A DNA stretch of 38,638 bases from Clostridia bacterium (GTDB lineage: Bacteria; Bacillota; Clostridia; TANB77; RGIG9151). The stretch is from positions 1 through 38,638 of the forward strand of contig JAFSUW010000008.1 in NCBI GenBank assembly GCA_017450465.1, given 5' to 3'. How positions within the stretch are numbered: position 1 is the first letter of the stretch; every line of letters starts with the position of its first letter. Below, piece by piece: positions 1 through 38,638 of the stretch. A program made the translations under genes and the position numbers. The notes under the pieces are model-generated. The model did not search any database. It was not told where the DNA came from and worked only from the letters and a program-made list of their open reading frames with translations.

Positions 1-100
1 CGCCTTCGGCGCCACCTTCCCCTCGAGGGGAAGGCTTGCGGATAGTGCAAATTTAAAGTCTTCCCCTTGAGGGGAAGATGTCACGAAGTGACAGATGAGG
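1..100. repeat. Dispersed intergenic hairpin repeat
   Basis: Four inverted repeats stand in a row. They are CGCC-TTC-GGCG (1-11), a perfect 20-bp palindrome (15-34), TCTTCCCC-TTGA-GGGGAAGA (59-78) and TGTCAC-GAA-GTGACA (79-93). From general knowledge, combinations of this kind (CTTCCCCTcgAGGGGAAG next to TGTCACTTCGTGACA) recur between genes of many clostridial genomes; this was not searched here. No reading frame is evident. The element may start left of the window. Confidence 0.7.
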
Positions 101-142
101 TGTTTTAATTCTCCCCAACAAACAATAATTTGTAAAAAAATC

Positions 143-182
143 AGAACAAATGTTTGACAAACGTAAAAAAATGTGTTACTCT
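143..182 (+). promoter_or_regulatory. lexA promoter with SOS box
   Basis: AGAACAAATGTTTG at 143-156 matches 13 of 14 positions of the Gram-positive LexA box CGAACRNRYGTTYG. It overlaps the -35 hexamer TTGACA (154-159). Seventeen bases on lies TACTCT (177-182), preceded by TG at 174-175 (extended -10). LexA bound here would cover the -35, so lexA is probably autoregulated. The transcript would start close to 189, giving an extremely short leader. Confidence 0.8.
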
Positions 183-199
183 AATATAGGGTGATTAAA

Positions 200-814
200 T
201 TGTCAAAAAAATCTATTGAAAAAAGAGAAGAAATATTAAATTTTGTTAATTCATATATACGTGAAAACGGCTATCCACCATCAATTCGTGAAATATGTAA
301 GGGAGTTTCATTAAGTTCCACATCTACAGTACATGCACACTTAAAAACCTTAACAGAAGAAGGGTTAATTCAAAAAGCTGGTTCCAAATCACGTGGTATA
401 AAAATAGTAAATAACGAAGTAGAAATGGCAACTGAAGATGAAGTTGTTAATATACCAGTAGTAGGTAAAGTAGCAGCAGGTTCTCCAATACTTGCAACCG
501 AAAATTTGGAACGTTATTTTCCAGTTCCAACCGACTTTGTAGGAAATGTAAAGTCGTTTATGTTAAAAGTAAAAGGCGAAAGTATGATAGAAGCAGGTAT
601 ATTTGATGGCGACTATATCATAGTAAAACAACAAGCGGTAGCTAATAATGGTGAAATAGTAGTTGCCTTAATTGGTGATGAAGCAACAGTAAAAACATTC
701 TATAAAGAAAAAGACCATATACGTTTACAACCTGAAAATCACACAATGGAGCCAATTATAGTAAAAGAAGTAGTAATACTTGGTAAGGTAGCAGGTGTTA
801 TAAGGAAATTGTAA
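200..814 (+). CDS. lexA: LexA, SOS transcriptional repressor and self-cleaving protease
   Basis: LexA represses DNA-damage genes and is inactivated when RecA filaments stimulate its self-cleavage. A winged helix-turn-helix occupies the first 70 residues or so (GYPPSIREI, then SSTSTVHAHL). It is followed by the Ala-Gly cleavage site in VAAGSP and a serine-lysine protease domain. Counting from GTG 191, the scissile pair is A96-G97, the nucleophile is S131 (KGESMIEAG) and the base is K168 (DEATVKTF). I place the start at TTG 200 because AGGGTGA at 188-194 is a well-spaced ribosome site for it; GTG 191 would have none. The protein is then 204 residues, normal for LexA. An SOS box covers its promoter. 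Confidence 0.95.
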   Translation: MSKKSIEKREEILNFVNSYIRENGYPPSIREICKGVSLSSTSTVHAHLKTLTEEGLIQKAGSKSRGIKIVNNEVEMATEDEVVNIPVVGKVAAGSPILATENLERYFPVPTDFVGNVKSFMLKVKGESMIEAGIFDGDYIIVKQQAVANNGEIVVALIGDEATVKTFYKEKDHIRLQPENHTMEPIIVKEVVILGKVAGVIRKL

Positions 815-830
815 ATTGATATTTAATGTA

Positions 831-857
831 GGGGCGATTATTAATCGCCCTTATTAT
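831..857 (+). terminator. lexA terminator hairpin (GGGCGAT family)
   Basis: GGGCGAT (832-838) pairs with ATCGCCC (844-850), and T-rich sequence follows. The same GTAGGGGCGATTA...ATCGCCC block recurs after the serpin gene (9115) and after ftsZ (29221). Confidence 0.65.
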
Positions 858-868
858 TATGCAATTTA

Positions 869-896
869 TTGACATTTTTTGGTTTTGTGATATAAT
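869..896 (+). promoter_or_regulatory. Promoter of the ankyrin-protein unit
   Basis: TTGACA (869-874) is followed by a 16-bp spacer and a perfect TATAAT (891-896). TTTACATAA follows, which is the reverse complement of the TTATGTAAA found at the -10 of several minus-strand island promoters. Confidence 0.75.
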
Positions 897-944
897 TTAC
901 ATAAGATAATGCAAATTATCAACTTCATAATCTTGGAGGGTCGT

Positions 945-1232
945 ATGAATACGCTTAGCATTCAGAAACTTTCCCGGGAGGAATGGGAGGAGAAGGTAGA
1001 GTTCTTTAAAGATAAAGTCATAGATGAGCCTGACATTAAGGACGAAACCGGAACTACATTCCTTTACTGGGCAGTGCTGCAAGGTAGTTTTAAGTATGTG
1101 GTTGCACTTCTTTACAGAGGCGCGAACCCAAACATCCACACCAAAGATGGTGATTGTCCCGTTGCGCTTGCCATTCGGTTGGGCAATTGGGATATGGTAA
1201 ACTTACTTGAGACGTTTGGAGGCATGTGTTGA
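945..1232 (+). CDS. Small ankyrin-repeat protein
   Basis: A 95-residue cytoplasmic protein. The N-terminal 30 residues are charged and helical. About two ankyrin repeats follow: GTTFLYWAVLQGSFKYVVAL with LLYRGANPNIHTKDGD, then CPVALAIRLGNWDMVNLLET. Ankyrin repeats bind other proteins; the partner is unknown. The start is ATG 945 because GGAGGG (935-940) lies just upstream; the in-frame ATG 909 has no ribosome site. It forms a unit with the gene at 1251, 18 bp downstream. Base composition (gaggaatgggaggagaag and similar) is clearly richer in G and C than lexA or the DUF853 gene, which suggests recent acquisition. Confidence 0.8.
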   Translation: MNTLSIQKLSREEWEEKVEFFKDKVIDEPDIKDETGTTFLYWAVLQGSFKYVVALLYRGANPNIHTKDGDCPVALAIRLGNWDMVNLLETFGGMC

Positions 1233-1250
1233 GTTAAATAAGGAGGTCGT

Positions 1251-1799
1251 ATGGCAGAAAAAGAGATAAGGGCATTGATGACTGGAGGTTATGTCTTCCA
1301 AGAATCCAACGAGCCAGACGTTTTTTACTTCTATCGGGAAGATGAAAAAGAGCTGACCGAAGAAGAAATTTCGACAACAGCGGTTGAAATGTTTCAAGAA
1401 TACATTTTCGAGCGTATGTTGGCAGGTGAGATAAAAAACCAGAAGGTGAAATCTGACAGCATCAAGACGGTGGTTTCTAAAAACGGAAAATTCTTAAGAA
1501 TTATCGTTGAAGAAAACCAGATTATGCCACTTGATGAAGAAGATGATGACATTCCAAAGGCATTCGAAAAAGCATTCCAGGAGTACGAGGAAAAGGCAAA
1601 ACATTCCGAGAATGTATCAATTGATGATATTAACGCCAAGTTAAGAAAAATCATTGATTCAGGACCGGATGAGCCATATGAAGAAATTGAGGCGACCCTG
1701 CATTTTGGTTCGGACAGAAGCTGGGGCTATGACTACCATTCATCTTCGCACAAAAGTGGACTCATAAGAAAGTTGGCCAAAATATTTAGGGGCAGGTAG
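1251..1799 (+). CDS. Acidic protein of unknown function
   Basis: I do not recognise this 182-residue protein. It has no signal peptide or membrane segment. An acidic run (PLDEEDDDIPKAFEKAFQEYEEKAK) sits in the middle, the region around it is predicted helical, and the C-terminus is basic (SGLIRKLAKIFRGR). The start is ATG 1251 with AAGGAGG at 1240-1246. It follows the ankyrin gene and a terminator overlaps its stop, so the two form a closed transcription unit. Composition resembles the ankyrin gene and the minus-strand island, not the low-GC neighbours. The pair may act together, but nothing in the sequence shows how. Confidence 0.75.
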   Translation: MAEKEIRALMTGGYVFQESNEPDVFYFYREDEKELTEEEISTTAVEMFQEYIFERMLAGEIKNQKVKSDSIKTVVSKNGKFLRIIVEENQIMPLDEEDDDIPKAFEKAFQEYEEKAKHSENVSIDDINAKLRKIIDSGPDEPYEEIEATLHFGSDRSWGYDYHSSSHKSGLIRKLAKIFRGR

Positions 1800-1816
1800 G
1801 CATACCTGCCTTTTTG
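1791..1816 (+). terminator. Intrinsic terminator
   Basis: GGCAGGTA (1791-1798), loop GGCA, TACCTGCC (1803-1810), then TTTTTG. The stem includes the stop codon of the gene at 1251. Confidence 0.9.
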
Positions 1817-1844
1817 TTTTGTTTAATTTAAATTAAATTATATC

Positions 1845-1873
1845 TTGCAAAAATATGTTTTTTAAAATAAAAT
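1845..1873 (+). promoter_or_regulatory. Promoter of the DUF853 ATPase gene
   Basis: TTGCAA (1845-1850), a 17-bp spacer, TAAAAT (1868-1873). It lies between the preceding terminator and the ribosome site GGAAAGGAAG. Confidence 0.65.
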
Positions 1874-1905
1874 AATTATAGAAAATTAGGAAAGGAAGTA
1901 TCGTT

Positions 1906-3480
1906 ATGTTTATTGATGATAAAATTTTAATTGGTAAAAACGATGAAAAAGAGTTATTTATTTTACCTAGCATGGCAAACCGTCATGGGCTCATTACTGG
2001 TGCTTCAGGAAGTGGTAAAACAATTACAGTTAAAGTAATGGCAGAAAGTTTCTCGTCTGCTGGAGTACCTGTTTTTGTATCAGATATAAAAGGAGATTTA
2101 TCAGGAACTTGCTTACCTGGTGAAATGACTGAAAAAATAGCTGGAAGATTAACAAATATAAACATAGACCCAAATTCGTTTGCAACAAAAGGTTTCCCAG
2201 TTGTATTTTGGGATGTTTTTGGAAAAGATGGTCATCCAATAAGAGCAACGGTAGAGAGTATTGGAGTTACAATAATGTCACGTATGCTTGGCCTTTCCGA
2301 AGCACAAGAAGGAGTTTTAGCAATAGCATTTAAGGTATCTAAAGATAAAAATATGCGTCTTGTAGATTTAAAAGACCTTAGAGTATTGCTTCAATATATA
2401 GGAGATAATAGACAAGACTTTACAATGTCTTATGGAAATGTAGCACCACAGACAGTAGGTTCAATTCAAAGAAGCATACTAGCACTTCAAGAGCAGGGCG
2501 GAGATGTATTCTTTGGTGAGCCAGCACTAGATATAAATGACTTTTTAAGAGTAAATGCAAATGGCTTTGGTAATGTTAATATACTTGAATGTGTTGAACT
2601 ATTTAAGCAACCAAAACTTTATTCTTGCTTTATGCTTTGGTTACTTACAGCACTTAATAACACGTTACCTGAAGTTGGCGATTTACCAAAACCAAAGATT
2701 GTATTCTTCTTTGATGAAGCACACTTATTATTTGATGATATGCCAAAATATATGCTTACAAATGTAATTCAAGTTGTAAAATTAATTCGTTCAAAAGGTA
2801 TTGGTCTATACTTTATATCACAAACACCAAAGGATATACCAGATGAAATACTCGCACAACTTGGTAATAGGACACAACATACACTTCGTGCGTATACTCC
2901 AGCAGATCAAAAAATTGTAAAGGCAGTTGCAAGTTCTTTTAGAGTAAATCCTAATTTCGATACTGAAGAAGCAATTATGGGGCTTGGAACTGGTGAAGCA
3001 GTTATATCTTACTCTAATGAAAAAGGAGAACCAAATATCGTTGAAAAGGCAACAATACTTCCACCACAAAGCATGATGGGTGCGATAGATGATTCTACAC
3101 GTCTTATGGTAATGTCTAGAAGTGAATTTAGGGGTAAATATGAAGTAGCAGTAGATAATGAAACTGCATACGAAAAAATAACCGCTGAAGTTACAGCTAA
3201 AAAAGAGGAAGAAGAAGCAAGAAAAGCTGAGGAAGAAAAAGCAAAACTTGAAGCACAAAAAGCAAAAGAAGAAGCAAAATTAGAGGCACAAAAAGCCAAA
3301 GAAGAACTTCAAAAAGCAAAACTTGAAGCACAGAAAGCAAAGGCAGAAGAGCAAAAGAAGAAAGCGACTGCAAAGAAAAAATCAAGATTAGATAAGGCAA
3401 TAGACAGTGCGGCAACCTCAGCAGCAAGGTCGCTTGGTACAAAAGTAGTAAATAAAGTGTTTAAGAATTTATTTAAATAA
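1906..3480 (+). CDS. HerA-like helicase/ATPase, DUF853 family
   Basis: A 524-residue P-loop ATPase of the DUF853 (YjgR-like) branch of the HerA/FtsK group, which are hexameric ring motors that move DNA. The N-terminus reads ILIGKNDEKELFILPSMANRHGLITGASGSGKT; the Walker A motif is residues 32-39. It continues VPVFVSDIKGDLSG, typical of the family. Walker B is FFFDEAHLL with DEAH at 270-273, and FISQTPKDIPDEIL follows. Residues about 427-490 form a repetitive Lys/Glu/Ala coiled coil (KAKEEAKLEAQKAK), before a basic tail. ATG 1906 has a good ribosome site. It has its own promoter and terminator, and its host-like low GC separates two GC-richer blocks. The physiological role of DUF853 proteins is not established. 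Confidence 0.9.
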   Translation: MFIDDKILIGKNDEKELFILPSMANRHGLITGASGSGKTITVKVMAESFSSAGVPVFVSDIKGDLSGTCLPGEMTEKIAGRLTNINIDPNSFATKGFPVVFWDVFGKDGHPIRATVESIGVTIMSRMLGLSEAQEGVLAIAFKVSKDKNMRLVDLKDLRVLLQYIGDNRQDFTMSYGNVAPQTVGSIQRSILALQEQGGDVFFGEPALDINDFLRVNANGFGNVNILECVELFKQPKLYSCFMLWLLTALNNTLPEVGDLPKPKIVFFFDEAHLLFDDMPKYMLTNVIQVVKLIRSKGIGLYFISQTPKDIPDEILAQLGNRTQHTLRAYTPADQKIVKAVASSFRVNPNFDTEEAIMGLGTGEAVISYSNEKGEPNIVEKATILPPQSMMGAIDDSTRLMVMSRSEFRGKYEVAVDNETAYEKITAEVTAKKEEEEARKAEEEKAKLEAQKAKEEAKLEAQKAKEELQKAKLEAQKAKAEEQKKKATAKKKSRLDKAIDSAATSAARSLGTKVVNKVFKNLFK

Positions 3481-3488
3481 AAAAAGAG

Positions 3489-3515
3489 CCCCTAGTGTGA
3501 ACTAGGGGTTTTATT
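3489..3515. terminator. Bidirectional terminator between convergent genes
   Basis: CCCCTAGT (3489-3496), loop GTGA, ACTAGGGG (3501-3508), then TTTTATTTT on the plus strand. A run of A upstream (3478-3485) gives a T-run on the minus strand. It can end the DUF853 gene and the island gene at 3516. Confidence 0.9.
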
Positions 3516-4076
3516 TTAGTATGCACAGCTGTAGTTTTCGTAATCGTCTTCGTCTTCTTCGTCGAAACTCGGTTCGGGAGTCGTATAGTCGTAAGTGAGT
3601 TCGTTGAATGCATCTGCGACGTCCTTTTCGACGATTGCATTGATAATGATAATTTCACCAATGCTATAGGGTGACGAAAAGGTTTCGAAAGATGTAGCGA
3701 TGGAAAATGCCAGAACGCTCATGGAGGCCAGAATAAATTCGGCGTTTTCGTCGTTGCGGATTGTGAAACGGACAAGGCATAAGTCTTTTTCCGGAAAAGC
3801 AACTTCACCTTCTTCGAGAGTCTGTTCTTCGAAGAGCTTGGTGTTTAAGAGGAGCGGAACTTGCGAGTTGGTTTTCAGGGTTCTTTCTCGTCTTGCACCT
3901 TCATGTTCCTCAAGAACAATGTGAGTTACGTCGCACATGTAGCGAGTTTTTGCCACATAGCAGTGGTTCTCATGGGGATAGTAGGTGTAGCCGAGGATAG
4001 GGGACATTGATGCACGGACGTGGTTGTCTGAGGTTTTTGCAAACTGTAGTGTGCGACATTCAAAAACCTTTTTCAT
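3516..4076 (-). CDS. Island small protein 1, unknown function
   Basis: Not recognised; 186 residues, no signal peptide or membrane segment. It opens MKKVFECRTLQFAK, like the MEKLYKCYTLHTG and MKNYYKCYCLHTF starts of the next two genes. It contains the island's shared core, a beta strand (LCLVRFTIR) followed by a helix, here with strand IGEIIIINAIV and helix VADAFNEL. The tail is very acidic (SFDEEDEDDYEN). ATG 4076 has AGGAG 8 bases upstream and the gene has its own promoter. Its leader shares the stretch GGGTCGTTTAATCAGAAAGG, almost intact, with the next gene. I infer divergent paralogy with its neighbours. A protein-protein or surface-sensing role would be a guess. Confidence 0.75.
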   Translation of the reverse strand: MKKVFECRTLQFAKTSDNHVRASMSPILGYTYYPHENHCYVAKTRYMCDVTHIVLEEHEGARRERTLKTNSQVPLLLNTKLFEEQTLEEGEVAFPEKDLCLVRFTIRNDENAEFILASMSVLAFSIATSFETFSSPYSIGEIIIINAIVEKDVADAFNELTYDYTTPEPSFDEEDEDDYENYSCAY

Positions 4077-4146
4077 ATAAACTCCTTTCTGATTAAACGA
4101 CCCTGTGCCTTATTCTGCCAGTTTGTGAGCGAATTCTAACAAATAC

Positions 4147-4175
4147 ACTTTACATAAAAATAGGCAAAATGTCAA
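4147..4175 (-). promoter_or_regulatory. Promoter of island gene 1
   Basis: On the minus strand, TTGACA (4175-4170), a 17-bp spacer ending TTATG, then TAAAGT (4152-4147). The same layout with TTATGTAAACT occurs upstream of 5993 and 7255. Confidence 0.8.
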
Positions 4176-4186
4176 GATTTATAAGC

Positions 4187-4215
4187 AAAAAAATAGGAGA
4201 GAGCGAACTCTCTCC
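4187..4215 (-). terminator. Terminator of island gene 2
   Basis: On the minus strand, GGAGAGAG, loop TTCG, CTCTCTCC, then TATTTTTTT. A compact intrinsic terminator right after the stop at 4223. Confidence 0.9.
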
Positions 4216-4222
4216 TTAAAAT

Positions 4223-4786
4223 TTAACAAAGGCTTAATTTTCTCATAGAGTACGAGTATTTTAAGACGGAATTGAAATGCTCTAAAAACTTTTCTGTGCC
4301 ACAATTTGTGACTGCCGTGAAACTGATGATATCAAACTCAGGAAAATTGTAAATATGGCTTTCAAGAGCATCGATGTAGTGGAAAAGATTGACGATAAGA
4401 AGATCGATAACGTCGTTTTCGAAGGGGTCATTGTATTCATGTGCGAAGCTTACAACAAAACCTTCGGCAGGTTCAATTACAGTATCAGCTTTTGGAGTTA
4501 CGGTAATAAAACGCTCGTGGTTGAAGTCGTAAATCCAATGTTGTTTAGAGGGCCTTTCGGTATCATCCAGAACGACACTGAAGAGATTCCCCGGTCCATT
4601 TGTTGTAATGATTTTGTTTTTGTTTTTTTCGGAAAAGTAAATACCTTCCTCAAGTCTGCCGAACAAAGGTTTTTCTTCCTTTGGATATTTTACCAAAGGA
4701 GTAGTTCTGATGGCTTCTTCAAGGCTTTTGGCTACAGGTTTCTTTTCACCTGTGTGCAAAGTATAGCACTTATAGAGCTTTTCCAT
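4223..4786 (-). CDS. Island small protein 2, unknown function
   Basis: Not recognised; 187 residues and soluble. The start is MEKLYKCYTLHTGEKKP. The second half has the family core: strand GFVVSFAHEY, helix DVIDLLIVNLFHYIDALES, strand IISFTAVTN, helix EKFLEHFNSVLKYSY. The FTAVTN-x4-FL-x-x-F pattern is shared almost exactly with island gene 3 (FTAVTNLTPNEFLREF), so these two are clear homologues of one another. An acidic/Gly segment NGPGNLFSVVLDDTE precedes the core. ATG 4786 with AGGAC upstream. It has its own promoter and a hairpin-forming leader (about 4826-4848). Function unknown. Confidence 0.75.
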   Translation of the reverse strand: MEKLYKCYTLHTGEKKPVAKSLEEAIRTTPLVKYPKEEKPLFGRLEEGIYFSEKNKNKIITTNGPGNLFSVVLDDTERPSKQHWIYDFNHERFITVTPKADTVIEPAEGFVVSFAHEYNDPFENDVIDLLIVNLFHYIDALESHIYNFPEFDIISFTAVTNCGTEKFLEHFNSVLKYSYSMRKLSLC

Positions 4787-4858
4787 TGCAAAGTCCTTTC
4801 TGATTAAACGTCTCTGCGTTAGATAGAGTAGCAGTATTTATACTACTCGTTTGCATAT

Positions 4859-4887
4859 AAGATATACGATAAATTAAATTTTGTCAA
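4859..4887 (-). promoter_or_regulatory. Promoter of island gene 2
   Basis: On the minus strand, TTGACA (4887-4882), 17 bp, TATCTT (4864-4859). It begins 3 bp after the stop codon of gene 3 (4890) with no terminator between, so gene 2 may also be read through from gene 3. Confidence 0.7.
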
Positions 4888-4889
4888 CC

Positions 4890-5381
4890 CTATAATATGT
4901 GAAGGTCTTGTATATCTTTTGTTTTTTGGTTGAATTCACGTAAAAATTCATTTGGGGTTAAGTTCGTGACCGCAGTAAATAGAATGTAATCTACGGTTGA
5001 AACAGTAAAAGTGTAGCTATCTAATGCATAGAAACAGTGCGACATTGCAGACAGTAGCTTTTCTACGATGCTTTTGTCGTATGATGTGTTGAATAAAAGA
5101 CAAAACCTTAAAACAAACCCTTTTGCTGGTTCAAAGTCTTCAGTTTTTTTAGAAATAACTTCGTTAAACCTATACTGATTAAAGTGGTAGGTGTCATTAA
5201 TCGGTGAAATGTTTTCGGTGTCTTCAAGTATTATTTCTTTTACATAGCGGTCAGCATCGTGGTTTAGTAGATTAGATGAGTACTTTTCATTTTTTAAAAT
5301 GCGGAAACCATGTTTTAAGGCGCTCGTTGTAGGAACAACCCTAAAAGTGTGCAAACAATAGCATTTATAGTAGTTTTTCAT
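4890..5381 (-). CDS. Island small protein 3, unknown function
   Basis: Not recognised; 163 residues and soluble. It starts MKNYYKCYCLHTFRVVPTTS. It carries the same C-terminal arrangement as gene 2: GFVLRFCLLFN, helix SIVEKLLSAMSHCFYALDS, strand VDYILFTAVTN, helix NEFLREFNQKTKDI. ATG 5381 with AAAGGA upstream; the stop is TAG. Its leader ends GCAGGGTCGTCCTTTAATAAAGAAAGGA, close to the leaders of genes 1 and 2, which points to tandem duplication including the 5' region. Lower in GC than genes 4-7. Function unknown. Confidence 0.75.
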   Translation of the reverse strand: MKNYYKCYCLHTFRVVPTTSALKHGFRILKNEKYSSNLLNHDADRYVKEIILEDTENISPINDTYHFNQYRFNEVISKKTEDFEPAKGFVLRFCLLFNTSYDKSIVEKLLSAMSHCFYALDSYTFTVSTVDYILFTAVTNLTPNEFLREFNQKTKDIQDLHIL

Positions 5382-5453
5382 AATAAATCCTTTCTTTATT
5401 AAAGGACGACCCTGCGTTTTATGGCAGTAGGTGAAACGTTTTCATCTATCTAC

Positions 5454-5482
5454 AATTTATATGAATGTTTTATAGTTGTCAA
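5454..5482 (-). promoter_or_regulatory. Promoter of island gene 3
   Basis: On the minus strand, TTGACA (5482-5477), 17 bp, TAAATT (5459-5454). Confidence 0.75.
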
Positions 5483-5492
5483 ATGTAAATTT

Positions 5493-5531
5493 GCAAAAAA
5501 AAGCAAGGTTACCTTGGTAGGTTAACCTTGC
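5493..5531 (-). terminator. Terminator downstream of island gene 4
   Basis: On the minus strand, GCAAGGTTA (5531-5523) pairs with TAACCTTGC (5511-5503), followed by eight T. It lies about 70 bp after the stop at 5601. Confidence 0.9.
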
Positions 5532-5539
5532 AGTAGGGT

Positions 5540-5593
5540 ATGAGCCGGAAGTTGTTTTTAGGTTCGCATTTGTAGCGTTTCCTTCCGACTCAT
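5540..5593 (-). other. Long stem-loop in the 3' untranslated region of island gene 4
   Basis: ATGAGYCGGAAG (5593-5582 on the minus strand) pairs over 12 bases (one G-U) with CTTCCGGCTCAT (5551-5540). The 30-base loop holds a small CGC/GCG inner stem. It sits between the stop codon and the terminator. It could stabilise the mRNA end or be part of a small RNA; the sequence alone does not tell. Confidence 0.55.
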
Positions 5594-5600
5594 CATTTGT

Positions 5601-5993
5601 TCACCGTCCGTGCTTTCTACGGACTTTCTTCACCTTCTCCACGAAGTCGGTATTCACCTTTCCATCCAGGGGTACCAGGTAAACATTAATGGCAGAGGCA
5701 TCCTCGAGGTAATTGCAGTACGGGAATGCCGCAACCGCCTTGCAGAAGCTTGCCATTTCTTCGAGGGCACGGTAGGTGGTGGGGTCGTGGGAGCTCATGC
5801 CAGGGTGGAAGTCGAGGATGACGGTCAGCATTCTATCGCTAGCCTTAATGTCCCCTTCCTTCAGAAAGTACGGTTCTCCGTAGGGACCATTTTGGGTAAA
5901 GATTCTGCGAGCGTCACCGACGGGGATAGTGGTTTGTCTGATTGCGTGGTTGGTGGTTACTTTGGTTTGCTCGCGAAGTTCGAAGTTTTTCAT
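5601..5993 (-). CDS. Island small protein 4, unknown function
   Basis: Not recognised; 130 residues and soluble. It starts MKNFELREQTKVTTNH and contains MLTVILDFHPGMSSHDPTTY, helix RALEEMASFCKAVAAF, strand SAINVYLVPL, and a basic C-terminal helix FVEKVKKVRRKHGR. The strand-helix-strand-helix order matches the rest of the island, but sequence similarity is weaker, so membership is tentative. ATG 5993 has AGGAAGG upstream. This is the most GC-rich gene of the window (many GGC, GTC, CTT and GAC codons). It has a long structured leader and a structured 3' end. The antisense frame over it lacks a ribosome site. Confidence 0.7.
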   Translation of the reverse strand: MKNFELREQTKVTTNHAIRQTTIPVGDARRIFTQNGPYGEPYFLKEGDIKASDRMLTVILDFHPGMSSHDPTTYRALEEMASFCKAVAAFPYCNYLEDASAINVYLVPLDGKVNTDFVEKVKKVRRKHGR

Positions 5994-6007
5994 AGCGTAT
6001 CCTTCCT

Positions 6008-6088
6008 GCGTCCAACGGGACGCGAAAAAGCCACCCAGAATAGTGGTGCTGGGAATGTACGTCCAGCCGCGAAAATTTTCTGAGTGGC
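6008..6088 (-). promoter_or_regulatory. Structured leader of island gene 4, candidate attenuator
   Basis: On the minus strand GCCACTCAGAA (6088-6078) pairs over 11 bases (one G-U) with TTCTGGGTGGC (6040-6030). Inside it, GCTGG pairs with CCAGC. Five T follow (6029-6025), as in an intrinsic terminator. Next comes GCGTCC-CGTT-GGACGC (6023-6008), right before AGGAAGG. GGACG in the first loop region could instead pair with the later CGTCC, breaking both hairpins. This looks like a conditional terminator, but it matches no riboswitch class I know. Confidence 0.5.
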
Positions 6089-6115
6089 CTATTTGCCGAT
6101 TTGCTTATCGTATAT

Positions 6116-6144
6116 AGTTTACATAAGTTTAGATATTTTGTCAA
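6116..6144 (-). promoter_or_regulatory. Promoter of island gene 4
   Basis: On the minus strand, TTGACA (6144-6139), a 17-bp spacer ending TTATG, TAAACT (6121-6116), followed by ATATACG. Identical -35 and -10 to the promoter at 7348-7376. Confidence 0.8.
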
Positions 6145-6151
6145 GTATTTT

Positions 6152-6186
6152 TTAAAAAAATAGTGGCCGATGCTTTATCGACCACT
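6152..6186 (-). terminator. Terminator of the island gene 5-7 operon
   Basis: On the minus strand, AGTGGTCGAT (6186-6177) pairs, with one wobble, with ATCGGCCACT (6171-6162), then ATTTTTTT. The stem contains the stop codon of the gene at 6175. Confidence 0.85.
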
Positions 6187-6564
6187 GGTCATTATTTTTT
6201 CAAACTCCTTTAAGAACTCGTGCGGTTTCATGTCCACGATACCTTCGACGGTAATAGATGTGTCCTCCCACACATTTACAAGATCCGCCATAAGAAAGTG
6301 GAACAATGGGTTAAGTTTGTTGAGGATTTCGATGATTTCCGCATAGTGCTCTTCATCATACGAAAGGTAAAACCTCACGATAAAAGCATCTTTTGAAAGA
6401 TCATCGCCGTTACTTGCGAAGTAGTAGGGGAAGGAGTCGGTTAATGTATCTTCATACATAATGATGTCTTCTTCCCCCACTTTTACAAGTTTTGTTCCCT
6501 TATACTCGTGATCGAAGTTGTGAAATCTCGGAAAGAGGTCACTTTTTAAGGCAAATACTTTCAT
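6175..6564 (-). CDS. Island small protein 5, unknown function
   Basis: Not recognised; 129 residues and soluble. It starts MKVFALKSDLFPRFHNF. The family core is clear: strand AFIVRFYLSYDEE, helix YAEIIEILNKLNPLFHFLMA, strand TSITVEGIVD, helix PHEFLKEFEKIM. EFLKEF matches EFLREF of gene 3, and the F-V-R-F/W strand matches genes 3 and 6. ATG 6564 has GGAGGAATCC directly upstream. It is the last gene of a three-gene operon, 12 bp after gene 6. Function unknown; the fold looks like a small alpha/beta sandwich. Confidence 0.75.
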   Translation of the reverse strand: MKVFALKSDLFPRFHNFDHEYKGTKLVKVGEEDIIMYEDTLTDSFPYYFASNGDDLSKDAFIVRFYLSYDEEHYAEIIEILNKLNPLFHFLMADLVNVWEDTSITVEGIVDMKPHEFLKEFEKIMTSGR

Positions 6565-6576
6565 GGATTCCTCCGT

Positions 6577-6936
6577 TTAATCGTCGGTGAAAAACTCCAG
6601 AAGTTCTTCTTCGCTGCAGGATGCAATCCCGCTAGCAGAAATCGTGTTTCCGTCGTCATCGATATTTGCGCCGATTACCTTGAAGTAAGGAGCAATCTCG
6701 TTGAAGAACAGGATGAAGTCATCTTTGTCTTCTTCTTCGAGAATATCGAAGCACCAGCGTACGATGAAATTCTGCTTATTTTCTTCGTTATATGCGTAAA
6801 GCGGAAATTTCATGAGCCGGTCGGAACCAGCTCGTTCGATTCTGACGGGTGCCTGCTCGCCTTCTACGGTAAGGATGGGAAACGGTCTTCCATCACCATC
6901 AAGCCTCGTTTCGTAGTGCAGATTGTAAATATACAT
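6577..6936 (-). CDS. Island small protein 6, unknown function
   Basis: Not recognised; 119 residues and soluble. It starts MYIYNLHYETRLDGDGRPFPILTVEGEQAPVRIERAG. The core is strand NFIVRWCFDI, helix KDDFILFFNEIAPYFKVIGA, strand NTISASGIAS, helix EEELLEFFTDD. It shares the EIAP-x-F-x-VI-x-A stretch with gene 7 (EIAPNFSVISAAI), which makes these two close relatives. ATG 6936 with AAAGGAT upstream. Its first 38 bases overlap the end of gene 7, so the pair is probably translationally coupled. Function unknown. Confidence 0.75.
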   Translation of the reverse strand: MYIYNLHYETRLDGDGRPFPILTVEGEQAPVRIERAGSDRLMKFPLYAYNEENKQNFIVRWCFDILEEEDKDDFILFFNEIAPYFKVIGANIDDDGNTISASGIASCSEEELLEFFTDD

Positions 6937-7255
6937 TTTTAATCCTTTCTTTTTTTATAATGTTGGCGGAGGTAATGCCTGTAACGGTCATCATCTGTTC
7001 GTACCAGGGGCGGATAATTGCAGCCGAAATTACCGAAAAATTTGGTGCAATTTCCTTAAGGAAGTTCATACTGTCTTCATAATTCGTACCATCGCATGGG
7101 AGGTCGAAAGTTACAACGACAGCATTTTCGAGGTGTTTGTCTTTGACAGGCGCGAAGAAAGGCACTTTGTAGCGCCCACCGGGACGCGGGATATCCGGTA
7201 TCATTGTATTGCCTTTAAATTGAAATTTCCCATCCCGGATTTCGAAAATGTCCAT
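6899..7255 (-). CDS. Island small protein 7, unknown function, altered C-terminus
   Basis: Not recognised; 118 residues from ATG 7255. This start has GAAAGGA upstream; the in-frame ATG 7282 has none. It opens MDIFEIRDGKFQFKG. The core is strand AVVVTFDLPC, helix YEDSMNFLKEIAPNFSVISA, strand MMTVTGITS. The expected final helix (EFLxEF in relatives) is missing. Instead the frame runs through the ribosome site and first codons of gene 6 (IIKKERIKNVYLQSALRNEA). This looks like the scar of a 3' deletion or frameshift. First gene of the operon that continues with genes 6 and 5. Confidence 0.7.
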   Translation of the reverse strand: MDIFEIRDGKFQFKGNTMIPDIPRPGGRYKVPFFAPVKDKHLENAVVVTFDLPCDGTNYEDSMNFLKEIAPNFSVISAAIIRPWYEQMMTVTGITSANIIKKERIKNVYLQSALRNEA

Positions 7256-7347
7256 TGGTTTTTTCCTTTCTGCGATATACATCGCTTACATAGTTTGACA
7301 TCCCCCTTAGGAAACCTTAAGGGTAGACTTTGGCTTTTAACTTATAT

Positions 7348-7376
7348 AGTTTACATAAAAATTATCCTTTTGTCAA
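7348..7376 (-). promoter_or_regulatory. Promoter of the island gene 7-6-5 operon
   Basis: On the minus strand, TTGACA (7376-7371), a 17-bp spacer ending TTATG, TAAACT (7353-7348), then ATATAAG. The leader has a CCCTTAAGG-TTT-CCTAAGGG hairpin (about 7303-7323). It is divergent from the serpin promoter, 22 bp away. Confidence 0.8.
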
Positions 7377-7397
7377 TAGATATTTAATAAATTGTTG

Positions 7398-7426
7398 TTG
7401 TTATCATAAAAACATTATGTTAAAAT
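7398..7426 (+). promoter_or_regulatory. Promoter of the SLH-serpin gene
   Basis: TTGTTA (7398-7403), 17 bp, TAAAAT (7421-7426), with TG at 7418-7419 giving an extended -10. Confidence 0.65.
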
Positions 7427-7450
7427 ATTAATAAAAGGGAGGTACATAAG

Positions 7451-9109
7451 ATGAAAAAAATAATTTGCTCATTAATTTTAGGTGCAATATTAATTTCTAC
7501 TTCATTTGCTTTTACTGATGTTCCAAAAACACATTGGGCATATGAGGCAATTAATAATATGCAAAATAAAGGAGTTGTAGCGGGTTTTTATGATAATACA
7601 TTTAAGCCAGATGATGTAATAACAAAGGAACAACTAGCATCAATAATAACTTTGGGGTTAAATCTATCAGGTGAGACTTCTAATACGTTTGCGGATGTTT
7701 CGCAAAATAGATGGTCAAATATTTATATAAGTGCAACACGTGACTATTTTACAACGTACACTATTAATGGGAAGTTATATTTCGAACCAGAAAAGCCTGT
7801 TACTCGTGAAGAAGCAGCAACAACTTTTGTAAAGGCATTAGGTTTAGAAAAAGATGAAGTAGATTTATCAATATTAAATGAGTTTGATGATAGACAAGAT
7901 TTTACTAATGAAAAGTATGTAGCAATTGCATTTAAGAATGGAGTAATGAAGGGCAAAGTAGGTTATTTTGACCCAAATGCCACTTTAACAAGAGCGGAGA
8001 TAGCAGCAATTATGAATAATATATTAAGTAAAAATGAAGAGAACAAATCAACATATTCAGATTTTGATTTCTTAAAATATTTACCAAAAGATAAAAACTA
8101 TATGGCATCACCATTTAGTATAAAAATGGCAATGATGATGCTTGCAAATGGTTCATCTGGCACTACAAAAAATGAAATACTAAATGCATTTGGTATTTCT
8201 GATATAGATAGTTATAATGAGTATGCTAAAAACACAATAGAAAGTTACAATAATGATGCTGATGTAAAATTAAATGTAGCAAATTCTATATGGATTAATA
8301 AAGATATTGTTGGAGTTTTGGCAGAGTTTAATGAGAGTTATAAAGAACTAATAGAAAGCAATTTTGATGGTACTGCAAATACAGTAGGAAATAGTAATGC
8401 TGTAAGTAAAATTAATAGCTGGTGTAGTGAAAAAACTAATGGCAAGATAAATAAAATAATTAATTCGTCAGATTTTGCATCTGCATTAGTTAATGCGATT
8501 TACTTTAAAGGTTCTTGGGCAGAACAGTTTAATAAAAGTGCAACGCAAAAAGATAAATTTATGACTATAAAAAACAAAGAAGTTGAAAAAGATTTTATGC
8601 ATAAAACAGACCACTATGGTTATTACGAAGATGAAACTATGCAGCTTGTATCAGTTCCATACAAAGGTTATAAAACGAGTATGTATATTGTACTACCAAA
8701 AGTTGATGAATCAGATTTAAGTTTTGAAAACGCAATTAATAATATGAAAAATAGAAGAGTAGCACTTTCTATTCCAAAGTTTAAAATAGAGTATGAAAAA
8801 AGTTTAGTAGATGTATTAAAAGAAATGGGTGTAAAAAGAGCATTTGATCCTAGTGGTGCAGAAATTAGGGATACAATGTTTATAAATGTATTAAACAATA
8901 TATATGTAAGTGATGTTATTCATAAGACATATATAGATGTAGATGAAGAAGGAACAGAAGCTGCAGCAGTAACAGCTATAATAATGAAAGCAACAGCAGC
9001 ATATAACCCAGAAGAACCTATTGAATTTACTGCAGATAGACCATTCATATATTTCATACGTGATAATGAAAGCGGAGCAATTTTGTTTATGGGTAGATTA
9101 GTTGAATAA
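7451..9109 (+). CDS. Secreted S-layer-homology serpin (serine/cysteine protease inhibitor)
   Basis: A 552-residue surface protein. Signal peptide is residues 1-20 (cut after TSFA). Three SLH modules cover about 22-195 (FTDVPKTHWAYEAI, FADVSQNRWSNIYI, FDDRQDFTNEKYV) and should hold the protein to cell-wall polymers. A complete serpin domain runs from about 203 to 552 (MASPFSIKMAMMMLANGSSG, NAIYFKGSWAEQF, FTADRPFIYFIRD). The reactive loop has an inhibitory-type hinge, E499-E-G-T-E-A-A-A-V-T, small residues free of proline, so it should insert on cleavage. By alpha-1-antitrypsin spacing, P1-P1' is near T515-A516, predicting elastase- or subtilisin-like targets. It probably defends surface proteins against host or competitor proteases. 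Own promoter; start ATG 7451 after AGGGAGGT. Confidence 0.93.
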   Translation: MKKIICSLILGAILISTSFAFTDVPKTHWAYEAINNMQNKGVVAGFYDNTFKPDDVITKEQLASIITLGLNLSGETSNTFADVSQNRWSNIYISATRDYFTTYTINGKLYFEPEKPVTREEAATTFVKALGLEKDEVDLSILNEFDDRQDFTNEKYVAIAFKNGVMKGKVGYFDPNATLTRAEIAAIMNNILSKNEENKSTYSDFDFLKYLPKDKNYMASPFSIKMAMMMLANGSSGTTKNEILNAFGISDIDSYNEYAKNTIESYNNDADVKLNVANSIWINKDIVGVLAEFNESYKELIESNFDGTANTVGNSNAVSKINSWCSEKTNGKINKIINSSDFASALVNAIYFKGSWAEQFNKSATQKDKFMTIKNKEVEKDFMHKTDHYGYYEDETMQLVSVPYKGYKTSMYIVLPKVDESDLSFENAINNMKNRRVALSIPKFKIEYEKSLVDVLKEMGVKRAFDPSGAEIRDTMFINVLNNIYVSDVIHKTYIDVDEEGTEAAAVTAIIMKATAAYNPEEPIEFTADRPFIYFIRDNESGAILFMGRLVE

Positions 9110-9114
9110 ATGTA

Positions 9115-9142
9115 GGGGCGATTAATAATCGCCCTATTTTTT
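9115..9142. terminator. Bidirectional terminator (GGGCGAT family)
   Basis: GGGCGATTA (9116-9124) pairs with TAATCGCCC (9126-9134), then TATTTTTTT. The flippase gene on the other strand ends inside it (stop 9136-9134). Same repeat as at 831 and 29221. Confidence 0.8.
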
Positions 9143-10645
9143 TAATATTAAATCATTTATCGTTATGCTACGTGTAATAAATAAACCTAGAATATATGTG
9201 AAAGAAATAACTACGCTACCAACAACTAGAAAGATAATACTTGAAAAACTACTTGTGATAAATTTTGAAAAAATAAAAATAGCAACTCCGAGTGAACAGA
9301 TGGGTTTTATAATCCATTTAGTCCACTCTATTTTTATGCCTGTTACTTTAATAAGCCGTGTAAGATTTAATGATGAAGTTGATATATTACTAATTATCAT
9401 AATTCCTAAAAAGCCCGTTAAACCAAATTTTGCAACAAAAATAAATACTAAAATAATTCGTATTATTGAATCAAAAAGTAAGTATTTTAGAGAAGAAAGT
9501 TGCTCATTTAATCCTTGTAGCATACCAGTTACAATGCTTTCTAAATACATAAATGGTATGATTGGAGCAAGTATTTTTATAATAAATCCAACTTTATTTT
9601 CATGATAAATTAAATTTGAAATTTCATAAGAAAAAATAAAAAATATTCCAGCAATTAATATGGAAATTATGAGTGTTATATGTATTGCTTTTTTTACAAC
9701 AAATTGTATTTTATCTACATTTTTAAGTGTCATTGCTTCACTCATTTCGGGAATTAATAATGTGGACATTGCATTTAAAAAAGAGGCAGGGAAAAAAATT
9801 AAAGGTATTGCCATTCCTTTTAACATACCAAATTCGGCAAGAGCCATACTTTGAGAACCACTATATGCTTTTAATTTGTTTGGAACTAATACGTTTTCAA
9901 TAGTATGGAGAATAGTATTTGCGTATCTATTCATAGAAATAGGTAATGAAATTGAAAAAAATTTTTTAAACACGGGTGTTTTAGTATTTATTTTATTAAA
10001 GTCATATCCTAGTTTTTTTTCGTCCGCTTTATATTTAATATATGAATAAATTCCCGATATAATTTCTGCCGTTATATCACTAACAACAATGGCGATACAT
10101 TTAGTAGCGATATCGTATGAGGCAAAACGTTTTAATGCTAAAAAAATGAAAAGTAGACGTATAATTTGCTCATATACTTGTGCTTTTGATGGAACACTTA
10201 CGTTTTTTCTTGCTATAAAATATCCTTTTACGCATGATGCAGTACTCATAAAAGGAAATACAAACACAAGTATTTTTATTGGTATTACTGTTCGGACATC
10301 ATTTAATATATATTTTCCAATGGGGGATGCAAATAAGAAAATGATAGTTGATGACAGTAAACCTAAAAATATTGAAATAAATAGACATTTTTTGAAAACT
10401 TTTTTTGCGTTGTTTTTATTGCCATATGTAAATTCACTACCAACAAGACGTATTACTGCAGTACTAACACCAGCAGTTGCAAAAGTTGATGCAAGAATAT
10501 ATATAGAAAAAATCAATTGATGTAGGCCCATACCTTCAGCACCAATGGTATTAGACATATATATTTTTAAGACTATTCCTAACGATTTTAAAATTAATGA
10601 TGTTAATGTAAGTATGAAAGCATTTTTAAGGAATTTAAGTTTCAA
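9134..10645 (-). CDS. Multidrug/oligosaccharidyl-lipid flippase, SpoVB/MurJ-like (MOP superfamily)
   Basis: An integral membrane protein of 503 residues with about 14 hydrophobic segments. It is of the polysaccharide-synthase/MATE-like family that flips lipid-linked sugars across the membrane. The N-terminus has the family pattern FLKNAFILTLTSLILKSLG...IYMSNTIGAEGMGLHQLIFSIY. Later segments include GYFIARKN and a C-terminal pair of helices. SpoVB acts in the spore envelope and MurJ moves lipid II; I cannot decide between them from sequence alone. The start is TTG 10645 because GGAGGTG lies 6 bases before it; the upstream ATG 10660 actually contains this ribosome site. Divergent from the MazG-like gene. 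Confidence 0.85.
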   Translation of the reverse strand: MKLKFLKNAFILTLTSLILKSLGIVLKIYMSNTIGAEGMGLHQLIFSIYILASTFATAGVSTAVIRLVGSEFTYGNKNNAKKVFKKCLFISIFLGLLSSTIIFLFASPIGKYILNDVRTVIPIKILVFVFPFMSTASCVKGYFIARKNVSVPSKAQVYEQIIRLLFIFLALKRFASYDIATKCIAIVVSDITAEIISGIYSYIKYKADEKKLGYDFNKINTKTPVFKKFFSISLPISMNRYANTILHTIENVLVPNKLKAYSGSQSMALAEFGMLKGMAIPLIFFPASFLNAMSTLLIPEMSEAMTLKNVDKIQFVVKKAIHITLIISILIAGIFFIFSYEISNLIYHENKVGFIIKILAPIIPFMYLESIVTGMLQGLNEQLSSLKYLLFDSIIRIILVFIFVAKFGLTGFLGIMIISNISTSSLNLTRLIKVTGIKIEWTKWIIKPICSLGVAIFIFSKFITSSFSSIIFLVVGSVVISFTYILGLFITRSITINDLILKK

Positions 10646-10662
10646 GTTTAACACCTCCATTA

Positions 10663-10690
10663 TTGACTTTTCATTTTTATGAAATAGAAT
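10663..10690 (+). promoter_or_regulatory. Promoter of the MazG-like/ABC-F operon
   Basis: TTGACT (10663-10668), 16 bp, TAGAAT (10685-10690). Confidence 0.65.
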
Positions 10691-10722
10691 ATAAATGTAG
10701 AACTATTAAAGGAGTGTGTAAT

Positions 10723-11040
10723 ATGGAACTTAATGAATATCAAAAACTTGCTATGGTTACTAAAAAAGAATGGGGGAACACAAATGCAGAATTAATAGAT
10801 GTAGGTCTTGGCATAACTGGAGAAGCAGGTGAAGTAAGTGATTTAATAAAGAAGTATCATGCTGGTGTTAAAGAACTTGATATGGAGAGTTTAAAACTAG
10901 AATTAGGAGATGTTTTATGGTATGTAGCAGAAGCTTGTGATGCACTTAACATTTCTATTGATGAAGTAGCAAATATGAATATTGAAAAACTAAGAAAACG
11001 TCATGGAGATAAATTTAATAATTACGGGAATAGAGGATAA
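10723..11040 (+). CDS. MazG-like nucleoside triphosphate pyrophosphohydrolase
   Basis: A 105-residue all-alpha NTP-PPase that hydrolyses a nucleoside triphosphate to the monophosphate and PPi, often house-cleaning of abnormal nucleotides. Metal ligands are visible as E34-x-x-E37 (GEAGEVSDLIKK) and E60-x-x-D63 (ELGDVLWYV), the two-helix signature of the superfamily. The start is ATG 10723 with GGAG at 10711; the open frame to the left has no ribosome site. It lies 3 bp before the ABC-F gene, so the two are co-transcribed. Substrate cannot be told from sequence. Confidence 0.85.
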   Translation: MELNEYQKLAMVTKKEWGNTNAELIDVGLGITGEAGEVSDLIKKYHAGVKELDMESLKLELGDVLWYVAEACDALNISIDEVANMNIEKLRKRHGDKFNNYGNRG

Positions 11041-11043
11041 AAA

Positions 11044-12897
11044 ATGCTAATTAAATTAAATAACGTAAAGAAAAGTTTTGGTATTGAAGAAGTTTTAACT
11101 GATATAAATCTTGAAATAAACGAAGGCGAAAGAATAGGTTTACTTGGGGTAAATGGTGCTGGAAAATCTACACTTTTAGATATCATTACCGGAAATATAA
11201 ATTATGACAGTGGTGAACTTTTTATTTCAAAAGATATAACAATAGGTTACTTAAAACAAGTAAATGCACTTGATTCAAATAATACCATAGATACTGAGAT
11301 TCGTTTGGTTTTTAAGAACTTATATGATATAGCAACTAAGTTAGAAGAAATGCGCAATAATAATGATTTTAGTAAAGAGTATGACAAACTTAATACATAT
11401 TTTGAAAGCAGGGATGGTTATAACATAGATACTAAAATTAATATAGTATTAAATGGTATAGGTTTTAAGGACTATGATAGAAATACATTAGTTAGTAAAT
11501 TAAGTGGTGGAGAAAAAAATAAACTTGCGTTTGCAAAATTACTTTTACAAGAACCCGATTTACTAATACTTGATGAACCGACAAACCATTTAGACTTTAA
11601 TGCTTTATCGTGGCTTGAAGAATATTTACTAAAATATAAAGGTGCTATTTTAGTTGTGTCACATGATAGATATTTTTTGGATAAGATAGCTGAAAACATA
11701 TGTGAAATTGAGAATGGAAAACTTACAAAGTATAGGGGTGGATATACAAGTTTTATAAAGCAAAAAGAAGAACGACTTGAGTATGAATTAAAAGAGTATG
11801 AAAAGCAGCAAGAAGAGATAGAAAAGATGCGTGAATTTGTTGCAAAAAATCTTGTGAAATCTGCATCTACTAATAGTGTTGGTAGTCGTGTAAAAGCATT
11901 AGAAAAAATGGAAAGGTTAGAAAAACCAAAACCGGTTACTGAAAAAATACGATTGAAATTTGATTTTGATATAGAGCCGTTTAAGAATGTTTTAAGCGTG
12001 GAAAAACTTACTGTATGTGTTGGTGAAAATAATAAAGTAATTTGCAATAATATTAATTTTTCTGTGATGAAAGAAGAAAAGGTTGCGATTATAGGTAGCA
12101 ATGGTATTGGTAAATCTACTTTTATTAAAGCGATACTTGGAAAGATAAAATCAGAGGGAAGAATAAGATGGGGCGATAATGTAAAGACCGCTTATTTTTC
12201 TCAGGAGAATGAAGAGTTAAATTTTAATCATACTGTTATTGAAGAGTTAAATAATATTTTTCCAAGAATTTCAGAGCAAGTTATAAGAAATACATTAGCA
12301 CTTCTTCTTATAAAAGGAGAAGATGTTTATAAAAAAATAGGTAGTTTATCTGGTGGTGAAAGGGCAAAGGTAGTTTTTACTATTATGATGTTAAAACGAC
12401 CTAATGTTATGATTATGGATGAGCCAACTAACCATTTAGATTATAAGTCTAAAGAGATTTTAGAGAAGGCACTTATGGATTATAAGGGTACACTTATTAT
12501 GATTTCACATGACAGGTATATGTTAAATCGTGTGCCTACGAAAATAATTGAAATGTTTAGCAACAGATTTGAGGTTTATGATGGTGGATATGATTATTAT
12601 GTATCGCATAAAAGAGTTGATGAAGGCGAGAAGGTTATAGATAAACCGAAGAATACGGATAATGCATATTATCGTAGCAAGGCACAAAGGTCGGAGGAGA
12701 TAAAGAAGAAAAACAGGATAAAAGAGCTTGAAAAGAGGATGGAGGAGCTTGGGAACCGCGAAAAAGAAATTATGAATCTTATGTCAGAGCCAGATGTGCT
12801 ATCGGATTATATTAAACTTAATGAACTGAGTTTGGAGCTTGTGAAGATAAAAGAAGAAAATGATATGTGCATGGAGGAGTGGGTTAACAATAGTTAG
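11044..12897 (+). CDS. ABC-F family ATPase (ribosome-associated)
   Basis: 617 residues, two ABC cassettes and no membrane segment, as in the ABC-F translation factors that act at the ribosomal exit site. Cassette 1 has Walker A GVNGAGKST (35-43), signature LSGGEKNKLAFAKLL and LDEPTNHLD. A charged interdomain linker (about 235-300, KQKEERLEYELKEYEKQQEEIEK) follows. Cassette 2 has GSNGIGKST (351-359), LSGGERAKVVF and MDEPTNHLD. The C-terminus is a coiled coil (RIKELEKRMEELGNREKEI). It could relieve ribosome stalling or give antibiotic protection; subfamily assignment needs a tree. Three bases after the MazG-like stop; ribosome site GAGGAT. Confidence 0.92.
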   Translation: MLIKLNNVKKSFGIEEVLTDINLEINEGERIGLLGVNGAGKSTLLDIITGNINYDSGELFISKDITIGYLKQVNALDSNNTIDTEIRLVFKNLYDIATKLEEMRNNNDFSKEYDKLNTYFESRDGYNIDTKINIVLNGIGFKDYDRNTLVSKLSGGEKNKLAFAKLLLQEPDLLILDEPTNHLDFNALSWLEEYLLKYKGAILVVSHDRYFLDKIAENICEIENGKLTKYRGGYTSFIKQKEERLEYELKEYEKQQEEIEKMREFVAKNLVKSASTNSVGSRVKALEKMERLEKPKPVTEKIRLKFDFDIEPFKNVLSVEKLTVCVGENNKVICNNINFSVMKEEKVAIIGSNGIGKSTFIKAILGKIKSEGRIRWGDNVKTAYFSQENEELNFNHTVIEELNNIFPRISEQVIRNTLALLLIKGEDVYKKIGSLSGGERAKVVFTIMMLKRPNVMIMDEPTNHLDYKSKEILEKALMDYKGTLIMISHDRYMLNRVPTKIIEMFSNRFEVYDGGYDYYVSHKRVDEGEKVIDKPKNTDNAYYRSKAQRSEEIKKKNRIKELEKRMEELGNREKEIMNLMSEPDVLSDYIKLNELSLELVKIKEENDMCMEEWVNNS

Positions 12898-12922
12898 ATA
12901 AATATATTTTATCTAACTATTG
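12888..12922. terminator. Perfect 15-bp inverted repeat at the ABC-F gene end
   Basis: CAATAGTTAGATAAA (12888-12902) pairs perfectly with TTTATCTAACTATTG (12908-12922) around a 5-base loop, including the stop codon region. There is no clean T-run after it, so termination is likely but not certain. Its right half is copied at 13385-13401. Confidence 0.5.
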
Positions 12923-12940
12923 TTTATAGATATAAAAAAC

Positions 12941-13129
12941 AAAAAACAAATACGCTTCGTTCTGTCACTACGTTTGTTGCATTTTTAACCAAAACAAATG
13001 GTGGTCGTTCGTATGCGGCATCCATGCCTTATACTCACTCAAAAAAGCATCCAGCTTTTTTGACCACCATAAGTCGTTTTGGAAAAATGCTAACAAACTT
13101 TCGTGAGGAACTCGCGTTATTTGTTTTTT
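12941..13129. repeat. Large imperfect palindrome 1
   Basis: AAAAAACAAATA (12941-12952) to TATTTGTTTTTT (13118-13129) close a nested hairpin of about 190 bases. Inner pairings include ACGTTTGTTGCATTTTT with AAAAATGCTAACAAAC, ATGGTGGTC (12999-13007) with GACCACCAT (13062-13070), GGCATCCATGCC, and AAAAAAGC with GCTTTTTT. Confidence 0.7.
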
Positions 13130-13149
13130 TATTTTTAATAATTTGTAAG

Positions 13150-13351
13150 ATAAGTTAAAGGAAATAAATATAAGTGAACATTTGGGCGAGAGTTTGACAT
13201 TTCTCCAAAACAGTTTTTGCCGGTCAAAAAAACACGATGTTTTTTTGAGCGAAGACAAGACACGGATGTCTTGTGTGAGCGACCGGCAATCGTTTTGGCA
13301 AGAAATGTACAAACGAAGCCCAGTGAACGTTATTTATTTTCTTTAACTTAT
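13150..13351. repeat. Large imperfect palindrome 2, related to palindrome 1
   Basis: ATAAGTTAAAG (13150-13160) pairs with CTTTAACTTAT (13341-13351). Inside, AGTGAAC, TTTGGGC, CATTTCT, CAAAAC and GCCGGTC (13219-13225) find complements in GACCGGC (13281-13287), GTTTTGG, AGAAATG, GCCCA and GTGAACGTT. GACAAGAC-ACGGAT-GTCTTGT is an inner hairpin. The arm order (CACT, CGTTTGT, CATTT, CCAAAAC, GGTCG) repeats that of palindrome 1. Confidence 0.7.
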
Positions 13352-13397
13352 TAGACAAAGAAAAAATAAATAAAATGAGTTCCGTTTTATCTAACTA

Positions 13398-13426
13398 TTG
13401 TAAATTTGTGCTATATATGATAGAAT
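13398..13426 (+). promoter_or_regulatory. Promoter of the corrinoid operon
   Basis: TTGTAA (13398-13403), 17 bp, TAGAAT (13421-13426). The start of transcription should fall near 13433, just before the riboswitch. The -35 overlaps the right copy of the 17-bp direct repeat. Confidence 0.7.
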
Positions 13427-13432
13427 GCATTA

Positions 13433-13610
13433 CGTAAACAATAAGGAAATCTAGTGCGAATCTAGAGCAGTCTTACCTCTACTGTAAGAAGGGTTACCTT
13501 TAAGTCAGAATGCTTATGTTTACCAGTTGTTTTTCTTTTAGGTGGAAAGAAACGAGTAAGGCGGGTTGCCTTTATTTTGCGTGTAAGCTACCTAAAAGGT
13601 AGTTTTTTTG
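13433..13610 (+). promoter_or_regulatory. Cobalamin riboswitch with terminator/antiterminator
   Basis: The segment ATAAGGAAATCTAGTGCGAA (13441 on) continues TCTAGAGCAG, ACTGTAAG and AAGTCAGAATGCTTATG (13502-13518). This follows the order of the adenosylcobalamin riboswitch core: GGAA, GTG-AA stem, GC-G-C/ACTGTAA, and the AGTC-GGA B12 box, in diverged form. The expression platform is visible. CTACCT-AAA-AGGTAG plus seven T (13588-13609) is a terminator, and CTTTTAGGTGG (13535-13545) can instead pair with CTACCTAAAAG (13588-13598) as antiterminator. High corrinoid should favour termination of the downstream operon. Confidence 0.75.
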
Positions 13611-13626
13611 TTTTGGAGTGAGTATA

Positions 13627-14484
13627 TTGCAAAAAGATGAGTTTTATAAAATGCATCCTGTTGTAAATATTGCGTATTTTATAGTGGCAATTTTGCTTAC
13701 TATTTGTTTTTTGCATCCAGTGATTATTTTTATATCATTTGTTTTTGCTACTTTGTACTTAATGTATAACAAAGTAAATTTGCATATAGTATCATTTTTA
13801 ATAATGCTAATATGCGTTATACTTATAAACCCACTAGTTAATCACCAAGGTGTTACAACCTTATTTTACATGTTTTCGGGTAACCCGATAACATTAGAAT
13901 CAATTTTATATGGCGTTTTTGCTGGTTTTATGATTATTAGTGTTATTTTGTGGTTTAACTGTTATATGGTTATTGTCACTTCAGACAAATTTATTTATTT
14001 GTTTAGTAAAATTAGTAAGAAACTGTCTTTGATGTTTTCTATGATTTTACGATTTGTACCACTTTTAGTTGGTAGATTAAAGGAATGCTATAATTATCAA
14101 AAATTAGTGACAAAAAATAAGTTAAAAGTAGTAACCAATGCGTTTTATATGACGTCCTCTTGGGCACTTGAAAATGCTATTATCACTTCAAAGTCATTAA
14201 AAGCAAGAGGTTATGAATTAAAGCACAGAAGTAGTTTTAACATGTACAAATTTTCAACAAGAGATAAAGTTATGTTGTTAGTTATAATTTTACTTTTTTG
14301 TGTTTTGTGTTTCTTTTATGTGAATGAAATGCTTTATATAAGATATTTTCCATCGATAGTTATTAATACGCAAGTTATAGGAATTTTAGCAAGTGTTTTG
14401 TTATTTTCATTACCTTTTTTGGTTAATTTATATTATTTTTTGATGTATAAGTTTGGAGGAAACAAGTGGAGCAGTATAAGATAA
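13627..14484 (+). CDS. ecfT: ECF transporter transmembrane subunit EcfT
   Basis: The scaffold membrane subunit of an energy-coupling-factor importer; it couples the ATPases to a vitamin-specific S component. About 285 residues with hydrophobic segments near the N-terminus, in the middle and at the C-terminus. The long coupling-helix region holds the typical Ala-Arg-Gly motif, A193-R194-G195 (SKSLKARGYELK), which docks onto the ATPases. I choose TTG 13627 because GGAGTG (13615-13620) is well spaced for it; GTG 13618 would overlap its own ribosome site. It is the first gene after the cobalamin-type riboswitch, and its end overlaps the ATPase gene by 19 bases. Confidence 0.88.
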   Translation: MQKDEFYKMHPVVNIAYFIVAILLTICFLHPVIIFISFVFATLYLMYNKVNLHIVSFLIMLICVILINPLVNHQGVTTLFYMFSGNPITLESILYGVFAGFMIISVILWFNCYMVIVTSDKFIYLFSKISKKLSLMFSMILRFVPLLVGRLKECYNYQKLVTKNKLKVVTNAFYMTSSWALENAIITSKSLKARGYELKHRSSFNMYKFSTRDKVMLLVIILLFCVLCFFYVNEMLYIRYFPSIVINTQVIGILASVLLFSLPFLVNLYYFLMYKFGGNKWSSIR

Positions 14485-15959
14485 AAAAAATGAGTTTTAA
14501 GTATAATATGAATAACAAAGAAACCTTAAAAGATATTGATTTAACAGTAAATAAAGGTGATTTTGTAACTATATTTGGTAAATCTGGTTCTGGTAAATCA
14601 ACACTACTTAGTTTGTTAAAGCCGCAAATTGCACCTGTGGGTGTACTAAAAGGAGATATTTTATTTGAAGGCAAAAAGTTGGAGGATATTGATAAAAAGG
14701 ATTCTGTACTAAAAATTGGTTTTGTTTTTCAAGACCCAGAAGCACAATGTGTTACTGATAAAGTTTATCACGAACTTGCATTTGGCCTTGAAAGCTTGGG
14801 AGTTGATAGTAAAACTATAAAACTTCGTGTATCAGAAGTATCAGATTTTTTTCATATAGATGAGTTGTTTTACAAAGATATAAATAAAATTTCGGGTGGG
14901 CAAAAACAACTTATAAATCTTGCATCGATTATGGTTATGAAACCAGAAGTAATAATATTAGATGAACCAACAAGTCAGGTGTCGCCAATTATTGCACGTG
15001 AATTTTTAAATACACTTGGCATGATAAATCGCGAGTTTGGTACTACGATAATACTTAGTGAGCATCGCCTTTTTGATGTAATTAAGTTTTCCAATAAATT
15101 AGTTTTAATGGATGAAGGGCGTATAATTGAAAGTAGTGATGTAGATACAGTATGTAAAAAGCTTTATAAAACTGAATATTTTGAACTTTTGCCTGAGGTC
15201 GTAAAAATTAGTTTAACTGAGACGGAAGGTAAAATTGTTGCTCACGATATTGTTGAATGTAAAAATGTTATAAAGAAAAATAAAATCGTTGAGAAAAAGC
15301 AGATAAAAGATGAAGGGGATATAGTTAAGTTAAAAGATATTTGGTTTAAGTATAAAGATGTTGATGTCTTAAGAGATTTAACTATCGATATAAAGAAAAA
15401 TAGAATTACAAGTATAATTGGACAAAATGGTTCCGGCAAAAGTACGCTATTATTACTTATAAGTGATATAATAAAAAATTATAGAGGCAAAAAGAGTAAA
15501 GCATTTAACAAAGCACTTATGCTACCACAAAATGTAAAAACTTTATTTACCAAAGATACAGTAAAACTTGAATTTGATGGTGTGAGTGGCAAAGATGAAG
15601 TGATAAAATTATTTGAACTAGAAGATTTATTTGATAAACATCCATTTGATTTAAGCGGTGGCGAACAGCAAAAAGTTGCTATCGCAAAGTTACTATTAAA
15701 TAAACCAGATCTTTTATTACTTGATGAGCCAACCAAGGCAATGGATGCTATTTTTAAGAAAAAATTCGGTGATAAATTAAAAGACATAGCACAAAGTGGC
15801 GTAACAGTGGTTTTAGTTACGCATGATATAGATTTTGCAGCAAGTATTTCAGATTATATGGCACTTATGTTTAATGGTGAAATAATTACCAGTAACACAA
15901 CAGATGAATTCTTAAACGGCAATATGTTTTATAACACAATTAGAAATAGATTAATATAG
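14466..15959 (+). CDS. ECF transporter ATPase, fused EcfA-EcfA' (two ABC domains)
   Basis: A 497-residue energiser with both ECF ATPase halves on one chain. Half 1 has Walker A GKSGSGKST (38-46), Q-loop FVFQDPEAQCV, signature ISGGQKQ (142-148), ILDEPTSQ and switch LSEHRL. Half 2 has Walker A GQNGSGKST (319-327), signature LSGGEQQKVAIAK, LLLDEPTKAMD and VTHDID. GTG 14466 with GGAGG 6 bases upstream, overlapping ecfT, indicates translational coupling. The fused form beside a dedicated EcfT and S component suggests a group I (dedicated) system, here for corrinoids judging by the riboswitch. The sequence of half 2 is somewhat shortened before its signature. Confidence 0.9.
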   Translation: MEQYKIKKMSFKYNMNNKETLKDIDLTVNKGDFVTIFGKSGSGKSTLLSLLKPQIAPVGVLKGDILFEGKKLEDIDKKDSVLKIGFVFQDPEAQCVTDKVYHELAFGLESLGVDSKTIKLRVSEVSDFFHIDELFYKDINKISGGQKQLINLASIMVMKPEVIILDEPTSQVSPIIAREFLNTLGMINREFGTTIILSEHRLFDVIKFSNKLVLMDEGRIIESSDVDTVCKKLYKTEYFELLPEVVKISLTETEGKIVAHDIVECKNVIKKNKIVEKKQIKDEGDIVKLKDIWFKYKDVDVLRDLTIDIKKNRITSIIGQNGSGKSTLLLLISDIIKNYRGKKSKAFNKALMLPQNVKTLFTKDTVKLEFDGVSGKDEVIKLFELEDLFDKHPFDLSGGEQQKVAIAKLLLNKPDLLLLDEPTKAMDAIFKKKFGDKLKDIAQSGVTVVLVTHDIDFAASISDYMALMFNGEIITSNTTDEFLNGNMFYNTIRNRLI

Positions 15960-15973
15960 AAAGGATAGCCAAA

Positions 15974-16657
15974 ATGAGTTCCAAAAGTAAAATACTTTTT
16001 ACGTTAATATCGTTACTCACTATACTAATAGGTGTATTTGTATTTAAGGACCAACAATACTACCTTATTAGTAGTATACTTATAATATATACACTCATTA
16101 TGGTTATGAGTGGCTTTGAAAATAAGAAGAATACTACGTCAAAACTAGTTACAATATCGGTATTGATTGCACTTGCAGTTGCGGGTAGAATTGGTTTTTC
16201 ATTTTTGCCACAGTTTAAACCGGCGGCTGCAATTATAATAATTATTGCAGTATGTTTTGGGGCAGATATTGGTTTTATGAGTGGTGCGATGACGGGATTT
16301 ATTTCAAATTTTTTCTTTGGGCAAGGCCCATGGACGCCGTGGCAAATGTTTTCGCTTGCACTAATTGGTTTATTTGCTGGATTAATTTTTTATAATAAAG
16401 ATATGAAACATAGATTGTTATGGCTTTGCATATATGGTGCTATTTCCACAATTATTATATATGGTGGTATAATGAATCCAGTGTCGGTTATGATTGTGGA
16501 ACCGAGGCTTACCGTAGAAGCGGTAATGGCAAGTTATGCAGTTGGCATACATTTTGATATAATACATGCGATTGCAACAGTAGTTTTTTTAAGTGTTCTT
16601 GCAATCCCTATGATAAAACTAATTAATAGAGTAAAATTAAAGTATGATTTGCTATAG
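15974..16657 (+). CDS. ECF transporter substrate-binding S component, predicted for cobalamin
   Basis: 227 residues. Two N-terminal hydrophobic segments precede a six-helix S-component-like core (LVTISVLIALAVAGRIGFSF, PAAAIIIIIAVCFGADIGFMSGAMTGFISNFFFGQGPWTPWQMFSLALIGLFAGLIF and further). S components bind the vitamin in the membrane with high affinity and hand it over when docked on EcfT. The specificity is inferred only from the riboswitch and the transcobalamin-like neighbours. It may correspond to CbrT-type cobalamin S components, but I cannot verify that by alignment. Fourteen bases after the ATPase; GAAAGGAT ribosome site. The next gene follows at 14 bp. Confidence 0.82.
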   Translation: MSSKSKILFTLISLLTILIGVFVFKDQQYYLISSILIIYTLIMVMSGFENKKNTTSKLVTISVLIALAVAGRIGFSFLPQFKPAAAIIIIIAVCFGADIGFMSGAMTGFISNFFFGQGPWTPWQMFSLALIGLFAGLIFYNKDMKHRLLWLCIYGAISTIIIYGGIMNPVSVMIVEPRLTVEAVMASYAVGIHFDIIHAIATVVFLSVLAIPMIKLINRVKLKYDLL

Positions 16658-16671
16658 AAAGGAGTAAAAAG

Positions 16672-17595
16672 ATGAAAAGAACAGTTTCAATATTTATAGT
16701 TTTTATAATGCTTTTTAGCTTTTCTTTCGCAACCGTTACTGAAACAAGAAGTTATATATTAAAAACGGTTACAAACCCAAAAGTTTCATCAACAAGTGGT
16801 GAATGGGCAGTACTTGGCGTTACAAGATATGAAAAGAATAAAGATTTTGCAAATTCATATTACAAAAATTTGTGTAACACGTTAAAAGATAAAAAAGGAG
16901 TTTTAAGTGACACAAAATATACCGAGTATGCAAGAGTGGTAATTGCACTAAGTAGTATAGGGAAAAATCCTTATAATGTTAATGGTTATAATTTAATTGC
17001 AAAACTTTGTGATACTGATAAAGTAAAGAATCAAGGTATTAATGGTGCGATATTTGCATTGATTGCACTTGATACTAGAAACTATAAAGTAAATGAAAAT
17101 GTTAGAGAAGAATATATTAAATATATCTTAAATAAAGAAATTTCAGGTGGCGGTTTTTCTCTAACTGGTGAGAAGCCAGATATAGATGTTACGTCTATGG
17201 CAATTTGTGCATTATATAAATATCGAAGTGATGAGAAAGTAAATGCCGTAATACAAAGAGCGGTTAAGGTTTTGAAGTTAAGTAAAGCAACATACGTTGA
17301 AAGCATTGCTCAAGAAATAGTGGCGCTTTGCTCATTAAACGATGCAAATAATAAAGATTATATAAATACTTTAGTAACAAGTTTAAGTGCATATAAATTA
17401 AGTGATGGTTCTTATAAACATAGTATTAATGATGAAACGAGTAATTTGATGTCAACAGAACAAGTCTTATATGCATTAGTCGCTTATGATAGATTTACAA
17501 ATAATAAAAAATTTTTGTATGATATGACTGATGTGGAAATAGAATTAGATACGTTAAGGGTACTATTAAAATCGTTTTTACCAATTTTATATTAA
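16672..17595 (+). CDS. Secreted alpha/alpha-toroid protein, intrinsic-factor/transcobalamin alpha-domain-like
   Basis: 307 residues. Signal peptide is about 1-20 (IFIVFIMLFSFSFA). The mature part is a series of helical hairpins of the prenyltransferase/squalene-cyclase-like toroid type: SGEWAVLGVTRYEK, EYARVVIALSSIGKN, GAIFALIALDTRNY, and the diagnostic GGGFSLTGEKPDIDVTSMAICAL with D170-I-D-V-T. QEIVALCSLND and STEQVLYALVAYDRF follow. This is the fold of the N-terminal domain of animal cobalamin carriers. Those carriers pair it with a C-terminal DUF4430-type domain, and exactly that domain is encoded 11 bp downstream as a separate protein. Predicted to form half of an extracellular corrinoid-binding pair. 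No lipobox or wall anchor, so it is free or held by a partner. Confidence 0.8.
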   Translation: MKRTVSIFIVFIMLFSFSFATVTETRSYILKTVTNPKVSSTSGEWAVLGVTRYEKNKDFANSYYKNLCNTLKDKKGVLSDTKYTEYARVVIALSSIGKNPYNVNGYNLIAKLCDTDKVKNQGINGAIFALIALDTRNYKVNENVREEYIKYILNKEISGGGFSLTGEKPDIDVTSMAICALYKYRSDEKVNAVIQRAVKVLKLSKATYVESIAQEIVALCSLNDANNKDYINTLVTSLSAYKLSDGSYKHSINDETSNLMSTEQVLYALVAYDRFTNNKKFLYDMTDVEIELDTLRVLLKSFLPILY

Positions 17596-17606
17596 AGGAT
17601 GATTAG

Positions 17607-18074
17607 ATGAAAAAACTTTTATTTTGCTTTATATTGATATTCTTTATAATGGGCTGTAATGAAAAAGAACCTACTTTAACTTGTACGATATCGATTAATT
17701 GCAGCACTATTCTAGAAAATATTGATAATTTTAATAAAGATAAATTAGAAGTATTACCAAGTGACGGTGTTATTTATGAGGAGCAAGAAGTAAAGTTTTA
17801 CGAAGGAGAAAGTGTATTTGATGTATTAAAAAGAGAAACAAAAAATAATCAGATACATTTTGAATTTTCCGTTACACCGATATATAATTCTGTGTACATA
17901 GAAGGCATAAATAACATATATGAATTTGATTGTGGCGACCTTTCAGGTTGGATGTATAAAGTAAATGGTGTTGCACCAAATGTATCATGTTCTGAATATA
18001 AATTAAATGATAATGATACAGTAGAAGTACTTTATACATGTAACTTGGGGAAAGACATAGATATTAATTTTTAA
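17607..18074 (+). CDS. DUF4430 lipoprotein, transcobalamin beta-domain-like
   Basis: 155 residues. Lipoprotein signal with lipobox FIMG-C17, so the mature protein is membrane-tethered. The rest is one DUF4430 (transcobalamin C-terminal-like) domain: CTISINCSTILEN, FYEGESVFDVLKRETK, YIEGINNIYEFDCG, then SGWMYKVNGVAPNVSCSEY with S113-G-W-M-Y117 and the closing strand DTVEVLYTCNLGKD. In animal carriers this domain closes over one face of cobalamin. Downstream of the toroid gene in a riboswitch-controlled operon, it is probably the second half of a split corrinoid-binding protein that delivers to the ECF importer. Confident on family; ligand inferred. Confidence 0.88.
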   Translation: MKKLLFCFILIFFIMGCNEKEPTLTCTISINCSTILENIDNFNKDKLEVLPSDGVIYEEQEVKFYEGESVFDVLKRETKNNQIHFEFSVTPIYNSVYIEGINNIYEFDCGDLSGWMYKVNGVAPNVSCSEYKLNDNDTVEVLYTCNLGKDIDINF

Positions 18075-18089
18075 TAGGAGGCATAAAAA

Positions 18090-20939
18090 ATGAGGAACAA
18101 AATTGTAGCACTTTTTGTAGCAATCTTTTTACTATTTAGTACTGCTTCATTTGCAACTGATAGTGTAAATGTAACAGTCACGATAAAAGATTTGACTGAA
18201 ACTTTAGTTGATGAAGTAGAATTAAATGTGCAAAAAGAAGATTTAACAAAGTACGCAGGGGAAGGTTATGGTATAAACAATACCGAAACCGAAGATGGCA
18301 TAACAGCCCTTCATGCAGTAGTAGAGGCAATAAGATATTACTTAATCAATGAATGCGATGTGGAAGAACCAGATGATACGACTGTCGCAAGTATGATTAA
18401 TGTAAATAGTGGCTATATGTCAATGCTAATGGGAACAGAAGATTCGTATGCTGCAGACTATTCAAGTGGCGACTCATGGATGTATTTGTACAATGGTGAG
18501 ATGGCACAAAATGGTGTCGCTAGTCAGTTAATAGAAGATGGTGATGAACTAGAATTCTATTATAGTCATTGGGATATGTCAGATTTCGAGGATCCAGAAG
18601 ACCCAGAAGACCCAGAAGATCCAGAGGAACCAGAAGAAAGAAACTATGAGGCAGAATGGGGAAGTCGTCGTGGTGACGAAGATGGTATAACTCATACTAA
18701 AACACCAAGAACTATTGATGAAGCGGAAGAAGCATGGGTTACAAAAGTTACAAGTTCATGGGTTTATGCAGGACCAATTATTGCTGAAGGCAATATTTAT
18801 ACAGCAGCAGGAGATACATTATATAAAATAGATAAAGAAACTGGAGAAATTTTAAGCGAAGTAGATTTATCAAATTCAATAAATAGTATTGAATCTTTAA
18901 CATATGGCGATGGAAGAATTTTTGTTCCAGAAGCAAATGGTGTAGTTGAATGTTATGATGCTTTAAGTATGAAACTTTTATGGACAAGTGATAGTGCGTC
19001 CATTGGCACACAGTCTTTAGTTGCACCATTATATGAAGATGAAGTTTTGTATACTGCAACTTATGGTACAAATGGTGGAGCATTTTATGCTATTGATGTG
19101 AAAAATCCAGATGAATTTTTATGGGAATTTACAGATGGTAGCAATAATTTTTATTGGAGTTGCCCAGTAATTAGTGGTAATTATATATTGTTTGGTAGTG
19201 ATAACAACACAGTATATTCATTGAATAAAGCGACAGGTGAAGAAGTAGACAGTTTTGAAACAGATGGCAAAGTTCGTGCTGGTATTGTAAAGAGTGGAAA
19301 TTATTTATACTTTACAACACAAGCAGGAAGCATTTATAAAGTACAACTTAAATCAGATGGAACAATAAATGAAGATAGCGTAGTAAGTAATAAAATTTAT
19401 GAAGGTGCAACATCTAGTACAAGTACACCAGTTATATATGGTGGAAGAATTTATGTGGGTGCAACAGGTAGTGAGAAAGTAGTTAGTGTTATTGATGCAA
19501 GTACATTAGAAACCATATATACAGTGCCAATGAAAGCATATCCACAATGCTCAATATTACTTAGTGATGGATATGATGGCAAAGTATATATTTATTCAAC
19601 ATATAATGGAAAACCAGGCGGAATTAGTGTAATTGAAGATTTTGACGGAAACACTGAAGCCATAGTAAGTGATTTATATATACCAGAAGAAGAACAATGG
19701 TGTATATGTAGCGTAATAGCAGATAGTGAAGGCAATTTATATTATAAAAACGATTCGGGTAATTTATATAAAATTTCACCTAAAGAAGTAATAGAAGAAG
19801 TAAGTAAAGTAGTTACATTTAACGTAGAACCAGATGAATATGAAATAGTAGTTACAAGTAGTGATAATACTACTGTTGAGGCAAACGAAGATGGTACATT
19901 TACATTAAATAATGGAACATATAAATATTCTATAAGTAAAGATGGCTATAAAGATGAAAAAGGCACAATTTCAGTAGAAGATGATGAGCCATTAGCTATT
20001 GATGTAAAATTAACCAAAAAATCTACTGGTGGTTCAGGCTCATCAAGTTCGACTAAAACAGTAACATTTAAACTAGTAGGCGATAAAATACATAACAATA
20101 AAACTATTCATACATATACCAATACTAAAGGTGCACCAGTATGGGTAAAAAAGACAACTGTAGAATATAAAGATAATATGACTGCTATGATTTTATTACT
20201 TGAGATGGCTAAAAAATATGGCTTCGAAGTTGAAGCAGATGATGGATACGTTTCAGGTATTGGAATGAATAATGAGTTTATTTATGAGAAAGATAATGGA
20301 GCAAATAGCGGTTGGATGTATAGAGTAAACGATAAAATAGCAGAAGTTTCAGCAAGTGAATATAAACTAAAAAAAGATGATAGTGTAGTTTGGTATTATA
20401 CAGATGATTATGAAAAAGAAACAGAAAAAACATCAACTGGTAGTAGTAGCAGCACTAAAACTGATGATAAAAAAGAAGATGAACCTAAAAAAGTAGAATT
20501 ACCATTCGAGGCAGACGAATCGAAAGTAGTTATTGATATGGACAAAGATCATTGGAGTTATAATGCTATGGTTTATTGCGTGGCACGTGATTTAATACCA
20601 AATGATGTAAGTCATGATGAAAGAGTATTATTAAGCGATATACGTAAAATTCAAAAATTATTTGGTTTAGATATACCTGAAGAAAATTATAGCAAATTTG
20701 TAACTAGAGAAGAAATGATGTATGAATTATCAAAATGTATAAAATTTGATAAGAAAATAGAAGCAGAGAAATTTGTTGATGATGATTTAATCAATGACAA
20801 ATATAGAGAAGCAATATATGATTTAAGAGCTAGAGATATAGTAAAAGGTGTTGGAAATAATACATTGTTGCCTACCGAATATGCTAAATTTGCCGATTTT
20901 TCTGCACTATTAAAAGAAATGTTTGAATACTTAAAATAA
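18090..20939 (+). CDS. Surface protein: DUF4430, PQQ-type beta-propeller, DUF4430 and SLH-like domains
   Basis: 949 residues. Signal peptide 1-22. A first DUF4430 domain covers about 26-165 (GDSWMYLYNG, W130). A repetitive EDP linker (166-185) follows. A PQQ-like beta-propeller spans about 210-570, with blades such as NIYTAAGDTLYKIDKETGEIL, YILFGSDNNTVYSLNKATGEE and RIYVGATGSEKVVSVIDAST. A small PEGA-like beta domain (574-642) and a Ser/Gly linker come next, then a second DUF4430 domain (657-775, SGWMYRVND at 740-748). An SLH-like region (about 809-949, MDKDHWSYNAMVY and FVDDDLINDKYREAI) probably anchors it in the wall. Last gene of the corrinoid operon; AGGAGG ribosome site. Role inferred: outermost corrinoid collector. 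The propeller ligand is unknown. No terminator seen after it. Confidence 0.88.
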   Translation: MRNKIVALFVAIFLLFSTASFATDSVNVTVTIKDLTETLVDEVELNVQKEDLTKYAGEGYGINNTETEDGITALHAVVEAIRYYLINECDVEEPDDTTVASMINVNSGYMSMLMGTEDSYAADYSSGDSWMYLYNGEMAQNGVASQLIEDGDELEFYYSHWDMSDFEDPEDPEDPEDPEEPEERNYEAEWGSRRGDEDGITHTKTPRTIDEAEEAWVTKVTSSWVYAGPIIAEGNIYTAAGDTLYKIDKETGEILSEVDLSNSINSIESLTYGDGRIFVPEANGVVECYDALSMKLLWTSDSASIGTQSLVAPLYEDEVLYTATYGTNGGAFYAIDVKNPDEFLWEFTDGSNNFYWSCPVISGNYILFGSDNNTVYSLNKATGEEVDSFETDGKVRAGIVKSGNYLYFTTQAGSIYKVQLKSDGTINEDSVVSNKIYEGATSSTSTPVIYGGRIYVGATGSEKVVSVIDASTLETIYTVPMKAYPQCSILLSDGYDGKVYIYSTYNGKPGGISVIEDFDGNTEAIVSDLYIPEEEQWCICSVIADSEGNLYYKNDSGNLYKISPKEVIEEVSKVVTFNVEPDEYEIVVTSSDNTTVEANEDGTFTLNNGTYKYSISKDGYKDEKGTISVEDDEPLAIDVKLTKKSTGGSGSSSSTKTVTFKLVGDKIHNNKTIHTYTNTKGAPVWVKKTTVEYKDNMTAMILLLEMAKKYGFEVEADDGYVSGIGMNNEFIYEKDNGANSGWMYRVNDKIAEVSASEYKLKKDDSVVWYYTDDYEKETEKTSTGSSSSTKTDDKKEDEPKKVELPFEADESKVVIDMDKDHWSYNAMVYCVARDLIPNDVSHDERVLLSDIRKIQKLFGLDIPEENYSKFVTREEMMYELSKCIKFDKKIEAEKFVDDDLINDKYREAIYDLRARDIVKGVGNNTLLPTEYAKFADFSALLKEMFEYLK

Positions 20940-21038
20940 TTTTCAAAAAAGTGTTAATTAAATTATGACCTTTGACGATACAAGTAATTGGAAAGTAGTA
21001 TAATGCTATTACGGTTTCGTGCCGAGATGGAGGTTATG

Positions 21039-22091
21039 ATGAGCGAGAATATTAATACTAATGAAGAAATTAAAGCAGAATTTGTAACTAAATTTAATGA
21101 ATTCTGGAGTGCTGCAGATGAATTAAAAAGGAGCGATATTATAAATATCCTTGAAAATTATGATACAGATACTCAAGCAGAAATTTTTAGAAATAGTTTG
21201 AATGCTGATGTATCATATATGTCAAATGATTATTTAATAAGCACAATGCGTTTAGTTGCAGCATGTGGTAACAAGAAAAGTATCGTACTTGGCCACTTAA
21301 CATCAGGTAATAAAGAACTTGAAAAAATGAGTGATTCTTATTATGCAATACAACGTTTAACTAAAAAATATAATGAGATAGAAGAAAAAGAAGCTGTAAG
21401 TAAGGGCTTTGAAGAAAAATGCAAAGTTGCAGAAGATTTAGTTACTGTAAATGATGAAATTACAAAATACTTTAAGGCAAACAACATTACATTAACAGAT
21501 AGCGATACAACTTCTACAATGTATAAAAATGTTATGGCAATAAAAGCAAATTTAGAAGGCAAAAGAGAAGTGCTAGATTGGCAAAGAACAAGTTGCAATC
21601 AAACAAAGAGCAACAAAGCATTTTATAATACAGTAAAGAGTGCTAGAGATTTTAAAAGCTCATTATTTACTAATGTTGATGGTAAAATGGCTTTAGTAGC
21701 ATATAAAGGCAGAAAAGATACTGATAGAAAAGGCCTATTTGAAAGCAAAACAAAATATCAATCAAGAATGACAAGCACAATTAATAGCGTTTTTGCTGAT
21801 ATCGATACAGAATTAAATACAAGAAGAAAGAAAATTGATGCAATTTGTGGTTCTATTGAAACAAGAAAGAGCGACATTAAATTACTTGCTAATAATACTG
21901 ATGATTGTACATTACAAGATGTAGGAAAGCTTACTAAAAAGTATTTTGCTGATAGAGCAATTAATGAGGAATTACTTACAAGTTTCAAGACTCAAAAAAC
22001 AGCTATAAAGAAACAAATTGCAGCCATTGCACAAGAAGTTAATTTAAACTACATAGCTGCAATGAAAAATGAAATTGAATTAGTAAAATAA
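21039..22091 (+). CDS. Helical cytoplasmic protein of unknown function
   Basis: Not recognised; 350 residues, no signal peptide or membrane segment, largely predicted alpha-helical with coiled-coil-like stretches (RLTKKYNEIEEKEAVSKGFEEKCKVAEDL, ELNTRRKKIDAICGSIETRKSDIKLL). The middle is rich in Lys/Arg/Ser/Thr (RTSCNQTKSNKAFYNTVKSARDF, YKGRKDTDRKG). I choose ATG 21039 because GGAGG (21029-21033) stands 5 bases before it; the preceding ATG 21036 is too close. A perfect TATAAT lies at 20999-21004 without a good -35 at normal distance (TTGACG is 21 bp away). A strong terminator follows, so it is monocistronic. Composition is host-like. Confidence 0.75.
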   Translation: MSENINTNEEIKAEFVTKFNEFWSAADELKRSDIINILENYDTDTQAEIFRNSLNADVSYMSNDYLISTMRLVAACGNKKSIVLGHLTSGNKELEKMSDSYYAIQRLTKKYNEIEEKEAVSKGFEEKCKVAEDLVTVNDEITKYFKANNITLTDSDTTSTMYKNVMAIKANLEGKREVLDWQRTSCNQTKSNKAFYNTVKSARDFKSSLFTNVDGKMALVAYKGRKDTDRKGLFESKTKYQSRMTSTINSVFADIDTELNTRRKKIDAICGSIETRKSDIKLLANNTDDCTLQDVGKLTKKYFADRAINEELLTSFKTQKTAIKKQIAAIAQEVNLNYIAAMKNEIELVK

Positions 22092-22095
22092 TAAA

Positions 22096-22134
22096 ACCCC
22101 CTGGTAAATAAATTCACCAGGGGGGTATTTTTTT
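22096..22134 (+). terminator. Intrinsic terminator
   Basis: ACCCCCTGGT (22096-22105) pairs with ACCAGGGGGG (22116-22125), followed by TATTTTTTTC. Confidence 0.92.
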
Positions 22135-22196
22135 CTTTAAAAAATTTTTATAGCTTTTTAAAAAAATTATGATATAATACATTTGGGGGTGATAAT

Positions 22197-22442
22197 ATGA
22201 CTTTAGAAAGTATATTAGTCGCATTAATTATTGGTGCTATCGCAGGATGGCTCGCAGGAATTATTATGAAATCATCAGGTGGATTAATAAGAGATATAGT
22301 TTTAGGTATTGTCGGAGGATTTGTAGGTAATGCTATATTTGGATTCCTAGGCATAACATTTGCAGGAATTATAGGTGAAATAGTTATAGCAATGGTTGGT
22401 GCTTGCGTACTTATTTTCTTAGCAAGATTAATTTTAAAATAG
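22197..22442 (+). CDS. GlsB/YeaQ/YmgE family small membrane protein
   Basis: 81 residues with three hydrophobic, glycine-rich segments: ILVALIIGAIAGWLAGIIM, DIVLGIVGGFVGNAIFGFLG and IIGEIVIAMVGACVLIFLARLIL. The GAIAGWLAG and GGLIRDIVLGIVGGFVG motifs are characteristic of the transglycosylase-associated/GlsB family. These are stress-linked inner-membrane proteins of unclear function; no enzymatic site is visible. ATG 22197 follows GGGGGTGA, and a TATAAT at 22173-22178 gives a short leader. A terminator follows, so it is its own unit. Confidence 0.88.
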   Translation: MTLESILVALIIGAIAGWLAGIIMKSSGGLIRDIVLGIVGGFVGNAIFGFLGITFAGIIGEIVIAMVGACVLIFLARLILK

Positions 22443-22449
22443 TTACATA

Positions 22450-22492
22450 AAAAAATAAACCAATGAGTAAACCTCGCTGGTTTATTTTTTTA
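22450..22492 (+). terminator. Intrinsic terminator
   Basis: AAAAAATAAACCA (22450-22462) pairs with TGGTTTATTTTTT (22478-22490). Symmetrical, so it can work on both strands. Confidence 0.85.
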
Positions 22493-22650
22493 TGCAATAA
22501 GGGTTAGTTTTGTCACAAGGGACGGGGGCAATTGACCACATTTATGTAACTATAACAATTGCATTACATTACGTTCTGATGTTACTTATAGTTTTGATTT
22601 TATGTTAAATTACAGCGTTATATTTAACAATGAAAATATTGTTAACTAAA

Positions 22651-22679
22651 TTGAAAAAATTTTTTCGGAATGCTATAAT
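22651..22679 (+). promoter_or_regulatory. Promoter of the amidase gene
   Basis: TTGAAA (22651-22656), 17 bp, TATAAT (22674-22679), with TG at 22671-22672 (extended -10). The rest of the gap from 22493 shows only a fragment CACAAGGGACGGGGGCAATTG (22515-22535) that resembles a common clostridial intergenic repeat. Confidence 0.8.
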
Positions 22680-22718
22680 AAAAATCAGTTACAAATAAGT
22701 AATGCGAAAGGACATAAA

Positions 22719-23363
22719 ATGGAAACAGATAAAAGAAAAATAATTATTGAATTAGTGATTATTCTCATTTTATTAATATTAATGTGTCTTATCCCAGACG
22801 TAAAAGAAGTTTTTAATGGAGAACGAGATAGATTAAAACAGCTTGAAACACTAAAAAACACTACGATACCAGAATGGATAAATGTAGATATAATAGAAGT
22901 AGATGGCCATTCGAGAAGAGAGAAAAGTGTAGATGAAGTAAATGCAATAGTGGTGCATTATGTAGGAAATCCAAGTAGTACGGCAAAACAGAATAGAGAT
23001 TATTTTAACAGCAAAGAGGCAAAGGTAAGTTCACATTTTGTAGTTGGATTAGATGGTGAGATAATACAATGTTTGCCACTTTATGAAATATCTGCAGCAA
23101 GTAATTGGCGAAATCACGATACGATTTCTATAGAAGTTTGTCATCCAGATACTACAGGAAAGTTTAATGAGAAGACGTATAATTCGTTAGTAAAACTTAC
23201 TGCCTGGCTTGTAGAATTATGCGAATTAGATGAGGATGGAATAATACGTCATTATGATGTTACAGGTAAAGAATGCCCAAGATATTATGTGAGAAATCCT
23301 AAAGCGTGGAATGATTTTAAGACAGATGTTATGAATAAAGTAAAACTTAATAAGGGTGTTTAA
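22719..23363 (+). CDS. Membrane-anchored N-acetylmuramoyl-L-alanine amidase (Amidase_2)
   Basis: A zinc amidase that cuts the bond between MurNAc and the stem peptide of peptidoglycan. 214 residues: an uncleaved membrane anchor (8-25, IIIELVIILILLILMCLI), then an Amidase_2/PGRP-like domain. Probable zinc ligands are H80 (AIVVHYVGN), H178 and C186 (RHYDVTGKECPRYY). SSHFVVGLDGEIIQCLPLYE and NHDTISIEVCHPD are typical of the fold. ATG 22719 after AAAGGAC, with a strong promoter. It stands just upstream of murA and the division genes, which fits a role in septal or wall turnover. Confidence 0.9.
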   Translation: METDKRKIIIELVIILILLILMCLIPDVKEVFNGERDRLKQLETLKNTTIPEWINVDIIEVDGHSRREKSVDEVNAIVVHYVGNPSSTAKQNRDYFNSKEAKVSSHFVVGLDGEIIQCLPLYEISAASNWRNHDTISIEVCHPDTTGKFNEKTYNSLVKLTAWLVELCELDEDGIIRHYDVTGKECPRYYVRNPKAWNDFKTDVMNKVKLNKGV

Positions 23364-23377
23364 TATTACATAATTTT

Positions 23378-23405
23378 TTCACATAGTTTATTTTCATATC
23401 ATAAT
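23378..23405 (+). promoter_or_regulatory. Probable promoter of murA and the division cluster
   Basis: TTCACA (23378-23383), 16 bp, CATAAT (23400-23405), 33 bp before the murA start. Confidence 0.5.
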
Positions 23406-23438
23406 ATGTAATGAAAGTAATTATGTGGAGGTTATGTG

Positions 23439-24692
23439 ATGGATACATATGTTGTTAGCGGTGGTAATGTTTTAGAGGGAGAGTTAGTGGTTCAAGGTTC
23501 TAAAAATTCTGCATTACCAATAATAGCGAGTACAATTTTGACAGGAACTACGGTTATTTTATATAACTGTCCAAATATAAGTGATACAATAAACTTGCAA
23601 AATATTTTGAGGTTGCTTGGAAATAAAATTACATATGAAAATCATAAGTTAGTTGTTGACTCATCGTCATGTGATATTAACGAAATACCGGCGAATTTAA
23701 TGAAGGAAATGCGTTCTTCTATAATACTTATGGGAGCGATTTTAGCAAGAACAGGACGCGTAGTTGTTTCATATCCGGGCGGGTGTGAAATAGGTACTAG
23801 ACCGATTGATTTGCATTTATATGGGTTACAAAAATTAGGGGCCAATATTATCGAAAATCATGGCTACATCATTTGTGAAGCAAGTAGATTAAAAGGTAGT
23901 GAAATATCATTAGATTTTCCAAGTGTTGGTGCAACCGAAAACATTATGCTTGCGGCAACTTTGGCGGATGGAGTAACTATAATTAGAAATGCAGCACGTG
24001 AACCAGAAATTGTTGAGCTTCAAAATTTTTTGAACTTATGTGGAGCCAATATAAAAGGAGCAGGTACAAGTACCGTAAAGATTAAAGGAGTACCTAAATT
24101 ACATGAAGCAGATTATACTGTAAAATCTGATAGAATTGTTGCTGGAACATATTTATGTGCTGCAGCAATGAACAAAGGTAAACTTTGTTTGAAAAATGTA
24201 GTTATAGATAATATTTGGTCAATAATTCATAAATTACAGGAAACTGGATGTGAATGTAGAATAATAAATAATGATGAAATATATATAAAAGCTCCAAAGA
24301 AACTAAAAGCAGTTAAAATGATAAAAACGTTGCCTTATCCGGGTTTTCCGACAGATATGCAATCTCAAATGGTAACAATGCTTTCTATTGCTAGTGGTAC
24401 ATCCATTGTTATTGAAAATATTTTTGAGAATAGATATAAATATATTCCGGAATTGACAAAGATGGGAGCAGAAATTACAATAGAAGGGAAAGCGGCAATA
24501 GTCAAAGGCGTGGATAAATTAAATGGTGCGACAGTTGAAGCAAGAGAGCTTCGTGGCGGTGCAAGTTTAGTTTTAGCTGGTCTTGCTGCTGATGGATATA
24601 CGAAGATCGAAGGTACAAAATATATTGAACGTGGTTATGAAGATTTTACTGAAAACTTAAAAAGAATAGGTGCAAAGATAGATAAAGAATAA
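23439..24692 (+). CDS. murA: UDP-N-acetylglucosamine 1-carboxyvinyltransferase
   Basis: First committed step of peptidoglycan synthesis: transfers enolpyruvate from PEP to UDP-GlcNAc in the cytoplasm. 417 residues, normal for MurA. Hallmarks: GGNVLEGELVVQGSKNSALPI at the N-terminus (Lys-Asn of the UDP-GlcNAc site), the catalytic loop YPGGCEIGTRPIDLH with the cysteine that fosfomycin targets, and PGFPTDMQSQ. The conserved ARELRGGASLVLAGLAADG closes the fold. I choose ATG 23439, with GGAGG 7 bases upstream, over GTG 23436. Fourteen bases before divIB, so it heads the division cluster here. Confidence 0.97.
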   Translation: MDTYVVSGGNVLEGELVVQGSKNSALPIIASTILTGTTVILYNCPNISDTINLQNILRLLGNKITYENHKLVVDSSSCDINEIPANLMKEMRSSIILMGAILARTGRVVVSYPGGCEIGTRPIDLHLYGLQKLGANIIENHGYIICEASRLKGSEISLDFPSVGATENIMLAATLADGVTIIRNAAREPEIVELQNFLNLCGANIKGAGTSTVKIKGVPKLHEADYTVKSDRIVAGTYLCAAAMNKGKLCLKNVVIDNIWSIIHKLQETGCECRIINNDEIYIKAPKKLKAVKMIKTLPYPGFPTDMQSQMVTMLSIASGTSIVIENIFENRYKYIPELTKMGAEITIEGKAAIVKGVDKLNGATVEARELRGGASLVLAGLAADGYTKIEGTKYIERGYEDFTENLKRIGAKIDKE

Positions 24693-24705
24693 AGGGGTAA
24701 AACAA

Positions 24706-25551
24706 ATGAAAAAAGATTATGATGATTTTGAAGAAATCGATTTTCTTGATTATGAAGAAGAAGTACCTAATAATGTTGAGGAAGAAGAGGAACCACCTGA
24801 AAAAGAACCGCCAAAGAAAAGCAAAGGCGAGTTGATTAAAGAGATAATAATATCTGCCATAATTTTATTGGTTACTTTTATATTAATACTTCTTTTTTCG
24901 CCTATTTTTAATATAACTAATATAAAAGTAGAAGGAAATAAAAAAGTAGATGAGAATATTATAAAGAGTGAGGCAGATGTAAATATAGGTCAAAACATAT
25001 TACGCCTTAATAAAGTACAGATGAAAAATAATATTTTAAGTGTGCCATATGTAGATGAAGCAAAAATTTTAAGAGTTTGGCCAAACACGATTTTAATTAA
25101 TATTTCTGAAAAAGAACCTATTGCAAAGCTAAAATTACTTGGTTCAAATATTTTTATTGATGAAGATGGCTATGTTTTAGAGGTTTTAACTGACGACGAG
25201 GATTATGAAGTGCCTCTTTTAGAAAACATTGAAGTTTCTTCAATTATTCCAAATAGGGAATTAGATGCGGATAATCCAGAATTATATAAAAAATATTTAG
25301 AGATATTGAAGAATTTGAAAAATAATGATATGCTAGAAAATATCACAAAGATAAAATTTACTGATACCTTTATTTTATATACAGTAAATGGCGACAAGAT
25401 AAACATGGGCGATACAAGTGATATAAATTATAAAGTACTTAGACTTAAATCTATATTAGAAAACAATACAGGAAATTTATATATTGATATTTCCAATGTA
25501 GATACTTGGTCAACATCGTATCCAATTTGGGATGATACAGAAGAAATCTAG
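24706..25551 (+). CDS. divIB: Cell division protein DivIB/FtsQ
   Basis: A bitopic divisome protein that links FtsL/FtsB and the septal synthases. 281 residues. The cytoplasmic tail is strongly acidic (1-40, DDFEEIDFLDYEEEVPNNVEEEEEP). One membrane helix covers about 46-66. A POTRA domain follows (about 68-137, FNITNIKVEGNKKVDENII), then the FtsQ domain (IFIDEDGYVL, VPLLENI). The position between murA and DUF881/sbp/ftsA matches the Bacillus and Clostridium order. Ribosome site GGGGT; same strand throughout. Confidence 0.93.
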   Translation: MKKDYDDFEEIDFLDYEEEVPNNVEEEEEPPEKEPPKKSKGELIKEIIISAIILLVTFILILLFSPIFNITNIKVEGNKKVDENIIKSEADVNIGQNILRLNKVQMKNNILSVPYVDEAKILRVWPNTILINISEKEPIAKLKLLGSNIFIDEDGYVLEVLTDDEDYEVPLLENIEVSSIIPNRELDADNPELYKKYLEILKNLKNNDMLENITKIKFTDTFILYTVNGDKINMGDTSDINYKVLRLKSILENNTGNLYIDISNVDTWSTSYPIWDDTEEI

Positions 25552-25568
25552 TAATGGGGTGAGTTTTG

Positions 25569-26291
25569 TTGAAGAACAAAGAGTTTATAATTACTATAAC
25601 TATAATTTGCTTTATATTAGGCCTTATGTTTAATATGCAGTTAAAAACAGTAAACAAAAGTACAACAACCGCAACGGTGCGTAATTCTGAACTACAGGCA
25701 CAATATTCAGAGTTAAAAAAAGCATATGATGATATGCAGGTAACACTTGCAGAAAAGGAAAAGATTTTACAAGACTATAGAAATGTAGAAACAACTGAAG
25801 AAACAGTTGAATTAATCAAGCAAGAACTTAATACTGCTCTTCGCGATGCTGGTCTTAAGGATGTTAGAGGACAGGGGTTAATTGTTACTGTCGAAGACAG
25901 TGTAAATGAAGCCGGACAAGATACTAACTTAAATAATTATTTAGTTCATGATGAAGATTTATTAAATATCGTAAATGAGTTAAAGTCTTCTGGTGCAGAA
26001 GCAATATCGATAAATGACCAAAGGATAGTTGCAATGAGTTCTATTCGTTGTGCGGGGCCTACAATACTTGTAAATGACGAAAAACTTGCACCACCATTTA
26101 CTATAAAAGCAATTGGTGATGCATCACTACTAGAATCGGCTATCAATATGCGTGGTAGTTATGTAGATATATTAAAAGGTTGGGGTATACGTTTTACGAT
26201 AACTAAGGAAAATGATATATTTATTCCTAAATATAGTAAAACCATCAAAGGTAAGTATGTTACAATAGTTGATGAAAACGTTGAAGAATAA
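25569..26291 (+). CDS. DUF881 (YlxW/YlxX-like) membrane-anchored protein
   Basis: 240 residues. An N-terminal membrane helix (FIITITIICFILGLMF), a coiled coil (about 35-70, SELQAQYSELKKAYDDMQVTLAEKEKIL), and an extracellular DUF881 domain follow. The domain contains VRGQGLIVTVEDS, LVHDEDLLNIVNELKSSGAEAISINDQRI, SSIRCAGPTILVND and PFTIKAIG. These proteins sit between divIB and sbp in many Firmicutes; their function in division is not settled. The start is TTG 25569 or TTG 25566; GGGGTGAG at 25556-25563 spaces better for 25569. Confidence 0.88.
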   Translation: MKNKEFIITITIICFILGLMFNMQLKTVNKSTTTATVRNSELQAQYSELKKAYDDMQVTLAEKEKILQDYRNVETTEETVELIKQELNTALRDAGLKDVRGQGLIVTVEDSVNEAGQDTNLNNYLVHDEDLLNIVNELKSSGAEAISINDQRIVAMSSIRCAGPTILVNDEKLAPPFTIKAIGDASLLESAINMRGSYVDILKGWGIRFTITKENDIFIPKYSKTIKGKYVTIVDENVEE

Positions 26292-26312
26292 TTAAACTTT
26301 TAGGGGGGCAAT

Positions 26313-26687
26313 TTGATAATGGTATTTATATTTCCGCTTATCGGGTTAATTCTTGGAATATTTGTAGCAAATTTCATTTTTCCTAGTATCGAAAGTTATA
26401 CATATTCAAAATATTTAGCTATTGCAGTTTTAGCATGTATGGATTCTGTTTTCGGCGGTATTGCTGGTTTTGCAGAAAAGAAATTTGATTTAGGTGTTTT
26501 TGTTTCAGGTTTCTTTGGCAATTCGCTGCTCGCCGTATTATTAACATATATGGGCGAAAAATTAAGTTTAGACTTACATTTAGTAGCAGTACTTGTTTTT
26601 GGTAACAGAATGTTTTTAAATTTTGCAATAATTCGTAGATATCTATTGAATAAATTTAAAAAACAAGATAAGATAATAGAAGAATAG
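26313..26687 (+). CDS. sbp: Small basic protein Sbp (DUF1290)
   Basis: 124 residues, hydrophobic: several helices (FIFPLIGLILGIFVANFIF, YLAIAVLACMDSVFGGIAGFAE, GVFVSGFFGNSLLAVLLTYMGEKL, LVAVLVFGNRMFLNFAIIRRYLL). ACMDSVFGG and GNRMFLNFA-IRR are the DUF1290/Sbp signatures. It is a conserved division-cluster membrane protein of unknown role, placed between DUF881 and ftsA as in Bacillus. TTG 26313 lies 4 bases after GGGGGG and ATG 26319 lies 10 bases after; either is possible. Confidence 0.88.
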   Translation: MIMVFIFPLIGLILGIFVANFIFPSIESYTYSKYLAIAVLACMDSVFGGIAGFAEKKFDLGVFVSGFFGNSLLAVLLTYMGEKLSLDLHLVAVLVFGNRMFLNFAIIRRYLLNKFKKQDKIIEE

Positions 26688-26770
26688 CAAAAAAGAGGTA
26701 TGATTAGGTATAAAACTTATATTTAGTAAAATCTGTAGCCTCCAAACAAAAACTATTAGGGGTGTATGAA

Positions 26771-28009
26771 GTGTTTGGTGATATTATCGTAGGAGTGGAT
26801 ATAGGAGCAACTAAGGTTTGTACAGTAATAGCAAGAGCGAAAAAGCAAAATCAGTTAGAAGTTATAGGGTATGGCATGAGTCCTTGCTCAGGCATAAAAA
26901 AGGGTCTTATTGTAGACCTTGAAAATGTTGCAAGGGCAATCAAAGAATCAGTAACTTTAGCTGAAAAAGCAGCAAATGTTAAAGTTACTGCAATTACAAT
27001 TGCTATTTCGGGCTTTCATACAAAGCTTTTTGCATCTCGTGGTAGAATAAATTTTGATGGGAACATGAAAGAAATTACAGTTGAAGATGTAAGCCGTGTC
27101 CTTAAAGAAGCCAAAAATTTTGATATTCCTTACGATAGACAAGTTGTTGATGTAATTCCTAATCAATACATAATAGATGGTTATGATGAAATAGTAGATC
27201 CTACCGGAATGATGGGAGCTATTTTAGAAGTAGATGCCGATGTCGTGCTTGGAAGTACCATTGCTACACAAAGTTTACTAAAAAGTGTTGAAAAAGCAGG
27301 ATATCAAGTATCTGGAATAATAGTTGAAGCCCTTGCATCTAGTGAAGTTGTCCTTTCAGAAGAAGAAAAGAAGTTAGGAGTACTTTTATTAGATATAGGT
27401 GGTGGTAAAACAGATATAGCATTTTTCAAAGATGGAAGGATAAAATATTACGATTCTATACCGGTTGGAAGTGAATATATTACAAATGATATTGTAATTG
27501 GTTTAAAAGTATCGTATAATGAGGCTGAAAGATTAAAAAAACAATTCCCTTTATCAAAAAAATCATTGATAAATAACGATCAAAGTATTACAATATATTC
27601 AATCGGGGAAAGTAAACAAGTTTCTATAAAGATTTCTGATATTATTGATATAGTAGAAGCAAGACTTACAGAATTGTTTACAATATTAAATGATAGAATA
27701 ACCGCTGCTGGTGTAAAAGAACAAATAGAAGCAGGAACTGTAATTATAGGACAAGGTATATACCACATTGTAGGTTCAGATGATTTATTATCAAGTGTTA
27801 CGGGCTTGCCAGTTAGATTTGTAAATCCTAAATTACCAGCAAACTTAAAACTTCCGTATGTTACAGCTCTTGGAATAGTAAAATATGTAGCAGGCATGAG
27901 TTTAGGAGAGCGTGACGTAGAAATATTAAATAAAGATAGAATACCTGAAGAACCATCAAACACTTCGGAAGGTTTAGTCAATAAATTTATAAAGTTTTTC
28001 AAACAGTAA
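26771..28009 (+). CDS. ftsA: Cell division protein FtsA
   Basis: An actin-like ATPase that tethers the FtsZ ring to the membrane. 412 residues. Phosphate 1 motif [18 protein letters not shown] is at the N-terminus. The SHS2/1C insertion region and [22 protein letters not shown] (phosphate 2) follow, and [14 protein letters not shown] is the adenosine-binding region. The C-terminal amphipathic helix [10 protein letters not shown] is the expected membrane-targeting sequence. I choose GTG 26771, 6 bases after AGGGGTG, rather than GTG 26762 which overlaps that site. ftsZ follows 16 bp downstream. Confidence 0.95.
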
Positions 28010-28025
28010 AAGAGGAGGAGTTATT

Positions 28026-29207
28026 GTGTTAGATTTTGATGTTGGAATGGAGCCATTTGCTCAAATCAAAGTAATAGGTGTAGGTGGCGGCGGTAATAAT
28101 GCTATTAACCGCATGGTCGAAGGTGGATTAAAAGGAGTAGAATTTGTATCAGTAAACACAGATAAACAAGCTCTTTTCTTATCAAAAGCAAATATGAAAA
28201 TCCAGATTGGAGAGAAATTAACTCGTGGTTTAGGAGCAGGCTCTAATCCAGAAATTGGTCAAAAAGCTGCTGAAGAAAGCCGCGAAGAAATATCTGAAGC
28301 TATTAAGGGTGCAGATATGGTATTTGTAACGGCTGGTATGGGCGGCGGAACAGGTACAGGAGCAGCTCCAATAGTTGCAGCAGTTGCAAGAGAAATGGGA
28401 ATATTAACAGTTGGTGTTGTAACAAAGCCATTTAATTTTGAAGGTAGAAAAAGAATGGTTCAAGCCGAAAAAGGTATTGAACAATTAAAAGATAATGTAG
28501 ATACATTAATCATTATTCCTAACGATAGATTATTACAAGCTGTACAAAAAAACACATCAATGACAGAGTCATTTAGGTTAGCAGATGATATATTACACCA
28601 AGGTGTTCAAGGTATTTCCGATTTAATCGCTGTACCAGGACTTGTAAACTTAGACTTTGCTGATGTAAAGACAATTATGTACAACTCAGGAATAGCTCAT
28701 ATGGGTACAGGACATGCTTCAGGTGAGAATAGAGCAGAAGAGGCAGCAAAGCAAGCTATTCACAGTCCTTTACTTGAAACATCAATTGAAGGTGCAAGAG
28801 GAGTATTGTTAAATATCACAGGTGGTTCTGATTTAGGATTATTAGAAGTTAATGCAGCAGCTGAATTAATTCAAAAATCTGCTGACCCAGAAGCAAACAT
28901 CATATTTGGTGCAGTGATAAATGAAGAATTACACGATGAAATATTAATCACAGTAATAGCTACTGGATTTGATAAAACATTAAATAACGTTGCAACAATT
29001 CAAAAGAAAGATATTCCTTCATTCTTTAATAATAAAACAACGGTAACAGGTGGTTTATCAAGCTTAACTCCACCACAAGGTAGTTCAAGCACAACAATGC
29101 CAATACAACCAACATCAACAAGTAGTAATTCATCATCAGGTATGTCACAAAGTTTAGGTGATGAAATAGATATTCCTTCTTTCTTAAGAAGTAAAAAGAA
29201 TAAGTAA
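28026..29207 (+). CDS. ftsZ: Cell division protein FtsZ
   Basis: Tubulin-like GTPase forming the cytokinetic ring. 393 residues. [16 protein letters not shown] starts the nucleotide fold, and the tubulin signature GGGTGTG is at 106-112. The T7-loop region [11 protein letters not shown] supplies the catalytic aspartates. A Ser/Thr/Gln-rich linker (about 340-375) leads to the C-terminal peptide [15 protein letters not shown], which binds FtsA and other partners. GTG 28026 with GAGGAGGAG (28012-28020) upstream. Ends the cluster at a GGGCGAT-type terminator. Confidence 0.98.
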
Positions 29208-29220
29208 ATAAAATATGTAA

Positions 29221-29245
29221 GGGGCGATAATTAATCGCCCTTTTT
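29221..29245 (+). terminator. ftsZ terminator (GGGCGAT family)
   Basis: GGGCGAT (29222-29228) pairs with ATCGCCC (29234-29240), then TTTTT. Third copy of the family in the window. Confidence 0.8.
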
Positions 29246-29250
29246 ATTTG

Positions 29251-29418
29251 TTATTTTTTACAAACAAAAGTTTCACAGCATGTTTCATCAGATGTAGTAG
29301 CATCGCTAGTAACAGAATTATTAACATTTAACTTATTAGCATGACAGTAGTTATTATCCCAAAACTTGCATGTTTCAACAGAACATTCAACTTCTAGTTT
29401 ATTAGGAATATTTTTCAT
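29251..29418 (-). CDS. DUF1540 small cysteine-rich protein
   Basis: A 55-residue protein. It reads MKNIPNKLEVECSVETC, then KFWDNNYCHANKLNV, a Ser/Thr-rich spacer, and DETCCETFVCKK. The C-x4-C-x6-C spacing followed by CC-x-TF is the DUF1540 pattern, a small probable metal-binding protein widespread in clostridia, with unknown function. ATG 29418 has a full AGGAGGTG (29424-29431 on the complement). It is convergent with ftsZ and has no neighbour in the same direction. Family assignment is by pattern only. Confidence 0.85.
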   Translation of the reverse strand: MKNIPNKLEVECSVETCKFWDNNYCHANKLNVNNSVTSDATTSDETCCETFVCKK

Positions 29419-29527
29419 ATTAACACCTCCTATTGTGATATTATTATTTTGAACAATTTAATGAACTATTATTCAGCTAAATTGTTGTTTAGCGAAGAGA
29501 ATTAAAATTAGAAATATCCGCAAACTT

Positions 29528-29577
29528 GTAGCGGCGAACTATAGTTCGCCATATGGAGCACTATAGTGCTCCGCTAC
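29528..29577. repeat. Double-palindrome (three-way-junction) intergenic repeat
   Basis: Two perfect 18-bp palindromes, GGCGAACTATAGTTCGCC (29533-29550) and GGAGCACTATAGTGCTCC (29555-29572), are enclosed by GTAGCGG (29528-29534) and CCGCTAC (29571-29577). A further AACAATTTA/TAAATTGTT pair lies at 29452-29486. The gap 29419-29647 has no gene. The arrangement looks like a dispersed structured repeat. Confidence 0.75.
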
Positions 29578-29647
29578 GGTTTGAAAATTCACTAACATTT
29601 AATCATATAAACAACAATTTTTTATTTATCCAAAAATTGTATATATC

Positions 29648-29676
29648 TTGACCATGCAAAAATATTGTGATAAAAT
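29648..29676 (+). promoter_or_regulatory. Promoter of tig-clpP-clpX
   Basis: TTGACC (29648-29653), 17 bp, TAAAAT (29671-29676), TG at 29668-29669 (extended -10). Confidence 0.8.
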
Positions 29677-29710
29677 AAGGCGTCAAATGAAAAGTAAAGG
29701 AGTTTTAAAA

Positions 29711-31093
29711 ATGAGTTCAAAAGTAGAAAATTTAGGAAACAACAAAGTAAAAGTTGAAATTATAGTTTCAGCAGAAGAATTTGAGAAAGGTGTAGACCAA
29801 GCTTTCAAGAAAAATGCTTCTAAAATTAATATTCCTGGCTTTAGAAAAGGTAAAGCACCAAGAAATATTATTGAAAAAATGTATGGTAAAGAAATAATGT
29901 ATAATGATGCATTCGATATTGTAGCACCAGATGCCTATGAAAATGCAATAAAGGAAAACAACTTAGAAGTAGTAAGTAGACCAGAAGTTGATATAACACA
30001 GATAGGCGATGGAAAAGACTTAATTTTTACAGCTGAAGTTTACGTAAAGCCAGAAGTAAAATTAGGAGATTATAAAGGTTTAAAAGTAGAAAAGAAAGTC
30101 TATAATGTAAGTGATGCAGATATAGATGCTGAAATAGAATCAATGAGAAATAAAAATGCTAGACTTATAACAGTTGAAGATAGAGCATTACAAGATGGAG
30201 ATATTTCAAATATTGATTTTGAAGGTTTTGTAGATAATGTTCCTTTTGATGGTGGAAAAGGTACTAACTTCGAATTAACAATAGGAAGCGGTCAATTTAT
30301 ACCTGGTTTCGAAGAACAATTAATAGGAATGAATATTAAAGAAACAAGAGAAATTAATGTAAAATTCCCTGAAGAATATCATTCAAAAGATTTGGCTGGA
30401 AAAGATTCAATGTTTAGAGTAACTTTAAATTCTATTAAAACTAAAGAAGTACCAGCACTTGATGATGAGTTCGTTAAAGATGTAAGTGAATTTGATACGC
30501 TTGCTGAATTAAAAGAAGACTTAAAGAAAAAAGCAACCGAAAGAAATACAAATCGTAGCAAAATAGAATTAGAAGATGAATTATTCAAGATGGCAGCTAA
30601 GAATGCTGAAGTAGATATTCCTGCTACAATGATAGATGCTGAAGTAGACCATATGGTTTCAGATTATGATTGGCGTTTACAAATGCAAGGAATGAAACTT
30701 GAAATGTACTTAAAGATGATGAATCAAGACTTAAATACATTTAAAGCTGGATTTAGAGAAAGTGCTGAAGAAAGAGTAAAAGTTCAACTCGTAATTGATA
30801 AAATTGCTGAAGAAGAAAAGATTGAAGCAGACGAAAAAGAAATAAATGAGAAAATTCAAAAAATGGCTGAAAACTATGGGCAATCAGTTGAAGACTTTAG
30901 CAAAAATCTTCGTGAAGACGACAAAAAATATATTGCAGGAGATGTTAAAGTTCAAAAGGTTGCAGATTTCTTAGTAGAAAATGCTAAAATTACTGAAACA
31001 GAAGTTAGCAAAGAAGAAGATAAGAAAGAGGAGAAGAAAACAAGAAAGCCAAGAACTACAAAAGCTAAAACAACTAAAAAAGAGGAGGAATAA
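29711..31093 (+). CDS. tig: Trigger factor, ribosome-associated chaperone and prolyl isomerase
   Basis: Binds nascent chains at the ribosome exit. 460 residues. The N-terminal ribosome-binding domain carries the signature GFRKGKAP (43-50). An FKBP-type isomerase domain covers about 150-245 ([32 protein letters not shown]), and the C-terminal arms follow. The final 30 residues are a Lys/Glu/Thr-rich tail ([19 protein letters not shown]), longer than usual. The start is ATG 29711 with AAAGGAG 8 bases upstream; the open frame back to 29648 lies in the promoter. Operon with clpP (2 bp after) and clpX. Confidence 0.96.
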
Positions 31094-31095
31094 TT

Positions 31096-31680
31096 TTGGA
31101 TACACAAATGAATTTAGTGCCTTATGTTATAGAGCAAACCAGTCGTGGTGAACGTTCTTATGACATATTTTCAAGATTATTAAAAGACAGAATAATATTT
31201 ATCGGCGACGAAATAAATCAGGCAACATCATCTTTGGTTGTTGCACAATTATTATTTCTTGCCTCAGAGGACCCAGAAAAGGATATAAATTTATATATTA
31301 ATAGTCCTGGTGGTTCAGTAACAGATGGTTTTGCGATTTTTGATACAATGAACCATATAAAACCAGATGTATCAACAATATGTGTTGGTATGGCAGCAAG
31401 TATGGGAGCATTTCTACTTGCAGCTGGTGCAAAGGGCAAAAGATATGCATTACCTAATAGCGAAATAATGATACATCAACCTTTAGGTGGTGCAAAAGGT
31501 CAAGCAACAGATATCAAGATTCAAGCAGAACAAATACTTAAAATAAAAGAAAAATTGACTAATATTTTATGCGAAAAGACAGGTCAACCACTAGAAAAAG
31601 TTCAAAACGATTGCGAACGTGACTTTTTCATGTCGGCAGAAGAAGCAAAGAACTATGGACTTATTGATGCAATATTATAA
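31096..31680 (+). CDS. clpP: ATP-dependent Clp protease proteolytic subunit
   Basis: Serine protease that forms the 14-subunit chamber used by ClpX. 194 residues. Catalytic triad S102 ([11 protein letters not shown]), H127 (IMIHQPLGG) and probably D176 ([19 protein letters not shown]). [16 protein letters not shown] is the substrate-binding strand and oxyanion region. TTG 31096 is the start, with GAGGAGG 7 bases upstream; it lies 2 bp after tig. Order tig-clpP-clpX is the standard Firmicute arrangement. Confidence 0.97.
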
Positions 31681-31704
31681 AAATACAAAAGAGTGGGTGA
31701 TAAA

Positions 31705-32988
31705 ATGTCAAAATTTGAAGACAAAAAACAACTTAAATGTTCATTTTGTGGCAAAGCACAGGAGCAAGTAAAACGTTTGGTTGCAGGACCAGGTGTATAT
31801 ATTTGTGACGAATGTGTAGCGTTATGTAATGATATAATTGGCGAAGAGTTTGATGAAAATCATATGCCAGCAATGGGCGAATTACCAAAACCAAAGGAAA
31901 TATATAGCGTATTAAATCAATATGTTATAGGCCAAGAGAATGCAAAAAAAGCATTATCCGTTGCTGTATATAATCATTATAAAAGAATTAATGATGACGA
32001 TGATGGAGATGTTGAGCTCCAAAAAAGTAATATTTTACTTTTAGGACCAACTGGTTCTGGTAAAACATTACTTGCACAAACTTTAGCAAGAATACTAAAT
32101 GTACCTTTTGCTGTTGCAGATGCAACAACATTAACTGAGGCCGGATATGTAGGAGAAGATGTAGAAAATATTCTTCTAAGACTTATCCAAGCAGCAGATT
32201 ATGATATTGAGATGGCACAAAAAGGTATAATATATATAGATGAAATCGACAAAATATCAAGAAAAAGTGAAAATCCATCAATCACTCGTGATGTAAGTGG
32301 CGAGGGTGTTCAACAAGCACTATTAAAGATACTTGAAGGAACTGTTGCATCTGTTCCTCCACAAGGTGGAAGAAAGCATCCGCATCAAGAGTTTTTACAA
32401 ATTGATACAAGCAAAATTCTATTTATCTGTGGTGGTGCATTTGATGGAATTGAAAAAATAATAATGGATAGAATCGGTAAGAAGACGATAGGCTTTGGAA
32501 CACAAAGCGAAAGTGTTAATAAAGATACTAGTGTGTTACTTGAACAATTGCAACCACAAGATTTATTGAAATTTGGCTTAATTCCTGAATTTGTAGGACG
32601 TTTGCCAGTAGTGGCTAAACTTCACCAATTAGATGAAGAAGCACTTATTGCTATTCTTACTGAACCAAAAAATTCATTGACAAAGCAGTATAAGAAAATG
32701 TTTGAGTATGATGATGTAAGACTAGAATTTGCTGATGGCACACTAGAGGCAATTGCTAAAAAAGCAATTGAACGTAAAACAGGTGCTAGAGGTTTAAGAG
32801 CAATTTTAGAAGATACAATGTTAGAAATAATGTACGAGATTCCATCGCTTAATAATGTTGAGAAATGCATTATAACGAAGGAATGTATAGAAAACGGGGC
32901 AAAACCAGAATTAATATATAACGAAAATCGTGAGCCACTCAGAAAACATAAGAAAACTCAAACACAAGTAGATCAAAAATTAGCATAA
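31705..32988 (+). CDS. clpX: ATP-dependent Clp protease ATP-binding subunit
   Basis: AAA+ unfoldase that feeds ClpP. 427 residues. The N-terminal zinc-binding domain uses C12, C15, C34 and C37. Walker A is GPTGSGKT (114-121), and Walker B is IIYIDEIDK (D179-E180). [19 protein letters not shown] and [11 protein letters not shown] are ClpX-specific. The sensor-2 region is [16 protein letters not shown] 31705 is preferred, after GGGTGAT; the in-frame GTG 31693 has no ribosome site. A terminator begins at its stop codon. Confidence 0.97.
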
Positions 32989-33017
32989 AAAAGATTGGCT
33001 TAATGCCAATCTTTTTT
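32987..33017 (+). terminator. clpX terminator
   Basis: AAGATTGGC (32991-32999), short loop, GCCAATCTT (33005-33013), then TTTT. Only 6 bases separate it from the ribosome site of the next gene, and no promoter is visible there. Confidence 0.85.
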
Positions 33018-33037
33018 ACATAGAAAGGAGTAATTAA

Positions 33038-34546
33038 ATGGAAAACGAAGAAGTAGAGGTTCAAAATATTGAAGAGCCAAAAGAAGTGAAAAGTAATGGA
33101 AAAGGTAAAATAATAGGTATTGTTATTGCTGCTCTTGTAGCAGTCTCTCTGTTAATATATTTTTTAGTCCCTTGGAATATACTTTTATCTAAAAATAAAT
33201 TAACTTATTCAAACTTATTATCATCAGATAGTAAAAGTGTAACAAGACTAATTAAAGAAGTTTCAGGAAATAGTTTCGTAAAGATTTTATCAGAATTTTC
33301 AGATAACCAATCTGAATTATCTGGAAATTATAAACTTGGTGATCAAGAATTTGATTTAGACTTAGTATATGGCAATGAATTTATGGCAGTAAAATCTAAG
33401 TCAGTATATGATAATTTTATATTATTCGATATAAATAATCTGTCTCCATTATGGGAAGCGCTTGAAGTAGAAGGAAATAATCCAGACAAATTAATAACTC
33501 AAAAAGATGTTATGGATGTTATAAGTTTGGATAAAAGTGAACAAAAAACAGTAGAAAATTCATTAAAAAAATATGCAAAATTAATATTAACAGAGTTAGA
33601 TGAGAGTAATTTTGTGGTAGATAGTAACGCTAAAATAGAAGGTTATGATGGAACATTTAATTCAATAGGAGTTAAACTTTCAAATTTAGATCTTATAAAA
33701 ATAGGACAAAAGATTTTAGTTGAATTAAAAAGTGATAAAGCATTAGATTTGATCATAAAGAAGTCTACTGCGTTAGATAAACTTTATGATGAATCTGGTT
33801 ATGAAGATATGAATGTAGGTTTAACCAAAGAAGATATAATTGAAGCATTAAATGAGGCATTAGAAAATTTAGCTGAACAAGAAACTAAATATGACGAATC
33901 AAGTGAAGAGAATAAAATTTATTATATAATAAGATATTACTATGATTCTAATAATAAACCAGTAAGACGTGAAGTAGTACAAGGGCGTCCAAGTACTGAT
34001 AAATTTATTGAAGATTTGATTATCGGTCTAACAACAATTGATAAAGGCAACGAGAAAGATATAAAATACACAATGCTTTCTACCGATTATACATCACTTG
34101 GCTATGAAAATTATGAAGATATTATTACTACAAATGGTAATAAAACAAAACATACTATTAGTTATTTGTCTGAAGGTTATGCATTTACACTCGATGATGA
34201 TATGCAATATAAAGTAATGCCATATGAGATAAATGAAAGTATAGTTGCTGAATTAGACGATAAAACATTAACTATTACATCACCTCAAAATGAAACACTT
34301 AATTTTGTGCTAACACTTGAAAATAAAGATAAATTAAACTTCGATATGAGTGCTCTTGTGTTAAGCGAAGGTGTAGAAAAAGATTTTAAGCTTTCTGGAA
34401 ATATATTAAATAATTCAAAAGTAAATAAGCAAGAATTAATAGATAATGGCGGTTTATATGTGACAGACGAAAACGTTGAAAAATCAAAAGAAGAATTTGC
34501 TAAGATAAGAGAAAACTTATCATCTTTGGGATTATTTACGATGTAG
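33038..34546 (+). CDS. Membrane-anchored extracytoplasmic protein of unknown function
   Basis: I do not recognise this 502-residue protein with confidence. An acidic cytoplasmic head (1-20) is followed by one membrane helix (about 25-44, IIGIVIAALVAVSLLIYFLV). The large outer part is rich in Asp, Glu, Ser, Asn and Tyr and probably alternates beta strands and helices (KLGDQEFDLDLVYGNEFMAV, EALNEALENLAEQETKY, NKIYYIIRYYYDSNNKPVRREVV). No catalytic motif is seen. The overall shape (one helix plus a repeated beta-rich domain) resembles DUF6583-like surface proteins, but this is weak. ATG 33038 with GAAAGGAG upstream. The clpX terminator is directly before it. Confidence 0.7.
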   Translation: MENEEVEVQNIEEPKEVKSNGKGKIIGIVIAALVAVSLLIYFLVPWNILLSKNKLTYSNLLSSDSKSVTRLIKEVSGNSFVKILSEFSDNQSELSGNYKLGDQEFDLDLVYGNEFMAVKSKSVYDNFILFDINNLSPLWEALEVEGNNPDKLITQKDVMDVISLDKSEQKTVENSLKKYAKLILTELDESNFVVDSNAKIEGYDGTFNSIGVKLSNLDLIKIGQKILVELKSDKALDLIIKKSTALDKLYDESGYEDMNVGLTKEDIIEALNEALENLAEQETKYDESSEENKIYYIIRYYYDSNNKPVRREVVQGRPSTDKFIEDLIIGLTTIDKGNEKDIKYTMLSTDYTSLGYENYEDIITTNGNKTKHTISYLSEGYAFTLDDDMQYKVMPYEINESIVAELDDKTLTITSPQNETLNFVLTLENKDKLNFDMSALVLSEGVEKDFKLSGNILNNSKVNKQELIDNGGLYVTDENVEKSKEEFAKIRENLSSLGLFTM

Positions 34547-34592
34547 GCAGATAAAAAATGATATGATAAAATAGTCTTAGATGGTGGTGTTT

Positions 34593-35039
34593 ATGGTTAC
34601 AGTACTAGATAAGACTATTTTTTCTTTATATGCTAAAGATATATTAGAAAATCCAAAAGTAAATAAACTTTCTGAATATTTGCATCATAAAAATGTGACA
34701 AGGTTAGAACATTCGTTAAATGTGGCTGCCACAAGTGTTAAGGTGGCACGTAAATATAATTTGAAAGTAGACGAAAGAAGTATAGTGCGTGGGGCATTAC
34801 TTCATGATTTTTTCTTGTATGATTTAGTAAATGAAAGAATAGAAAACCACTTGGTAAGGCATCCGTATATCGCATATGAAAATGCTAAAGCGGAGTTTAT
34901 GCTAAACGACATTGAGAAAGATATAATTTTAAAACATATGTGGCCAATAACAAATAGATTACCCAAATATAAAGAATCGTTAATTGTTTGTTTAGTAGAC
35001 ACATATTGTGCATTTAAGGAAAAATTAAATAATTTATGA
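34593..35039 (+). CDS. HD-domain phosphohydrolase
   Basis: 148 residues. A compact HD domain: H40 (RLEHSLNVA), H71-D72 (GALLHDFFLYD), an additional His in HLVRHPYIAYENA, and the closing Asp in IVCLVDTYCAFKE. HD proteins are metal-dependent phosphohydrolases acting on nucleotides or related phosphoesters; the substrate is unknown here. The family resembles the small HD proteins often annotated as HDIG or YfbR-like. The start is ATG 34593, 5 bases after GGTGG; ATG 34581 would include that site. Thirteen bases before the phosphofructokinase gene, so probably co-transcribed. Confidence 0.82.
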   Translation: MVTVLDKTIFSLYAKDILENPKVNKLSEYLHHKNVTRLEHSLNVAATSVKVARKYNLKVDERSIVRGALLHDFFLYDLVNERIENHLVRHPYIAYENAKAEFMLNDIEKDIILKHMWPITNRLPKYKESLIVCLVDTYCAFKEKLNNL

Positions 35040-35051
35040 AGGAGGGAACGT

Positions 35052-36266
35052 ATGAAAAACATACTAATAGGCCAATCAGGAGGACCAACAGCAGTAATAA
35101 ACGCAAGTCTATATGGTGTAATCAAAAAATCATTAGAAAATACCGAGAAAATTGGCAAAATATATGGAATGGTAAACGGTATAGAGGGCTTTTTACAAGG
35201 CAAGGTTTATGATGTTAAGGAAAACTTAAATGCTGAAGAAATTGAATTGCTAAAAAATACACCTGGTGCTTTTTTGGGTTCGTGTCGCTATAAAATGCCT
35301 TCTAATTTTAGTGATCCGGTATATCAAGAATTATTCAAAAAGTTTAAGGAATATAACATTGGATATGTTTTGTACATAGGTGGTAATGATTCAATGGATA
35401 CCACAAATAAACTTGCGACTTATGCTAGTATGATAATGTCTGGGGTAAAAATACTTGGTATCCCAAAAACAATAGACAATGATTTAATGGGTACAGACCA
35501 TACCCCTGGTTTTGGTAGTGCTGCTAAGTTTGTTGCTAGCATGGTACGTGATATAACGATAGATGCAGAAGTGTATGACAAAAAATCTGTTACGATAGTA
35601 GAAATAATGGGACGCCACGCAGGTTGGCTTACAGCATCATCAATTTTGGCAAGGAAGTACGCAGGAGATAATCCAAAATTAATTTATTTGCCAGAGGTAG
35701 ATTTTGATGAAAATGAATTTCTAGGAAGCGTAAATAAAGAATTTGAAAAAAGGAAAAACGTAATAGTTTGTGTATCTGAAGGCATAAAAGATAAGAGTGG
35801 AACTTTGATTTGTGAATATGCATCAAAAGCAACATTAGATACATTTGGACACAAAAATTTATCTGGTTGTGGTAAGTATTTAGAAAGATTAGTAGCAGAT
35901 AAATTGGGGGTAAAAGCAAGGTCAGTTGAACTTAATGTAACTCAAAGATGCTCGGAAATTTTGGCATCGGAAACGGATATTTTGGAAGCCATCGAATGTG
36001 GAAGCTTTGCGGTAGAAGAAATATTAAAAGGCGAAACAGGAAAGATGGTAGGAATAAAGCGTGTGGGAGATTATGAACTTACGTATGAGTTAAATGATGT
36101 AAAAGAGATATGTAATAAAGAAAAAGCGTTTAATAAAGAATGGATAAATGATGAAAAAAATGGTATAAAAGACGAATTTATAAACTATGTAGAGCCGTTA
36201 ATTATGGGTGAACCTAAAATAAAATATGAAAAAGGTTTGCCAAAATATGTTTATCGAAAAGTTTAA
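35052..36266 (+). CDS. 6-phosphofructokinase, probably pyrophosphate-dependent
   Basis: Phosphorylates fructose 6-phosphate in glycolysis. 404 residues. ILIGQSGGPTAVINAS opens the fold. GGNDS is at 110-114, and the substrate site P138-K-T-I-D-N-D144 and M186-G-R-H-A-G-W192 follow. In ATP-dependent enzymes the corresponding residues are GGDGS and PGTIDND. A lysine at K139 and a non-Gly residue after GG-N are features of PPi-using PFKs, so PPi is the likely phosphoryl donor and the reaction reversible. GAAGGAGGGA ribosome site. Ends at a hairpin terminator. Confidence 0.9.
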   Translation: MKNILIGQSGGPTAVINASLYGVIKKSLENTEKIGKIYGMVNGIEGFLQGKVYDVKENLNAEEIELLKNTPGAFLGSCRYKMPSNFSDPVYQELFKKFKEYNIGYVLYIGGNDSMDTTNKLATYASMIMSGVKILGIPKTIDNDLMGTDHTPGFGSAAKFVASMVRDITIDAEVYDKKSVTIVEIMGRHAGWLTASSILARKYAGDNPKLIYLPEVDFDENEFLGSVNKEFEKRKNVIVCVSEGIKDKSGTLICEYASKATLDTFGHKNLSGCGKYLERLVADKLGVKARSVELNVTQRCSEILASETDILEAIECGSFAVEEILKGETGKMVGIKRVGDYELTYELNDVKEICNKEKAFNKEWINDEKNGIKDEFINYVEPLIMGEPKIKYEKGLPKYVYRKV

Positions 36267-36270
36267 TTTT

Positions 36271-36299
36271 AAAGAGCGATTAAATCGCTCTTTATTTTT
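36271..36299 (+). terminator. Intrinsic terminator
   Basis: AAAGAGCGAT (36271-36280), loop TAA, ATCGCTCTTT (36284-36293), then ATTTTT. Its core GCGATTaaATCGC resembles the GGGCGAT family. Confidence 0.88.
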
Positions 36300-36426
36300 A
36301 CCTTAATTTTCCTTTTATTTTTACATAACATAATGAAAAATTGTTATAGATTGAAAATTGGATACTTTCGATTAAATAAACATAAATTCGACAAATAAAA
36401 AAAATTAATAAGTTTACGTAAAGCTG

Positions 36427-36455
36427 TTGTAAAAATTTTTAATCTGTGATAGAAT
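36427..36455 (+). promoter_or_regulatory. Promoter of the SLH repeat protein
   Basis: TTGTAA (36427-36432), 17 bp, TAGAAT (36450-36455), TG at 36447-36448 (extended -10). The same hexamers occur in the corrinoid operon promoter. Confidence 0.75.
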
Positions 36456-36504
36456 GTAATCGCTTATGTTTTAGAGCAATTTCCTAAATGAGGGGGAGAA
36501 AGAA

Positions 36505-38638
36505 TTGAAAAACAAGTATTTTAAGAGCATTGGAGCAATATTGGTTGTACTTGTTATATGTGCAACTTTAGTAGTACCAACCGAGGGTGTAATTTTTCCA
36601 GATTTACGTCCAGATCATTGGTGCTATGAGAAAATTTTAGATTTTGAATCTAGGGGGTATGTAAGCGGTTACGAAGATGGCACATTTAGGCCTGATGGTA
36701 TAATCACAAGGGCTGAATATGTTACTATCGTAAATAACTTCTTTGGATATCAACCAGATACTACAAATACATCTAAATTTTCAGATGTAAGTAGTGAAGA
36801 TTGGTTTGAACCATATGTATCTGAAGCGGTAAGACGCGGATATATTTCTGGTTATCCAGATGGCACATTTAGGCCCCATATTCCTATTCGTAGACAAGAA
36901 GCAACAGTAATTTTATCAAAGATTTTGAATATAGATACTGAAACTTATGATAAGAAAGATGAACACGGGCTTGCAAGATTCTCTGACGGAAACGACATAG
37001 AACCTTGGGCTTTTGATGCTGTTCAAAGTTATTCTATGCATGGTTTCATTAACGGTTATGAAGATGGAACAATAAGAATTTTTAATAACGTAACAAGAGC
37101 TGAAACTGTACAACTTTTAAATACAGTTGAGGAAAACGTTATTATTGATAGAGATGAAGGCAAAACCGAGATCAAACCAAGACCAACAGGTGGCGGTTCA
37201 GGTGGTGGCGGTTCTGCTACAAGATATACAATAAAATTTGAAGCTGAAGAAAATGGAACACTTGACGGTAAATTAAGTCAAAGTGTTGTTCGTAATGCAG
37301 ATTTTTATGCTGTAGTAACAATTCCAGAAGCCATCCCAGATAATGGCTATATGTTCAAGAATTGGGAGCCAGAATTACCTAAAGAAGGATATAAAGTTAC
37401 AGCAAGTAGTACATATACAGCAATTTTTGCAGAAGATAAAAATGGCAATAACATAGATGATAGTGAAGAAGATACTTTTACAATTACATTTGATTTAGGT
37501 GTAAATGGAGTTGCAAGAAGTGTTGAACAAGAAATAGTACCATTAACTGAAGTTGGTAGAGATTTAAGAGAAGTTATCGAAGGAACTCAAAATGTAGTAA
37601 CATTTAATGTACTTCCTGGCTTAAAATTCTATGACGAAGTTACAGTACCAGAAGTTCTTGCAAATGATAAATTTGTATTTAACGGATGGACACCAGAATT
37701 ACCAGATGCTGATGCAGTAGTTACAGCAGATGCTACTTATACAGCAGTATATGGCGAAGATAATAATGAAAACGGAATAGATGACACAACAGAAGATCAC
37801 TTCACAGTAACATTTGTATTAGGTGACTATGGAATAAGTGAAGATCAATTAGTATTCGAAAATATCTTAACTGGTTTAGCATTCGCTGATACAGTAACAG
37901 AACCAACAGTAACACCAGTACAAGATTACAAATTCAATGGATGGGATAAAGATTTCCCAGAAGCAGTAACAGAAAACTTAACATTCACAGCACAATACTT
38001 TGAAGACAAGAACGATAACAACATAGACGACACAACAGAAGACCACTTCACAGTAACATTCGTATTAGGTGACTATGGAACAAGTGAAGATCAATTAGTA
38101 TTCGAAAATATCTTAACTGGTTTAGCATTCGCTGATACAGTTACAGAACCAAGTGTAACACCAGTAGAAGATTACAAGTTCAATGGATGGGATAAAGACT
38201 TCCCAGAAACAGTAACAGAAAGCTTAACATTTACTGCACAATACTTTGAAGACAAGAACGATAACAACATAGACGACACAACAGAGGATCACTTCACAGT
38301 AACATTCGTATTAGGTGACTATGGAACAAGTGAAGATCAATTAGTATTCGAAAACATCTTAACTGGTTTAGCATTCGTAGATACAGTAACAGAACCAACA
38401 GTAACACCAGTAACAGATTACAAATTCAATGGATGGGATAAAGATTTTCCAGAAGCAGTAACAGAGAACTTAACATTTAATGCGCAATATTTTGAAGACA
38501 AGAACGATAACAACATAGACGACACAACAGAGGACCACTTCACAGTAACATTTGTATTAGGTGACTATGGAACAAGTGAAGATCAATTAGTATTCGAAAA
38601 CATCTTAACTGGTTTAGCATTCGCTGATACAGTAACAG
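36505..38638 (+). CDS. SLH-domain surface protein with tandem repeats (3' end outside window)
   Basis: At least 711 residues; the frame is open at the window edge. TTG 36505 follows AGGGGGAG. A hydrophobic export signal covers residues 1-29 or so. Three SLH modules cover about 30-210 (FPDLRPDHWCYEKI, FSDVSSEDWFEPYV, FSDGNDIEPWAFDAV, each with GY-x-DGTFRP or similar). A Gly-rich linker (TGGGSGGGG) leads to beta-sandwich repeats of the InlB-B/Listeria-Bacteroides type (YTIKFEAEENGTLDGKL, FKNWEPELP, YTAIFAED). From codon 325 on, units end in DKNDNNIDDTTEDHFTV, with spaced Asp/Asn that may bind calcium. Likely an SLH-anchored adhesin or wall protein. Ligand unknown. Confidence 0.88.
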   Translation, partial: MKNKYFKSIGAILVVLVICATLVVPTEGVIFPDLRPDHWCYEKILDFESRGYVSGYEDGTFRPDGIITRAEYVTIVNNFFGYQPDTTNTSKFSDVSSEDWFEPYVSEAVRRGYISGYPDGTFRPHIPIRRQEATVILSKILNIDTETYDKKDEHGLARFSDGNDIEPWAFDAVQSYSMHGFINGYEDGTIRIFNNVTRAETVQLLNTVEENVIIDRDEGKTEIKPRPTGGGSGGGGSATRYTIKFEAEENGTLDGKLSQSVVRNADFYAVVTIPEAIPDNGYMFKNWEPELPKEGYKVTASSTYTAIFAEDKNGNNIDDSEEDTFTITFDLGVNGVARSVEQEIVPLTEVGRDLREVIEGTQNVVTFNVLPGLKFYDEVTVPEVLANDKFVFNGWTPELPDADAVVTADATYTAVYGEDNNENGIDDTTEDHFTVTFVLGDYGISEDQLVFENILTGLAFADTVTEPTVTPVQDYKFNGWDKDFPEAVTENLTFTAQYFEDKNDNNIDDTTEDHFTVTFVLGDYGTSEDQLVFENILTGLAFADTVTEPSVTPVEDYKFNGWDKDFPETVTESLTFTAQYFEDKNDNNIDDTTEDHFTVTFVLGDYGTSEDQLVFENILTGLAFVDTVTEPTVTPVTDYKFNGWDKDFPEAVTENLTFNAQYFEDKNDNNIDDTTEDHFTVTFVLGDYGTSEDQLVFENILTGLAFADTVT
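37801..38638 (+). repeat. Tandem 246-bp repeat inside the SLH protein gene
   Basis: Units begin at 37801, 38047, 38293 and 38539 (TTCACAGTAACATT), exactly 246 bp (82 codons) apart; the last is cut by the window edge. Copies differ at few positions, such as GGAATAAGT versus GGAACAAGT. A longer, diverged unit precedes them from 37477. Confidence 0.95.

Follow-up and report, generated by a model that had tools for sequence, protein, structure and literature searches.

Organisation of the locus

Positions 13424-20939 of the window, by which we mean the whole 38,638-nt stretch of DNA analysed here, hold a leader and six tightly packed genes, all on the + strand:

13398..13426, + strand: promoter-like site TTGTAA-17-TAGAAT with a TG extension (consensus scan, 9/12)
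13424..13560, + strand: cobalamin riboswitch aptamer, AdoCbl type RF01482 (42.7 bits, below the gathering score of 50)
13537..13596, + strand: antiterminator helix, in which 13537-13545 (UUUAGGUGG) pairs with 13588-13596 (CUACCUAAA)
13585..13605, + strand: intrinsic terminator, a 9 bp stem (13585-13593/13597-13605) followed by a U run
13618..14484, + strand: EcfT (CbrV-like) transmembrane coupling protein (BLASTP homology)
14466..15959, + strand: fused EcfA-EcfA' ATPase (CbrU-like; ABC_tran twice, 3e-50)
15974..16657, + strand: S component, CbrT family (PDB homology to 6fnp)
16672..17595, + strand: exported alpha/alpha-toroid protein, intrinsic-factor alpha-domain-like (Pfam, AF2, Foldseek)
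17607..18074, + strand: DUF4430 protein with a lipobox-like IMGC, the beta-domain-like partner (PF14478, 1.9e-18)
18090..20939, + strand: surface protein, DUF4430 - PQQ/BamB-type propeller - DUF4430 - degenerate SLH-like end (PF14478, 1.9e-22; PQQ_2, 1.4e-17)
18414..18566, + strand: first (partial) DUF4430 domain of the surface protein (35.2 bits)
20181..20402, + strand: second DUF4430 domain of the surface protein (59 bits)

Intergenic spacings of -19 (an overlap of EcfT and EcfAA), 14, 14, 11 and 15 bp, with the next gene beginning 48 bp after the sixth, confirm the six-gene operon, which an initial annotation had described as six same-strand genes with gaps of 15 bp or less. Of the gene identities given there, domain searches upheld the fused EcfA pair, S component and DUF4430, and AlphaFold the toroid fold; the SLH region is sub-threshold. 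GGAG directly precedes 13618, so that translation of EcfT may begin at TTG 13627 instead of GTG 13618.

The leader

The aptamer is the sole match to RF01482 in the genome, with E-values of 7.9e-7 locally and 9.7e-7 over the full 1.47 Mb, and its 42.7 bits fail the gathering cut-off of 50 bits curated by Rfam for this family. A search of the whole genome with RF00174 returned zero matches, and the assignment of the leader consequently rests on RF01482. The proposal of a cobalamin-riboswitch-like leader has therefore gained a covariance-model match that is significant genome-wide, but one that lies below the cut-off and has no RF00174 counterpart. The expression platform bears out the mutually exclusive terminator and antiterminator of the initial annotation: the 9 bp antiterminator helix (-10.7 kcal/mol) and the 9 bp terminator stem both require positions 13588-13593. 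The stability of the leader's minimum free energy fold is unremarkable (z -0.43). The score of the promoter-like site is by itself no better than chance, but the site is positioned at the start of the aptamer.

The importer

No Pfam model matches EcfT, which was identified through homology to annotated EcfT proteins (27% BLASTP identity to that of L. curvatus, 35% to a relative from the same order) and whose product has several hydrophobic segments. The fused ATPase matches the ECF_ATPase model TIGR04520 at 3e-84, and Walker A, signature and Walker B motifs are readable in both halves, so that the EcfT and two motif-bearing ATPase domains that define CbrVUT are all present. As a single sequence the S component matches only 6fnp (ECF-CbrT) in the PDB, with an E-value of 2.4e-7; as a profile against all of the PDB it matches 6fnp at 1.1e-28, the next entry being 4hzu_S at 0.19. 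Its homology is thus to CbrT, with no such relation to the S components for other vitamins. The ECF importer proposed earlier is upheld, as a dedicated one, and the corrinoid substrate proposed with it is supported by the CbrT homology, the riboswitch and the cobamide-salvage neighbours of related loci.

This half of the operon is not new, homologous clusters having previously been named CbrV/CbrU/CbrT. A CbrVUT cobalamin ECF transporter is said to have been predicted by Rodionov in 2009. The ECF-CbrT/CbrVUT system (Santos 2018, PMC5997447) has in common with the window operon a CbrT-family S component, EcfT, two ATPase domains and a B12 genomic context. The window operon, however, has a dedicated ECF module with fused ATPases, whereas in L. 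delbrueckii the module is shared and its ATPases are separate, and the window operon adds exported toroid and DUF4430 proteins, of which we found no description in that context. Another counterpart is the cbrV-cbrU-cbrT cluster of the Lactobacillus plasmid pMF1298-5 (PMC6722938), in which genes for EcfT, a fused ATPase, an S component, a toroid-like protein and DUF4430 run on one strand next to cblT/cblS/cobS; its identity to the window proteins is weak (25-34%), and the passages of that paper that we consulted assign its toroid-like and DUF4430 genes no B12 role. The initial view that the combination was undescribed is overstated: the importer and locus type are already known as CbrVUT (PMC6722938; PMC5997447), and many Firmicutes carry this gene set, which is therefore not unique.

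The exported proteins

The less-known half of the operon is the exported toroid, the DUF4430 lipoprotein and the DUF4430/beta-propeller protein. In the open-access journal literature we found no paper giving bacterial DUF4430 or toroid proteins a role in B12 capture; should cbrS of the nrdJ-cbrS-cbrT-pduO cluster of L. delbrueckii encode a DUF4430 protein, this component would already have a name.

The toroid protein has a hydrophobic segment at its N-terminus and is weakly seen by Pfam (Prenyltrans, E 5e-5, below the cut-off); AlphaFold (AF2) models it with confidence as an alpha/alpha toroid (pLDDT 87.7). Foldseek searches with this model recovered toroid folds including transcobalamin and intrinsic factor; taken alone, the model fits prenyltransferases and cyclases as well as transcobalamin and does not discriminate among toroid folds. 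Squalene cyclases rather than intrinsic factor rank first when the toroid profile is searched against the PDB, and the toroid sequence alone does not, therefore, identify the family. The eukaryotic cobalamin-binding protein model PF01122 gave no match to the window toroid and matched 2 of 22 bacterial toroids (best E 7e-4). The N-terminus of the DUF4430 lipoprotein reads MKKLLFCFILIFFIMGC. Searched by sequence against the PDB, the DUF4430 profile did not match transcobalamin, so that this link rests on fold comparison.

Fold comparison was also applied to a relative in which toroid and DUF4430 are naturally fused. PDB ranks 1-15 for the AF2 model of this fusion are transcobalamin, intrinsic factor and haptocorrin, with E-values of 8e-8 to 6e-6, above all cyclases, and the transcobalamin beta domain alone (5no0) gives a TM of 0.75. 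Rigid-body superposition on transcobalamin is poor (rmsd 11-19 Å), and a closed clamp is unsupported. Like the bacterial pair, the vertebrate carriers combine an alpha/alpha toroid with a DUF4430-type beta domain, and the matches span both domains of the fusion; the fold-level likeness to a single binder is thus seen in the relative, whereas the window modules lie on two separate exported proteins that, unlike the vertebrate carriers, would be wall or membrane bound, lack an endocytic receptor and are predicted rather than established binders. Fused bacterial relatives also differ from the vertebrate proteins in having two membrane helices between the modules. The intrinsic-factor-like pairing of toroid and DUF4430 and the extracellular placement of these proteins, both proposed in the initial annotation, are supported.

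The surface protein had been described as DUF4430/propeller/SLH, and the PF14478 and PQQ_2 matches agree with its first two parts; its single SLH match (16.9 against a cut-off of 20.8 bits, E 0.0064) leaves the anchor below threshold. Its likeness to Bacteroides BtuG, a surface-exposed beta-propeller in B12 uptake (PMC6977713), is by analogy only, and the same holds for the earlier description of the operon as a counterpart of Bacteroides surface B12 capture. Unlike BtuG, the window propeller is of BamB/PQQ type by sequence, with neither BtuB nor an outer membrane; BtuG is absent among the 60 listed of its 65 PDB matches, its solved relatives being designed propellers and BamB, and no BtuB-like gene was found among the larger ORFs of the window.

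Related loci

A search with the toroid yielded 20 loci in Clostridia and Bacilli. DUF4430 adjoins or is fused to the toroid in every one, and a CbrT-like S component is present in 14. An Rfam cobalamin riboswitch at gathering score lies upstream in seven (L013, L015, L019, L022, L023, L025 and L027), with no other cobalamin match in the 384 kb scanned. One of the 20, L014, runs on into cbiR-cobT-cobU-cobS, and Lactobacillus relatives adjoin cblT/cblS/cobS or BMC/eutP genes (PMC6722938). In Collinsella, an AdoCbl-II-like leader lies 179 bp upstream of a DUF4430-propeller gene.

Cobalamin use in this organism

Targeted searches of the window genome (94.4% complete, 1.47 Mb) for B12-related families found no PF02310, adenosyltransferase (PF01923, PF02572), class I/II RNR, RTPR or QueG, and hence no known B12 consumer. 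The complete chain for B12 envisaged in the initial annotation is odd in this setting. Proteins with a B12-binding domain are encoded in 17 of the 19 other toroid-bearing genomes. An Enterococcus S component and DUF4430 pair adjoins queG, which had prompted QueG as a candidate B12 user here; it was set aside with the search above.

Proposed function and alternatives

We consider it likely that the locus is a cobalamin-repressed corrinoid uptake operon in which an intrinsic-factor-like exported clamp is joined to a CbrT-type importer, a reading that rests on the homology of the leader, its exclusive folds, the gene order, the family of the S component, the fold of the relative's fusion and the conserved linkage. 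At low intracellular corrinoid the antiterminator would form in the leader and the operon would be transcribed. The exported toroid and the DUF4430 lipoprotein would then act as two halves of a clamp holding corrinoid outside the membrane, the larger DUF4430/propeller protein may help to present it in the wall, and it would be passed to the S component and driven inwards by EcfT and the fused ATPase, until intracellular corrinoid closed the riboswitch and stopped transcription. Binding by the exported proteins, handover, the identity of the ligand and the response of the switch are the parts that we infer, and the interpretation in the initial annotation is, overall, partly supported.

How scarce B12 is captured before import is poorly known for Gram-positives, which lack an outer membrane, and a 2020 review (PMC6977713) lists no more than BtuFCD variants and a single ECF transporter. 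A capture module of intrinsic-factor type under riboswitch control would supply named candidate genes and a functional reading for DUF4430, could explain B12 competition both in the gut and on plasmids from fermented foods, and would provide the vertebrate B12 carriers with a bacterial relative, from which they may derive. The comparison suggests that surface capture of B12 in such bacteria, here a gut-type Gram-positive, resembles that in animals. More tentatively, and at somewhat less than even chances, Gram-positives may widely use a wall- or membrane-tethered two-module corrinoid clamp, homologous to the intrinsic factor, transcobalamin and haptocorrin of animals, under B12 riboswitches and feeding ECF-CbrT, with the animal carriers descending from such proteins.

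It seems unlikely that the operon imports corrinoids while its exported products are non-binding wall or adhesion proteins, DUF4430 and the toroid being merely common surface modules. The toroid fold is generic, and neighbourhoods without an ECF importer do exist, DUF4430, toroid and propeller proteins occurring together in this way in Vescimonas; but the constant linkage of DUF4430 to the toroid, the riboswitches that begin seven toroid loci, the absence of DUF4430 from the window genome outside the operon and the best folds of the fusion model, all B12 binders, argue for capture. We regard as very improbable a substrate other than cobalamin, such as another tetrapyrrole or a precursor (heme, cobinamide or cobyrinate, a lower-ligand base), given the cobalamin riboswitches, the cobT/cobU/cobS/cbiR neighbours and an S component closest to CbrT. 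Heme ECF importers are known, and LhaSTA (PMC7299338) is, like the window operon, a dedicated tetrapyrrole ECF operon beside wall proteins; it differs in being Fur-regulated, with a heme-binding S component and no cobalamin riboswitch, and heme uptake of this type is rejected here on the riboswitch and neighbour-gene evidence. Cobinamide is also taken up by CbrT (PMC5997447), but would remain a corrinoid.

That none of the B12 enzymes sought was found in the window genome would suit a different substrate, and would also suit a recent or decaying acquisition without a physiological role. Among 240 other genomes of the order, a single one has the S component, there split into two reading frames, which also fits such an acquisition. 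We nevertheless give a decaying acquisition very little credence, as all six window genes are intact and tightly spaced, with ribosome-binding sites, and the base composition of the operon is that of its flanks.

Results and Discussion

The operon studied here is a corrinoid-uptake system of the known CbrVUT type, combined with a predicted capture module that resembles intrinsic factor. The gene coordinates bear out the six genes of the initial annotation in their position and single orientation, with intergenic spacings of -19, 14, 14, 11 and 15 bp and the next gene 48 bp beyond.

Features of the operon (window coordinates)
13424-13560, plus strand, AdoCbl aptamer (RF01482)
13537-13545/13588-13596, plus strand, antiterminator
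13585-13593/13597-13605, plus strand, terminator stem
ending at 20939, plus strand, in order: EcfT, fused EcfA-EcfA' ATPase, S component, exported alpha/alpha-toroid protein, DUF4430 protein, 949-aa surface protein

EcfT, which matches no Pfam model, was identified through homology to annotated EcfT proteins. The DUF4430 protein bears a lipobox-like signal, and the 949-aa protein consists of a PQQ/BamB-type propeller flanked by two DUF4430 domains; the SLH anchor proposed for it was not upheld, the single match at the C-terminal end being sub-threshold. A genome search found DUF4430 confined to the operon.

The cobalamin riboswitch previously proposed for the leader was recovered with one Rfam model: RF01482 matches the aptamer (42.7 bits, local E 7.9e-7), its sole match across the 1.47-Mb genome (E 9.7e-7), but the score falls under the curated threshold of 50 bits, and the leader is missed by RF00174. 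The antiterminator pairing (9 bp, -10.7 kcal/mol) would tie up the upstream strand of the terminator hairpin, and the leader therefore has the order of a transcription-terminating "off" switch, presumably responsive to its ligand.

The S component had been inferred to serve B12 uptake, and sequence comparison agrees. Its only match among all PDB chains is 6fnp (E 2.4e-7 with the single sequence; 1.1e-28 with a five-sequence profile, runner-up 0.19), the S subunit of the vitamin B12 transporter ECF-CbrT, for which cobalamin and cobinamide transport has been demonstrated (PMC5997447). Homologous clusters on Lactobacillus plasmids adjoin cobS and cblT/cblS, or BMC/eutP genes, and one had earlier been annotated as CbrV-CbrU-CbrT (PMC6722938). 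At L014 (6464-9640), a related locus, the order Toroid-DUF4430-EcfT-EcfAA-S-EcfT is followed by CbiR-like, CobT/CobT-like, CobU-like and CobS-like genes. In Enterococcus gilvus a CbrT-like S and DUF4430 pair comes after queG, whose product is a cobalamin enzyme. Three loci carry single-frame fusions of the EcfA-EcfA' ATPases with the S component (L016 12508-14988, L017 12509-14989, L013 12868-16152), an unexpected arrangement given the view that S components dissociate from the ECF module in the course of transport.

Searching 84,980 genomes for the toroid alone returned 20 loci, in Clostridia and Bacilli, in which DUF4430 and S were scored with profiles derived from the initial set of operons. 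DUF4430 adjoins or lies within the toroid protein in all 20, and a CbrT-like S component is present in 14, several of the other six stopping at a contig edge. In seven loci an Rfam cobalamin riboswitch that reaches gathering score precedes the genes on the same strand (124 bits in L015, 87 in L022, 81 in L023, 77 in L025, 65 in L013, 49 in L019 and 39 in L027); these are the only cobalamin matches in the 384 kb scanned, and the chance of such placement at random is ~5e-11. The L023 riboswitch lies 1.2 kb upstream, and short reading frames separate that of L027 from its operon. Wall anchoring recurs by different means, as the riboswitch-controlled L015 operon has a class D sortase (11000-11575) between an LPXTG-ended DUF4430-toroid protein and a DUF4430 protein, and the L022 toroid-DUF4430 protein includes three SLH domains.

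In vertebrate transcobalamins the C-terminal domain is itself a DUF4430 domain (PMC4350170). The AlphaFold model of the window toroid is confident (pLDDT 87.7) and of generic toroid fold, matching transcobalamin and intrinsic factor and also farnesyltransferase and cyclases. Judged from the models, a relative's natural toroid-(two membrane helices)-DUF4430 fusion (L031, pLDDT 80.6) is more telling on fold kinship: transcobalamin, intrinsic factor and haptocorrin account for all 15 of its top PDB matches (E 8e-8 to 6e-6), with alignments that span both domains and outrank every cyclase, and TM is 0.75 against the transcobalamin beta domain alone (5no0). A closed clamp is a candidate only, because the two domains together superpose poorly as a rigid body (11-19 Å). 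Sequence-level links are thin, PF01122 matching 2 of 22 toroids (best E 7e-4). Of the combination claimed as novel, the importer is already known (CbrVUT); as far as the open-access literature shows, the conserved riboswitch-linked toroid/DUF4430 module is new as a putative extracellular B12 binder.

The propeller protein's role is the least certain part of the operon, since DUF4430-propeller proteins are also encoded at loci that lack an ECF importer. In Collinsella (L037 4846-8908) such a gene adjoins a second DUF4430 gene, and an AdoCbl-II-like leader 179 bp upstream, just under the cut-off (32.9 against 36.5 bits), points to B12. In Vescimonas (L038-L039) the gene for a related propeller protein has DUF4430, toroid and MoxR/DUF58/transglutaminase genes as neighbours, and the riboswitch search of these clusters was negative.

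The window's own genome (94.4% complete) has a B12-type importer alongside no detectable corrinoid user among the families tested: a B12-binding domain, cobalamin adenosyltransferase (two families), class I/II ribonucleotide reductase, RTPR and QueG were not found. The B12-binding domain is also absent from the one operon-bearing relative in the order, and present in 17 of the 19 other toroid-bearing genomes. Either the consumer lies in missing sequence, or it belongs to another family than those tested, or the corrinoid is used in a novel way. Among 240 further genomes of the order, one has the CbrT-like S component; the operon's distribution there is thus patchy, probably through horizontal gain or frequent loss. 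In that relative (L004 7549-8245), as in Secundilactobacillus (L020 6092-6825), two overlapping reading frames encode the S component in place of one, owing to either sequencing error or decay.

Just upstream of the operon lie two TwoAYGGAY RNAs (RF01731; 12965-13105, minus strand, and 13185-13321, plus strand), both exceeding the gathering score, inverted and facing each other. Further upstream (7451-9109), translation inspected by eye joins an SLH-like N-terminus and a serpin-like C-terminal part in one protein.
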